Source: a virus
DNA: 46,955 nucleotides
Direction: 5' to 3' (one strand)
IMG/VR virus record: IMGVR_UViG_3300005593_000004
Coordinates: 1-46,955 of that record
In this document: in pieces, positions 1-46,955 of the stretch
Position numbering within the stretch: position 1 is the first letter of the stretch
Layout: each line of letters starts with the position of its first letter
Position numbers and translations under genes: made by a program
Notes under the pieces: model-generated
Seen by the model: only the letters and a program-made list of their open reading frames with translations
What the model was told of the DNA's origin: nothing
The model's database searches: none

Positions 1-24
1 TGTTATATGGATGGAGACTACTGA
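1..24 (+). CDS. 3' end of an ORF cut by the left edge
   Basis: Frame 1 reads CYMDGDY and then TGA, which overlaps the next start as TGAATG. Only seven codons are inside the window. If the molecule is circular, they join in frame to the ATG at 46947 and make a 10-codon ORF (MTSCYMDGDY). If it is linear or partial, this is the tail of an unseen gene. No function can be given. Confidence 0.3.
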   Translation, partial: CYMDGDY

Positions 25-192
25 ATGACCGAAACTGTGACTGTGATCAACACACCCTTCTTAGAAACCCCCGCCCCCGCCTGCACTATACAAACAGGTG
101 GTACAGCGTGCCCTTTTTGTGCAGCGCCCATGCAACGTGCAGGCTCATGTCTGGTGTGCCCGATGTGCGGTGAAACGAGCGGTTGCTCCTGA
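25..192 (+). CDS. Stand-alone zinc-ribbon resembling the C-terminal tail of class II ribonucleotide reductase
   Basis: A 55-aa protein too short for the ORF list. It has seven cysteines: C20, C29, C32, C42, C45, C48 and C54. The pattern CPFC-(x9)-CLVCPMC and the ending GETSGCS match, as known for the family, the C-terminal cysteine tail of B12-dependent ribonucleotide reductase (NrdJ), which passes reducing equivalents to the active site. No reductase catalytic domain is present in the window, so the tail appears to be free-standing. It may feed electrons to a host reductase, or it may simply be a zinc ribbon (inference). The ATG follows the upstream TGA directly, and its stop overlaps the next start as TGATG, so translation is probably coupled. 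Confidence 0.6.
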   Translation: MTETVTVINTPFLETPAPACTIQTGGTACPFCAAPMQRAGSCLVCPMCGETSGCS

Positions 193-416
193 TGGAATGG
201 GTCGGCTTCGCAGGGCTGGTAGCCGCCGCTCTCATAAGCGGCGTCTTTGCGGTAGTCGCTTCCAAGTATCGCCGTGAAAATACAGCGCAGCATGCAGCGA
301 ACCAGGTTCGACTTGACGCCATCGGCCGTGACATATCTGAGATCAGCAAGGATGTCCGTTCTGTGCGTGAGTGGCAGCACCGCCATTTGGAGTGGCACGC
401 CGAACAGGGGGGCTAG
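192..416 (+). CDS. Small membrane protein with a cytoplasmic helical tail
   Basis: A 74-aa protein. One hydrophobic segment (about residues 4-25, WVGFAGLVAAALISGVFAVV) is followed by a basic SKYRRE stretch and then a polar, probably coiled-coil helix. I chose the ATG at 192 because it overlaps the previous stop as TGATG; the upstream TTG has no support. The layout, one N-terminal membrane span and a charged helix, is common among phage holin-like, antiholin or spanin-like proteins, but no family motif is visible. A better holin candidate lies at 5213, so this one could be a second lysis factor or a virion membrane component. Real gene, function unknown. Confidence 0.6.
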   Translation: MEWVGFAGLVAAALISGVFAVVASKYRRENTAQHAANQVRLDAIGRDISEISKDVRSVREWQHRHLEWHAEQGG

Positions 417-419
417 CCC

Positions 420-1244
420 ATGGCCTACCGGTCTACCCTTGACTATCGGAACCCGGGCCATTACAGGCCTGGCGTATTCGATCTCACATACCGGAACAGC
501 CACCCGTACCGGGTCGAAGCCCAGTACCGGACGGGCATTGACGACCCGATAGGTGATACCGGTTCGGGTGTTGACGCTCAGACGCTCTCAGTCGTCCTCA
601 CACCGTCCGACACGGGCTCCGGGGCGGAGGGAACGTATCCCGCCATCTCTGTTACTTTGGATGGCGGTGGGCCGGTTCTGGAGTGGGTTACAGGGATCAC
701 GGATTCCCAGAGTGTGGGTGTTGCGGGTACCGATACCGGGTCCGGGTCTGAAACTGAGATCAGCGGGATTGCTGCCACCGATTCGGAAGCCCTCAACTAC
801 TGGTATGGGACTCAGCAGGGGTACCGGAATGATGTCGCCTACCGGTCAGCGAAGCAGTACCGGGGTGCCGGGTCCTGGATTACTATTGGCCAAACCCAGG
901 CGGACACTGGTTCTGGCACGGACCTCACGGTCTCGTTTGACAGTGCATTGTCAGTTACTGAGACACTGGCCTACCTGGACGCCCACGGGGTTTTCCTTTC
1001 CCAGACCGACACTGGTGCTGGGGCGGAGGCCCTGGCGGCCGTCAGCCTTACGGTGGAGGAGGTCGCTGCATTCCTGGAGGCGGTGGGGGACAGGACTCTC
1101 AGCGTGGAGGAACTGATGGACCTGGCAGAGAACACGGGTGGGGCGATTGGTACCGTTGCCGGGCCCTTGAGTTTGCGAGTAGATTTGCACTATAGGACAA
1201 ACAGGGCTGGAAGATTCCCGGGAAGAATGAGGTCTAGGCGGTAG
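420..1244 (+). CDS. Repeat-containing virion (tail/fibre) protein
   Basis: A 274-aa protein with two kinds of short repeat. The N-terminal third and the centre carry repeated YR dipeptides in Arg/Tyr-rich contexts (DYRNPGHYRPG, TYRNSHPYR, GYRNDVAYRSAKQYRG). Five DTGSG or DTGAG motifs occur across the protein, each opening a stretch that looks like a beta-strand repeat. No catalytic residues are seen. The C-terminus is basic (RFPGRMRSRR). It lies 3 nt after the membrane protein, and its TAG overlaps the GTG of the next virion gene. Position and composition suggest a tail or fibre component. The family is not recognised. Confidence 0.65.
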   Translation: MAYRSTLDYRNPGHYRPGVFDLTYRNSHPYRVEAQYRTGIDDPIGDTGSGVDAQTLSVVLTPSDTGSGAEGTYPAISVTLDGGGPVLEWVTGITDSQSVGVAGTDTGSGSETEISGIAATDSEALNYWYGTQQGYRNDVAYRSAKQYRGAGSWITIGQTQADTGSGTDLTVSFDSALSVTETLAYLDAHGVFLSQTDTGAGAEALAAVSLTVEEVAAFLEAVGDRTLSVEELMDLAENTGGAIGTVAGPLSLRVDLHYRTNRAGRFPGRMRSRR

Positions 1245-2164
1245 TGGCTACCAATGTTTCTGTGTCTCTGGGCACGCTGATTGACGAGACTCTGTCAAGA
1301 CTGTACCGGCATTCGGAGCGTCCTTTGCAGGTCACCATGTCTGGTGCGCCTAGCGGCGCTGCCGACACCACGCTGACGTTGACGACTGGGGACGCTTCCA
1401 AGATTTCGATAACAGACGTTATTGAGATCAACCAGGAGGCGATGCTAGTCACTGCGGTGGATACCGCTACTGACACTTTGACGGTGGCCCGGGGTTATGC
1501 GGGAACTACCGCTGTGGGCACCCATGCGGGTACCGACCCGGTCCTGGTTCAACCAGGGCATCTGCGGGCCGACATCTCCCGCTTTGTGCAGCGTTGTGTG
1601 TCTGGTCCCATGAACATCTACCTGCCGTACATAACGAACGCCACCATGTACCGAACCACAGGGAAGCAATACATTGAGATGCCTGCGGCCACCCAACGGG
1701 TGTTGAGTGTCCGGCACATGATCGGGATTACCGGCAGGATCATCGACGTTGGGGGGTGGCAGTTTGAGGAAGACCTCCCGGCGGGCCTGGTCACTTCTGG
1801 CAAGGCTGTGAGGGTCCCGTCCACGGTGGAGAACGACGATGCTCTGATTGTGGTTTCGGTGGAGCCCTACGCCTGGTCGGTGGTGCCTCCGGCGGAGAGT
1901 TCCACTTTGAGTGTGCCGTTGGCTACTGAGGATTTGCCGTCGTTGTGGGCTGCGGCCTATGCGATTACTGGGCATGAGATCACCCGCCTAGACTTGGATC
2001 AGATTGAGGAGTGGAACCAGGACGCTGCTGTGAGGCAGGGGTTCAACGTGCGGCTTATGCGTGAGTTGTGGGGCGAGTTCTACCGTCGGATTGACGAGGC
2101 CCGGCGGGTTCAGAATGTGCCTCGTAACAGAACATTCCGTAAGATGCCGAAAGTAATAGTCTGA
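1244..2164 (+). CDS. Head-tail adaptor or tail structural protein
   Basis: A 306-aa protein starting with GTG, overlapped by the previous TAG (TAGTG). Residues about 30-105 form a small beta domain ending in VARGYAGTTAVGTHAGTDPV. This kind of module (value, then LTVxRGxxGTxAxxHxxG) is widespread in phage virion proteins. The C-terminal half is helical (WAAAYAITGHEI, then RLMRELWGEFYRRIDEARR), which fits an adaptor that contacts portal or capsid. It begins a run of virion genes. Calling it an adaptor is inference from size, fold type and position; it could also be a minor tail protein. Confidence 0.6.
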   Translation: MATNVSVSLGTLIDETLSRLYRHSERPLQVTMSGAPSGAADTTLTLTTGDASKISITDVIEINQEAMLVTAVDTATDTLTVARGYAGTTAVGTHAGTDPVLVQPGHLRADISRFVQRCVSGPMNIYLPYITNATMYRTTGKQYIEMPAATQRVLSVRHMIGITGRIIDVGGWQFEEDLPAGLVTSGKAVRVPSTVENDDALIVVSVEPYAWSVVPPAESSTLSVPLATEDLPSLWAAAYAITGHEITRLDLDQIEEWNQDAAVRQGFNVRLMRELWGEFYRRIDEARRVQNVPRNRTFRKMPKVIV

Positions 2165-2172
2165 GGTGAACC

Positions 2173-2517
2173 ATGGCTAGGCAATACATCAACTTCTGCG
2201 AAGGAACATTGAACGCCGGTATAACCGACGCTGCTACTACTGTCTATGTGAACTTCGCCACCAACTCTGCGATCCCTGACGATACGTCCTGGGGGGCAGG
2301 GGACTACATGGTCATGGCTATCGACCCGGAAGCGGTCCAGCATCAGCCTGAACTGGTAAAGGTGACCGCTATCACCGGGTCTGGCCCGTATACCTTGACG
2401 ATTGCCAGGGGTGGGACAGAAGCGGAGACCGGTTCCAACCTGGGCGGTGGCGCTGCTGCTGCCTGGGACAGTGGCCGCAAGGTCGTGTTCCCGGCGACGG
2501 CCCTGAGTTATGCGTAA
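2173..2517 (+). CDS. Small beta-rich virion protein
   Basis: A 114-aa protein preceded by GAGGTGAACC, a usable ribosome-binding site. It consists mostly of the same beta module found at the N-terminus of the 1244-2164 protein: ELVKVTAITG, then YTLTIARGGTEAETGSN. The two neighbouring genes may therefore share a duplicated domain. It ends VVFPATALSYA, and its TAA overlaps the next ATG (TAATG). Most likely a virion component near the tail; function unknown. Confidence 0.6.
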   Translation: MARQYINFCEGTLNAGITDAATTVYVNFATNSAIPDDTSWGAGDYMVMAIDPEAVQHQPELVKVTAITGSGPYTLTIARGGTEAETGSNLGGGAAAAWDSGRKVVFPATALSYA

Positions 2518-3233
2518 TGGCGCACACAGTTGGCGGCGGAAAGTTAGGCGGCGACGGGATCGCCGGGGGGACACTTCACGACACTCCAACTGTCGTTGTT
2601 GCGGCTATAACCACGGCGACATCGAACCCCCTCACAGTCTCATGGACATACACGCAGGCCCAGGGAGATTCCCAAGAGTATTACCGGGTTCGATACACCA
2701 ACGACGCTGGTTCCGTTGAGTACGACAACACCGGGTGGGTAGCGGGCGCTGGCACCACCCACGCCACCGATCTGGCAGCCATCTATGGCGGGGCGCTGGA
2801 TCTGCATGGCAACACTGATCTGACTGTTGAGGTCACGGTTCGTGGCCCGCAGGCTATTGGTACCGGGGACGCCGATTATTACACCAGCGCCCCTGACACG
2901 GAGGACATCAACACACTGAACCTGGGGGAACCGACCCTCACGCCGGGTGATGTCCTGTTTGGGGCGACCAACAAGGGGACTGCTTCCACTTATGTGATGA
3001 ACTCGCTAGCGGCAATGACCCTAAACTGGACCTACGCCCATGGGGGTACGGGTGAGGCCCAGCAGGCGTACCGGGTCAGGCTGTTGGAGTTTGAGACCAG
3101 CGTTGAACTGTTCGACACCGACTGGGTGACCGGTACTGCATCGTCCTACGTCCTGAACTATGCGTTCCTGGACGACTTCAAGTATAAGATCCTGGTTCAG
3201 GCCAGGAACACCAACCGGGTACCGACAACGTAA
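2517..3233 (+). CDS. Virion protein with two fibronectin-III-like repeats
   Basis: A 238-aa protein. Two similar beta-sandwich repeats can be read. The first is about residues 25-110 (PLTVSWTYTQAQG, then YYRVRYTN, then VEVTVRGPQ). The second is about 145-235 (MTLNWTYAHGGTG, then AYRVRLLEF, then KILVQARNT). The LxVxWTY-(x8-10)-YRVR pattern is typical of fibronectin type III or Ig-like modules on phage tails and capsids, which usually act as surface or binding domains. Start and stop overlap both neighbours as TAATG, so translation is probably coupled. No enzyme motif. Confidence 0.65.
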   Translation: MAHTVGGGKLGGDGIAGGTLHDTPTVVVAAITTATSNPLTVSWTYTQAQGDSQEYYRVRYTNDAGSVEYDNTGWVAGAGTTHATDLAAIYGGALDLHGNTDLTVEVTVRGPQAIGTGDADYYTSAPDTEDINTLNLGEPTLTPGDVLFGATNKGTASTYVMNSLAAMTLNWTYAHGGTGEAQQAYRVRLLEFETSVELFDTDWVTGTASSYVLNYAFLDDFKYKILVQARNTNRVPTT

Positions 3234-5197
3234 TGGCTGCCGATGAGATTGTCCTGGAAACGGACTTCACGGAACCGGCCAGCATTACTGCGCTGTCCAC
3301 TGTCGGAACGGTGTATGACATAGCCATTGACGGCACCGGGTACATCCTGGCTGAGACCGCTGAGGGGGAGGGGTACGAGAAGACCACCATCCCTCTGATC
3401 CCTGACCGGTTGGCTACGGGGGACACCCCGTTCGACCAGGCAGTGGAGCGGTATTCGTTCGGGTCGGGGGACTCCTGGGTGGGGGGCCAGGGCCAGACGT
3501 TCCTGAACCGTCAGGACAGCGACTCTACGATGTTCCTGTCTAGCGAGGGCCTGGATCCGTTCTCTGAGCCGGGCTCCATCAAGTTGTTGCCGTCGACCCC
3601 GGAGATGTTCAATACCACCTTCGCTACACCCAGGCTGGTGGTGGTCGGGACAACCCTGTATGTGCAGACCGCCGCTGACCAACTCACCCATTTCACCGAT
3701 GTGGGAACACCCGGTGCTGGGACAGCGATTGACCATGAACACGGTGGTGCTGCTGTAACGATCACGGATTTGACAACCGACGGTCAGTATTGGTATGCGG
3801 CCTGTGGTACTAAAGGGATCCTGAGGGGGACCACCTCTGCTATCACCACCCAGTGGGATGCTGCTGTGGCCCACACCATCTCTTACGCAGCGGGCCGGAT
3901 CTGCGCCGGGGTGATCGCCAACAGTTCAACGACCCCCAACCGGTTCACCACCTACTCCATTGGCGGGGCCGGTGATACGGGAACAGAGGAACGCTCCGGT
4001 GGCCACCTGACATTGGGTAAGGGCTGGACTGTGGGGAGTTTCGCTGAGGCCAACGGGCATATCTACTTCTGCGCCCACAAGGGCAACAGGGGCATGGTCT
4101 ACGCCTGGCCCCTGGGCCTGGACAGTAGTGGCAACACCCAGTACCCGTTCGTGGCCTGGGACATGCCACCTGGTCTGTCCCCCCGGGAAGTGTTCGCCGC
4201 TGGGGGCTCCATCTTCGTGCGGGCCTACCGGCAAAGTACCGGTAGCACCGGCACCGCATACATCTACAGGGGTGTGCCGGACCCGCAGACCGGGGCTCTG
4301 ACCCCGTTCTTTATCACTGAACTGGCGGACAAGGCCACCACCGATGACCATGTTGTGGGTGAGTTCACTGCCAGAGACAACCAAGTGTTCTGGGGGTGGA
4401 AGAAGATGACTTCCGGGGACAAGACAGGCCTGGGGTGTTATGACCTGGAGACCGGCGGGTATGTGAAGTTCTTTGAGTCGGACGACGCTACTGCTGGCGA
4501 TGTCTACGGGGCGGACGTATGGCAGGGCCGTGTGGTTTATTCGGTGGGTGGGACGGGCGTCAAGAAGGAGTCGACCACTGCGTTCCTGAAAGACGGGACC
4601 CTGATTGGGTCTCGTATCGACGGTGGGAGCGCCCTGGCTAAGGGCTGGGACGAGATTATTGTTCTGACTACCCCGATGGGGGCAGCAGTCGGTCCCGACA
4701 TTTGTGCCGTTACACCGTATGTGTCGACCAACGAAGGGACGGACTATACGACCCTGTCCACGTTGGACACGGAGACAGGAACCTCTCAGAGTACGAGGCT
4801 GTCGTCGTCGTCCCGGTCTCTCCAATACAAGATTGTGTTTGAGGGGAGCGGTGCGTCCACCACGACCTTGAACTTTGTGCAGGTCAAGTACCATGCCATC
4901 GGTCTGCGTGACACAGTGGTGTCAATCGTTGTAGATTGCGGGGACAGCGTGCGGGGGCTGAATGGTCACCCCCTACCTGAGAACGCTCCGGGGGCTGGAA
5001 CCCTGCGGGCCAGGACCCTGGCAGCATTGACACAGAGGCGAGTGAACTATCAAGACATTGACTGGCCGATTACCAAGGCTGCTGAGGTTTATGAAGTGTT
5101 GCAGGTCCAGACAAGAGCCCTGGGGGTCTACGATAGATCGCAGGCGCTCAAGCGACATCGCCTATTGGCGACGGTTGTTCTAAGAAAAGCGGACTAA
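3233..5197 (+). CDS. Large tail protein, probable beta-propeller
   Basis: A 654-aa protein. The central part (about 150-480) is a series of strands with recurring GxxxYVxT/W or DGQYWYAACG segments, such as LVVVGTTLYVQT, GHIYFCAHKGNRGMVYAW, GSIFVRAYR and RDNQVFWGWKK. This looks like a propeller made of repeated four-stranded blades. The C-terminal 150 residues (from about VSTNEGTDYTTL) form a beta sandwich and then a helical end. Such proteins are usual in phage tail tips and host-recognition structures. It is the last virion gene before the holin. No enzymatic residues are recognised. Confidence 0.6.
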   Translation: MAADEIVLETDFTEPASITALSTVGTVYDIAIDGTGYILAETAEGEGYEKTTIPLIPDRLATGDTPFDQAVERYSFGSGDSWVGGQGQTFLNRQDSDSTMFLSSEGLDPFSEPGSIKLLPSTPEMFNTTFATPRLVVVGTTLYVQTAADQLTHFTDVGTPGAGTAIDHEHGGAAVTITDLTTDGQYWYAACGTKGILRGTTSAITTQWDAAVAHTISYAAGRICAGVIANSSTTPNRFTTYSIGGAGDTGTEERSGGHLTLGKGWTVGSFAEANGHIYFCAHKGNRGMVYAWPLGLDSSGNTQYPFVAWDMPPGLSPREVFAAGGSIFVRAYRQSTGSTGTAYIYRGVPDPQTGALTPFFITELADKATTDDHVVGEFTARDNQVFWGWKKMTSGDKTGLGCYDLETGGYVKFFESDDATAGDVYGADVWQGRVVYSVGGTGVKKESTTAFLKDGTLIGSRIDGGSALAKGWDEIIVLTTPMGAAVGPDICAVTPYVSTNEGTDYTTLSTLDTETGTSQSTRLSSSSRSLQYKIVFEGSGASTTTLNFVQVKYHAIGLRDTVVSIVVDCGDSVRGLNGHPLPENAPGAGTLRARTLAALTQRRVNYQDIDWPITKAAEVYEVLQVQTRALGVYDRSQALKRHRLLATVVLRKAD

Positions 5198-5212
5198 TGA
5201 AGGGGTAAGAAT

Positions 5213-5419
5213 ATGTTTACTAAGGATCTTGTAGAGAGACTGGCAGCCACATTTCTGCAGGCTGCCCTGGGGGCCATGACCTCCAACTCAATGTTCGACC
5301 TAGGGGTCGACCAGTGGAAACTGATGGCGGGAGCCGGGTTCGCTGCGGCGTTGGCCGTCCTGAAGGGCGTTATAGCCCAACGGATAGGCACTAAGGGAAC
5401 CTCGTCCTTGACCGACTGA
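5213..5419 (+). CDS. r1t-like holin
   Basis: A 68-aa protein. It has an amphipathic N-terminus (KDLVERLAATFLQAALGAMT) and then a hydrophobic segment at about 35-56 (WKLMAGAGFAAALAVLKGVIA). A short polar C-terminus ends it. This is the pattern of the r1t-like holins of actinobacterial and other Gram-positive phages, where the (D)xxWK-(x)-hydrophobic-LK motif is typical. It should form membrane lesions that release the endolysin. The endolysin is encoded far away, at 11670-12425 on the other strand. The ATG is preceded by AAGGGGTAAGAAT. Its TGA overlaps the next ATG. Confidence 0.8.
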   Translation: MFTKDLVERLAATFLQAALGAMTSNSMFDLGVDQWKLMAGAGFAAALAVLKGVIAQRIGTKGTSSLTD

Positions 5420-5673
5420 TGTCAAACGAGGTGGTTTGCCCTAACTGCGAGTTCAAGCCGGACCCTGGGGTTCGCTCTACGATCTGGTGCCCGGAGTGTG
5501 GCAAGTCATTTGACCCGGCGAGAACCAGAGAGGCCTTGGCTTCTATCTCTGTAAATAGTTTCATAGGCGCTGCGAGCCTCAGCCCAAAGATGGAGAAGTT
5601 CCAAGAGACTGGTGATCCAGCGGTGTTCGCCAAACCTGGTGCGCTGGACTACGACCCGTCGTTGGTGGGCTAG
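5419..5673 (+). CDS. Zinc-ribbon small protein
   Basis: An 84-aa protein with an N-terminal four-cysteine ribbon, CPNC at residues 7-10 and CPEC at about 24-27. The rest is polar and ends KPGALDYDPSLVG. It starts within the holin stop (TGATG). Its TAG lies in the stem of a hairpin shared with the convergent gene at 5678. Zinc ribbons of this size often mediate protein or nucleic acid contacts. No further function can be assigned. Confidence 0.6.
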   Translation: MSNEVVCPNCEFKPDPGVRSTIWCPECGKSFDPARTREALASISVNSFIGAASLSPKMEKFQETGDPAVFAKPGALDYDPSLVG

Positions 5674-5684
5674 TGCCCTAGCCC
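5667..5684. terminator. Hairpin between convergent genes, likely bidirectional terminator
   Basis: GGGCTAG-TGCC-CTAGCCC gives a perfect 7-bp stem with a 4-nt loop. The plus-strand stop (TAG, 5671-5673) and the minus-strand stop (5678-5680) are both inside the stem. No long U-tract follows on either side, so termination strength is uncertain. The location between two convergent operons is what supports the call. Confidence 0.5.
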
Positions 5685-5938
5685 TCAAACGGTTCCAGGT
5701 TGTCGTAGTAGGCACCGTCTAAGGCCTGATGCCGGTAATGGGGTATGAACATCTCCCCATCTGGGGTCTCATGCCAGACATCTATCCGCTGGGGGCCGCA
5801 GAGGCATTCCCCTGTCGGGTGGACCTCATGGGTGAACCCTATTTCGGTGGGGGCGTAGTGGAACGAGGTCGGGTGCCCTTCGGTGCCTGTTTGGGTCGTC
5901 CAAACAGCCCAGGTGTCGAAACCTGCTACTAACCCCAT
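5678..5938 (-). CDS. Small hypothetical protein
   Basis: An 86-aa protein, the last gene of the leftward operon. The ATG at 5938 is preceded on the minus strand by GGAGACACC, a reasonable ribosome-binding site. The sequence holds HPTGECLCGPQRIDVWHETPDGE, with two close cysteines and several His/Asp residues, and ends in an acidic Tyr-rich tail. The balanced, soluble composition supports a real gene. Family not recognised. Confidence 0.5.
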   Translation of the reverse strand: MGLVAGFDTWAVWTTQTGTEGHPTSFHYAPTEIGFTHEVHPTGECLCGPQRIDVWHETPDGEMFIPHYRHQALDGAYYDNLEPFEG

Positions 5939-5948
5939 GGTGTCTCCG

Positions 5949-6131
5949 TCAGCCGTTCGATGGGTGTTCGGCGAGGAAGGTCTCGTAAGCCTCCGGGCTA
6001 TTCAAGACAATCATAATCCCTCCTGAGGTGTCCGGCCCCCTGCCGATGGTCATGCTAATGGTGCCGACAAGGGTGCCGACCGCTACTAAGAGCCCTGTGA
6101 CCGCTACGAGAAGTTTGGTGACCCTACCCAT
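5949..6131 (-). CDS. Small membrane protein
   Basis: A 60-aa protein with one clear hydrophobic segment (about residues 6-28, KLLVAVTGLLVAVGTLVGTISM) after a basic N-terminus. A soluble tail contains MIVLNSPEAYETFLAEH. The upstream gene stops 4 nt before its ATG, so translation may be coupled; the ribosome-binding site is weak. A membrane-anchored accessory protein of unknown function. Confidence 0.5.
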   Translation of the reverse strand: MGRVTKLLVAVTGLLVAVGTLVGTISMTIGRGPDTSGGIMIVLNSPEAYETFLAEHPSNG

Positions 6132-6135
6132 GGGG

Positions 6136-6417
6136 TCAATCTACATCTAGATGGGTGATCGCTTCCACGGGAACCAACACCTTCTCCGCTGCGGAGGTAC
6201 CCGCACACCGGACACACAGGCCCAACCACCCGCCAGACCGACTGATTGCATAGGCAACCCGATCACCACAAGAACACGAACCCAGGCGACGGTTCCTGTC
6301 ACCCATGGCTTCCCGTTTGGCCTCCCACTTCGCCCTCAGAACGGCGGCGTCTTTCTCTCGCTCCGCAAGGAGCGCCTCTCTGGTCATCGTCCCTTCACCT
6401 ATTGGTGTGAGCACCAT
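6136..6417 (-). CDS. Small protein with coiled coil and zinc-binding-like cysteines
   Basis: A 93-aa protein. Residues about 10-40 are charged and helical (TREALLAEREKDAAVLRAKWEAKRE). They are followed by CSCG and CVRC pairs (about 48-71), spaced as in a small zinc ribbon. The start at 6417 is favoured by GAGAGGAAACC just upstream; an internal ATG at 6387 with GAAGGGACG is a possible second start. It sits in the replication operon downstream of two nucleases. Function unknown. Confidence 0.5.
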   Translation of the reverse strand: MVLTPIGEGTMTREALLAEREKDAAVLRAKWEAKREAMGDRNRRLGSCSCGDRVAYAISRSGGWLGLCVRCAGTSAAEKVLVPVEAITHLDVD

Positions 6418-6426
6418 GGTTTCCTC

Positions 6427-6567
6427 TCAGTTCCAATCTTTCATCTTAGAGATCCAGAACTGGCGCTCGTCTATCTCCGCTTCTCTGCGTCGGAGCCGGA
6501 TCTGGCGGTAGATCAGACTACAGAAGATCCAGGTGTTACAGAGCATAAGAAAGGTGTTGAGGCTCAT
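6427..6567 (-). CDS. 46-aa membrane-anchored small protein (below ORF-list size)
   Basis: The ATG at 6567 overlaps the TGA of the upstream nuclease gene (ATGA), and a GGAGG lies about 10 nt before it. The product has a hydrophobic segment (MLCNTWIFCSLIY) and then a highly basic and acidic helix (RQIRLRRREAEIDERQF). The coupled start and membrane-then-charged layout make it a plausible real gene. Function unknown. Confidence 0.45.
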   Translation of the reverse strand: MSLNTFLMLCNTWIFCSLIYRQIRLRRREAEIDERQFWISKMKDWN

Positions 6568-7118
6568 ACTTCTGGGACCTCCAATCTTGTTTGACACTCT
6601 GATGTCAACCAGAGTTGTTTGACGAGGGCGTGTATGGCAAGGGCAGGAATGTCGGCTTCGTCAGCGATCCTGGTGAAGTTGTCTAGGTCGATGATCCACT
6701 TGCCCTTGCCATTCCGGTCCCTACGGACCCGTTCTACGGCTATCAGTTCCCAGATGGGGACGATGAACAGGCGGGGCTGCCGCTGGTCCTCAGGTAGGTG
6801 ATGGTCGTGGACGTTGTCCCGGAGCAGGAAGAACACATGGGGGTACTTGGTGCAGGCCCGTCGAACAGTCAGTTCGTCTATTACGAACAGGTTACGTTCA
6901 GGGATCCCGTCGATCAGGTGCCAGCGTTGGGTGTAGTTCTGGTTCTTCTCCTTGATTTCGACGTAGTAGCCCGGTACCCAGATGTCCAGGTCATCGGTGG
7001 CGTCGAACCGGGTAACAACCGGTACCCCCAGGGACTCTGCCACATACTCCTCGTAATGCCGGGCGTTGGAGAAGTCGTGGACCTTCTGTTCCCGGGTGCG
7101 CTTGTAGGGCTCACTCAT
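6564..7118 (-). CDS. PD-(D/E)XK superfamily nuclease-like protein
   Basis: A 184-aa protein. I chose the ATG at 7118; the longer reading frame upstream is an out-of-frame shadow of the next gene. Near the N-terminus are E23/E24, then DDLDIWVPG (D43, D45) and YVEIKEK (E54, K56). These reproduce the E...D...ExK core of PD-(D/E)XK endonucleases. The remainder is a mixed fold with no second known domain. It overlaps the gene upstream, itself a PD-(D/E)XK candidate, by 8 nt. Two consecutive nucleases suggest a paired role in recombination, branched-DNA resolution or host DNA degradation. The active-site reading is by eye. Confidence 0.6.
   Translation of the reverse strand: MSEPYKRTREQKVHDFSNARHYEEYVAESLGVPVVTRFDATDDLDIWVPGYYVEIKEKNQNYTQRWHLIDGIPERNLFVIDELTVRRACTKYPHVFFLLRDNVHDHHLPEDQRQPRLFIVPIWELIAVERVRRDRNGKGKWIIDLDNFTRIADEADIPALAIHALVKQLWLTSECQTRLEVPEV
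6591..6608. promoter_or_regulatory. Dispersed palindrome TTGAC-N8-GTCAA
   Basis: TTGACACTCTGATGTCAA is a perfect inverted repeat in its 6-bp arms. It lies inside the 3' end of the nuclease gene and just upstream of the 46-aa gene. The centre does not pair, so here it reads better as a DNA operator than as an RNA hairpin. One of sixteen exact TGACA-N6-TGTCA sites in the window. Confidence 0.55.
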
Positions 7119-7476
7119 CGGCCAGTTCCTCTGGCACAACGAGCATGTTCCAGGCCTCCAGTAGTTCGTACAGGAACTCTGCGTCCACGATTGCCACGGT
7201 GCCCGGTGACATCGCCAGTCGTCTGTCTCCGTCCGCAGCCACGATGGCCCACTGGTAGTCGACATCCATGTCGACGGCGACCAGACGTATCTTCCGCACC
7301 CAGTCCCGTATGTCCCACTGCTTGCGGTGCTTGGCCTCCACGGGGAACGGCACCCCCACGAAGTCGTTGGATTTGTTGCCCGGCTTGGCCCTGTCGGCGT
7401 CGGGCCATATCTCTTGCAGGGCGACAAGGACTTCATTCTCAAAGGCGGTACCTTTGGATCGGGCAGGGTTTGACAT
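7111..7476 (-). CDS. PD-(D/E)XK endonuclease, Holliday-junction-resolvase-like
   Basis: A 121-aa protein. The N-terminus SKGTAFENEVLVAL (E14), then GNKSNDFVGVPFPVEAKHRK (D38, E47, K49), matches the E-(x23)-D-(x8)-ExK layout of small PD-(D/E)XK nucleases. These are often annotated in actinophages as Holliday-junction resolvase or RecB-like. WDIRDWVRKI after the catalytic lysine is also typical. It probably cuts branched DNA before packaging or during recombination. It lies 6 nt downstream of the primase and overlaps the next nuclease by 8 nt. Confidence 0.65.
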   Translation of the reverse strand: MSNPARSKGTAFENEVLVALQEIWPDADRAKPGNKSNDFVGVPFPVEAKHRKQWDIRDWVRKIRLVAVDMDVDYQWAIVAADGDRRLAMSPGTVAIVDAEFLYELLEAWNMLVVPEELADE

Positions 7477-7482
7477 TGCACT

Positions 7483-8376
7483 TCAGTCTACTGCTGGGGG
7501 TACCCAGCCTTCGGCCAATGCCTCTGCGAGCCGCCCGCCGGGTAGGAAAATACCTTGGACATCGAAGTCCTCTAGGGCCGTTCGGATCTTGGCAGCAGCG
7601 TTGCGACCGGCCAGGTCATCATCCAACAGGAGGAACGTGGTCTGGTAGGGCCACACGTTGAACCAGCGGGCTTGGATGGCTCCTGCTCCTGCTGGTACAC
7701 CGTAGACAGCGTGGTGTTCGTCGTTCTTGAGGGCCTTGGACAGGCACCAGGTGTCTGACTCCCCCTCACAGATCCAGGCGTGGGTGGCTTCTGGCCGGTG
7801 CAGGACGCTGTATAAAGCCGTGGTAAAGCGGCTCCCTTTGACGCTCATCTTGTTGTCTGCTCCCATGGTGGCCCTGGTCTTTACGCCCACAATCTTGCCC
7901 TCATGCCAGAACGGGATCCACAGGGAATACTGGGTGACCTTGATACCGAACGACTCAACATCGTCCAGGGTCAAGTAGGGCCACTTCCTCGCCACCATGT
8001 CCCGGGCGTTCTGCCGGGGTGTGGCACAGCCTGCCGGTTCGTCGTTGAACCTGTCGGTCAGGTCGGGCAGCGCCTTGGGGGCCATCTCATCTCGTTTGCC
8101 ATCCATCCCCTCTGCTTGACAGATGAATGTCAAAGCACGCCAGAAGTTGCAGTTCAGAACCAACTTCACGAACTCAATCTGATCCCCGCCATGGCCGGTG
8201 GAGAAATCGTAAAAGTCGTACTCGTAGATGTGGAGGCTGGGCACGTTCTCGTCGGGGTTGTTGATCGACCGGATCTTGTGGCTACTATCCGGCGGGTCAA
8301 GGGACAGAAGGTCCAGGACGGTCTCCATGCGGACCTCTCTGGCGACCTCCTTCATTTCGTCCAGTTCAGTCTCCAC
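7483..8376 (-). CDS. DNA primase with TOPRIM domain and cysteine-free zinc-domain relic
   Basis: A 297-aa protein. The C-terminal half has a TOPRIM domain: ICEGESD at about 202-208 (catalytic Glu) and LLLDDDLAGRNAA at about 249-261 (Asp motif). The N-terminus (about 35-72: INNPDENVPSLHIYEYDF, then FSTGHGGDQIEFV) follows the shape of the DnaG zinc-binding domain (ExxPSxxV, then FxCFxCxxGGDxxxF). None of the zinc-ligand cysteines is there. It would synthesise primers for the helicase encoded two genes upstream. Length is short compared with a primase-helicase fusion, since the helicase is separate. It overlaps the preceding gene by 11 nt. Confidence 0.75.
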   Translation of the reverse strand: METELDEMKEVAREVRMETVLDLLSLDPPDSSHKIRSINNPDENVPSLHIYEYDFYDFSTGHGGDQIEFVKLVLNCNFWRALTFICQAEGMDGKRDEMAPKALPDLTDRFNDEPAGCATPRQNARDMVARKWPYLTLDDVESFGIKVTQYSLWIPFWHEGKIVGVKTRATMGADNKMSVKGSRFTTALYSVLHRPEATHAWICEGESDTWCLSKALKNDEHHAVYGVPAGAGAIQARWFNVWPYQTTFLLLDDDLAGRNAAAKIRTALEDFDVQGIFLPGGRLAEALAEGWVPPAVD

Positions 8377-8617
8377 CGAACTCCCTCTTTCGTTCCTGTG
8401 TCATAAAGTGGTTTGCTTCCACCGCCGCCTTGTGTTCAAGGCAGGTGTACAGGCGTACCACATGGATGCAGCAGTCGAAGTCGCATTCGTCCTCCTCCTC
8501 AGAGGTTGGAATCCCGTCGTGGGTGTCGCACACGGGCGGACCAATCCACCCGTTCTTCATTCCCAACCGGAGCCAGGACAGGAACACCCTTCTCGCCCTA
8601 AGTCCCATGACGCCCAT
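8366..8617 (-). CDS. Small conserved-looking actinophage protein
   Basis: An 83-aa protein with GMKNGWIGPPVCDTHDGIPT, then an acidic stretch (EEEDECDFDCC), then IHVVRLYTCLEHKAAVEANH. I recall similar small proteins beside replication genes in actinobacteriophages; this is from memory and no search was run. C and H residues could bind metal. TGGAG lies upstream of the ATG, which overlaps the helicase stop (TGATG). It lies between helicase and primase, so a role in replication is possible. Confidence 0.6.
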   Translation of the reverse strand: MGVMGLRARRVFLSWLRLGMKNGWIGPPVCDTHDGIPTSEEEDECDFDCCIHVVRLYTCLEHKAAVEANHFMTQERKREFGGD

Positions 8618-9495
8618 CAGAACTCCAGTTGTCCGCTAGGTAAATCGGAGGGCATGGGAACGATTGACCCGGTCTGTGTGTCGAAGTGGTGCCGGACACC
8701 GTCCGGGTAGATCCCGCCTGAGGAGCGGGTCTTGAGAAACTGGAGGCGAAAGTCGTCCTCCATCGCCGCCATCATGTCCGGGCCCAGGCTGGGGTTCAGG
8801 CAGGGCCGGAAGGCCCCTGCCACATAGTCGGCGGACATCTCCCCACCGAATCGGGCGTCGGTCATGGTGAGGGGCTGGTGGCCCTGGTTGTTGTCCCCCC
8901 GTTTGACCTGGTGTAGGAGTACCAGAGCGATGTCCTCCTTGCGTGCGAAGTCCTTGAGGGACCACCCCAGTTTGTCCACGCTCTCCATCTGGCTCATGCC
9001 GGGGGCCCGAACGAGTTCCATGTAGTCAACAACAGCGAGCCTGGCTGGTTGACCGAAGGTGGCGGCGTACTCCTCTAAGGCCTCCCCCATGGCTCGTACC
9101 GACAGGCCGGGCTCGTCCTCTATGGCCAGCATCGGGTACCGCTTCTCCGCCATGACCACCCCGGCGGCCTCCCCCGTTGCCGATAATGACCGTTCAATGT
9201 CAATCGTCGGGGTGTTGCTGGCTATCCCAGCCAGGCGTTGGAGTATGTACCGGGCGTGCATCTCCAAGGAGAAGAAGATCATCGGTGTGGTTTCGTCCTG
9301 GTTGGCAATCATGTTGAGAGCCCACCAGGTCTTGCCGACACTGGTGCGGGCCAGGAACAGGAACACTTCTCCGGGGGCTATGCCTCCGTTTGTTCTGGAG
9401 TCAAAGAGGGGATAGCCGGTGGGGACCCGGGTCAGACCAGATGTCGCCCACCGGCTCAACTCCTCGCCAACCTCCTCTAGTCGGCGTACAGACAC
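8617..9495 (-). CDS. DnaB-type replicative helicase (RecA-fold ATPase)
   Basis: A 292-aa protein. Walker A is ARTSVGKT (about 49-56), the following MIFFSLEM is the DnaB H1a-type signature, Walker B is LAVVDYMELV (about 153-162), and LLHQVKRG (193-200) fits motif H3. There is no N-terminal DnaB domain, so only the ATPase core is present. It should unwind DNA at the fork with the primase encoded downstream. The start is GTG at 9495 with no good ribosome-binding site, 5 nt after the upstream stop, so translation may depend on coupling. Confidence 0.75.
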   Translation of the reverse strand: MSVRRLEEVGEELSRWATSGLTRVPTGYPLFDSRTNGGIAPGEVFLFLARTSVGKTWWALNMIANQDETTPMIFFSLEMHARYILQRLAGIASNTPTIDIERSLSATGEAAGVVMAEKRYPMLAIEDEPGLSVRAMGEALEEYAATFGQPARLAVVDYMELVRAPGMSQMESVDKLGWSLKDFARKEDIALVLLHQVKRGDNNQGHQPLTMTDARFGGEMSADYVAGAFRPCLNPSLGPDMMAAMEDDFRLQFLKTRSSGGIYPDGVRHHFDTQTGSIVPMPSDLPSGQLEF

Positions 9496-9500
9496 AGCGG

Positions 9501-10037
9501 CTAGGAAGAAGAAACGCTGTAACCGGCGGGGATGTCCAGGCCCAGGTTCGAGAACACCCAGTCGGGGGCCCGGGTCATGAACTTGTCCGATTTGATCCAG
9601 AGGCCGATGTTCCAGGTCTTACCGTTGTTGTCTGGTGGGCCCTGGATGGTCTTGTGGCGGAAGTCGGGGCCAGCCGCAGACTTCTTGTCGCCAATGTTGT
9701 TGTGCCAGTTGTCCGGGTTGTTGACCAGAGCGTCTGCCCACTTGGCTTCCTCGTTGGAGGCGGCGTTGATGGGCCCGGCCTGGACCTGTGGCCCCGGCAC
9801 AGGTGCCGGTGCTGGTACTGGTGCTGGTACCGGTGTTGCTCCCGGGAACACCTGGGTCACGACTACCTCAGCCGCAGCAGTGGTAGCCGCAGCGATCCTC
9901 TCCGTGAGATCGTTGTGGACTGTCTCCACCGTGGCCAGGTAGACGTTCGGGTCGGGGTTCCCGCAGCAGATGGAACCTGCCACCTTCGCCGCAACCTGGG
10001 CCACGATTTCGGCCTTTTCTTGGGGACTGTAAGCCAT
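9501..10037 (-). CDS. Two-domain protein with Pro/Ala linker, possibly DNA-associated
   Basis: A 178-aa protein. I chose the ATG at 10037 because AAGGAGGAGCAGCAC precedes it; a longer in-frame extension exists. Residues 1-62 are helical (AEIVAQVAAKVAGS). A low-complexity PVPAPVPAPAPVPGP linker follows at about 70-83. The C-terminal domain (100-170) has NNPDNWHNNIGDKKSAAGPDF and GLWIKSDKFMTRAPDWVF. The C-terminal motif is not one I can name. Sitting between helicase and Cas4-like nuclease genes, it may bind single-stranded DNA or tether a partner (inference). Confidence 0.55.
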   Translation of the reverse strand: MAYSPQEKAEIVAQVAAKVAGSICCGNPDPNVYLATVETVHNDLTERIAAATTAAAEVVVTQVFPGATPVPAPVPAPAPVPGPQVQAGPINAASNEEAKWADALVNNPDNWHNNIGDKKSAAGPDFRHKTIQGPPDNNGKTWNIGLWIKSDKFMTRAPDWVFSNLGLDIPAGYSVSSS

Positions 10038-10050
10038 GTGCTGCTCCTCC

Positions 10051-10956
10051 TTAGGAGTCGGTTGGTTCCAGAGCCACACCGTAAGGGCACTTCAACCAGT
10101 GGTCGCAGAACCTTTCAGTGCAGAGGAACGATGTGGTATTCGGCAGGAAGGTGTTCCCTTCAAGCAACCCAGCAGTCAACTGGGCCTTTGACATCACAGC
10201 GTCAACCTGGGCCACGGTGCGTGGCGCATCTATCCGCTGGAAGTCTCCCTTCCATGAGGCAATGTCGTAAGTAAACGTGACATTGTCGTCCTGGAGGACT
10301 TCTTGCAGGGCTCCGATGTAGAACCCTGGTTGAGGTGTATTGCGGTGGCTTTCCTTGTTCTTCTGCCACTTCTTCTTGGCGCTCTTATGATCGACAATCC
10401 GGTACCAGCCGTCCGGGCCCTGGAGAACCAGGTCGACGGTCCCCTTCCTGGCCCACATGCCTTCCGTATGGGCGGCGTCCGTGAACAAGGGCAGCATCAT
10501 GGACTTCTCCACCATCTTGACCTCGTACTCGTCTGGCCAGACCCGGCCCTGGTCGAAGTAGGCCACGATCAGAGCGGACAGCATGTTCTCAGCCTCGCTG
10601 AGGTCCAGGTCCATGCGCTTCTCACGGGCGGTTTCCTGTTGGAACGTCCAGGAGAAGATTTCCTCGTCGGCGAGGGCGATCTCCCTGCGGAGAGCAGACA
10701 GGGCTTCGGAGACACAGTCGCCCTTGTCGGCCAGGTCGCCGTTCATCCGACAGATGTAGTAGAGGGCCAGGCCTGCGTGGTAGCCGGTGCCCATGGCCCG
10801 GTTGATGTCCGACGTATAGACCCGGTCGGGGTCCTTGGAGTAGGACAGCCTTAGGTGGCAAATCTCAGCGGTGTTGATGTCGGACTGGTGGATCTCCCGT
10901 GGGCGGAACTGGTTCAGTTCGTGGGGGTCTATCAGGCCGGTGGTCTTGGGGGTCAT
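10051..10956 (-). CDS. Cas4/RecB-like exonuclease with probable iron-sulphur cluster
   Basis: A 301-aa protein of the PD-(D/E)XK exonuclease group. It carries C33 (AEICHLRLSY), GTGYH at 56-60, GTVDLVLQG (D175), RIVDHKS (D189, K191) and a Gln in PQPGFY (Q209). A C-terminal FLCTERFCDHWLKCPYG gives C279, C284 and C290. One distant N-terminal cysteine plus three C-terminal ones is the Cas4/AddB arrangement that holds a 4Fe-4S cluster; the C-x4-C-x5-C spacing is slightly wider than usual. It probably processes DNA ends in recombination. No CRISPR array is near. Its ATG overlaps the HTH gene stop (ATGA). Confidence 0.75.
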   Translation of the reverse strand: MTPKTTGLIDPHELNQFRPREIHQSDINTAEICHLRLSYSKDPDRVYTSDINRAMGTGYHAGLALYYICRMNGDLADKGDCVSEALSALRREIALADEEIFSWTFQQETAREKRMDLDLSEAENMLSALIVAYFDQGRVWPDEYEVKMVEKSMMLPLFTDAAHTEGMWARKGTVDLVLQGPDGWYRIVDHKSAKKKWQKNKESHRNTPQPGFYIGALQEVLQDDNVTFTYDIASWKGDFQRIDAPRTVAQVDAVMSKAQLTAGLLEGNTFLPNTTSFLCTERFCDHWLKCPYGVALEPTDS

Positions 10957-11567
10957 GTGCGTACTCTCTGTCCATCGCTGCGGGCCTTGGCTACGGCCCA
11001 GTAGACCTGGTGTGGTTCCAGGTTGAGGTCAGTGGCGATGCGTTTGGCATTGTCGCCCAGGTCGTACCGCCGGATGATCTCTCGTTTCTGTCCCCGGTCG
11101 GTGGAAGGCCGATTCTTGCGGTTGGGTGTGACACCGTGGATGCCGAAGACGTAGTAGACCCAGCCCCGGGTCTTGCCCAGGACCTGGCTGATCTCCTGGG
11201 GGGTGAATCCGTTGATGTGGAGGAGGACGGATGTGGCTTCCTCTGGGCTCCAGCGGGCTTCTTGCCGTACCTGACGTACTGTCTCAGGCGTCACTGACAG
11301 AACCCGGGCGATGTCCTGGGAGGACAATCCGAAGGCCCACAGGTGCCGGACAGCGTCAGAGATTTCCTGCCCGTAGTACCCGGCCAGGCGGGCGTTCTCA
11401 CAGGTACGTTGGACCTTGGGAGCGTTGATCCCGAACCGGTCCAACTGGATGCTCACAGGGGTGACAGAGTGATCCCCCTGGTCAACGCAGTAATCTCGCA
11501 GCAACACAGCGACCCAATCAGGGTCGGGGGCGTTGATGGACTGGGCGAGGGTGGTCTCTGTCTCCAA
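10953..11567 (-). CDS. DNA-binding protein with three helix-turn-helix units; candidate operator-binding regulator
   Basis: A 204-aa protein. Three helix-turn-helix segments can be read: about 80-104 (LSSQDIARVLSVTPETVRQV), 118-142 (FTPQEISQVLGKTRGWVYYV) and 168-196 (LGDNAKRIATDLNLEPHQVY). The start is TTG at 11567, chosen for the strong AGGAGGAAGCC just before it. It is first in the leftward replication operon and behind a noncoding stretch with a palindrome. It is the only clear sequence-specific DNA-binding protein apart from the terminase N-terminus, so it is the best candidate to bind the dispersed TTGAC-N8-GTCAA sites (inference). Confidence 0.65.
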   Translation of the reverse strand: METETTLAQSINAPDPDWVAVLLRDYCVDQGDHSVTPVSIQLDRFGINAPKVQRTCENARLAGYYGQEISDAVRHLWAFGLSSQDIARVLSVTPETVRQVRQEARWSPEEATSVLLHINGFTPQEISQVLGKTRGWVYYVFGIHGVTPNRKNRPSTDRGQKREIIRRYDLGDNAKRIATDLNLEPHQVYWAVAKARSDGQRVRT

Positions 11568-11588
11568 GGCTTCCTCCTGGTCCTGGCA

Positions 11589-11641
11589 GGCTCGCTTTAG
11601 GCGAGCCCTACCTGGTGGCTGGTCAGTGACAGATCAGTATA
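11589..11641 (-). promoter_or_regulatory. Leader of the replication operon: hairpin, imperfect palindrome and -10-like box
   Basis: On the minus strand, TATACT (11641-11636) resembles a -10 box, although no good -35 is seen. CTGGTC-AGTGACA-GATCAG (11619-11637) is a near-perfect palindrome overlapping it. GGCTCGC-CTAAA-GCGAGCC (11607-11589) is a perfect 7-bp hairpin in the 5' leader. Together they look like the regulated start of the operon led by the three-HTH gene. Confidence 0.4.
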
Positions 11642-11669
11642 ACGGGCGTTTTGGGGAAAGTGGTGGACT

Positions 11670-12425
11670 CTAGAACAGGGCTCCCTGAGGATCGTCCTTC
11701 CCTACACCGGGAGCCAGGAGAGCGTCCCAGGTCAGGGCACCTATAACCCCATCGGGTGTTAGCCCTGTCATCCTCTGAAATCTTTTCGCCGCACTGCCTG
11801 TACGCCACCCAAACACACCGTCTGGGGGCCCGGCGTCGAACCCCTTGGCTCCTAACTGACGCTGGGCCACCTCTACCGCCGGGCCCCGGGACCGTCGCCG
11901 GAGAGGCTTCCTGGCGACCTCTTCCCGGAGGCTCCAGACGAAAGCGAGGATGCCCCTGAAGTCGATTTTGGGTGTCGGCGGGTCGGTGAACGCCGGGGCC
12001 GGGAACCAGTCGCTAGCGTCCCTGGGCTGATGGTGCCACCACTCACCCCTCACGGTTGGCCTCAGCCCCATGGTCTGTGCTATCTCGCTGGCCCGCACAG
12101 TTGACAACTTCTTCCTGTTAGTTATGTGGAAGTCGACGGCGTAGCCGTAGCCGTCCCCGGGTTGCTGTTGGTGGAACGAGCCGACGAAGAAGCCGTCGGG
12201 GCGTTTCCAATCGGGATTAGCAGCGAGGTTGAATCCCTTTTTCCCGGCCTTGTAGCCATCGTAGAGTCGCTTTTGTTCTGCGTAGGACCGAACGCCACTG
12301 CTAACAACCATCCGCCCCTGGATCTCCGGGTGCCGGAACAATGCCACTAGCCGGTACTTGAGGGTGGGGTGCAGGAGGTCCACCTGGACCCACTTGCCCT
12401 TGATCGGGATGCCTTCCTTCTCCAT
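11670..12425 (-). CDS. Endolysin: M15 D-Ala-D-Ala peptidase with peptidoglycan-binding domain
   Basis: A 251-aa protein from ATG 12425; a TTG at 12440 would add five residues, and neither has a good ribosome-binding site. The N-terminal VanY/M15 domain has SSGVRSYAEQ (42-51), FHQQQPGDGYGYAVDFH with zinc ligands H85 and D98, and EWWHHQ (E128, H131). The C-terminal PG-binding type 1 domain is at 180-240 (RGPAVEVAQRQLG, then DGVFGWRTGSAAKRFQ, then GLTPDGVIG). It should cleave the peptide stem of the host cell wall after the holin opens the membrane. A second M15 domain is in the virion protein at 37286. Confidence 0.85.
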   Translation of the reverse strand: MEKEGIPIKGKWVQVDLLHPTLKYRLVALFRHPEIQGRMVVSSGVRSYAEQKRLYDGYKAGKKGFNLAANPDWKRPDGFFVGSFHQQQPGDGYGYAVDFHITNRKKLSTVRASEIAQTMGLRPTVRGEWWHHQPRDASDWFPAPAFTDPPTPKIDFRGILAFVWSLREEVARKPLRRRSRGPAVEVAQRQLGAKGFDAGPPDGVFGWRTGSAAKRFQRMTGLTPDGVIGALTWDALLAPGVGKDDPQGALF

Positions 12426-12483
12426 GACCGGCCTACGCAAGAGGATACCGGACCTGACCCTGGGGCCAGACCGGTAAGCCCTT

Positions 12484-12501
12484 TTGACAGATTGGTGTCA
12501 A
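12484..12501. promoter_or_regulatory. Dispersed palindrome upstream of the endolysin
   Basis: TTGACAGATTGGTGTCAA has perfect 6-bp arms and an unpaired centre. It lies 59 bp upstream of the endolysin ATG, in the only intergenic gap before it. On the minus strand TTGACA could also be read as a -35 box, but no clear -10 follows. Placement fits repression of lysis. Confidence 0.55.
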
Positions 12502-12519
12502 GTGGGGGGACGTAGAAAG

Positions 12520-12574
12520 GACCCCGCCCCGGCCTACCAGAGAGGAGGAACTCCTGGTAAGCGGGGACGGGGTC
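12520..12574 (-). ncRNA. Long hairpin with anti-Shine-Dalgarno loop; terminator or small RNA
   Basis: Arms GACCCCG and CGGGGTC, then CCCCG and CGGGG, then CTACCAG and CTGGTAAG (one bulge) make a stem of about 24 bp. On the minus strand it is followed by CCTTTCT, so it may end transcription of the array. The minus-strand loop contains GTTCCTCCTC, the exact complement of GAGGAGGAAC found in the ribosome-binding site of several array genes. A further perfect hairpin (GTAGAG-GCCG-CTCTAC) is nearby at about 12586-12602. Between 12575 and 12655 no gene is seen. Confidence 0.5.
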
Positions 12575-12655
12575 AGGGCAGGGGCCGTAGAGCGGCCTCT
12601 ACCCATGGGACCGACGTACCACCCGGGGGGGAGAAGGTGGAGCGGGTCCCTGGTC

Positions 12656-12859
12656 TCAGGTCCTGATTGTTTCAAGGACCTTGTCGTGTTGTGTGCCATC
12701 ACCAGAACAAACTACCACGGTGCTGGGCAGGCCACGACGATCAAGGGCAGTGTGAAGATCGGAGGCGAGGTCGGATACGACTTGCCTGACGGCCTCAGTC
12801 TCCTGGGCCTGTTGACAGCGAACTGTCAAGATTAGGTCTTCATGTTGCTTGATTCGCAT
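12656..12859 (-). CDS. Small hypothetical protein at the end of the array
   Basis: A 67-aa protein starting at ATG 12859 behind GGAGGAATCCA, 26 nt after the 78-nt tmRNA-like RNA. It has a helical, charged central part (ETEAVRQVVSDLASDLHTAL) and then LPSTVVVCSG. Codons 11-16 overlap one of the dispersed palindromes. It is soluble with no known motif. It is co-directional with the array but lacks the minihelix leader. Confidence 0.5.
   Translation of the reverse strand: MRIKQHEDLILTVRCQQAQETEAVRQVVSDLASDLHTALDRRGLPSTVVVCSGDGTQHDKVLETIRT
12812..12829. promoter_or_regulatory. Dispersed palindrome within the start of a small gene
   Basis: TTGACAGCGAACTGTCAA has perfect 7-bp arms with a 4-nt centre. 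On the minus strand the centre reads TTCG, so a transcript could fold into a stem with a UUCG loop about 30 nt inside the 12656-12859 gene. It could act as a DNA operator, an RNA hairpin or both. Confidence 0.5.
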
Positions 12860-12885
12860 TGGATTCCTCCATCTTCATTAGGGAG

Positions 12886-12963
12886 TGGAGTAGCGGGGAG
12901 TCGAACCCCGGTCCCAGGGAGTCCGCATGCGGTTGTTTCCCTGGTCGAACCCTTTCCTACCCC
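12886..12963 (-). ncRNA. tmRNA-like RNA: tRNA-like domain without a tag-coding domain
   Basis: A 78-nt element. Acceptor GGGGTAG pairs with CTACTCC over 7 bp, with G3 opposite U (the alanine identity wobble), and is followed by discriminator A. The 5' side continues GAAAGGGTTCGAC, matching the tmRNA D-loop signature GGxUUCGAC, and has no D-stem. A 7-bp helix CCAGGGA/TCCCTGG stands where tmRNA helix P2 stands, but it closes on a 17-nt loop instead of pseudoknots and a tag. GGAC and then T-arm CGGGG-TTCGACT-CCCCG match the tmRNA 3' end. CCA is not encoded (CTCCC follows). It could instead be an aberrant tRNA; no ordinary anticodon arm can be drawn. Confidence 0.6.
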
Positions 12964-13013
12964 GTGGCGGGGAGAGAGCAGCGAGCGAATAAACTCTGCT
13001 CCCTCCCCATGAA

Positions 13014-13268
13014 CTAGCCGACTGGCACGCCGCCCTGGCCCGCTTGGTCTGTCCACGATTCAACGAACGCCCGCCCGAACTGGGTCGCAGCGTCATGCTC
13101 AATCATGGTGAAGACCTCACGAACGTAGGCAGCGGCCAGGCCTGGCATGCCGACAAACGCATTGTCGACCAGGTCCTTGGCAGCGTGAAACACCACCGGG
13201 TCGAACCTGACCTCAGACCTGATACGACGTTCTGCCGTAACCAGGCTCTCTAGCGTGGGTGTGGTCAT
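13014..13268 (-). CDS. Small hypothetical protein with its ribosome-binding site in a hairpin loop
   Basis: An 84-aa soluble helical protein (TLESLVTAERRIRSEVRFDPVVFHAAKDLV, read in parts) with no metal or membrane motif; it ends GQGGVPVG. The ATG at 13268 is preceded by CTGACAG-GAGG-CTGTCAA, where the GAGG ribosome-binding site is the loop of a 6-7 bp hairpin. It is the first gene downstream of the membrane protein at 13294. Function unknown. Confidence 0.55.
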   Translation of the reverse strand: MTTPTLESLVTAERRIRSEVRFDPVVFHAAKDLVDNAFVGMPGLAAAYVREVFTMIEHDAATQFGRAFVESWTDQAGQGGVPVG

Positions 13269-13269
13269 G

Positions 13270-13287
13270 TTGACAGCCTCCTGTCAG
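13270..13287 (-). promoter_or_regulatory. Palindrome whose loop is the ribosome-binding site of the 13014-13268 gene
   Basis: On the minus strand CTGACAGGAGGCTGTCAA is followed by C and then ATG. The arms TGACAG and CTGTCA pair and leave GAGG, the Shine-Dalgarno sequence, as the 4-nt loop. A protein that binds this hairpin, or the same DNA palindrome, would control this gene. It has the same arms as the other dispersed sites. Confidence 0.6.
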
Positions 13288-13293
13288 TTGTGG

Positions 13294-13494
13294 TCACTGA
13301 CCAGTGTAGCGTTGTCGCCTGACCCATCCTGGGTCACTCAGGGGCTCTGAGGGCCAGGCAAACGGGTCGTCAAACTTGACGGCCCGACGAGCCTGTTCCT
13401 GGTTGATCTGGTCCCTCCAACACCACAGGTACCCGATTGTGATACAGGTGGTGATGAGGAGCAGCAGGCTGAGGACGTAGACGACCCAAGTCAT
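13294..13494 (-). CDS. Small single-span membrane protein
   Basis: A 66-aa protein. A hydrophobic segment covers about residues 3-26 (WVVYVLSLLLLITTCITIGYLW), then CWRDQINQEQARRAVKFDDPFAW, then a polar basic end. The ATG overlaps the stop of the upstream gene (TGATG), so it depends on the leader of that gene. A membrane-anchored accessory protein; function unknown. Confidence 0.6.
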   Translation of the reverse strand: MTWVVYVLSLLLLITTCITIGYLWCWRDQINQEQARRAVKFDDPFAWPSEPLSDPGWVRRQRYTGQ

Positions 13495-13655
13495 CAGATC
13501 ATCCCCAGGACGAGCAGAGGGCTCTCCTCACCGTCCGGGGACGTACCGTCATATTCGACACGGTGCCCGTTCGGAGAGATGAGAACTGCATCGTTTTCGA
13601 CGGTCCAGCCCTCAAACCCTTCGCTGTTGAAAAGTTCCTGGAATGCTTGTTCCAT
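13494..13655 (-). CDS. 53-aa acidic protein of the cassette array
   Basis: Below the size of most ORF lists and in a different frame from a longer shadow. The ATG at 13655 follows CGAGGAGGAAATCC, the array ribosome-binding site. The product begins MEQAFQELFNSEGFEGWTV and continues with a small beta region (AVLISPNGHRVEYDG). It shares the full leader type, so it counts as a cassette gene. The stop overlaps the next start. Function unknown. Confidence 0.65.
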   Translation of the reverse strand: MEQAFQELFNSEGFEGWTVENDAVLISPNGHRVEYDGTSPDGEESPLLVLGMI

Positions 13656-13686
13656 GGGATTTCCTCCTCGTTGGTTGGTATTGCGA

Positions 13687-13749
13687 TTGACACGGTCGTG
13701 TCAGTCGTCCCTGCCTGGGGGTCGAACCCAGGTCCCTGCCAGTCAGGGG
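13687..13749 (-). ncRNA. Array leader element a: T-arm minihelix plus palindrome
   Basis: Minus strand: P1 CCCTG/CAGGG encloses a T-arm-like hairpin CCTGGG-TTCGACC-CCCAGG, whose loop is a perfect tRNA T-loop. CGA follows, and then the palindrome CTGACAC-GACC-GTGTCAA (13704-13687). It leads the 13494-13655 gene. The segment before the T-arm (ACTGGCAGGGA) could also pair with P1. Confidence 0.65.
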
Positions 13750-13755
13750 TATTAC

Positions 13756-14085
13756 TCAGCCCTCAGCACGACGCTCGTTGAACTCATGCTCAAGTTCTTC
13801 GGCCATCTGCTCAGGGGACCCGTAGGCCCAGCCGCCGTGACCGCCCTCACACTCCCAGCCCTTGGTCCCTGACGGGGCCACCTTTACGGTGATCGGGGCA
13901 CCACACCTTTCTGGATGGTGGGTGTCCCAGGGCCCGTCTGGTTCGGGGTGGGGGACGAGAACGATCATGCTGCAGCCGTTGCGGGCCGATTCTTCGGCCT
14001 GGTCTGCTGCCATGTTGTCGGCTTCGACCTCTGCCCGGTGCTTCTTGCAGCACAGTGGCCAGCGGTCGATGTCGCAGTTACTCAT
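13756..14085 (-). CDS. Cys/His-containing small protein of the array
   Basis: A 109-aa protein. Cysteines C4, C12 and C13, then ERCGAPITV and WECEGGHGGW, suggest metal binding. The central HPEPDGPWDTHHPERCG is His-rich. The C-terminus is acidic and helical (SPEQMAEELEHEFNER). It starts at ATG 14085 behind CGAGGAGGAACCAC. Similar Cys-containing small proteins with a GCPxxV-like core occur in actinophages (from memory). Function unknown. Confidence 0.6.
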   Translation of the reverse strand: MSNCDIDRWPLCCKKHRAEVEADNMAADQAEESARNGCSMIVLVPHPEPDGPWDTHHPERCGAPITVKVAPSGTKGWECEGGHGGWAYGSPEQMAEELEHEFNERRAEG

Positions 14086-14104
14086 GTGGTTCCTCCTCGC
14101 TAGA

Positions 14105-14167
14105 TTGACACGGTCGTGTCAGTCGTCCCTGTCCAGGGCTCGCACCTGGATGCCTGCTAGTCAGGGG
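14105..14167 (-). ncRNA. Array leader element b
   Basis: Minus strand: P1 CCCTG/CAGGG, T-arm-like TCCAGG-TGCGAGC-CCTGGA, CGA, then palindrome CTGACAC-GACC-GTGTCAA (14122-14105). The stem sequence differs from element a by paired changes. It leads the 13756-14085 gene; the ribosome-binding site CGAGGAGGAACCAC follows. Confidence 0.65.
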
Positions 14168-14175
14168 TTCTCCCG

Positions 14176-14682
14176 TCAGGCCGAATACACCATCGGTGTG
14201 CCCTGCTGGGTCGGGAGACCAGTATTGGGGTTCAGGTGCTTCTCCTGCCACCAGAAAGGCATGTCCCGGGGGGCCAGGCCCTCCGGGTAGTCCTCAGTGG
14301 TGAGCCCCATGTAGCGGTCCACGATGCCGTCGATAACAGCCTCCTTCCAGACCTTCACGGAATGGTTGTAGGCAGCAGGGGTCACCTCGCCCCGAACGAA
14401 TGTTTCGTAGTCCGGTGCGGGGGTCCGGTCCATGATCTTCATAACCGTCCAAGTCAAAGCGAACTTGGTTCCATGGTTCGGCAACCCCAGGCGCTCCATG
14501 ACGTAGGTGTAGGTCTCAGACTGAACTGGGACCTTGGTCTTCGCCGCCCCTGAGAGGGGCCCTGGGAAGTCGTTGGGGTGCAGAAGGGACAGCAACCCCT
14601 TGACCAGGGTCCTCAGGACACCCCGATCAACTGTGATCGTGATGTCGGGTCCGGCCGTGGATGTTTCTGGTATTACGCTCAT
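14176..14682 (-). CDS. Hypothetical array protein, 168 aa
   Basis: I start it at ATG 14682, directly after CGAGGAGGAATGCAAA; the longer frame runs through the leader and is not supported. After a short polar N-terminus comes DITITVDRGVLRTLVKGLLSLL, then an alpha-rich body with TYVMERLGLPNHGTKFALTW, YETFVRGEVTPAAYNHSVKVW and MPFWWQEKHLNPNTGLP. It is soluble, with no catalytic motif I recognise. It is one of the two larger proteins in the array. Confidence 0.6.
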   Translation of the reverse strand: MSVIPETSTAGPDITITVDRGVLRTLVKGLLSLLHPNDFPGPLSGAAKTKVPVQSETYTYVMERLGLPNHGTKFALTWTVMKIMDRTPAPDYETFVRGEVTPAAYNHSVKVWKEAVIDGIVDRYMGLTTEDYPEGLAPRDMPFWWQEKHLNPNTGLPTQQGTPMVYSA

Positions 14683-14711
14683 TTTGCATTCCTCCTCGTT
14701 GGTGTTGCTAA

Positions 14712-14774
14712 CTGACACGGTCGTGTCAATCGTCCCCGCCAGGGCCTTGCACCCTGGTGGCTGCTAGTCGGGGG
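14712..14774 (-). ncRNA. Array leader element c
   Basis: Minus strand: P1 CCCCG/CGGGG (covaries with CCCTG/CAGGG elsewhere), T-arm-like CCAGGG-TGCAAGG-CCCTGG, CGA, palindrome TTGACAC-GACC-GTGTCAG (14729-14712). It leads the 14176-14682 gene. Confidence 0.65.
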
Positions 14775-14782
14775 TGGGCGGG

Positions 14783-15145
14783 TCAGCCCTTGCGCTGAAT
14801 CTTCGTGATCCTGGACCGGATGTCTCCAGCCCATGGCATGGATGACACCAGGAGCGGTGGCCCGTCTTCCAGGACGCAGAACGTCCGCACTGAGGCACCC
14901 TTGATGTGGGTGTGAGTCGGGTGGGGGCCGGAGCAGTTGACTGCGGTCCGACCGTCCGGGTCGACCTCTGCTGATTGGAACACCCACCAGCCTCGCTTGC
15001 CTCTGATCCTGAACCTGGTCCCAGGCTCCAGGGGGTACCGGAAGCCCGGGACCTTGACCTGGTCCGGGTACTGGTAACCCTGCGCCAGGCGGGCTGCCTT
15101 GCGGGCTACCTGCTGGCGGCGGATCTCGTTGGTTGCTTTACTCAT
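14783..15145 (-). CDS. Small beta-barrel-like array protein
   Basis: A 120-aa protein. A basic helical N-terminus (NEIRRQQVARKAARLAQG) precedes a beta-rich core with PGTRFRIRGKRGWWVFQSAEVDPDGR, resembling small SH3-like barrel proteins common in actinophages. The C-terminus is basic (SRITKIQRKG), so nucleic acid binding is possible (inference). It starts at ATG 15145 behind CGAGGAGGAACCAC. Confidence 0.6.
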   Translation of the reverse strand: MSKATNEIRRQQVARKAARLAQGYQYPDQVKVPGFRYPLEPGTRFRIRGKRGWWVFQSAEVDPDGRTAVNCSGPHPTHTHIKGASVRTFCVLEDGPPLLVSSMPWAGDIRSRITKIQRKG

Positions 15146-15164
15146 GTGGTTCCTCCTCGCTTGA

Positions 15165-15235
15165 TTGACACGGTTGTGTCAGTCGTCCCCAGCCAGGTCT
15201 CGCTCCTGGTGCCAGCCCTGGGCTGGTCTGAGGGG
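15165..15235 (-). ncRNA. Array leader element d (with central hairpin)
   Basis: Minus strand: P1 CCCC(TC)AG/CTGGGG with a 2-nt bulge, a strong extra hairpin CCAGCC-CAG-GGCTGG, then T-arm-like CCAGG-AGCGAGA-CCTGG, CGA and the palindrome CTGACAC-AACC-GTGTCAA (15182-15165). The extra hairpin stands where a tRNA anticodon arm would be. It leads the 14783-15145 gene. Confidence 0.6.
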
Positions 15236-15239
15236 TGGT

Positions 15240-15596
15240 TCAGTCCACCGTGCCGCCTGTTGGAGGCAGTGTCGGTGATCCCAACCAGTCGGGTGTGGAT
15301 TCGGCTAGCGAAACCGCCAGCGTCCTGGCCTGCTGTGGGCTCAGGTACAGCGTCACACCCACATCGCCGCCGATGTCGACGGCAACGAACGGACTGCTGT
15401 TGTCGAAGTACCTGGTCGTGATCTCAGCCGGGTCGCTGTGCAGCATGTCGGCATGAATGTCGACTGTTGCAAAGCCATCAGAGCGGTCGTCGGGCGCAAA
15501 GTCGTTGACATGGGCAACCCAGGTGTCAGCCCGGACCCGTGTGTTCTTGAACCCGTTGCTGTTGCGACGCTTGTACTCCACCGTTGTGTTACTCAT
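15240..15596 (-). CDS. Array protein, paralogue of the 16509-16856 product
   Basis: A 118-aa protein that lines up with the 115-aa protein at 16509-16856. Shared positions are N-terminal MSxNTTVxYxRRxxxGxKNxxV, a DGxFAxVxIHA core, PFxxxxIGxxV and LxLSPxQAxTL near the end. The beta-rich composition and the conserved hydrophobic ends suggest a small folded domain. The family is not recognised. The two copies are three genes apart, with the same leader type, so duplication came with or into the cassette format. Confidence 0.65.
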   Translation of the reverse strand: MSNTTVEYKRRNSNGFKNTRVRADTWVAHVNDFAPDDRSDGFATVDIHADMLHSDPAEITTRYFDNSSPFVAVDIGGDVGVTLYLSPQQARTLAVSLAESTPDWLGSPTLPPTGGTVD

Positions 15597-15624
15597 TGTT
15601 GGTTCCTCCTCGTTGGTATTGCTG

Positions 15625-15687
15625 TTGACAGGGTTCTGTCAATCGTCCCTGCTCCGGGCTTGCACCGGAGAGCCTGCTAGTCAGGGG
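15625..15687 (-). ncRNA. Array leader element e
   Basis: Minus strand: P1 CCCTG/CAGGG, T-arm-like CTCCGG-TGCAAGC-CCGGAG (a fully changed but still paired stem), CGA, palindrome TTGACAG-AACC-CTGTCAA (15642-15625). It leads the 15240-15596 gene with CGAGGAGGAACCAACA before the ATG. Confidence 0.65.
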
Positions 15688-15694
15688 GGTGTGG

Positions 15695-16024
15695 TCAGCG
15701 GCCACGCCCGATCAGAGCGTCACCAACGGACCTGGCCACCACATGCAGTTCGCTGTCTGCACTGAAGGGGCCCATTTCGTTGACGTACCGGCCCTCCAGG
15801 CTCTCAGTGACCAGCCACCAGATCGGTGTTGGTACCATGTCACGAAGTCCGCTGGTCTCTGCGACCTCCAGGACCGTGTGCGCTGGAATCCAGTGGTCCT
15901 GCGGACCGACCTGGAACCCGGCTGGCGGGGTGGTGCGGTTGTGGCCCGGCACTCCCAGGCCACAGATGATGTCGCCTACCTGGACCGTGGATGCCTTGAC
16001 CGTAATGATTTCTTTCATACCCAT
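15695..16024 (-). CDS. Hypothetical array protein, 109 aa
   Basis: The start at ATG 16024 follows CGAGGAGGAATCAA; a second ATG at 16018 is possible. The sequence begins MGMKEIITVKASTVQVGDII, a beta start often seen in small barrel proteins, then GHNRTTPPAGFQVGP, then an alpha/beta remainder ending VVARSVGDALIGRGR. No metal or catalytic motif. Function unknown. Confidence 0.6.
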   Translation of the reverse strand: MGMKEIITVKASTVQVGDIICGLGVPGHNRTTPPAGFQVGPQDHWIPAHTVLEVAETSGLRDMVPTPIWWLVTESLEGRYVNEMGPFSADSELHVVARSVGDALIGRGR

Positions 16025-16050
16025 TTGATTCCTCCTCGTTGGCATTGCTG

Positions 16051-16119
16051 TTGACAGGGTTCTGTCAATCGTCCCTGCCCCGGGGTTGAACCGGTGGCCC
16101 TGGCCTAGCCAGTCAGGGA
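16051..16119 (-). ncRNA. Array leader element f
   Basis: Minus strand: P1 TCCCTG/CAGGGA (6 bp), central hairpin CTGGC-TAG-GCCAG, T-arm-like CACCGG-TTCAACC-CCGGGG with one A-G mismatch and a perfect T-loop, CGA, palindrome TTGACAG-AACC-CTGTCAA (16068-16051). It leads the 15695-16024 gene. Confidence 0.6.
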
Positions 16120-16135
16120 TTTGATGTGGGTTAGA

Positions 16136-16399
16136 TCAGAGGTAAATCTCCCCGGTGCCATCCCACTCTGAATACGCCTGGAAGGCGAACTCAGTAGCGA
16201 GGTCGTCACGGGTGATTTCGTTCAGCGTGTAGGGCTCCCAGGCGACGCCGTTCACCTCGCCCTGGAAGGAGCCCCGGCTTGCGTTGAACTCCTCCAGCCA
16301 GGTGATGAGCGGCTGCTGGACACCGTCGATTTCGACCCGAACGCCTGCATGGCCTTCCGGTGAGATCGGGGTGTACCGAACGGTTGCGTTGATCCTCAT
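16136..16399 (-). CDS. Hypothetical array protein, 87 aa
   Basis: The start at ATG 16399 follows CGAGGAGGAATACAGAC; the longer overlapping frame is a shadow of the gene upstream. The protein begins RINATVRYTPISPEGHAGV and reads as a small alpha/beta domain with ITWLEEFNAS and a conserved-looking acidic C-terminus (SEWDGTGEIYL). Soluble, no motif recognised. Confidence 0.6.
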   Translation of the reverse strand: MRINATVRYTPISPEGHAGVRVEIDGVQQPLITWLEEFNASRGSFQGEVNGVAWEPYTLNEITRDDLATEFAFQAYSEWDGTGEIYL

Positions 16400-16428
16400 G
16401 TCTGTATTCCTCCTCGTTGGTATTGCGG

Positions 16429-16498
16429 TTGACAGGGTTCTGTCAATCGTCCCCAGCCCGGTCGTGATCCGGGTGCCAGCCCTGGGCTGGTCTGGGGG
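16429..16498 (-). ncRNA. Array leader element g
   Basis: Minus strand: P1 CCCCAG/CTGGGG, central hairpin CCAGCC-CAG-GGCTGG, T-arm-like CCCGG-ATCACGA-CCGGG, CGA, palindrome TTGACAG-AACC-CTGTCAA (16446-16429). The loop keeps C at position 3 and a purine at 4 but has C, not A, at 5. It leads the 16136-16399 gene. Confidence 0.6.
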
Positions 16499-16508
16499 TG
16501 GTCGCCGG

Positions 16509-16856
16509 TCAGCGAATGATGCGCTGGCCGTCAACCGACTCGCTGTCCAGAGCCCGCTCCAGGAGACCCAAGAGGGTCTCGGCCTGGTCCGGGGAGAGGA
16601 ACAGCGAGGACGAAACGCCGGTGCCAATGTTGATGGTGTAGAACGGCTGGTACTTGTCGTCGCCGTGATCCGTGACGCTGAGGACAGCGTCACCGTTGTG
16701 GGTCCTTGCGTGGATGCTGACAGAAGCGAAAGAACCGTCGACCTCGTCGCTGCGCTTCTCGTCCATGTTTACCCGGTACTCGTCATTGACGACGGTGACG
16801 TTCTTCCAGCCCTTCGCTGTGCGACGGCCGTACTTCACTGTTGTGTTCTTGCTCAT
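16509..16856 (-). CDS. Array protein, paralogue of the 15240-15596 product
   Basis: A 115-aa protein, clearly related to the 118-aa product of 15240-15596 over its whole length (MSKNTTVKYGRRTAKGWKN, then VDGSFASVSIHA, then LFLSPDQAETLLGLL). The more acidic C-terminus differs. The ATG at 16856 follows CGAGGAGGAACCAC. No family is recognised. The duplication within one array suggests either diversified partners or dosage. Confidence 0.65.
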   Translation of the reverse strand: MSKNTTVKYGRRTAKGWKNVTVVNDEYRVNMDEKRSDEVDGSFASVSIHARTHNGDAVLSVTDHGDDKYQPFYTINIGTGVSSSLFLSPDQAETLLGLLERALDSESVDGQRIIR

Positions 16857-16875
16857 GTGGTTCCTCCTCGTTGTG

Positions 16876-16938
16876 TTGACAGGGTTCTGTCAATCGTCCC
16901 TGCCTGGGGCTCGCACCCAGGAGCATGCTGTTCAGGGG
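16876..16938 (-). ncRNA. Array leader element h
   Basis: Minus strand: P1 CCCTG/CAGGG, a short AGC-AT-GCT element, T-arm-like CCTGGG-TGCGAGC-CCCAGG, CGA, palindrome TTGACAG-AACC-CTGTCAA (16893-16876). Only 8 nt separate it from GAGGAGG, too little room for a promoter -10 box plus a leader. It leads the 16509-16856 gene. Confidence 0.65.
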
Positions 16939-16944
16939 TGGGGC

Positions 16945-17781
16945 TCAGGCCCCGTCGTTGCTGTCCGCCCAGGTGGGTGGGTAGTGGTCCCAGAAGTCCA
17001 CCTGGTCGCCGTCTTCGGTCGACCAGAAGCCGTCTTCGACACTGTCGTCGGCACCCAGGTGGAAGTACCAGAGGGTGTCTGGACACTGTTCGCCGTCCCT
17101 GGGGAGCCGTCGGTACTGGCCCTCACAGCGGCCACAGACCAGCGGGGCAACTACGCCCCACTGAACATGGCCGAACGTGATCTCACGGCAACCGCATCCG
17201 GTGAGGATGCGCTTGGGCCCAGGTGTGATCGTTCCGTTCCTCCGTTGGCCTTTGCAGACCTTGAGAGTGCGGAGCCAAATCAGCCTGGTCGTGTACTGAA
17301 GGATGGTCTCGTCAGAGAGCCTGACAGCGGAGTAGCCGATGGTCGTGTCCGGCGGGTATGGGAACCCACTGAACAGACCCAACTGCTCGTCCACCAGGGT
17401 CGGCCATTCAAGACCGACCTCTTCTGCCAGGGCCTTGAACCGCTTGTTGTGATACCGGTTCTGCCTGGAGCAGTCCTTGATCTTCCGTGCATGGGCCAGC
17501 CCGTGGGCTGCCTCATGGAGGAGGGTCTGGAGGACCTGCTCCGCACCTCCGGCAAAGCATTCACCGGAGATCATCACTTCGGGTGCCTGGGTGTCATCCA
17601 CTGCCCACTCAGAGTAGGAGTAATGACCCAGGACCGTTCCTCTGCGGACCCGGCCCGTCGACTTGACGACCAGGAACACATCGGGAACGTCCGGGTGGTT
17701 GGCCTGGATGGCCCGCCAGGTGTCATTGAGCACCTTGGTGGTGACATCAGAGACCTGGACGTTGGTGTGTTTGTTGTGCAT
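16945..17781 (-). CDS. SprT-like zinc metallopeptidase
   Basis: A 278-aa protein. TLLHEAAHGLAHAR contains HEAAH (89-93). A downstream YHNKRF (H111 region) is the usual partner motif of SprT-like/minigluzincin phage proteins. A C-terminal zinc ribbon has CGC at about 196-198 and CGRC at 216-219. In cells, SprT-like enzymes cut DNA-bound proteins; in phages this family is common and its target is usually unknown. It may clear proteins from phage or host DNA (inference). It is the largest array gene. The start at 17781 lies behind CGAGGAGGAACC. Confidence 0.75.
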   Translation of the reverse strand: MHNKHTNVQVSDVTTKVLNDTWRAIQANHPDVPDVFLVVKSTGRVRRGTVLGHYSYSEWAVDDTQAPEVMISGECFAGGAEQVLQTLLHEAAHGLAHARKIKDCSRQNRYHNKRFKALAEEVGLEWPTLVDEQLGLFSGFPYPPDTTIGYSAVRLSDETILQYTTRLIWLRTLKVCKGQRRNGTITPGPKRILTGCGCREITFGHVQWGVVAPLVCGRCEGQYRRLPRDGEQCPDTLWYFHLGADDSVEDGFWSTEDGDQVDFWDHYPPTWADSNDGA

Positions 17782-17797
17782 GGTTCCTCCTCGTTGG

Positions 17798-17866
17798 TTG
17801 ACACGGGTGTGTCAATCGTCCCTGCCCTGGTCGTGATCCAGGGTGCCCGGCTGGCCGGGTCAGGGG
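17798..17866 (-). ncRNA. Array leader element i
   Basis: Minus strand: P1 CCCTG/CAGGG, central hairpin CCCGGC-CA-GCCGGG, T-arm-like CCCTGG-ATCACGA-CCAGGG, CGA, palindrome TTGACAC-ACCC-GTGTCAA (17815-17798). Its T-arm loop equals that of element g although the stems differ. It leads the SprT-like gene. Confidence 0.65.
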
Positions 17867-17878
17867 TGTGGATGTGGG

Positions 17879-18001
17879 TCAGGCAGAAACCAGCCCAAAC
17901 ACCGGTAGTGCCCCAACCAACTCCTTTGCGTACCGGATGATGTCTGGCTGGTTGACCAGCACCCAGGCGGTGGTCGCTGCAACGCACTCGTTCATACTCA
18001 T
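17879..18001 (-). CDS. 40-aa protein at the head of the array
   Basis: The ATG at 18001 follows ACGAGGAGGAAGCA, the array ribosome-binding site. The product begins MSMNECVAATTAWVLVNQPD and ends in a hydrophobic stretch (LVGALPVFGLVSA) that may touch membrane. Unlike the other array genes it has no T-arm minihelix; a hammerhead-like fold precedes it and includes its ribosome-binding site. Function unknown. Confidence 0.55.
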   Translation of the reverse strand: MSMNECVAATTAWVLVNQPDIIRYAKELVGALPVFGLVSA

Positions 18002-18006
18002 TGCTT

Positions 18007-18072
18007 CCTCCTCGTTTCTTGAGCCCCAGCGGGGACTCTCATCAGGCTGTTCATTCAGCGACGAGGAGGAGG
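18007..18072 (-). ncRNA. Hammerhead-ribozyme-like element over the ribosome-binding site of the first array gene
   Basis: Minus strand, 5' to 3': stem III CCTCCTCGTC ending in cleavage triplet GUC (after 18060). Stem I is GCTG-AATGAA-CAGC. Core CTGATGA is at 18045-18039. Stem II is GAGTCCC-CGCT-GGGGCTC. Then AA, then GAAAC (18018-18014), then stem III GAGGAGG. Stem III pairs over about 10 bp including U16.1-A15.1. This is the hammerhead layout with stem III open. The two extra A before GAAAC depart from the consensus and may weaken or abolish cleavage. The stem III 3' strand is the ribosome-binding site of the 17879-18001 gene. Confidence 0.55.
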
Positions 18073-18129
18073 AATCCTCCGCTCCGACCAACAACCAGCG
18101 TCGATTCCTGCTCCATCGTCCCAGGCCAT
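18055..18129 (-). CDS. Possible 24-aa leader peptide upstream of the hammerhead-like element
   Basis: The ATG at 18129 sits behind CAGGAGGAGG, a strong ribosome-binding site. The product is MAWDDGAGIDAGCWSERR followed by IPPPRR. Its UGA lies inside stem I of the hammerhead-like fold, so ribosomes finishing this peptide would cover the ribozyme core. It is short and may not be a real gene, but the position is unusual. Confidence 0.35.
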   Translation of the reverse strand: MAWDDGAGIDAGCWSERRIPPPRR

Positions 18130-18144
18130 CTCCTCCTCCTGGGA
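18119..18144 (-). promoter_or_regulatory. Hairpin enclosing the leader-peptide start
   Basis: Minus strand TCCCAGG-(12 nt)-CCTGGGA is a perfect 7-bp stem. Its loop is AGGAGGAGATGG, containing both the Shine-Dalgarno sequence and the ATG at 18129. CGA follows the stem, as in the nine array elements (GGGACGA), so it may be a degenerate relative. Confidence 0.45.
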
Positions 18145-18529
18145 CCGGTGGCAGGGCCCCGTAAGGGGGCGCTGGCCTCGTAGTCCATGCGGTCTTCCCA
18201 GCCACCTGAGTGGCACCTCCCTGGGTGGGATCGCAGGGCCTCCGTAGGACCGTGGTCCTTGGGTAGGAGTGGCACCCTCTTCCGGGTGGGTCTCCCCCTG
18301 CGCTGAGCCCCGGCAGTGGTCGGGACCCCGGTCTGGTCTCTCGCCCTGACCTGGGTGGAGTGGCTGGCTCCTGCCTCCCGGGGGCCGTATGTGCCCGGAA
18401 CGGGTTCCATGGTAGCGCCCCCGGAGGCCTGTCACTGACATATCCAACCAGTTAGAGGGCCTGGACACCCCAAAACACCCCCCCACCAGCCCAAACACCA
18501 CCAAAAAGAAATCTCCACAACACCCCCGA

Positions 18530-18548
18530 TTGACACCCAAAATGTCAG
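18530..18548. promoter_or_regulatory. Variant palindrome with 7-nt centre
   Basis: TTGACA-CCCAAAA-TGTCAG has the same arms as the dispersed sites with one extra central base. It lies in the A/C-rich noncoding region. It may be a weaker site or chance. Confidence 0.35.
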
Positions 18549-18810
18549 TGAGCATGCAAACATGCAGGTCAGAGGGGGTGCGACAGCGAAAACATGCCCT
18601 GACCAGCAACAACGAGCCACCCACCAGTGCCAGGCGGCACACCCAACCCCCCACCAGGCCTGTCCAGCACCCCACCAGGCGCACCCAGGACCAGGCACCA
18701 GGCCACACCCAGGGTGACACGACCATGGTGCATGACACCGGGCCCGCCGATTCCCCTCCAGGACCAGGGCCGGGCCTGGCGGCGCTGAGACCAGGCCTCT
18801 GGTCCCCTGG

Positions 18811-18828
18811 TTGACACGACCTGGTCAA
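18811..18828. promoter_or_regulatory. Dispersed palindrome, one mismatch
   Basis: TTGACACGACCTGGTCAA keeps TTGAC-N8-GTCAA exactly, with the sixth arm base mismatched (A against G). It is in the divergent control region. Confidence 0.45.
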
Positions 18829-18954
18829 CGGTGGTCTGGCCAGGACAACGAGATCAACCAAACAGGCCCCTGACCTGCGGAAACGGGCCCTGGATCAGAC
18901 CCGGGTCCATAAATCCTGGCCTGCCAGACCAGGGAGGGGGTACCTATCTATTTG

Positions 18955-18982
18955 AGTGACAATCAGACACCCACCTGTCACT
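18955..18982. promoter_or_regulatory. Long palindrome AGTGACA-N14-TGTCACT
   Basis: Two perfect 7-bp arms 14 nt apart. The arms share GTGACA with the dispersed sites, but the spacing is wider. GTGACA at 18956 also resembles a -35 box, and AT-rich CTAATACATAT follows. Likely an operator in the divergent promoter region. Confidence 0.45.
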
Positions 18983-19033
18983 AATACATATCGGATTCCT
19001 GTCTGTTTAGTACCAGGGGAGCCGGTCCATGTG

Positions 19034-19039
19034 TATAAT
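19034..19039 (+). promoter_or_regulatory. -10 box upstream of the late operon
   Basis: TATAAT matches the sigma-70 consensus exactly, about 140 bp before the terminase start. No good -35 is found at 16-18 bp. Downstream hairpins CTCCTG-GTA-CAGGAG and GAGCGGC/GCCGCTC lie in the leader. A 13-codon ORF at 19111-19152 behind AGGAG could be a leader peptide. Confidence 0.4.
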
Positions 19040-19181
19040 CTCCTGGTACAGGAGCCCGGCACCAAGAGCGGCGACTCCTGCGGAGCCGCTCCAGGTCCAG
19101 GAGCGACCCAAATGGGAAAAAGGCCGGACCCCGGCAAAGCGGTCTGCTCGTAAGAGGATGAGACTCCGCTAGTGTGCGGGT

Positions 19182-21065
19182 GTGAGCAACTATTCCAAGT
19201 GGTCTAAGCACCGCCGCTTTGAGGCGGCCGTCAAGCGTGTCATTGACGAGGGGTGGACCCAGACGGAGGCTTCCAAGGAGTACGGGGTTTCCCGGCAGCA
19301 CCTGAACAAGAAGGTGAAGATCGCCCGGGAGGAGCGGGACGCCCAGGTGGATGCTGCTAAGGCCCGTATCAACATTTCACCGTTGGGCCTGAACGAGAAG
19401 CGCCGGGTCGGGACCTTTGAGGAGTTCGACCAGCGGTACTTCGGGCATTGGATTTGCCCCGACTGCGACGAGCACCATGAGATGCCGGACTTTCATCGGG
19501 ACATGGCGGAGGCCTGCCACAGCGACGCCCACCGGGTGCTGATCAACCTTCCCCCGTATCACTCCAAGTCCACGAACGTCACGGTGAAGGACACCATCTA
19601 TTCGCTGGTGAAGAACCCGAACCTTCGGACACTGATCGTGTCGAAGTCTTTGCCGTTCGCCCGGACGTTCCTGCATTCGATCAACGAACTGTTATGCAAC
19701 CCGGACCTGTACGAGGGGGCCGGGGGCAACCTGATTGAAGACTGGGGGCCGTTCAAGCCGGAGGGGTCGCAGTCGGCGTGGAACCAGGAAGCGATCTATG
19801 TCGCTGGCCGCCAAACCGCTGAGAAGGACCCGACCGTTCAGGTGTTGGGTGTTGGCGCTCAGATTTATGGCCGTCGTGCCGACGTTATCAAGTTTGACGA
19901 TGTGGCCACCTTGGACAACCAACGCAACCCCGACCGGGTGGCGGGCATGCTGGAGTGGATCGACAAGGAGGCCTTGTCCCGAATCGGGAAGAAGGGCAAG
20001 GCGATCTGGGTCGGAACGAGGGTGTCGCCCGGCGACATCTATTCGACGTTGTCCATCAGGCCGGGCTACAGGGTGTTGCGGTATTCCTGCATCCAGGACG
20101 ACACGAACGAGAAGGTTCTGTGGCCGGACCATTTCCCGTATGACCAGGCGCTGATCCACCGGTCAGAAATGCGGCCCGCTGACTTCCAGTTGGTGTACCA
20201 GAACGTCGACATCCCCGGCCTGGGGGCGTCGTTCACCCAGGAAATGTTGGATGTGTGCAAAGACACCTCTCGCACGATTGGGCACTACGAGTCCGATTGG
20301 CGGCTGATCGCCGGTTTGGACCCGGCGGGCGGAAACAAGGATTCGGGATATACCGCCTTTTCGCTGATTGGCGTGGATCTGAAGACCGGGAAGCGTTTCC
20401 TGGTTGACCAGGTAGCGGTCAAGTCGATGAAAGCCCCCCAAATGAAGGATCAGATCATTTCGTGGACTGAGAGGTATCCGCTGTTTGAGTGGAGGGTGGA
20501 GAACAACGGGTTGCAGTCCCAGTTGGTGCAATACAACACGGAGATCATCCAATACCTCGCCAAGAAAGGGGTCCGGGTCGTACCGCACACCACGCACAAG
20601 AATAAGTGGGACCCCCAGTTCGGCGTGGAGTCCCTGGCCCCGCTGATGACAGCGGAGATGTTCTCCATCCCGTGGGGTAACGCCCCTACCTGTAAGATGT
20701 TCCAACCAGTGATTGAGGAGTTCGTCGCTTTCCCCATGGGGATGCTTTCTGACAGAGTTATGTCAACTTGGTTTGCGGACCTGGGGTGCCGGGACCTGCT
20801 GGACCGGGCTCACCTTCCTCTGTTCAACGAGCGGATGAAGGTCCCGGCCCGTGTCCGTCGCCGTCGACACATTGTCGATTTCCAGGGACAAGGCGTTCGG
20901 AGGGTCGAAATGAGAGACCAGCGGGCAGGTCACATGACCCGTGGCCAGTGGGGCTACCGCCGGTCGACCCTGTCCACGCCGGTGCCTCACGCTGAGGTTG
21001 AGGAGCATGAGGAGGACCGGGGCCCGGAGTTCGTCAACGTCGAAGGCTTCGTGTCGGATCGGTGA
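19182..21065 (+). CDS. Terminase large subunit with N-terminal helix-turn-helix
   Basis: A 627-aa protein. Residues 1-55 carry a helix-turn-helix (GWTQTEASKEYGVSRQHLNKK) resembling a small-terminase DNA-binding domain fused to the large subunit. The ATPase follows: LPPYHSKST (123-131) is the modified Walker A, and DVIKFDD (234-240) is Walker B. The nuclease begins GLDPAGGNKDSG (D380), with VENNGLQSQL further on. CPDC at 92-95 may bind zinc. It packages DNA and cuts it. GTG 19182 is the first possible start (in-frame TAG 12 nt upstream), with a poor ribosome-binding site. No separate small subunit is seen. Confidence 0.85.
   Translation: MSNYSKWSKHRRFEAAVKRVIDEGWTQTEASKEYGVSRQHLNKKVKIAREERDAQVDAAKARINISPLGLNEKRRVGTFEEFDQRYFGHWICPDCDEHHEMPDFHRDMAEACHSDAHRVLINLPPYHSKSTNVTVKDTIYSLVKNPNLRTLIVSKSLPFARTFLHSINELLCNPDLYEGAGGNLIEDWGPFKPEGSQSAWNQEAIYVAGRQTAEKDPTVQVLGVGAQIYGRRADVIKFDDVATLDNQRNPDRVAGMLEWIDKEALSRIGKKGKAIWVGTRVSPGDIYSTLSIRPGYRVLRYSCIQDDTNEKVLWPDHFPYDQALIHRSEMRPADFQLVYQNVDIPGLGASFTQEMLDVCKDTSRTIGHYESDWRLIAGLDPAGGNKDSGYTAFSLIGVDLKTGKRFLVDQVAVKSMKAPQMKDQIISWTERYPLFEWRVENNGLQSQLVQYNTEIIQYLAKKGVRVVPHTTHKNKWDPQFGVESLAPLMTAEMFSIPWGNAPTCKMFQPVIEEFVAFPMGMLSDRVMSTWFADLGCRDLLDRAHLPLFNERMKVPARVRRRRHIVDFQGQGVRRVEMRDQRAGHMTRGQWGYRRSTLSTPVPHAEVEEHEEDRGPEFVNVEGFVSDR
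20749..20766. promoter_or_regulatory. Dispersed palindrome inside the terminase gene
   Basis: CTGACA-GAGTTA-TGTCAA is an exact TGACA-N6-TGTCA site within coding sequence. The centre does not pair. An intragenic site of this kind could stop transcription if bound by a repressor, as stoperators do in some actinophages (established for other phages; inference here). Confidence 0.45.
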
Positions 21066-21093
21066 CACTTTCATTACGGACACCTGAGGGATA

Positions 21094-21339
21094 ATGTTTA
21101 GAGATCGTAAGAACACCCGGGCTTTCAAGAAGGTCCAGGAAACAGTCGCTGACGGAGAAATCGTCTGCGGCACTTATTCGGACAACGGAGACCCTTTGTA
21201 TTTCACTGCCCCCAGAGAGGCCACGGAGGACGAGATACGGGACCGGGCGTTTGCCGCCCGGAACGGTCGACCCTTGTCACAGACGGAACGCCACCTATTG
21301 GAGTTAGCGGAGGGACAGAGAACTAATGCTGGAAGTTGA
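21094..21339 (+). CDS. Small protein between terminase and portal
   Basis: An 81-aa protein. The ATG at 21094 follows GAGGGATA. It has a basic N-terminus (RDRKNTRAFKKVQ), a short beta stretch (GEIVCGTYSDNGDPLYFTAP) and a charged helical end (DEIRDRAFAARNGRPLSQTERHLLELAEG). It overlaps the portal start by 14 nt. Function unknown; it might assist packaging. Confidence 0.6.
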   Translation: MFRDRKNTRAFKKVQETVADGEIVCGTYSDNGDPLYFTAPREATEDEIRDRAFAARNGRPLSQTERHLLELAEGQRTNAGS

Positions 21340-23140
21340 CAAACTCCCTAGCATGTACAGCGCCTGGCGGCAGCGGTACACGGAACGTGATCTGAGGATC
21401 GACGTTATCGACCGCACCGTCAAGGGCGATTTCGATGAGTTTGACCCGGACGAGGAGAACGTGACTTCACGTTCACCGAACATGATCCAGGTCGCATTAG
21501 AGGACACCGCTGAAGCAGCGTCGGTGATCCCAACCATTCGGGTGCAGCCAGCCAAGGCCACCCAAACATCGAAGAAGACAGCCACCCGCATGGAGCGGGT
21601 CGCTACTTCGTACATGCAGGCCAACGGTATCGACCTGCTGATCCCCCGGGCCGTCATGGACATGGCCGCCTACGGGTACAGCGTCTGGTCGGTCAGCCCC
21701 GACTTTGAGCAGCGGATGCCGCTGATTGAACGCCGGGACCCCCGAACTTGTTACCCGGAGCCAGGGTTCCGCCCAGGTGATGTTGTCCGCAAGGTGATGT
21801 TCGGAAGGGAGGTCTACTATTCGCAGTTACCGCCGGATTACCAGATCATTCTCAGCGAGTTCGTTGGGAACAACGGTCTGGGCGAAGTGGACGAAAACAC
21901 CAAGGTTGTGTTGGTCGAATACTACGACGAGCATGAATATCTACTGTGCGGCATGTACCAGGGCAACCACGACACTTTCCACCGCTTTAGTTCCGGCGAC
22001 TATGCGCTCTACCCGGTCGAACTGGAACGGATCCCAAACTCTGTGGGGGTATGCCCCATAGTCATCGGGTCAAGGATCACCTTGGACGGTGAGTTCCGTG
22101 GCCAGTTCGACCAGGTAGTAGGCCTCCTGGAGGCTCACATCCGGTTGATGTCCATGGTGTTGGACTACGCAGACCAGGCCGTTTACTCAGACATCTTCGT
22201 GAAGGATCTGATCGGAGAGATGCCTTACGGCGGTGGTGCGTACATTGAGTTGGGACCCCAGGGCGCTATCGGTCGTGTCCCCCCAGCGGTCTCATCACTG
22301 AACGTCCAGGCCGACATGGCCCAGTTGATGGAAGGCATCCACCTGGGTGGCCGTTGGCCCAAGTCTCGTCCCGGCGAAATCGACCAGGCCATCGCATCAG
22401 CGAAGTTCCTGGAGTCATCCGTGGGGATGATGAACACCGCTATTCGCACCTACCACCAGATCCTCCAATCGAAACTGGAGAAGGCTCTGCGGATCGCCTG
22501 CATGGTCGACAAGGAGTATTTCCCCGGCGAGAAGACCGCTGGCGGCATCCTCCGTAACCAGGAGTTCCTGGAGGAATACAACCCCGTCAAAGACATCGAC
22601 ATGGACAACCGGTTGCGGGTGGAGTACGGCCTGGGTATGGGCAGAGACCCGGCCCAGTCGGCGGTCCTCCACATCCAATACAGCCAGAACGAGTTCGTGT
22701 CCAAAGAGTTCGTGCAGGAGAACCTGGACGGGCTCACCGATGTGGCCAGGGAACAGTCCAGGATCGACACGGAGAAGTTCCGTGCCATGGCCCTGGCGAA
22801 ACTGCTTCAAGGTTTGGAACAGGGAGCGATCCCCGATTCGGCCCTGGTGGAAATCGCCCGGGCCCGCTTACAGGGTGATGAACTGTTTGACCTGTACGAG
22901 AAGTGGGTAGTGAAACCACAGGAGGAACAGATGGCCCAGATGCTCCCGTCGATGGCCGGACCAGGCCTCCAGGCAGGAGCCCCCATGGGCCCGGGAGGCC
23001 CTGGTGGTCCGGGTGGCCCTGGTGGCCAGCCAATGTTGGGACCCGGCCCACCACAGCCGCCGGAAGGGTCGAACCTTCTCGCCCGCATGGGCGTACCGGC
23101 AGGTCCGGGCGGAATGATCGGAGCGGAAGTCCGTGGCTGA
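21326..23140 (+). CDS. Portal protein
   Basis: A 604-aa protein, directly after the terminase in the usual order. It has an N-terminal RQRYTERDLRIDVIDRTVKG, then MIQVALEDTAEAASVIPTIRV, and a stretch of membrane-free helical and strand segments typical of portals (DQVVGLLEAHIRLMSMVLDYADQ). It ends in a Gly/Pro-rich disordered tail (about 540-600: GPGGPGGPGGPGG). It forms the dodecameric channel through which DNA enters. Identification is from gene order, size and general shape. Confidence 0.75.
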   Translation: MLEVDKLPSMYSAWRQRYTERDLRIDVIDRTVKGDFDEFDPDEENVTSRSPNMIQVALEDTAEAASVIPTIRVQPAKATQTSKKTATRMERVATSYMQANGIDLLIPRAVMDMAAYGYSVWSVSPDFEQRMPLIERRDPRTCYPEPGFRPGDVVRKVMFGREVYYSQLPPDYQIILSEFVGNNGLGEVDENTKVVLVEYYDEHEYLLCGMYQGNHDTFHRFSSGDYALYPVELERIPNSVGVCPIVIGSRITLDGEFRGQFDQVVGLLEAHIRLMSMVLDYADQAVYSDIFVKDLIGEMPYGGGAYIELGPQGAIGRVPPAVSSLNVQADMAQLMEGIHLGGRWPKSRPGEIDQAIASAKFLESSVGMMNTAIRTYHQILQSKLEKALRIACMVDKEYFPGEKTAGGILRNQEFLEEYNPVKDIDMDNRLRVEYGLGMGRDPAQSAVLHIQYSQNEFVSKEFVQENLDGLTDVAREQSRIDTEKFRAMALAKLLQGLEQGAIPDSALVEIARARLQGDELFDLYEKWVVKPQEEQMAQMLPSMAGPGLQAGAPMGPGGPGGPGGPGGQPMLGPGPPQPPEGSNLLARMGVPAGPGGMIGAEVRG

Positions 23141-23567
23141 TCCCACTTCTATTGACAAGACGCCAACCCAGAACCAGTCGCTGAACAAGCCAGAGGGCGG
23201 CACATACGGCGAGAAGGCTGAGGTTGAACGGCTGAAGAAGGAGTTGCCGTCCAGCCAGGGCCCCGGTGGCCCCCAGCAGGCTTCCCCGCCAGGACGGCCC
23301 CGGGCCGCACGCCCTGTACCAGCCTCCATCGCCCCGCCGACCCCGGCAGGACCGACAGGGGTACCCGACGCTCTCATGCACCCCGGGTCCCGCCCGATGG
23401 TCACCGGTCAGCCAGATGGGCCTGCTGCCCAGCCATCGGTTGCGAATATTTCCCAGGCACGGATCGCTCTATTAGATGCTCTCCAGTCCAGCAAAGAGGT
23501 TTCTCCTGAGACCCGGGAATGGGCAGGGATCGTGCTGGAGATGATGCTAGATGCCTCTAGATCTTGA
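23133..23567 (+). CDS. Pro-rich protein after the portal (possible small virion or assembly factor)
   Basis: A 144-aa protein starting at GTG 23133, overlapping the portal stop. It has a long Pro/Gly/Gln-rich disordered middle (about 40-105), and ISQARIALLDALQSSKEVSPETREWAGIVLEMM forms a C-terminal helical piece. The next gene starts 17 nt before it ends. Such proteins often chaperone capsid or internal proteins. Not identified. Confidence 0.55.
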   Translation: MADPTSIDKTPTQNQSLNKPEGGTYGEKAEVERLKKELPSSQGPGGPQQASPPGRPRAARPVPASIAPPTPAGPTGVPDALMHPGSRPMVTGQPDGPAAQPSVANISQARIALLDALQSSKEVSPETREWAGIVLEMMLDASRS

Positions 23568-26500
23568 GGTAGACCCAGCAGAACCTGTCCAGGAACTCCC
23601 GGACAGGGAAACATTGCTGGAGACCTACGCCCGTGACCCCCTAGAGGGGATTTACAACACGGTCTCCATGTTCATGCCGCCGTGGATGGCAGGCGGCGAC
23701 GCCAACCAGATGTCACTGGGGGACACGGTACGGTCAATGGTTGAGTTCACCCCCATAGTCGGAGACTATTTGGATCTCCGCCAGGGCGTCGATCCCGGCA
23801 ATGACATGGACCCGTTGGAGCGGGGCCTGGCGATCTTCGCAGGCCTGGGGTTCGTGGGCACTGGGGCCCATTTCGGCAGGCAGGCCTACACCGGCCTTCG
23901 GGAACGGTACAAGCAGCAGGTAGAGGAGATTTACGCCCAGGGCGATATGGCCCAAGCCGTCGTGGGGATGGAGTTGCCCGGCGTGGAGGAGGCCCGGCGT
24001 TTAGCCACAACTGAGATGTCCGGTTCGATATACCGGGACCAAGAGGAACGCTTGGCGTTTATTCATGGCCTGGGCGCTCAAAGGTGGCGGCGGGTAGCGA
24101 CGGCTCCGACGATGGAAGCGTTGACGGAAGCCCTGTGGGCGGAAACCGGCGAACTGAAAACTGACAGCGACGGCAACGAGTATTTCGTCCCGGAGGCGCT
24201 CGTCGTCGCTATGCAAGGTTCCAGCGGGGGGTTCCGCTGGGACGACATGGGTCCTGGCACTGGCAGCAGGGCTGCGTTCACAGATTTCGTACTTGGGGTG
24301 GGAAGACACATTATTTCTTTGGGGGGGTTCACGCCGGAAAGTTACCAGGGGGCTGGGACAGACCTGGCGGAACTGTACGACCCGATTGCCACAGCGACCG
24401 AAACGTGGTCGTCGGGAATGGACAAGGACCTCTTTGAGGCTTCTTTGTACGGGCTGTCTACGTTCGTGCAAGCCATGGACATGGGCCTGCTTGCTGGGAG
24501 GGAACTGAAACAGACCGGGGCCCTGTTGAGCCAGGGGGATCTATTCAACTTCGGTGCTACAACCGAAGACATGGCAAAGGCCGCAAAGGACAGTGCGGTT
24601 GCTCAACGTCAAATAGCGCAACTGGCTACCATGGTAGGCCGGTACAGCGCCCCGGATCTGCAACTAGACCCGACGATGGCCTGGTCGGCTTTCTACGAAA
24701 CAGCAGACGGGCGCATCATCGGGTCAAGAGAACGCCACGGCCAGTTCCTCCCCACTTCCCGTTATGTGGATGTGGAAGGAAACCAGATTCTGGACCCGGA
24801 CGGTTTGGACGATGCCATGTCCAGATTGGATTTGGCCACGGTAATCCCAGAGATGATCATGTCTTTGTTGGCGCTGTTCGACGGCCAGGCCGAAGTCATG
24901 GTTCAGCAACGCCACCGGGATGCGGGCAAACGCTGGTACCCGAAGATGAAACTGTTGATCAAGAACATTGCAGACCGATTCGCCCTCAAACGGTACCAGG
25001 TGGCGGCAGCAATCTCCGCTTTCTCCCCACGGAACAAGTGGGACCCGGACAACATCAACCAGGCGATCATGGCCGCAATGGACTTCCACAACAAAGGTGT
25101 CCAACTAACCCAGGAACAAAGACTCGCTGTTGTGAACGAAATCCGTGTGTCGGCGGGTTACGCCCCAGTGACCGAAACCGGTCATCTAGGCATGGGGAAT
25201 CCACGGGCCAAGGCGGCAACGATCTTTGAGGGGCAATCCCCAGTCCAGGTTCTACGAATGTTGAAGACCCTGGCATTCATGCACAACGGATTGTGGCCTA
25301 CGGCGGACGCTTCGACAAGCCCGTTCGGTATGAGTGTGATAACCGGGGATGTTCACTGGTACCGGGCACTAATGGGGTTCTTCCACGGCGTAGAGGCCCC
25401 TTGGTTCAACCAAGCCGAAATACCGAAGCAGGCGTTCAGCGGGGAGTCCGAATACCACTCCAGCCTTGGAATGGAAATCATCGGCAGGCTGGTGGCCACC
25501 GGCGAAATCACCCAGCACGAAGCCTCAGAGATGGGGGGACGCACTGGGGGTTTGGAAGTCGGCCAGTCGGTGCCGACCGCACACGCAGAGAAAATATATG
25601 ACGCTGCTGTGAGAGCGACCGCCATTGTGGCGGACCTGATGGGTATGACCCCTGCGGAACTACAGGCCACTGGTTGGCTACCGATCCAGGAGGCCGGGCC
25701 GCTAATGGTTCGGGGAAGAACGTCGGTTTGGAATGACTCCATCTTGAAGATCCTGGAAGGGCGCAGCCCGCTGGCTTCTTCGATGATCACGGAACTAGGG
25801 GGGTTGGACAGCACCCTGATCGACCCGAACGAGATGATGGCCGATGTGATCAGGAGCCATTCCCGGAACAAGGCAGATAACACTGAGGGTATCTTTCTCG
25901 TAACGACATTGAACGGGGTTCGGGCCTACGCAGATCCGGCTTTGCCAGGCGTGACGGACATGATGAGGACAGCCCGCCCTATTGACGCCAGACCGGTCGT
26001 TATGACTGCCCGCCCCAGCAAAGATGTCGCCCCCGAACCTTCCCCCACTAACCCTGTTCGTTGGATTGCCCGTGAAGCCCGCCGGGTGAGGAGCCTCACG
26101 GCCATGCAACGCCTGCTGGCCCCTGACTCTCCTTCCGGCGAGTTCCGCACAGTGAGCGAACCAACAACCCATGATTTCCCGGATGTTCACTCCCCTGGCA
26201 ACTACATGGTGGTCGAAGTGTCCCATGAGAGGGCCAGTGAGGTCGCAGACCTGCTGCAAGCAGGGGAGGCATCATTGGATGTCACCCAGGTGCCGTTGTC
26301 GTTCGATGCGTCGACCCCTACCGGGGCACCATTGGCCCGGGCCGAAGTCGAATATCTGATGGGCACCAAGGAAGGAAACAACCCTCTCCTCACTCACAGT
26401 TGGGTGACGCTCCCCTACGACCCCTCTTTAGGCCGGGCTGTGAAATCTTTGGGGTACGGGTACCCGGTCGAATCGTATGTCCAGGATGTGGACGGTTCGT

Positions 26501-29280
26501 CCCGTCGGACTTACACGGTGTTCGGGATGACAGCCGAACAGGCAAAGACGGTGGCGCAAGATTTCGGCGTCCAGAGGATGTGGACGACGGAGGGAGAATA
26601 CGACTTCGCCAACGACCTGTTCTTCCCGGTAGAGCAAGGGGTAACTGTGGGGGGTGGCACGGAGGGAACCCAGATGGGTTTGGTGCTGAATGACAGCACT
26701 CTGTCAACAGAGTTCACTGTTGATTACCAGGCCGACGAAGCAGTGCCGTTGAGCGTTGGCCCCACAGTGGAGTCTGGCGCAAGGCAGGGCAGACGGGTCC
26801 AGTTGATTGTTGAGTTCGGCCCGAACGCCGACCCGTCGGCCACCACTTCGTCATGGGAAGCCATGGAAGCATCAGATGCTGTTCTCAGCGTTGCCGGTTA
26901 TTGGCACGGCGAGTTGTGGGCCCACCCGGACAGCGTGCGGGCAGGCGAATATTCCTACACCGACGGTGACCGGAGAATGACCCACCGGGCCCGGCACAGC
27001 GACCATCAGATAATCGACCCGAACTACCACACAGTGTGGGTGTCCGGGGCGGAGGCGTTACGGATGGACCCCACACACGGTCGGTTGCCGAACACGCAGA
27101 TCACCCACGATGTGGTTGTCTCTGACCGGTTCGGGGACAGCACGGTGGAACTGGATTCCTCAGCGAGGATGACCACCACCCCTGGTCTCCGCCTGGAAGT
27201 GGATCCTGCGAACATCCTGAAATCGAAAGTGGAGGGAGAGCAGATTGGGGCATTGTCTGTAGTCACTAACCCTGAGACACAGATGCCGGTCATAATCGTC
27301 GGAGAAGACGCCGCTGTCCTCCAGGGTCACCCATTGTGGGCTGGCCTTTCCGCTACTGGGAACCACCCAGCGGTATGGCATGTGACCGGCCAGGGGCGAA
27401 TCAACAAGGTGACCAACGACAGTCTCCCTATCCCCGAAGGGTACGAGTTCGTTTATGACTTCAGCGACCGGGTAAAAATACCGGATATCGGTACCCGGCC
27501 TACGGACGCCCGGCGCAAAGCGAGAACGAAAGCAGAACGTAAGAAATACAAGATGGCGAATGAGGCCAAAGCGACCGGCGTGCTTCCTCTGGCGTCCGGC
27601 GATGCTGTGGGCATAGCGTCCACCGACATTGCCGCCCACATAAAGCACGCAGCCACCGGGTACCAGCACGATCCGACACAGCCGTTCAGCAGGGGTCTCA
27701 AAGAAACCACACAGCCAGAGTTCTCACTAGCGGACCCGGTCCTGTATGACCCGGCGAACATGGCGGAAATCGGGGATGTGTTCCGTGCTATTGAGGTTCT
27801 ACGCCAGTTCGGTGTGTCTCCCACACAACTTGCCACGGCCATCAAAGGGCACCCTCTGGGGACCGCTATGGATGGCCAAATATCTCCGGTCCCATACGCC
27901 CTGTACCTCCAGATGGGCAAAGACCCCAACATCCGTTACGAGGCGTTTGAGCAACATAAGAAACACATGGACCGGCTGTTTGACGATTACCACAACGGGG
28001 AAAACTCTTTAGCGGCGTACTGGTTAGACGCTCTTGGAGAGGGCTACGGGGGCGGGGGCATCTACTCATCGAAGTGGCAACAGCAAAAGAAGGGGGAAGA
28101 CTTGGACCTTGCCCGTCAAGAGGTCTACCGGGCAGCCGCCAAAGAACTGATCCCCGACCTGGGCATCTGGCCTGATGACCCGATTGGCATAATCGCCGGT
28201 TACGGCAGTGTGCCATTCGGCCCGCAACGAGACATTGTTCTGCAAGGCTTGGGGGCTTTAGGGGCTCTTACGGAACGGCCAGGCCACCAGACGACCAGCG
28301 ACCTCAGGGATCTCCCCGGTGTGGCGAGGTTCCGGGAGGCTCACGGGGGAATGATGTTCCCTGGCGTGGTTCGCCTTTTAGGGAGTATCACCTTCGGAGC
28401 AATAAGCCCAAGAACCCAAATGGACAAACAGAGTTGGGCCGGGCAGTACCATCCGCCGTCCTGGCGACGCATGGTGGCAAAAAGCCCACAAACCGCCGAT
28501 TCGTTCGTCCAAGACAGAATCCCGGATCGCTACGGCCCGGGCAGCACACCCGGGATGACCGCCTGGCCCGCCCACGGCATCCACATATCGGTTGGCTCCA
28601 TGGCCCGTCAGGCCGGGAGCCAGTCGGCTTACGACACGATGTGGCGTATCCGATGGGGGAACTATTTGGCCAGAATGCAGCGGGGAACCGCAGAAATGCC
28701 CTTGGAGCAGGCCGGTACCACCTTGACGATGTTCCATGAGTTTGGCCACGCTAGCCACGGTGCGGCGGTTCAACTGGATCGTGGGCACTTGGTTCGGGAA
28801 CAACTGTCCAGGATCATTTCCGAACACGGCGGGCCAGCAGCGGTGGCCGACCAGTTGAGTACCTACGCTGCGACAACCTGGATAGAGGTCATTTCTGAAT
28901 CGTTTACACTGACATTCGGCACAGCAGAGGCTCCACCGTTGGCTAACGATGTGGTCGAAATGATGTGGCGCATGCTGTACGACATGGACTACGTCCACGC
29001 CTTGGAAGCCGAAAGCCGCAGGCCAAAAGACCCATGGGCTGGATCTTTCGGGCCTTCGCAAAGGATCCCGTTCTGGAACCGAAGCCTGATGACCTGGGAC
29101 ACATCCCAGCAGTCCGACCGGGCCACAGGATACGATCAGGATGTAGTTGACCACGGGGTGTCAAAGGGACGTTACGGGTACCAGGTGTCCCTGCTGGATC
29201 ATCTCCAACTAGCAGTGAAGAAAAAGAAGTACCTGAACACGCCGCTGAAGTCGAAGATCAGTGGCTTGGAGAACGACTAA
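23551..29280 (+). CDS. Giant virion-associated protein (1909 aa) with HEXXH metallopeptidase motif
   Basis: One ORF of 1909 codons. Residues about 450-670 form a recognisable unit (GKRWYPKMKLLIKNIADRF, then AAISAFSPRNKWDPD) resembling a domain I recall as a stand-alone protein in many actinophages. Near the C-terminus FHEFGHASH (H1729-H1733) is a zinc-peptidase HEXXH motif. The rest is a mixed fold of repeated alpha/beta stretches. It probably enters the cell with DNA or lies in the capsid, as large multi-domain polyvalent-type proteins do (inference). It overlaps the preceding gene by 17 nt and the next by 1 nt. Confidence 0.65.
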   Translation: MPLDLEVDPAEPVQELPDRETLLETYARDPLEGIYNTVSMFMPPWMAGGDANQMSLGDTVRSMVEFTPIVGDYLDLRQGVDPGNDMDPLERGLAIFAGLGFVGTGAHFGRQAYTGLRERYKQQVEEIYAQGDMAQAVVGMELPGVEEARRLATTEMSGSIYRDQEERLAFIHGLGAQRWRRVATAPTMEALTEALWAETGELKTDSDGNEYFVPEALVVAMQGSSGGFRWDDMGPGTGSRAAFTDFVLGVGRHIISLGGFTPESYQGAGTDLAELYDPIATATETWSSGMDKDLFEASLYGLSTFVQAMDMGLLAGRELKQTGALLSQGDLFNFGATTEDMAKAAKDSAVAQRQIAQLATMVGRYSAPDLQLDPTMAWSAFYETADGRIIGSRERHGQFLPTSRYVDVEGNQILDPDGLDDAMSRLDLATVIPEMIMSLLALFDGQAEVMVQQRHRDAGKRWYPKMKLLIKNIADRFALKRYQVAAAISAFSPRNKWDPDNINQAIMAAMDFHNKGVQLTQEQRLAVVNEIRVSAGYAPVTETGHLGMGNPRAKAATIFEGQSPVQVLRMLKTLAFMHNGLWPTADASTSPFGMSVITGDVHWYRALMGFFHGVEAPWFNQAEIPKQAFSGESEYHSSLGMEIIGRLVATGEITQHEASEMGGRTGGLEVGQSVPTAHAEKIYDAAVRATAIVADLMGMTPAELQATGWLPIQEAGPLMVRGRTSVWNDSILKILEGRSPLASSMITELGGLDSTLIDPNEMMADVIRSHSRNKADNTEGIFLVTTLNGVRAYADPALPGVTDMMRTARPIDARPVVMTARPSKDVAPEPSPTNPVRWIAREARRVRSLTAMQRLLAPDSPSGEFRTVSEPTTHDFPDVHSPGNYMVVEVSHERASEVADLLQAGEASLDVTQVPLSFDASTPTGAPLARAEVEYLMGTKEGNNPLLTHSWVTLPYDPSLGRAVKSLGYGYPVESYVQDVDGSSRRTYTVFGMTAEQAKTVAQDFGVQRMWTTEGEYDFANDLFFPVEQGVTVGGGTEGTQMGLVLNDSTLSTEFTVDYQADEAVPLSVGPTVESGARQGRRVQLIVEFGPNADPSATTSSWEAMEASDAVLSVAGYWHGELWAHPDSVRAGEYSYTDGDRRMTHRARHSDHQIIDPNYHTVWVSGAEALRMDPTHGRLPNTQITHDVVVSDRFGDSTVELDSSARMTTTPGLRLEVDPANILKSKVEGEQIGALSVVTNPETQMPVIIVGEDAAVLQGHPLWAGLSATGNHPAVWHVTGQGRINKVTNDSLPIPEGYEFVYDFSDRVKIPDIGTRPTDARRKARTKAERKKYKMANEAKATGVLPLASGDAVGIASTDIAAHIKHAATGYQHDPTQPFSRGLKETTQPEFSLADPVLYDPANMAEIGDVFRAIEVLRQFGVSPTQLATAIKGHPLGTAMDGQISPVPYALYLQMGKDPNIRYEAFEQHKKHMDRLFDDYHNGENSLAAYWLDALGEGYGGGGIYSSKWQQQKKGEDLDLARQEVYRAAAKELIPDLGIWPDDPIGIIAGYGSVPFGPQRDIVLQGLGALGALTERPGHQTTSDLRDLPGVARFREAHGGMMFPGVVRLLGSITFGAISPRTQMDKQSWAGQYHPPSWRRMVAKSPQTADSFVQDRIPDRYGPGSTPGMTAWPAHGIHISVGSMARQAGSQSAYDTMWRIRWGNYLARMQRGTAEMPLEQAGTTLTMFHEFGHASHGAAVQLDRGHLVREQLSRIISEHGGPAAVADQLSTYAATTWIEVISESFTLTFGTAEAPPLANDVVEMMWRMLYDMDYVHALEAESRRPKDPWAGSFGPSQRIPFWNRSLMTWDTSQQSDRATGYDQDVVDHGVSKGRYGYQVSLLDHLQLAVKKKKYLNTPLKSKISGLEND
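26690..26707. promoter_or_regulatory. Dispersed palindrome inside the giant virion gene
   Basis: ATGACAGCACTCTGTCAA carries an exact TGACA-N6-TGTCA core. It sits deep in coding sequence. It may be another intragenic operator; alone it could be chance. Confidence 0.4.
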
Positions 29281-29519
29281 TGGCTGAGATGAGCATTTGC
29301 CATATGTGCAAACATTGGCGGCCTGGTATCAGTCACCCTGACGGCAAGCAGACCTGTGCGGCGTACCTCATGGGGATCCCCCAACCCATTTGGAAAGGGA
29401 CCCAGAGCCACTTCAAGCAGGTACAGGGCGACGGGGGCATCGTGTTTGAGCCCCGCCCTGAGATAACCCCTGAGCAGGTTGAGGAGTTCATGCTGGCCCA
29501 GGAGGCGATGGTTCTATGA
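29280..29519 (+). CDS. Small cysteine-containing protein between the giant genes
   Basis: A 79-aa protein with CHMCKHW (7-13), then CAAYLMGIPQPIWKG, then GDGGIVFEPRPEITPEQVEEFM. The Cys/His spacing suggests metal binding. It overlaps both giant virion genes by 1-4 nt (TAATG, ATGA). I recall small proteins of this type elsewhere in phage late operons, but no name is given. Confidence 0.55.
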   Translation: MAEMSICHMCKHWRPGISHPDGKQTCAAYLMGIPQPIWKGTQSHFKQVQGDGGIVFEPRPEITPEQVEEFMLAQEAMVL

Positions 29520-32500
29520 GCCTTGGCTTGATCGACCGGAATATCCAAACGCTTCGGCACATCGACGGGTCGTGGAGTCTGCCTGAGATCCCTGATGCTG
29601 TCCGGTTGGACTTGGCGACGTTGCCGGGGATCGGCCCAGCGAACATCGAAAGTTTGCTTTATGGGATGGAAAGCGAACTGGAGGTTGCTCAGGCTCCGAT
29701 CCCGCAACAGATCGACGTTCAGGACGTTGACGTTGCCCAACTGGATTTGCAGCAGGCGGAGCAGCCAGAGCAGCCAGACCCAGAACCGATGAACGAGTTC
29801 CTGACCCGTTGGTATGGCGGGGCGTTGATGGGTGGCCAGGGACGCCCCCAGGAGTTGGACCCTGACGCTGTCCGGTTGTGGAAAGAGGAGGCTGTCCGCA
29901 AGGGGTATGTGGAACTGACACCTGAGCAGATGGCGGACCCTCGCTGGTTCCCGGAATACAACGTGGTGAATCGTCGTATGGCGTCAGACCGGTTGACAAG
30001 CGGGTTCACGGGTGGCCGTGAGGGGGCTTTGAGCATAGAGGAAACCGCCAACATCTTCGACAACTTCGCACCGTCTGGGCTGATGCGAGCCATGACAGAG
30101 TGGGATCTGTTGATGGATTACGACAAGATCGCTCACGAATGGGACGACTGGATCCCGAAATACAAGCGGCTCCTGTACCACCTCCAGGCAATCCCTTTGG
30201 TGCCGGACAGTGGGATCCTGATGCTCCCGCCAGGGTTTGAGGCAGCGGGCCGGACGTATACGACAAGAAAAGACCCTTCGCCGGATAGTTCCGACGGCGG
30301 GTACGCCTCCTGGAAGACTCCCATAGCAATACTTGACGCCTTTACGGGTCCAGTAGACGACGTTGCTCTACCAATATTGAACTGGATAGTGATTATCGGT
30401 GGTTTGGCCGGAGTCGGCGTGGGTATTGGAGGGCTGCTGGCCGGGGCAGCGGTGATGCAAGGTACCGGCCTATTCCGGTTCCAACAGTCAATAAGGACGG
30501 GTTTACAAATGCATCGAATGGGCCCGGTGGGTCGGGCGTTTATTACAGATCAGCCGTTCACTGCGGTCCCCGGTCTGAGGGGTGCCCAGTACGGTGCCCA
30601 GGGTGTCCAGGGTGCGACCCGGTTGACCAACTTCGGCAGGCCGTCCGGCTTGGGCAGTTGGATGACAGGCGCAATGAGCAAATCCACCCGTTTTGGTGGC
30701 CGAATGGCCGCACCAGCCCAGTCAGTCGGGCGGGGGATGCAAGCCTGGAGAAACACCAGAGCAATCCAAGCAGCCCGGTTGATGAACCAACAGTTGGTGT
30801 GGCGTCCCGGCCTGATGGCCAGGGGCGAGTTGGCGACCGGTCACGGCGGAGACATGCCCGGCGAAGGAGGCTGGTCTCTCAACGAGGTCGGCATCGTCCA
30901 GGATCTCCGCCAGCAGTACGGGTACTTCATGAACCCGGACGGGACGATCAACAAAACCAACTTCTTGGGGGACATCGCCTACGACATCCTGTTCACCCCG
31001 TACACGATCTTTGAGCCCGGCACCTTCAAATCGGTGATGCGAGGGTTCCGCTTGGTCGGCCACCAGGGTGCCAGGGCGGCTTCAGCGATGTTCCCGTTTG
31101 TTCGCCGCCGGTTCGCAGCGTTCGGAGAGTCGGGTGGTCGGGCTACCAACGCCATGTACGACGCTATGACCGACTACCTGCGCCGCAACCCTAAAGGGGA
31201 CGAGCGGTTCCCCCAGATGTCGAAGGACTTTGAGAAGACCGCCAAGGAAACCAGCCTGGACAACGCCTTCGTTGAACACTTCTTCGCCGGGGACAAGGCA
31301 GTGTGGGGTAAAGCGAAACTGTGGCACTTTATGACCTTCGGTATCGAACACGCAGCCCGGCAGGCGGCCAGGCTCATGGGGGTGGAGCCACACGAATGGT
31401 CGCCGCTGTATAAAGCAATCGAAAACAAGTTGTACGCACAAATCCATCCCCTGGACCCGCATGACGCCATGGAATACATCGCTCATGTGTCCCGGGACGC
31501 TACGAAGACAACAGTCACCGGGGCCAGGAGCGACGCTGACGCTGTCGCCATTATGCGCCGCCAGTTGCTTGAACAGACCCTGGAATCACCGCAGACAACG
31601 GGGCTCAGAGGGACATCTGTCGGCAAGGGGTACGTCCGTTTAGTGGAGGAAATGGACCCGGAAAGCGGCTGGACGTATTGGAGGAAGTTGCGGCAGGGCG
31701 AAACCCCTGCCGGTGGTGCAAGGATCACAGACGTAAACATTGAGGAGTTGGCCGCCGGTCGGGGCACCAGCCTTGATGAGGCTAGGCGTTTCCTAGACGA
31801 CCCGTTGGAGGAAGGGGTGCAGGGCCTGGTTCTCCCACCAGGGTTTGAGGGAGCGCACCGGACGTTCACCTGGACTGAACTGACGACCGGTAAGGCACGA
31901 CGGTGGGACCCGGCGAAGATCAAGATGTTCTGGGACCCTGAGGTTATTTCCGAAGGTAAGAAGTACCGGGGGATTGTCCATAACCACAACGACGCCAGGG
32001 ACGCCACCATTATGGAGGTAGTCAACAATCTGGAAACTGGCAGCCCGGCGTTGACAGAGGCAATGCAAGGTCGAATCCCGCAAGTCTCAGGGCTCCCTAC
32101 CCAGGCTCCCCGTGTGCAGGGGGCCTTCGGGGACCTCCCGGCGGTGATGGAAGGTTTGACCGACGATGTGTTGGAACGGTTGACGAACTGGTCGGCGTTT
32201 GAGCAGGCGTCCACTGAACTGCATGACGCTGTGGCCCGTGGCGGCCTGGCGGACGCTTTCTACGAGAAGGCCCTGTCGGACAGTGGCCGCCGACTCAACC
32301 TGTTCCCGTTCGCCAAGGACCATGCCACTGGCCGACGTACCCCCCTCCCCTATGGGGGGCATCTGCTGGGGTATGCGGTCGACAACATCGACTACAACTA
32401 TGTGACCTGGATCAACAAAGGCATGTATAAGCCACTGGTGCGGTCCATCGACCCTGGATGGGGCCGGGTCACGTTGGCCCGGTTGGGTTCGGTAGTCAAA

Positions 32501-35500
32501 CAGGAAGCGATTGAGTTCGCCGCTCAGGTCACCTACCGGGTGAAACTTCTGAAGGGGGCCCAGAAACTTCGTAACCAGCCGTATTGGGATGACCTCGTTA
32601 CTGAGGCTGGACGCTTCATACAGTCCACGCCTATTGAAAGTGTCAAGCAGGGGACGATTAGGGAATGGCTAGATGATCTGATCAAGAGGGGGATGCTCAA
32701 GACGACGCTTCCTACCGGCATCCATGAGGAAGCCACCGCCAGGATTCGACGCCTGGTGGAATATGCGATGCGTAACGGCAAGAACCTGGACGACTTGGAA
32801 GCGACGCTTATAGACGAACTGGGGGAGTGGGCGCTTCGACCGGAGTGGGTGAACAGGTTTGGCCTGGATCCGGTACTGGTCGACGGCGGCGGGGACCTTG
32901 TCAAGGTGGCCCGCAAGCGGGCGCTGGAGTTGCAGAAAGCGTCGGCCAGGATCGCTGCGAAGATAGACCCGGAAAGCCTCCCTGCCTATTTGGTGAAGCA
33001 CCTGGAGGACCAGGGTTATATGGCTGTCCATGGTGTGGAGTTCGCTGATCCTCGCCGGTTGGGGAAACTGATCCCAGAACTGGACATGGACACCCAGTTC
33101 ATAAACAACAAGTTGACGTTGGGGCTGAGTAGGCAGAACCCGTATTGGTTGGCTTCGCTTCGTATGCGAACCGCCAAGTCGGCTTTGGCTGGGCATTTGG
33201 CTGAGGCCGCCCGCCGTGTCGGCAAGTTGTCTCCTGCCGAATACTCCGAAGGGGGGATCAAGGGGACACGGGCAGAGGTGCCCGGCAGAACGAAGGCCGC
33301 TGAGGGGATACGAGCGGAGTTCCACAGCGGTGATCCCAACAGCGAAGCCTTGAAAGATTTGATCGGCTTCCTACACAACGTCATGCGGGATATGAACAAA
33401 GCGAACATGGATCTCCTAGATGAGATGGGTTACGGGTACCGGATGGCTAACCCCATGGAGGGGGTCACCACGAAACTCAAGTTGTCCAGGACGCCGTATT
33501 CGGTACCGGACTTGTCGATATTGCCGTACAACAAGGTCAGAGAAGCCCTTGTTGGCAAGATGGTGGAAGGCGTTTGGACCGGTGGCCACTATTCGGAAGA
33601 CGAGTTTCGGGCTATTTGGAATGCGTTGAAGGCTTCCCGGAGGTTGGAGAAAGGGTCAAGCGTCCGGGGCTTGGCCCACCTGGAGGATTACCTGCGTTCC
33701 AAGAACACAGCGACAAGCGTCCTAACCATCCTGAGCCGTCACGAAGCGGGCCGTTTCCTGACCCCTGGGAAGTTCCGGCACGGGACGGTAACCAGGGGTA
33801 CCCCGTTCGTCGGAGGAATGCTGGGGTCTGCCGGTGCGTCTATGGACACTGTGGATAGGCACCCGGAAGACAGCGAATGGGGGAGCAGATTGAGAAAGGG
33901 TGTCGCCGGTACTGTTGGGTTCCTGACGGGCCGTGCCGCAGCGAACGTGGCCTTGAGGGGCGGGCTGAGAGCCCGACCGGTGATAAACCAGGTCGCTGAC
34001 CTGGACGTTCTAAGAGAGAAGGGGCTACTGGGGATATGGAAGCCGGGAGGCCCGGCTTGGAGAAACCCGAACGATGTCTTCAACTACACCGACTGGCAGC
34101 GGTACGCCCACCTGAGCGATTTCGCTGCCAACATGCGGGATTACTTCCGGTTCAGCCTGAACCCGGTGTTCGACATCAGCCGTTATGTGGAGGGGATGGT
34201 CCTGTCCCAGGTTGTTGGAGCGGACGTTGCCAGGGGCTTGAAGTTGAACCAGGGCCCCAAGTCGTTCCAGAGGATGATGGCCCGGCGGATCAGGAAAGCC
34301 AACCCTGGGATGGATGCCAAGTCGGCTCAGGCTGCTGCACAGAAGGAATGGATGCACATTCGTTCCGCTTTCATGGATATCGCCCAGGGCCGGGGCGACT
34401 TCCAGTGGGAGAACATCGAAAACATGAGCCAATGGTTCACATCCGTTGGCATCATGGGTTTCTCCCCACAGAACTGGATGGCGTCTACCTTCGGGCAACT
34501 CATGGAAGCAGGGATCGACGCTGAGAAGGCCTACGAAATATCCAGGAAGACCTACACCTACGGGATGACCGGACGGTCGGCTGTGGAACAGTCGGTCAAC
34601 TTCGTCTGGTTCCCGTTCTCGTTTATGAAGAAGACCGTCGGCCACTTTGCCGAATGGATGGGCAACGACCTGAGCCGGGGCGTGCTGCTCCACGACATGG
34701 TCAAAGCCTACGAACTGGTAGACGAACGGTACGACCTGAACGACCGGTGGAGGGAATACCTGCCGATCCTGGAGAAGATCCGTCGGATCAACCTGTTCGG
34801 TTACGGCTTGTCTCCCGGCGAGTTCGGCGGCATGAACGCCCCGCTCATCCGGGGCATCTGGCACAACCCGGTGTCGGAGATGGTCGGTGGGACGTTCCGG
34901 GGGACTGCCGCTCTACTGGCCCACCCGTGGGAAGGGGCACCCTGGGACAAGGAACAGCAGCGGGCTGAGACCCTGGATATGTTCAAGGACCCGATTGTTG
35001 CGTTGCTGATGCCTCAGGCCTTGTCGGCCCCACCGGATGCCGATGAGGGCTGGTGGGACGACGTTCAGACTCTGATCAAACGGGTGTTCCCACTTCTCAG
35101 CGATTTCCGCCACTTGTTGGAAGACACCATGCAGCAGATGCAGGTGATCGGTCGGATACCGATGGAACAGTCCAGCATGCACGACGAGGCCCAGATACAG
35201 AACGCCTGGGAGGAGATGTCCACATGGAGGGCTGAAATAGTAGACGCCCTAACGGCCCAAGGCGTTTCCTGGGAGCAGTTCAACAAGAGAACGTACACCT
35301 ACCAGGGCAAGACAATGCTGGGGTCTGAGTTTGTTGACGCAAAGGAAGTCGAACTCCTACAGAAGTACCCGGCATGGGCGGCTAGTCAGTCCGGCGGCTC
35401 CAACCAAAGAATGCGGGACTTGGAACTACAGGTTCGGGTCGCCAATGCGACGATTCCTGGGGACGTAGCGGCTGCCGACTTCGATGTGTTCGAAAAGACA

Positions 35501-35683
35501 ATGAAGGTTTGGTTGGAGTCGCAGGAGTACCACACGGTGAACCCGTTGTTCATGCCCCCGGAGGTTCATTCGATAATGCGTATGAGGGCAAGTGAACTGG
35601 TTGCTGAGTACCCCGACTTTCTGCCAATATATAATCGCATCTGGTCCCACATCTACGGGCCAGTCACCAGGGAGGTGAGGTAA
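29516..35683 (+). CDS. Giant virion protein (2055 aa), internal or tail-core candidate
   Basis: It has a hydrophobic glycine-rich segment at about 285-315 (ILNWIVIIGGLAGVGVGIGG) that could cross a membrane. Long helical stretches, charged throughout, include EMDPESGWTYWRKLRQGE and VKFLRKR-like parts. It overlaps its neighbours by 4 and 1 nt. The size, position between portal and scaffold, and lack of a tape-measure repeat pattern fit an internal virion or ejected protein of a podovirus-type particle. A tape measure is the main alternative. No enzyme motif recognised. Confidence 0.55.
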   Translation: MSLGLIDRNIQTLRHIDGSWSLPEIPDAVRLDLATLPGIGPANIESLLYGMESELEVAQAPIPQQIDVQDVDVAQLDLQQAEQPEQPDPEPMNEFLTRWYGGALMGGQGRPQELDPDAVRLWKEEAVRKGYVELTPEQMADPRWFPEYNVVNRRMASDRLTSGFTGGREGALSIEETANIFDNFAPSGLMRAMTEWDLLMDYDKIAHEWDDWIPKYKRLLYHLQAIPLVPDSGILMLPPGFEAAGRTYTTRKDPSPDSSDGGYASWKTPIAILDAFTGPVDDVALPILNWIVIIGGLAGVGVGIGGLLAGAAVMQGTGLFRFQQSIRTGLQMHRMGPVGRAFITDQPFTAVPGLRGAQYGAQGVQGATRLTNFGRPSGLGSWMTGAMSKSTRFGGRMAAPAQSVGRGMQAWRNTRAIQAARLMNQQLVWRPGLMARGELATGHGGDMPGEGGWSLNEVGIVQDLRQQYGYFMNPDGTINKTNFLGDIAYDILFTPYTIFEPGTFKSVMRGFRLVGHQGARAASAMFPFVRRRFAAFGESGGRATNAMYDAMTDYLRRNPKGDERFPQMSKDFEKTAKETSLDNAFVEHFFAGDKAVWGKAKLWHFMTFGIEHAARQAARLMGVEPHEWSPLYKAIENKLYAQIHPLDPHDAMEYIAHVSRDATKTTVTGARSDADAVAIMRRQLLEQTLESPQTTGLRGTSVGKGYVRLVEEMDPESGWTYWRKLRQGETPAGGARITDVNIEELAAGRGTSLDEARRFLDDPLEEGVQGLVLPPGFEGAHRTFTWTELTTGKARRWDPAKIKMFWDPEVISEGKKYRGIVHNHNDARDATIMEVVNNLETGSPALTEAMQGRIPQVSGLPTQAPRVQGAFGDLPAVMEGLTDDVLERLTNWSAFEQASTELHDAVARGGLADAFYEKALSDSGRRLNLFPFAKDHATGRRTPLPYGGHLLGYAVDNIDYNYVTWINKGMYKPLVRSIDPGWGRVTLARLGSVVKQEAIEFAAQVTYRVKLLKGAQKLRNQPYWDDLVTEAGRFIQSTPIESVKQGTIREWLDDLIKRGMLKTTLPTGIHEEATARIRRLVEYAMRNGKNLDDLEATLIDELGEWALRPEWVNRFGLDPVLVDGGGDLVKVARKRALELQKASARIAAKIDPESLPAYLVKHLEDQGYMAVHGVEFADPRRLGKLIPELDMDTQFINNKLTLGLSRQNPYWLASLRMRTAKSALAGHLAEAARRVGKLSPAEYSEGGIKGTRAEVPGRTKAAEGIRAEFHSGDPNSEALKDLIGFLHNVMRDMNKANMDLLDEMGYGYRMANPMEGVTTKLKLSRTPYSVPDLSILPYNKVREALVGKMVEGVWTGGHYSEDEFRAIWNALKASRRLEKGSSVRGLAHLEDYLRSKNTATSVLTILSRHEAGRFLTPGKFRHGTVTRGTPFVGGMLGSAGASMDTVDRHPEDSEWGSRLRKGVAGTVGFLTGRAAANVALRGGLRARPVINQVADLDVLREKGLLGIWKPGGPAWRNPNDVFNYTDWQRYAHLSDFAANMRDYFRFSLNPVFDISRYVEGMVLSQVVGADVARGLKLNQGPKSFQRMMARRIRKANPGMDAKSAQAAAQKEWMHIRSAFMDIAQGRGDFQWENIENMSQWFTSVGIMGFSPQNWMASTFGQLMEAGIDAEKAYEISRKTYTYGMTGRSAVEQSVNFVWFPFSFMKKTVGHFAEWMGNDLSRGVLLHDMVKAYELVDERYDLNDRWREYLPILEKIRRINLFGYGLSPGEFGGMNAPLIRGIWHNPVSEMVGGTFRGTAALLAHPWEGAPWDKEQQRAETLDMFKDPIVALLMPQALSAPPDADEGWWDDVQTLIKRVFPLLSDFRHLLEDTMQQMQVIGRIPMEQSSMHDEAQIQNAWEEMSTWRAEIVDALTAQGVSWEQFNKRTYTYQGKTMLGSEFVDAKEVELLQKYPAWAASQSGGSNQRMRDLELQVRVANATIPGDVAAADFDVFEKTMKVWLESQEYHTVNPLFMPPEVHSIMRMRASELVAEYPDFLPIYNRIWSHIYGPVTREVR

Positions 35684-37260
35684 TGACAGAAACGTCCGCT
35701 GAGGCGGCGTTCGCCGCCATGGTTGCGGCCAACCAGGTGGGCGGCGGCGGTCTGCTGTTCAGTCTGGACTGGCGGGCCCTTAGCGACTATTCGACCAGGG
35801 TCTACTCCCCGTATGAGGCAGCCGACCCACTAGAAACGCCCTCACCGACCTCTCCGACGACCACAACGCTTCCACCCGGACTGGAGCCACTGACTGCCAC
35901 AGAGAAGGCCACAGTGGAAGCCGCCAAGGCCTACGTCTACGACCTGGCTGTTGTCGCCTACGAACTGCTGGAAAACGAAAACGGCATTTTCAAGAGTACC
36001 CAGGCCTGGATGTTGGACGAGAACGGTGACTTCGCCCACCCGAACACCTGGAACTGGGGCGATGAGAAGGCCCAGGCGGGTGGGGACCCTGGCATCCAGG
36101 CAGGACAGTTCATCCAATGGTGGAACGACATCCAAACGGTGACTGCCGATCCATATGGTATCTGGACGAACTTTATCAAGACAGTTGCGTGGGATTTCTC
36201 AGGAGTCCTGGTTGACGGCGAGTCGATGCGTCGGGACTTCATCACTGTCGGCCCACTGGATAATCCGACGGGCATTTTCCAAGCAGACAAGGTCAACGCC
36301 CTCCTGAAAGGGACGGGGATCGACAGCCACCATTTGGATGGCCCGGACGGTTGGGGGCTGCTGGGTCTGGCGGCTGAGACCAAACTCCCGTTGCATCTCA
36401 TATTTGACATTGCCGAGTCAGTTGACTGGGCGGAGACCTTTGAGCCTGTTGAGGGGGTGGACCAGGGACAGCAACGGGCTCAGGAGCGAGCCCTGGTTCA
36501 CGGGGCGGTGAAGAGATTCAACCATGCGATGACAAACGGTGTCGCCGGGGTGAAGAACTACATGATCGCCAAGGTGTATGCGTTGGGCACCAACGAGTTG
36601 GCTTTGAGGATGGTCGGTTTGAACAGCGGGTCTATGGACGCACAGTTGACGGCTGAGGAAATGAACGAGATCCAATCCATCCTGGGCCCTGACTGGTATT
36701 CACGGTTGGAGGACTCACCGGCGTCCAGTGCGAAAGACATGGTCGCTGCGTCGGCCTGGCAGGACTACGAGAACGACTGGTCGACGTTGACCGGGCCGGT
36801 CACTGTCCCGGGGGAATCCATGAGGGAAGCAGCCAGGACATTGGCTGCGTCGTGGCGGATTCAGCCTTTGAGCGACGACGAACTAAACAACCTGATCAAC
36901 GATTTCGGAGAGGCCGTGAGGGCCAGTAACCTGTACCCCAATATATGGGACACCGGGGCGCAGGGCGGTGTCCGTGAGGCACCGAACGAACAGGTGGCGG
37001 TGATGCGGTCCATGCGGTCGTCGCCCGACTATCAGCGTCTGTACGGGAATATGCCTACGGGTATGGGGGAGGAGCAGTACGCAGGCCAGATGGCTTCGGC
37101 GTCTTCCGACCTGATGGGTTATGAGAGTCGCATCGCCACGGAGGCGGGCATGGAGTCTGGGGACAGGACGTTGGCGCAGCAAGTGGCTTTGACTGATCCG
37201 TCCGCCAGGGGCAGCACCTACTATCGGCGTCTGTCTGCGATGAGGAGGGCGTTCCGATGA
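35683..37260 (+). CDS. Large virion-region protein, 525 aa
   Basis: It begins MTETSAEAAFAAMVAANQVG and has a Thr/Pro-rich linker (about 50-62: TPSPTSPTTTTLPPG). A mostly helical body follows with WNDIQTVTADPYGIW, MIAKVYALGTNELALRMVGL and SMREAARTLAASWRI, ending MRRAFR. It is one of three consecutive unassigned structural genes after the giant pair. Likely a tail, ejection or neck component. Family not recognised. Confidence 0.5.
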   Translation: MTETSAEAAFAAMVAANQVGGGGLLFSLDWRALSDYSTRVYSPYEAADPLETPSPTSPTTTTLPPGLEPLTATEKATVEAAKAYVYDLAVVAYELLENENGIFKSTQAWMLDENGDFAHPNTWNWGDEKAQAGGDPGIQAGQFIQWWNDIQTVTADPYGIWTNFIKTVAWDFSGVLVDGESMRRDFITVGPLDNPTGIFQADKVNALLKGTGIDSHHLDGPDGWGLLGLAAETKLPLHLIFDIAESVDWAETFEPVEGVDQGQQRAQERALVHGAVKRFNHAMTNGVAGVKNYMIAKVYALGTNELALRMVGLNSGSMDAQLTAEEMNEIQSILGPDWYSRLEDSPASSAKDMVAASAWQDYENDWSTLTGPVTVPGESMREAARTLAASWRIQPLSDDELNNLINDFGEAVRASNLYPNIWDTGAQGGVREAPNEQVAVMRSMRSSPDYQRLYGNMPTGMGEEQYAGQMASASSDLMGYESRIATEAGMESGDRTLAQQVALTDPSARGSTYYRRLSAMRRAFR

Positions 37261-37285
37261 ACCTAAGTAAGACGGGCTGGGCGTA

Positions 37286-39430
37286 ATGGAAACCACCGGC
37301 CCAAATGTCAACGTCACCGATCTGAACGAAGACCTTGTAGCCAAACTACAGGAACTGATTGATGCGGCGGCGGAGGACGGGATCATTCTGACCGTGGCGA
37401 GCGGCTTTAGAGACACCGCCCTCCAGGAAGCCCTCTTCCTGGAGCGTTACGAAGAGGACCCCTCCGGTTCCGTCGACTGGGACGGGAGAAAGTGGACGAT
37501 CAAGGAGGAGTACCGGGGCCAGCCAGCGGCACCCCCGGGCGAGTCGCTGCACAACCACGGGTACGCCGTCGATTTCAACAATGCGAGCCCCGGGACCCCC
37601 ACCGCCCAGTGGCTCATCGACAACGTAGAGAAGTTCGGCCTGCGAACCTACGCCCAGGGTGGGGAACCAGGCCATGTTGCCCCAGCCGACATCACGCACG
37701 TTTCGCAGATCCCTGAGGCACCAGATGCGCCCGCCGGGACGTTCCAATGGGACGACGTTCTCCAGCACCAGACTGCCCCGCCGATAGAAGGGTCCCAGTC
37801 CCCGACGCCGACCACAGAAGGCACCGGGTCCTACGACGCCAGCATGGTCGGAGAGAGTGACCCAGACGGGATTCCCTACAACTGGATCGGCCAAGGGATC
37901 TCTGAGGCCTTGGGGGCTGCCGACCCGACGGCTGTCACCCCTGCCTCTTCTACCACCACCTCGACAAGCCCGGAGGCTTCCTCTCTTACCACCACCTCTG
38001 TGACCCTTGGTTCTTTGGCCGACGGCCCGGTGTCTAACGACATACAACCAGGGTTCATCGTCCAGATCGTGGGGCAGGAGGCGCAGCGCATCGAAGGCGG
38101 GCAGTTCTTCGTGCCCCCGGCCGTCTTCTACTACGTCCAGCCGACCCATTCCTCCACTGGGGGAGGGCCGTCAGTTTTCTGGCGAATAGAGGGGATGGAC
38201 GCAGACCAGATCGCTGAGATTGTTGAGGGGAACGACAACTACGGAGACACCCAGGCCTGGGATCAGGCCCAATGGGACGCCATGGTCGCTGAACCCTTCA
38301 CAGATGGTGTCGGCACTGAGTGGCCGCTGTGGCGGCCTAGTGCTGCGACCGTAAACGCTCAGGGTCTTGGACTTGACGGGTTCAGGTTCGATGCTTCCGG
38401 GCCAGACGAAGCGCCTCAACTGGTAACTGTTGAGGAGTTTGTGCAAGACCTCGTTGTTGAGTTGGGGCTGATGGGGACAGCGGCATGGAACGACGAAGGG
38501 GTCCAGGCGGTAATAGCCAGGGTCATATCCGAACCGGTTCTCCTGGGCCAGGATTTACTGTTTGACCTGTTCAACGACACGGAGTTCTCTCAGAAGAGAA
38601 GCGGATCGAAGGAGAAGTGGGACAAGGCCAGAGGCCAACTGGTCGACGGCAAATGGACCGGCACCAGGGGTGACCTGGTCAACACGATTTATGAGGGGTC
38701 AGAGGGTGGCCTAGTCCATTTGTGGAAGACCTACCACAGCATGTCTGACAAACTGGACACCCCGGACATTCGGGAAGATGAACTTTCCTTGGATGTGCAG
38801 GACCGTCTGTACGCCAACGCTGTATCTATTGCCCAGGGGACCATGACATGGTGGCAGGCCGTTGGAAGCATCCAGGATTACGCAGCGAAGGCGGACGGGG
38901 ACAACGCCTGGAAGGAACACAACCGGAAGATCCAACAGCAGGTCGGCCAGTACGATGTTGATTTAGACAACAAGGCTTGGGAGATTGAACAGTTTGAGCA
39001 ACAGTGGGGGATGCACAGTCCCGGTGCCGAAGGCGGCATACGCCTGGGTGTTGTGGACCAGGCCAAAAAAGTTCTCTCTAACAGCATGTCGATGGCTGAT
39101 GTGAAGCAGTCCATCATGGACGCAGCCAACGAACTGTACCCACACAAGCCGTCGCTGGTGCCTACCTACTTGTGGGCGGAACCGTGGGTCAACGCTTACA
39201 ACAATCTGATGCCGACATCCGCCGGTCCCGTCGGTTCGGCTGGGAGTATGTATAACACGCTGGTGAACCAGGCCTTGCGGGACAACACGGGTATTGAGGA
39301 CTTTGAGAGGGCTTTGAGGGGGACAGATGATTGGAAAAACTCCAACAAGGGTGTCTCTGGGTATCGGCAGATGTTCGATGTGTTGAGTGATGCGTTCGGC
39401 TTCTCCGGGCAGAGAGGGTACGGTAGGTAA
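37286..39430 (+). CDS. Virion-associated M15 peptidase (VanY-like), 714 aa
   Basis: The N-terminal domain (about 10-135) is a D-Ala-D-Ala carboxypeptidase/L-Ala-D-Glu peptidase type. It shows TVASGFRDTALQEALF (37-51), ESLHNHGYAVDFNN with H89 and D96, and EPGHVAP (H130) as the third zinc ligand. A Thr/Ser-rich linker follows at about 220-240. The long C-terminal part is helical with no named domain. It should open the peptidoglycan during DNA entry, unlike the endolysin, which acts at lysis. It is separate from the endolysin on sequence and strand. Confidence 0.7.
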   Translation: METTGPNVNVTDLNEDLVAKLQELIDAAAEDGIILTVASGFRDTALQEALFLERYEEDPSGSVDWDGRKWTIKEEYRGQPAAPPGESLHNHGYAVDFNNASPGTPTAQWLIDNVEKFGLRTYAQGGEPGHVAPADITHVSQIPEAPDAPAGTFQWDDVLQHQTAPPIEGSQSPTPTTEGTGSYDASMVGESDPDGIPYNWIGQGISEALGAADPTAVTPASSTTTSTSPEASSLTTTSVTLGSLADGPVSNDIQPGFIVQIVGQEAQRIEGGQFFVPPAVFYYVQPTHSSTGGGPSVFWRIEGMDADQIAEIVEGNDNYGDTQAWDQAQWDAMVAEPFTDGVGTEWPLWRPSAATVNAQGLGLDGFRFDASGPDEAPQLVTVEEFVQDLVVELGLMGTAAWNDEGVQAVIARVISEPVLLGQDLLFDLFNDTEFSQKRSGSKEKWDKARGQLVDGKWTGTRGDLVNTIYEGSEGGLVHLWKTYHSMSDKLDTPDIREDELSLDVQDRLYANAVSIAQGTMTWWQAVGSIQDYAAKADGDNAWKEHNRKIQQQVGQYDVDLDNKAWEIEQFEQQWGMHSPGAEGGIRLGVVDQAKKVLSNSMSMADVKQSIMDAANELYPHKPSLVPTYLWAEPWVNAYNNLMPTSAGPVGSAGSMYNTLVNQALRDNTGIEDFERALRGTDDWKNSNKGVSGYRQMFDVLSDAFGFSGQRGYGR

Positions 39431-41460
39431 TGGCTGTTACGCCTGACGGCAGGATTTTCGCCCCGATCTTCGTAGGGCAGACAACTGACGACCCGGCGAC
39501 TGTGGCGGCTATGGCCGCTGATCCGAACACCAAGTTTCACCCTGAATACATCATGTCTCATGGTGGTGGGTGGAGGGATCCGTTCACTGATGAGCGGATC
39601 GGCGGGGTGCAGGACAGGTTTGGGGTTACGTCCAACTGGTCAGCCGATCCGGCTCACCAGTTTGAGGGGTTCAACGAGGCGGGTGAGCCGGTCAACCCGG
39701 ACGGTTCCCCCCGGAACCCGATGGTGGTGAATCAGAACATCACCCGGACTATCGGGGATACTTCTGGTTTCCTGGATGAGGCCACCAGGATTCAACAGGC
39801 GAACATAGCCAGCCACCGTGCGAGGACTCCCCTGTTGGGGCTGGAGGACATGGGGATAGACACATCTGGCTTCACCGCCCAGGAGCAACTTGCTTGGACG
39901 AATCTATACAACCAGGGTAACGAGAATCTAGTCACCACCAGTTCGACGTTAGGGGACAGGGCCCGTGGTGGCCGTCTGGGCATGAACCCGTGGGAGGTCC
40001 TGGCCCAGGTCATTGAGATAGCACTTGAGGATTTCGGTCAGAGTGCCTTGACCGCCCCGATCACTGAGGCGGATGTGGACGGGTGGTCTGAGCGTATCGC
40101 TGCCAAAGGGACCGAATATCTACAGTTCAAGGAGGCCCGAAGCATCCGATCCGACATCCTGGAATGGCGGGTCGGGGACGATGCGCTGATGACTAAATAC
40201 GGGGTGACCGAAGAACAGGTCGGTGCCCTGATGGGCCCCACCGGGGACATCAAACATTTCAAGAACACCGGGGATGTCATCACCTACGACGCTGCGGACG
40301 TAACCCAGGTGTCGACGGTTCTCCCAACCGGGGAGGTAATCCAACCCCCCGAAGATGTCGCCTACGACGAGGCCATGGGGTTCATCCTGGAGCATTACCC
40401 GTGGGCTGAAGGCCTGGGGTTGATCGACATGATCGTGGAGGCCGTGGAAGCGGGCACTGACGCCAACGTCTTGTTGGCGAAGATCCGCAACACCCCGCAG
40501 TGGAAGGCCACCTTCCCGGCGATCAAAGACGACCAGGGCCGGATGAGGTTCAAGAACGAGAACGATTACATCACCCGTGTCCGGGATTATCAGGAGGTTT
40601 TGCGGGACGCCGGGATGTTGAACGAAGCCACGGAGAACCCGTTGGACTATGCGGCTCTCATCGAACGAGGCATAGACCACACCGAACTGGCTTCACGAAT
40701 CAACGAGTACCAGACCCTTTCCGAACACAGCGTGGGGGTTCGTGCAGCGTTCCGGGTGTACGCCAACATGGACGTTTCCAACGACCAGTTGTACCAGGCG
40801 ATTATTGACCCGGAAGCGTCAGAAGCGTTGATAGAGGAATACAACCGGAACATCTTGTCGGCGGATTTCTCCTACGAAGACTTCGTGGCCCGGGCTACCG
40901 ACTTCTCCCTACAGGCCGCCTTGGAAACCATCTCCAAAATGGAAATAGATGGGACTGTTCCCACTGGGACAGTGGCCAGGATTCGTGGCTTGGATACCGA
41001 CCAGGCCCAGGCGCTGGTGGAGGCCCTGTATTTGGGGGACTCAGCCGACGGTGAGGCGTTCCTGGACTTGGACGAGATAGTCCAGTCTGTCCAGTACGCC
41101 CTCATTGGCGGTGCCGCTGAGGAGCAGGGTTTGGTGGCACCTTCGTTGGAGCGTGTCAAGGAGATAAGAAGCGCCGGGATAACGAGAGCGAAGGCTTTGA
41201 CAGCCTACGGTCAATACGCCAACCAGGGTGACCTGATGAACTCCATGATCTCCAGGACGAACATGACTTCTGACAGGTTCACTCAACAGGACTTTGAGGA
41301 AGCACAGTTCCTGGCCAGGCCAGAGGAAACCGACCTGCTAGTGAGAGGCGTCCAGGCCGAACAGTCCTTGGCGGCTCCTTCTGGCCAGTTCAGTGTGGCC
41401 GGTGGCCGGGGTGGACGGCTGGTGCAGCCTGGTCGAAAGGGGCCCGGCGTCCGCTATTGA
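39430..41460 (+). CDS. Large virion-region protein, 676 aa
   Basis: It starts MAVTPDGRIFAPIFVGQTTDD, with TAATG overlap of the preceding gene. A mixed alpha/beta N-terminal region contains WRDPFTDERIGGVQ. Long helical parts follow (ARGGRLGMNPWEVLAQVIEI, then VEAGTDANVLLAKI). It is the last gene of the first late operon part; a promoter and operator follow before the scaffold. Structural role likely, family unknown. Confidence 0.5.
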   Translation: MAVTPDGRIFAPIFVGQTTDDPATVAAMAADPNTKFHPEYIMSHGGGWRDPFTDERIGGVQDRFGVTSNWSADPAHQFEGFNEAGEPVNPDGSPRNPMVVNQNITRTIGDTSGFLDEATRIQQANIASHRARTPLLGLEDMGIDTSGFTAQEQLAWTNLYNQGNENLVTTSSTLGDRARGGRLGMNPWEVLAQVIEIALEDFGQSALTAPITEADVDGWSERIAAKGTEYLQFKEARSIRSDILEWRVGDDALMTKYGVTEEQVGALMGPTGDIKHFKNTGDVITYDAADVTQVSTVLPTGEVIQPPEDVAYDEAMGFILEHYPWAEGLGLIDMIVEAVEAGTDANVLLAKIRNTPQWKATFPAIKDDQGRMRFKNENDYITRVRDYQEVLRDAGMLNEATENPLDYAALIERGIDHTELASRINEYQTLSEHSVGVRAAFRVYANMDVSNDQLYQAIIDPEASEALIEEYNRNILSADFSYEDFVARATDFSLQAALETISKMEIDGTVPTGTVARIRGLDTDQAQALVEALYLGDSADGEAFLDLDEIVQSVQYALIGGAAEEQGLVAPSLERVKEIRSAGITRAKALTAYGQYANQGDLMNSMISRTNMTSDRFTQQDFEEAQFLARPEETDLLVRGVQAEQSLAAPSGQFSVAGGRGGRLVQPGRKGPGVRY

Positions 41461-41487
41461 CAGCACCGTGTCAGTTATACTTAGATA
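41457..41487 (+). promoter_or_regulatory. Promoter-operator before the scaffold/capsid genes
   Basis: TTGACA-GCACCG-TGTCAG (41457-41474) is one of the dispersed palindromes, here in the only gap of the late region before capsid genes. Its first half equals a -35 box. TATACT lies 13 bp after TTGACA, closer than usual; a second AT-rich stretch (TAGATAAT) follows. The palindrome would block a promoter here if occupied. Confidence 0.55.
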
Positions 41488-41545
41488 ATACCAATCCTTC
41501 TGGGTACCCCTGGGGTCCAGAAGCGTACGAGACCAGGAGTGACAT

Positions 41546-42037
41546 ATGCCATACGACACTGATGAAGATATTTCTGAGATGTCGGGAGGCACCCTCCGAC
41601 AGAAGTTGGAGGAAACGCTAGAACAGAACAAATCGCTTAGAGGCGAACTTACCGGCCTGAAAGCCCAAGAGGTTATTCAGCAGCACGGTTTGTCGCTTGT
41701 GAAGCCCACGGATCTGGATGGCGTCGACATAGGCCAACTTGAGGAGCGGGCCAGGGAGATCCATGAGGATCGTCGTGGCCAGCAAGAGGAGTTGGCCAGG
41801 GACCTGCTAACAAGGCGGGGTTTTGAGGGCGATGAGTTGGATCGCCAGGTTGAGGATTTCCTTAGCCCGGCGGCACCTGCTTCTGGTTCTCATACCGACG
41901 CTGAGGCATTTGACAGGGCTCGCCAGGTGGGCGCAATGTCCGGCCAGCCAACTCCGGCTATCAACCCGGAGAAACTGACCGGGGTGCAGGCCATTGAGTG
42001 GGCGCTGGAGAATAAGCCCAGCAAGCGCCGTCGTTAG
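41546..42037 (+). CDS. Scaffolding protein (probable)
   Basis: A 163-aa, charged, largely helical protein immediately before the capsid gene. Coiled-coil-like segments are RQKLEETLEQNKSLRGELTG and LEERAREIHEDRRGQQEELA. The C-terminus is basic (KPSKRRR), a common capsid-binding feature of scaffolds. Position, charge and length fit a scaffold; no protease domain is seen. AGGAGTGACAT precedes the ATG. Confidence 0.7.
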   Translation: MPYDTDEDISEMSGGTLRQKLEETLEQNKSLRGELTGLKAQEVIQQHGLSLVKPTDLDGVDIGQLEERAREIHEDRRGQQEELARDLLTRRGFEGDELDRQVEDFLSPAAPASGSHTDAEAFDRARQVGAMSGQPTPAINPEKLTGVQAIEWALENKPSKRRR

Positions 42038-42081
42038 AGGGTCCCATCTAATCACCCACTAACCACAGGAAGGCCAGCGAT

Positions 42082-43020
42082 ATGCCAAGTGGCAGCGTGA
42101 CCCTCCTTGAGGCGGCCAAGTACGGTGACGATCAGTTGAAGCGTGGGGTCGTTGAGACCCTGATCCAGGAATCTCCGATTCTTGAGATGCTTCCGCAGAC
42201 CGCCATCTCTGGGAATGCTCTCAAGGTGCAGGTCGAAAACAGTCTGCCAACGCCCGCTTTCCGTGATGTGAACGAGACCTACACCAGGTCATTCGGCACA
42301 GACACGGAGCGGTACTTTGGTACGGCTATCCTTGGTGGCGAGGTATTTGTCGATAACTACCTTGTCAGGGTCCGTGGGAACGTAGTCTCTGCGAAAGCCA
42401 GGCAGTACGCCAAGTTCGCAAAGGCCATGTCCAGGACTTACGACAAGTATTTCTTCGACGGTACTGGTACCGCCAAGGATTTCAAGGGAGTCAACTCCCT
42501 TATCACTGAGGGTTTGGGCCAGACGGTTGCTGAGGCAACGAATGGCGGACCCCTCACATTGGCGAAGATGGACGAGGCGCACGATCTTTTGCGTAGCCAG
42601 TCCAGTGCTGATGTCATCCTGATGAACCGCTTTATCCGGCGCAAGTTGACGACCCTTGGTCGCAACACATCTGGTTACTTCTCCCTGCTTGATGTAGGGG
42701 ATGACCGGTTTGGCCGCCAGATTCTGCAATGGAACGGGATTCCCGTTCGGATCATCGGAGATGATGCAACAGGTTCTGCAATCCTTGCGTTCAATGAGAC
42801 ACAGGGATCAAGCAGCGTCACTTCAAGCATTTACTACATCGCCTTTGGCGAGGACGAGAACGTGACAGGCCTGTTGGGCCTGGGCGGGTCGTTCGACGTA
42901 AATGACTTTGGTGAGACTGAGGCAGCGCCTGGGCACTTGGGTCGGGTTGAGGTTTACCCCGGCCTGGCCATTTACAACCCTCTATCCATTGTGAGGCATA
43001 CCGGCCTCACGGAAGCATAG
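42082..43020 (+). CDS. Major capsid protein (probable HK97 fold)
   Basis: A 312-aa protein. The N-terminal arm SVTLLEAAKYGDDQLKRGVVETLIQESPIL is followed by the core (FGTDTERYFGTAILGGEVFVDNYL, then KARQYAKFAKAMSRTYDKYFFDG). The mid region VILMNRFIRRKLTTLGR and the later NGIPVRIIGDDATGSA look like the A-domain parts of small HK97-fold capsid proteins. It follows the scaffold and ends GLTEA. Ribosome-binding site AGGAAGG is upstream. The fold assignment is from sequence style and gene order. Confidence 0.75.
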   Translation: MPSGSVTLLEAAKYGDDQLKRGVVETLIQESPILEMLPQTAISGNALKVQVENSLPTPAFRDVNETYTRSFGTDTERYFGTAILGGEVFVDNYLVRVRGNVVSAKARQYAKFAKAMSRTYDKYFFDGTGTAKDFKGVNSLITEGLGQTVAEATNGGPLTLAKMDEAHDLLRSQSSADVILMNRFIRRKLTTLGRNTSGYFSLLDVGDDRFGRQILQWNGIPVRIIGDDATGSAILAFNETQGSSSVTSSIYYIAFGEDENVTGLLGLGGSFDVNDFGETEAAPGHLGRVEVYPGLAIYNPLSIVRHTGLTEA

Positions 43021-43031
43021 GAGGCTGAAAC

Positions 43032-43475
43032 ATGGCACAGTCAACTACCACAGTCGGTCCAGGCACACTTGTCCGGGACGCAACCGGAGGCGTACTTCTC
43101 GCAGATACTGCTATCAGCGCAGATGGCGACACCGGTTGGGTTCAGGTCGACAAGCCAGGGCCCGTCGTCATGGAGATCAAACTGGGCGCTATTGGTGCGA
43201 ACGCTTCGTTCGTTGCTGGTGGAATCCGATTTGAGGGTGCGGATACCGCAGCGGGTGCAAACACCGTTGAGTACGGTTCTGCCCCTGCAATCGGCCCAGG
43301 TGACGACAACAAGAGCATGTATATCCGAATGGATGTCTACAAGCAGTTCATGAAGGCGACGTATGACATCACCACTTCGGGTTCACCGCTCCATTCGGCA
43401 AACGTGAAACTCACCCTACATGAGCCTCACAACCGCCAGACCAACGTCAGCACCGCTGCGCCGTTCGCTGAGTAA
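43032..43475 (+). CDS. Capsid-associated decoration or minor protein
   Basis: A 147-aa beta-rich protein starting 11 nt after the capsid stop, with AGGAGGCTGAAAC upstream. It contains VRDATGGVLLADTAISADGDTG and ATYDITTSGSPLHSANVKLTL. The small, soluble beta sandwich, straight after the capsid gene, fits a decoration protein. Function inferred from place only. Confidence 0.6.
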   Translation: MAQSTTTVGPGTLVRDATGGVLLADTAISADGDTGWVQVDKPGPVVMEIKLGAIGANASFVAGGIRFEGADTAAGANTVEYGSAPAIGPGDDNKSMYIRMDVYKQFMKATYDITTSGSPLHSANVKLTLHEPHNRQTNVSTAAPFAE

Positions 43476-43500
43476 CGGGCGTAGCCAATAACCCGTTTGC

Positions 43501-43529
43501 GGGGCGGTCACCTGTCTGGTGGCCGTCCC
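43501..43529 (+). terminator. Strong hairpin after the capsid gene pair
   Basis: GGGGCGGTCACC-TGTCT-GGTGGCCGTCCC pairs over 12 bp with two G-U pairs. A smaller AACGGG/CCCGTT stem lies at 43474-43497. No U-tract follows. It probably lowers transcription into the fibre genes, or protects the capsid message end. TATAGT at 43539 may restart transcription. Confidence 0.5.
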
Positions 43530-43554
43530 GTGACCGGTGTATAGTGAGGACACT

Positions 43555-44076
43555 ATGAGCGCACCTGATGTCATCGACTCCAAAGAATGGGGTGTTGTAG
43601 CCACCGTTGAGAAGTGGAATGTTGCTTCTGACCGGGCTAAAGGGCTCCCCCCGAACGACACGGTTTCTGTTGAGGACAATCTTCTCCTGAATGGGGGGAT
43701 TGCGGACCTTCTGAACAGCCTCTGCGGCCTGGCTTCTCCGGCTGTTTACGGCACGGCTAGTTATATCGGGGTGGGTACCAGCACTACGTCTGCCCTTGCA
43801 ACCCATACGGGGCTCCAGGCGGGTACCAGTGAACGGTCTTACAAGGCGATGGAGTCGGCCTCGTTCCCATCCCTGGCGGGTCAGACGATGACCTGGAAGT
43901 CTGTGTGGGGTTCTGCTGACGGCAACTTTGCCTGGGAGGAGTGGAGCATCCGCAGTGCCACCAGTGGCGTTGGTGGGGAAGATACCGGTACGGCCCTGAA
44001 CCGTAAGGTGGCCTCTCTGGGCACGAAGGCTTCGGGCTCAGAATGGACTCTGACGGTAACGATCACGGTTTCATAG
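43555..44076 (+). CDS. Virion structural protein, 173 aa
   Basis: I start it at ATG 43555 with GAGGACACT upstream; an earlier ATG adds six residues through the promoter-like sequence. It contains EWGVVATVEKWNVASD, LLLNGGIADLLNSL and YIGVGTSTTSALATHTGLQAG. This last motif is typical of phage proteins around tail fibres (GxGTxxxAxxxxxTxLxAG). Likely a fibre or tail component. Confidence 0.6.
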   Translation: MSAPDVIDSKEWGVVATVEKWNVASDRAKGLPPNDTVSVEDNLLLNGGIADLLNSLCGLASPAVYGTASYIGVGTSTTSALATHTGLQAGTSERSYKAMESASFPSLAGQTMTWKSVWGSADGNFAWEEWSIRSATSGVGGEDTGTALNRKVASLGTKASGSEWTLTVTITVS

Positions 44077-44077
44077 C

Positions 44078-44650
44078 GTGGCTACCCAGTATCCGACGAC
44101 GCTGGACACATCAGTCCAACAGCCGTCGCCTTTGGCGACTACTGAAATGGATGATGCTGGCTTTCTTCACGACGAGGTTCATACGAATGCCTCCGGTGCG
44201 ATTATTGCGCTGGAAACGAAACTGGGTGTCGGCGCTACGACGGCTGCTACCGCTTCAACGAACGATGTTCTCGTAAAGCAGGCCGACGGCGACACTGAGT
44301 GGGCGACTGCGGCTACGCCTACGACTATCACGGTTGCTGACACGACGGATACGACCTGTTCGGTTGCTCTGTTTGAGTCGGCGACTGGTGACCTGGCTCC
44401 GAAGACTGACGGCGGGGCTACCTACAATGCCGGGACAGGGGTCCTAACGGCTACTGGGTTTGCTGGTCCTCTGACTGGCAACGTGACTGGTGACGCTTCA
44501 GGTAGTTCGGGCAGCACCACAGGCAATGCCGCTACGGCTACTGCTCTGGAAACAGCCCGTACTATCGGAGGGGTATCCTTTGATGGGACTGCAAATATCG
44601 ACTTAGGCACAGACGCTAATATGATATTGGCGTCACAATCGTTTGGTTAG
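44078..44650 (+). CDS. Tail fibre-like protein
   Basis: A 190-aa protein starting at GTG 44078. The N-terminal helical part (QQPSPLATTEMDDAGFLHDE) is followed by repeats, and the C-terminus has GFAGPLTGNVTGDASGSSG and ATALETARTIGGVSFDGTANIDL. The last motif is a common trimeric tail-fibre ending. It has a low-complexity Thr/Ala region. It probably takes part in host attachment. Confidence 0.7.
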   Translation: MATQYPTTLDTSVQQPSPLATTEMDDAGFLHDEVHTNASGAIIALETKLGVGATTAATASTNDVLVKQADGDTEWATAATPTTITVADTTDTTCSVALFESATGDLAPKTDGGATYNAGTGVLTATGFAGPLTGNVTGDASGSSGSTTGNAATATALETARTIGGVSFDGTANIDLGTDANMILASQSFG

Positions 44651-44659
44651 GGGTTAGTA

Positions 44660-45022
44660 ATGGCGACATTCACAAAAACGAAACTGTCGGCGTCTACCGA
44701 CGGGCGGGCAATCAAGGTCGCTGCAACGGCCACGGCGGGCGACACGATCCACACCGGGTCGGGTACTGCTACGACGTATGACGAGGTGTGGATCTACGCC
44801 CAGAACACCTCCGCTTCCGATGTCAAGTTGACGTTGGAGTGGGGCGGCACCACGGCCCCTGACGACCTGATCGAACTCACGATCACGGCCGAGGCCGGGT
44901 TGACGCTTGTCGCTCCCGGTCTGCTCATCAAGGGCAACGCCTCGCCTCTCATCGTCAAAGCCTTTGCGGCGACGACGAACGTCATCACTCTTCACGGGTA
45001 CGTCAACCAGATTGCCGCTTAG
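44660..45022 (+). CDS. Small beta-rich virion protein
   Basis: A 120-aa protein with a beta-sandwich style sequence: TKLSASTDGRAIKVAATATA, then EVWIYAQNTSASDVKLTLEWGG, then AAPGLLIKGN-like loops near the end. It sits between two fibre-type genes. Such small proteins occur as fibre or tail accessory subunits. Function unknown. Confidence 0.55.
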   Translation: MATFTKTKLSASTDGRAIKVAATATAGDTIHTGSGTATTYDEVWIYAQNTSASDVKLTLEWGGTTAPDDLIELTITAEAGLTLVAPGLLIKGNASPLIVKAFAATTNVITLHGYVNQIAA

Positions 45023-45024
45023 TC

Positions 45025-45987
45025 ATGCCAAGGATCGGTCGGTACTTCCCCAACTCCAAGGTGTCTGACTGGAACTCTGGTGCCTTCGGTGGTGGTGCGG
45101 CTGAGGCCGGGCTGATCACAGCCACGGGCGGCGACTTCGACGGCACCTACGGCGCTTGGAAATGGCACAAGTTCCTCTCTTCGGCTGACTTCACGGTCAC
45201 TAGCGGCATCGGTGAACTTGAACTCTTCATGGTCGGTGGCGGCGGCGGTGGTGGGATGTATACCGGCGGTGGTGGCGGTGGCGGTGGGATCTTTGAAGTC
45301 AAGACCGTTGTCCACACGGCAGGTGGGAACGGATCAGGTGTCTATCCGATCACGATTGGTGGTGGCGGGTCCGGTGCCAGTTACTTCGGCGCTAGGGGTG
45401 GGTGGACTATTTGGGCCGACGGCACCGACGAGGAACAGTTCTGCTCTGGCGGGGGCAGCAGCGGCGGCTACCTGTGGAAGACCGGTGGCGTAGGGGGCGG
45501 TGGTGGTGGAGCGGCCATTGCCCAATACGACACCTACAACACCTATCAGGGCTTGGCCATCAGCATCGGCGGTAGCAGGGCGGGCCGTGGCGACAACGGA
45601 GGCAAATCCGCCGGGGGCGGCCCTTGGGGTGGTGCCGGTGGTGGTGGCGGTTCCGTTTACGGAAATGTCGGGGGTGGTGCCGGTGGAGACGGAGTGACTA
45701 CAGATGGCGGTGATGGAGGTCCGGGGTCAGCGTTCTCCTACGACAACATTTCCACCTACTACTCCGGCGGGGGTGGTGGCGGATCGTACAGTACCAACGT
45801 GGCGTCTGGTGGAGCCAACTCCGGTGCTGGTGATGGTGGAACCCACAGTGGAGGCATTCCGGGCACATCGGTTGGTGGCTCTTCGGCCTCAGCCAACAGT
45901 GGCGGTGGCGGTGGCGGGGGTGGTGGCGCTTCTGGTGGTGGCAATGGCGGCACCGGGATCGTGATCGTTCGCTATGCGACTTCTTAG
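45025..45987 (+). CDS. Glycine-rich tail fibre/adhesin protein
   Basis: A 320-aa protein. After an N-terminal anchor (RYFPNSKVSDWNSGAFGGG, then WKWHKFLSSADFTVTSG) it is dominated by poly-Gly and GGGGG repeats with Ser, Asn and Tyr (from about 72 to the end). This is the type of adhesin tip seen on some T4-like and actinophage fibres, where glycine-rich helices present variable loops. The end GTGIVIVRYATS is a conserved-looking closing strand. Confidence 0.65.
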   Translation: MPRIGRYFPNSKVSDWNSGAFGGGAAEAGLITATGGDFDGTYGAWKWHKFLSSADFTVTSGIGELELFMVGGGGGGGMYTGGGGGGGGIFEVKTVVHTAGGNGSGVYPITIGGGGSGASYFGARGGWTIWADGTDEEQFCSGGGSSGGYLWKTGGVGGGGGGAAIAQYDTYNTYQGLAISIGGSRAGRGDNGGKSAGGGPWGGAGGGGGSVYGNVGGGAGGDGVTTDGGDGGPGSAFSYDNISTYYSGGGGGGSYSTNVASGGANSGAGDGGTHSGGIPGTSVGGSSASANSGGGGGGGGGASGGGNGGTGIVIVRYATS

Positions 45988-45995
45988 GAGGACTT

Positions 45996-46376
45996 ATGGC
46001 TCACTTCGCTGAACTAGACGAGAACAACGTCGTCATACGGGTCGTGGCCGTATCCAACGATGTGACCACAATCGACGGTGTCGAAGTTGAACAACGAGGC
46101 ATCGACCACCTGGACGCCATGCTCCCCAACTCAGGGACATGGATTCAGACCTCGTACAACGGCAACATCCGAAGCCGGTATGCCGGTGAGGGGATGATCT
46201 ACCACCCCGCCCTTGATGCGTTCTCCCCGCCGCAGCCCTACCCGTCGTGGACGCTGAACGAGGAGACAATGTTGTGGGACCCACCGACCCCCGACCCGAC
46301 GTTCACGAACCCCGAAGAGGGCGTGTTCCACGACTGGGACGAGGACAATCAGGAGTGGCTCCGGCGTGAACTATGA
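45996..46376 (+). CDS. Tail-fibre-region protein, cyanophage-like conserved type
   Basis: A 126-aa protein. It starts MAHFAELDENNVVIRVVAVSND and contains GTWIQTSYNGNIRSRYAGEGM and PYPSWTLNEETMLWDPPTP. I recall this pattern as a conserved small structural protein in marine cyanophage fibre regions (from memory, not searched). It is probably a chaperone or tip of the fibre module. AGGAGG precedes the ATG. Confidence 0.6.
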   Translation: MAHFAELDENNVVIRVVAVSNDVTTIDGVEVEQRGIDHLDAMLPNSGTWIQTSYNGNIRSRYAGEGMIYHPALDAFSPPQPYPSWTLNEETMLWDPPTPDPTFTNPEEGVFHDWDEDNQEWLRREL

Positions 46377-46950
46377 CTGGATCGACCCTTTCATCTGCCA
46401 GTACCAGTTGGAGGACACAACGGCGTGTCGAAACACGCTGGAGAGTATTGAGCAGTCGTCACGGTGGTACCGGTCGGGCTTCACCGACGACCCTGAACCA
46501 GAAAGCCGAACGTCTGACCAGTTGAACTTCAGCGCCGACTGCCCACCGCCGGAGCAGGAACCGCTGTTGGACTTCGCCCAGGAGTGTCTTGACCACTATC
46601 AGGTAGAACGGCCATGTGCCGCCAACGGCGCACCGTTCAGCCTCGCCCCGGAGGGGTACTTCATCCTCCGATACAGGCCCGGTCAGGCGTACCACCATGT
46701 CCACGCTGACATGGGCTGGCCGGGAGCGGCCCACCGACATCTCACAATGTGTCTATACCTGAACACCGTTCCTGAGGGCGGGGAAACAGAGTTTGTTCAG
46801 CAGGGCATCAAGGTTTCCCCCGTTGAGGGCGCAGCGGTGATCTTCCCGGCAACGTGGACTCACTCGCACCGGTCGCTGGTCGCCACAACCGACCGGTATG
46901 TCTTCAACCTGTTCTGGGGGTTTGGCGGTCGATTGGAGGCCAACGAATGA
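46366..46950 (+). CDS. 2-oxoglutarate/Fe(II)-dependent oxygenase (prolyl-hydroxylase-like)
   Basis: A 194-aa protein. The iron site reads HVHADMGWPG (H113, D115) and WTHSHRSL (H166 or H168), with RY at 177 as 2-oxoglutarate-binding arginine. GGETEF and VEGAAVIFPATW lie between, as in P4H-type dioxygenases of phages. It may hydroxylate a virion or host protein. GTG 46366 is chosen for AGGAGTGG upstream and the 11-nt overlap with the previous gene; no ATG fits the frame. Confidence 0.75.
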   Translation: MNYDWIDPFICQYQLEDTTACRNTLESIEQSSRWYRSGFTDDPEPESRTSDQLNFSADCPPPEQEPLLDFAQECLDHYQVERPCAANGAPFSLAPEGYFILRYRPGQAYHHVHADMGWPGAAHRHLTMCLYLNTVPEGGETEFVQQGIKVSPVEGAAVIFPATWTHSHRSLVATTDRYVFNLFWGFGGRLEANE

Positions 46951-46955
46951 CCAGT
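46947..46955 (+). CDS. Start of an ORF cut by the right edge
   Basis: ATGACCAGT (MTS) overlaps the oxygenase TGA (ATGA). Only three codons are inside. On a circular map it continues into the first 24 bases of the window and ends after 10 codons. Confidence 0.3.

Follow-up and report, generated by a model that had tools for sequence, protein, structure and literature searches.

Genomic context of the element

The window, by which we mean the whole 46,955-base IMG/VR virus record that was analysed, carries genes for a terminase, a portal and a major head protein. On its minus strand, a 78-nt element occupies the gap separating two short open reading frames of 84 and 67 amino acids (Table 1). 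ARAGORN detected no tRNA genes in the window, the window proteins scanned included no recognisable integrase, and no terminator-like site was found near the element. A second IMG/VR contig (L051), 99.95% identical over 6,070 nt, has the same element.

Read on the minus strand from position 12963 to 12886, the element has the sequence GGGGUAGGAAAGGGUUCGACCAGGGAAACAACCGCAUGCGGACUCCCUGGGACCGGGGUUCGACUCCCCGCUACUCCA. It divides into the segments GGGGUAG GAAAGGG UUCGAC CAGGGA AACAA CCGCAUGCGG AC UCCCUGG GAC CGGGG UUCGACU CCCCG CUACUCC A. The last C of the D-loop region (12944) takes part in P2 pairing. CCA is absent from the encoded element, and ACUCC comes next in the DNA.

Table 1. Features of the element and its surroundings (window coordinates).
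Feature	Position	Strand	Description and support
TLD-only tmRNA gene	12886..12963	minus	78 nt, acceptor G1 to discriminator A73; Rfam RF00023 56.4 bits, model R1 76.4 bits
Acceptor stem 5' strand, GGGGUAG	12957..12963	minus	G3 = 12961; 7/7 pairs with 12887-12893
Acceptor stem 3' strand, CUACUCC, with discriminator A (12886)	12886..12893	minus	U70 = 12889; sequence and R1
D-loop region, GAAAGGG-UUCGAC, tmRNA-type	12944..12956	minus	RF00023 alignment; GG before UUCGAC kept in relatives
P2 5' strand, CCAGGGA	12938..12944	minus	7 bp with 12914-12920; covarying in relatives
P2 3' strand, UCCCUGG	12914..12920	minus	its final G opens GGAC
Inner hairpin, CCG-CAUG-CGG	12923..12932	minus	caps P2 where the message domain would be; 3 bp covarying in relatives
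T-arm, CGGGG-UUCGACU-CCCCG	12894..12910	minus	5 bp; RF00023 alignment, R1, covariation in relatives
Upstream ORF	13014..13268	minus	84 aa; without family match
Downstream ORF	12656..12859	minus	67 aa, GGAGG ahead of start; without family match
Strong hairpin just upstream of the element	12969..13008	minus	fold of 12860-13013; without T-run
GGGACGA 3' ends of the minihelix array	13711, 14129, 14736, 15189, 15649, 16075, 16453, 16900, 17822	minus	

The element is a tmRNA tRNA-like domain lacking the message domain

The Rfam tmRNA model RF00023 matched the element with 56.4 bits (cut-off 47, E 1.4e-19) in an alignment that spans model positions 1-374 and skips the middle of about 302 nt corresponding to the message domain. 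The first-pass annotation had proposed a tmRNA tRNA-like domain (TLD) without message or pseudoknots, to be checked with Infernal against the tmRNA and tRNA models. This was borne out, as the tmRNA model matched above its cut-off and the tRNA model RF00005 gave no match even at E 1. The alanine-type acceptor that it had described was confirmed as well, with the G3:U70 pair at 12961:12889 inside the 7-bp stem and the discriminator A at 12886. A covariance model (R1), for which 19 phage sequences other than the window element served as training set, assigned 76.4 bits to the element (E 3.3e-18), while the next-best place in the window reached 16 bits.

The element is a complete tmRNA TLD whose message domain is missing. 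Like bacterial one-piece tmRNA (RF00023), it has an acceptor with G3:U70 and A73, a D-loop with GG-UUCGAC, P2, GGAC and a T-arm. In contrast to that RNA of about 370 nt, it measures about 80 nt, closes P2 with a small hairpin and has no message domain, resume codon, tag, stop or pseudoknots. No tag reading frame was found in the 81 nt at the element, and the P2 strands are separated by no more than a 17-nt loop that includes a single small hairpin. An ordinary tRNA was rejected: besides the missing RF00005 match at E 1, ARAGORN made no call at the element, and the element has no cloverleaf with an anticodon arm, the tmRNA-type D-loop and P2 being present instead. A permuted or two-piece tmRNA was likewise set aside, as the two halves stand in native order and RF04321 had no match in the window. 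The folding energy of the element was unremarkable (z -1.5), so that the case for it rests on comparison.

TLD-only RNAs form a broad family in phages

A scan of IMG/VR for TLDs in which 15-45 nt stand where the message would be returned at least 120 loci. A pairing filter reduced these to 97 clear TLDs, 77 of them distinct and mostly 78-80 nt long; loci that failed to pair in acceptor, T-stem and P2 were regarded as chance matches to the pattern and set aside. UUCGAC, GGAC and the T-loop are fixed by the pattern, and conservation of these three was left uncounted. G3:U70 and discriminator A were not imposed. Before any model was built, they were present in 76/77 and 77/77 sequences, respectively, and the sole sequence lacking G3:U70 is nearly identical to another one but misses a few acceptor bases.

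A search of 99 sources with R1 gave 100 matches, 92 of them distinct, so the family has at least 92 members. The 99 loci, nearly all viral, fall into 58 unrelated contig groups, a nucleotide clustering that may not equal independent phage lineages. The strict pattern was found at no fewer than 120 viral loci, compared with eight in the genomes of 84,980 bacterial and archaeal species. Half of these eight (L126, L127, L130 and L131) scored at least 67 bits with R1, and at least three of the four real loci lie beside phage-type genes: L126 and L127 adjoin head or terminase genes, and L130 adjoins tRNA genes and a phage-family glycosyltransferase.

A scan free of the D-loop sequence, which imposes G3 and U70 and in which both were left uncounted, yielded 86 elements with good acceptor and T-stem. 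UUCGAC was present in 53; the rest were mostly close D-loop variants (GGUAUCGAC, GGUUUUGAC and similar), and a few belonged elsewhere, for instance to the 3' ends of ordinary tmRNAs. RF00023 matched above cut-off in 47 of 50 carrier records, each time over about 72-85 nt and never at full length. ARAGORN tmRNA calls in two contigs (L015, L100) were rejected, since they fuse unrelated upstream DNA to a TLD-only element. One phage contig (L069) holds two different TLD-only elements, at 5-81 and 1317-1392, the first with a degenerate T-loop.

The TLD-only structure is maintained by compensatory changes

In the R1 alignment of the 92 distinct sequences, 97.8% of cells in paired columns were paired, compared with 66.4% in shuffles, and the covariation score was 0.702 against 0.130 (sd 0.009) in shuffled alignments. 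This signal was lost when partner columns were slid by 1-3. As the R1 alignment is fitted to the model, a MAFFT alignment of the 19 founders served as a second measure and gave 97.9% pairing and a covariation score of 0.644 versus 0.132. Independently of any model, contiguous P2 pairing fell from 5.77 pairs to 0.85 once strands were exchanged between sequences. Each of the four helices shows compensatory changes, and across the family the message is replaced by a short P2 closed by a small hairpin. Conservation of the D-loop, GGAC and the T-loop is partly imposed by the search pattern. The G3:U70 wobble, the major alanine identity element, was present in 92/92 relatives, whereas acceptor pairs 4-6 next to it change freely and in a compensated manner. 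The TLD-only element is a structurally conserved RNA and no remnant.

Carriers and gene context

Cultured carriers, recognised by R1 or by full-length alignment, are the Streptomyces phages Shaeky, GiJojo, BRock, LuckySocke and pSt2308, Stenotrophomonas virus Jojan60 and Pontimonas phage phiPsal1. Their records have no annotation or a hypothetical protein at the element. The Shaeky copy is 80% identical, unannotated and flanked by annotated tRNA genes. In GiJojo (PP725410), a hypothetical protein gene (gene 44, 17023-17265) overlaps the TLD-only element and is probably a misannotation. The element lies inside tRNA clusters in several phages, and many carriers, the window included, are without detected tRNA genes in the stretches of DNA covered.

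An SmpB gene was found in 0/50 carrier records, many of which are fragments, and none of the 50 contained a full-length tmRNA. Any function must therefore use the AlaRS, EF-Tu, SmpB and processing enzymes of the host. No neighbouring gene family recurred in more than 5/58 clusters, suggesting that the element acts without a linked phage partner.

The searches also revealed other unannotated RNAs. Microbacterium phage Quenya (41347-41435; L136 1939-2027) and related Dismasvirus records carry a derived message-less TLD just before tRNA-Gln, with G3:U70 present, an altered D-loop and a longer middle. A tRNA-like T-arm element lies at about 30772-30847 of the Lactococcus skunavirus jm2 (L134 1962-2037) and scored weakly with R1 (17 bits); Lactococcus phages made up 225 of the 389 phage records matched by one TLD query. 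In Acinetobacter phage BUCT628, a permuted tmRNA was found at about 39452-39666 (L278 1469-1683; RF04321, 123.9 bits).

Comparison with known message-less and phage tmRNAs

The tmRNA of mycobacteriophage DS6A was listed as 'TLD only' in 2014 (Hudson et al. 2014, PMC4131195). It is the only phage TLD-only example named in the 2025 tmRNA database paper, which covers a curated collection of 97,179 sequences and mentions one such phage form in its text (PMC11915505). Like the element, DS6A tmRNA is phage-encoded, has little beyond the TLD and lacks a tag frame. Compared by description only, DS6A is a single case in these two papers, from a different phage, and has been treated as an oddity, whereas the family of the element is broad, diverse and covarying. 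The kind is already known from DS6A; the window element is a new member of it, and the breadth of the family is new. This breadth, like the covariation and the constancy of the alanylation signal, is undescribed in the open-licence literature searched, and a subscription paper could hold more.

Message-less tmRNAs of jakobid and oomycete mitochondria and of Mallomonadaceae plastids also keep the TLD and have no tag frame (PMC11915505, PMC4131195). In oomycetes SmpB is supplied by the host from its nuclear genes, and a host-supplied SmpB is what we propose for the element. The likeness is again one of description, and these are genes of cellular organelles while the element is viral. Full-length tmRNAs of Mycobacterium phage Kumao, Gordonia phage Forza and Streptomyces phage BillNye are phage-borne like the element and often lie beside tRNA genes, but those of Kumao and Forza comprise about 400 nt with a message domain, a clearly separate length class.

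A possible antagonist of host trans-translation

Trans-translation is nearly universal in bacteria, and the dealings of phages with it are poorly known. The tmRNA-specific D-loop and P2 are contacted by SmpB or lie next to it. The element keeps both, together with the alanylation features G3:U70 and A73, and has lost those features needed to complete trans-translation. Competition with host tmRNA would be the simplest reading of what is retained and what is lost, and phages probably use the TLD-only gene to interfere with the bacterial rescue of stuck ribosomes. With confidence somewhat better than even, we regard the element as a dedicated phage RNA gene for an alanylated, message-less tmRNA that antagonises host trans-translation; that it is expressed and processed, becomes charged, binds SmpB, competes and benefits the phage is what we infer.

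The transcript would probably be trimmed in the manner of a tRNA and then receive CCA from the host. The trimmed RNA would be charged with alanine via G3:U70, and the resulting Ala-TLD would bind host SmpB and EF-Tu. This complex would enter stalled ribosomes instead of host tmRNA, or might merely sequester SmpB. Having no resume codon, tag or stop codon, the element would be unable to finish trans-translation, so that the net effect during infection would be antagonism. The decoy role suggested in the first-pass annotation agrees with the literature on DS6A. According to PMC4131195, a DS6A-like TLD-only molecule strongly inhibits tmRNA whether chargeable or not, and PMC11915505, citing Mao et al. 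2009, places this inhibition by the DS6A form in E. coli.

Blocking trans-translation is not obviously good for a phage, because some phages need it; the plating of lambda immP22, for instance, drops about 10,000-fold on hosts mutated in ssrA or smpB (PMC2862035). Moreover, PMC4131195 reports inhibition with or without charging, so that the strictness of G3:U70 exceeds the needs of simple titration and could point to a productive role. A tentative alternative, which we consider possible though clearly the less probable one, is a tag-free rescue helper: the charged TLD would enter non-stop ribosomes with host SmpB and move the nascent chain onto alanine. In this reading the ribosome would then pass to another release route (ArfA, ArfB or RQC), and phage proteins would be spared SsrA tagging. 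The strict G3:U70 suggests a need for charging. Mitochondrial tmRNAs without a message occur together with SmpB targeted to mitochondria and are believed still to assist with incomplete mRNAs (PMC11915505). For some phages ribosome rescue is required, the tag hardly at all (PMC2862035). However, the one experiment on a phage-type TLD-only RNA cited in PMC11915505 showed tmRNA inhibition, there is no known route by which a helper would finish rescue, and no linked release factor was found in the 58 clusters. The conserved G3:U70 and A73 and the position inside tRNA clusters in several phages would also suit an anticodon-less alanyl-tRNA mimic acting outside trans-translation as alanyl donor or bait. 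This is unlikely, since a plain alanine minihelix needs neither the tmRNA-type D-loop (GG..UUCGAC or near variants) nor P2, both of which are kept, and many carriers, among them the window, are without detected tRNA genes. The partner of such a mimic would be AlaRS, an enzyme using aminoacyl-tRNA or a defence protein that attacks tRNA.

Origin by decay is far less probable still. As ssrA is a common integration site, the element might be an internally deleted captured ssrA or an attP-type fragment left by integration, such as the isolated ssrA-like 3' end beside the integrase of phage Milly. In contrast to the Milly end, both TLD halves are present, paired and covarying in the element, which led us to reject an attP fragment. 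The collapse of P2 pairing on partner swap, compensatory changes in four helices, lengths clustering at 78-80 nt and the lack of a recognised integrase among the window proteins scanned argue against any non-functional remnant. Least probable of all is one piece of a split or permuted tmRNA with the message encoded elsewhere in the phage. Two-piece tmRNAs do exist in phages (PMC9004378), and Rfam finds one in BUCT628, but here the halves form one short RNA in native order, closed by P2, and the window and 14 carrier loci gave no permuted or other tmRNA match above cut-off.

Extending the antagonist reading to the family, we find it fairly likely that a broad and long-maintained class of phage RNAs controls host ribosome rescue, charged but message-less, displacing host tmRNA and acting with no phage protein partner. 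It is to the same degree plausible that these RNAs are RNA-only antagonists of, or tag-free substitutes for, trans-translation. That the family was overlooked because standard gene finders search for a message and DS6A passed for an isolated case also appears reasonably probable. The family would account for a class of short tmRNA matches skipped by annotation pipelines. What had been an oddity becomes a phage strategy open to test, now that at least 92 distinct TLD-only RNAs are known from 58 unrelated contig groups and have kept the alanylation signal; Shaeky, GiJojo, BRock, Jojan60 and phiPsal1 are cultured carriers for such tests.

A neighbouring array of T-arm minihelices

An array of nine T-arm minihelices extends over window positions 13688-17870 on the minus strand, one upstream of each small gene in the run. 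In each unit, a P1 of 5-6 bp stacks on a T-stem of 5-6 bp; the loop has 7 nt and the linker 11 or 17-18 nt. The unit is followed by GGGACGA, a TTGACA-N5-TGTCA palindrome and the gene start. The helices total 11 bp in eight of the nine copies, and copy 16075 was poorer in scripted pairing. The first-pass annotation had considered the T-loops of the array to be related to the element, which found no support: R1 recognised T-arm positions only, in 1/9 copies (14.8 bits), and Rfam returned nothing convincing on the array. Judged by these sequence searches, shared ancestry is not supported, and a generic T-arm is all that is common to both. A piece of about 40 nt resembling one array copy lies between early genes in at least 16 Streptomyces phage records, among them the Camvirus-type phages phiScoe44 (43599-43639), Kaine and Alsaber (L003, L197), and the array element is thus shared with phages other than that of the window.
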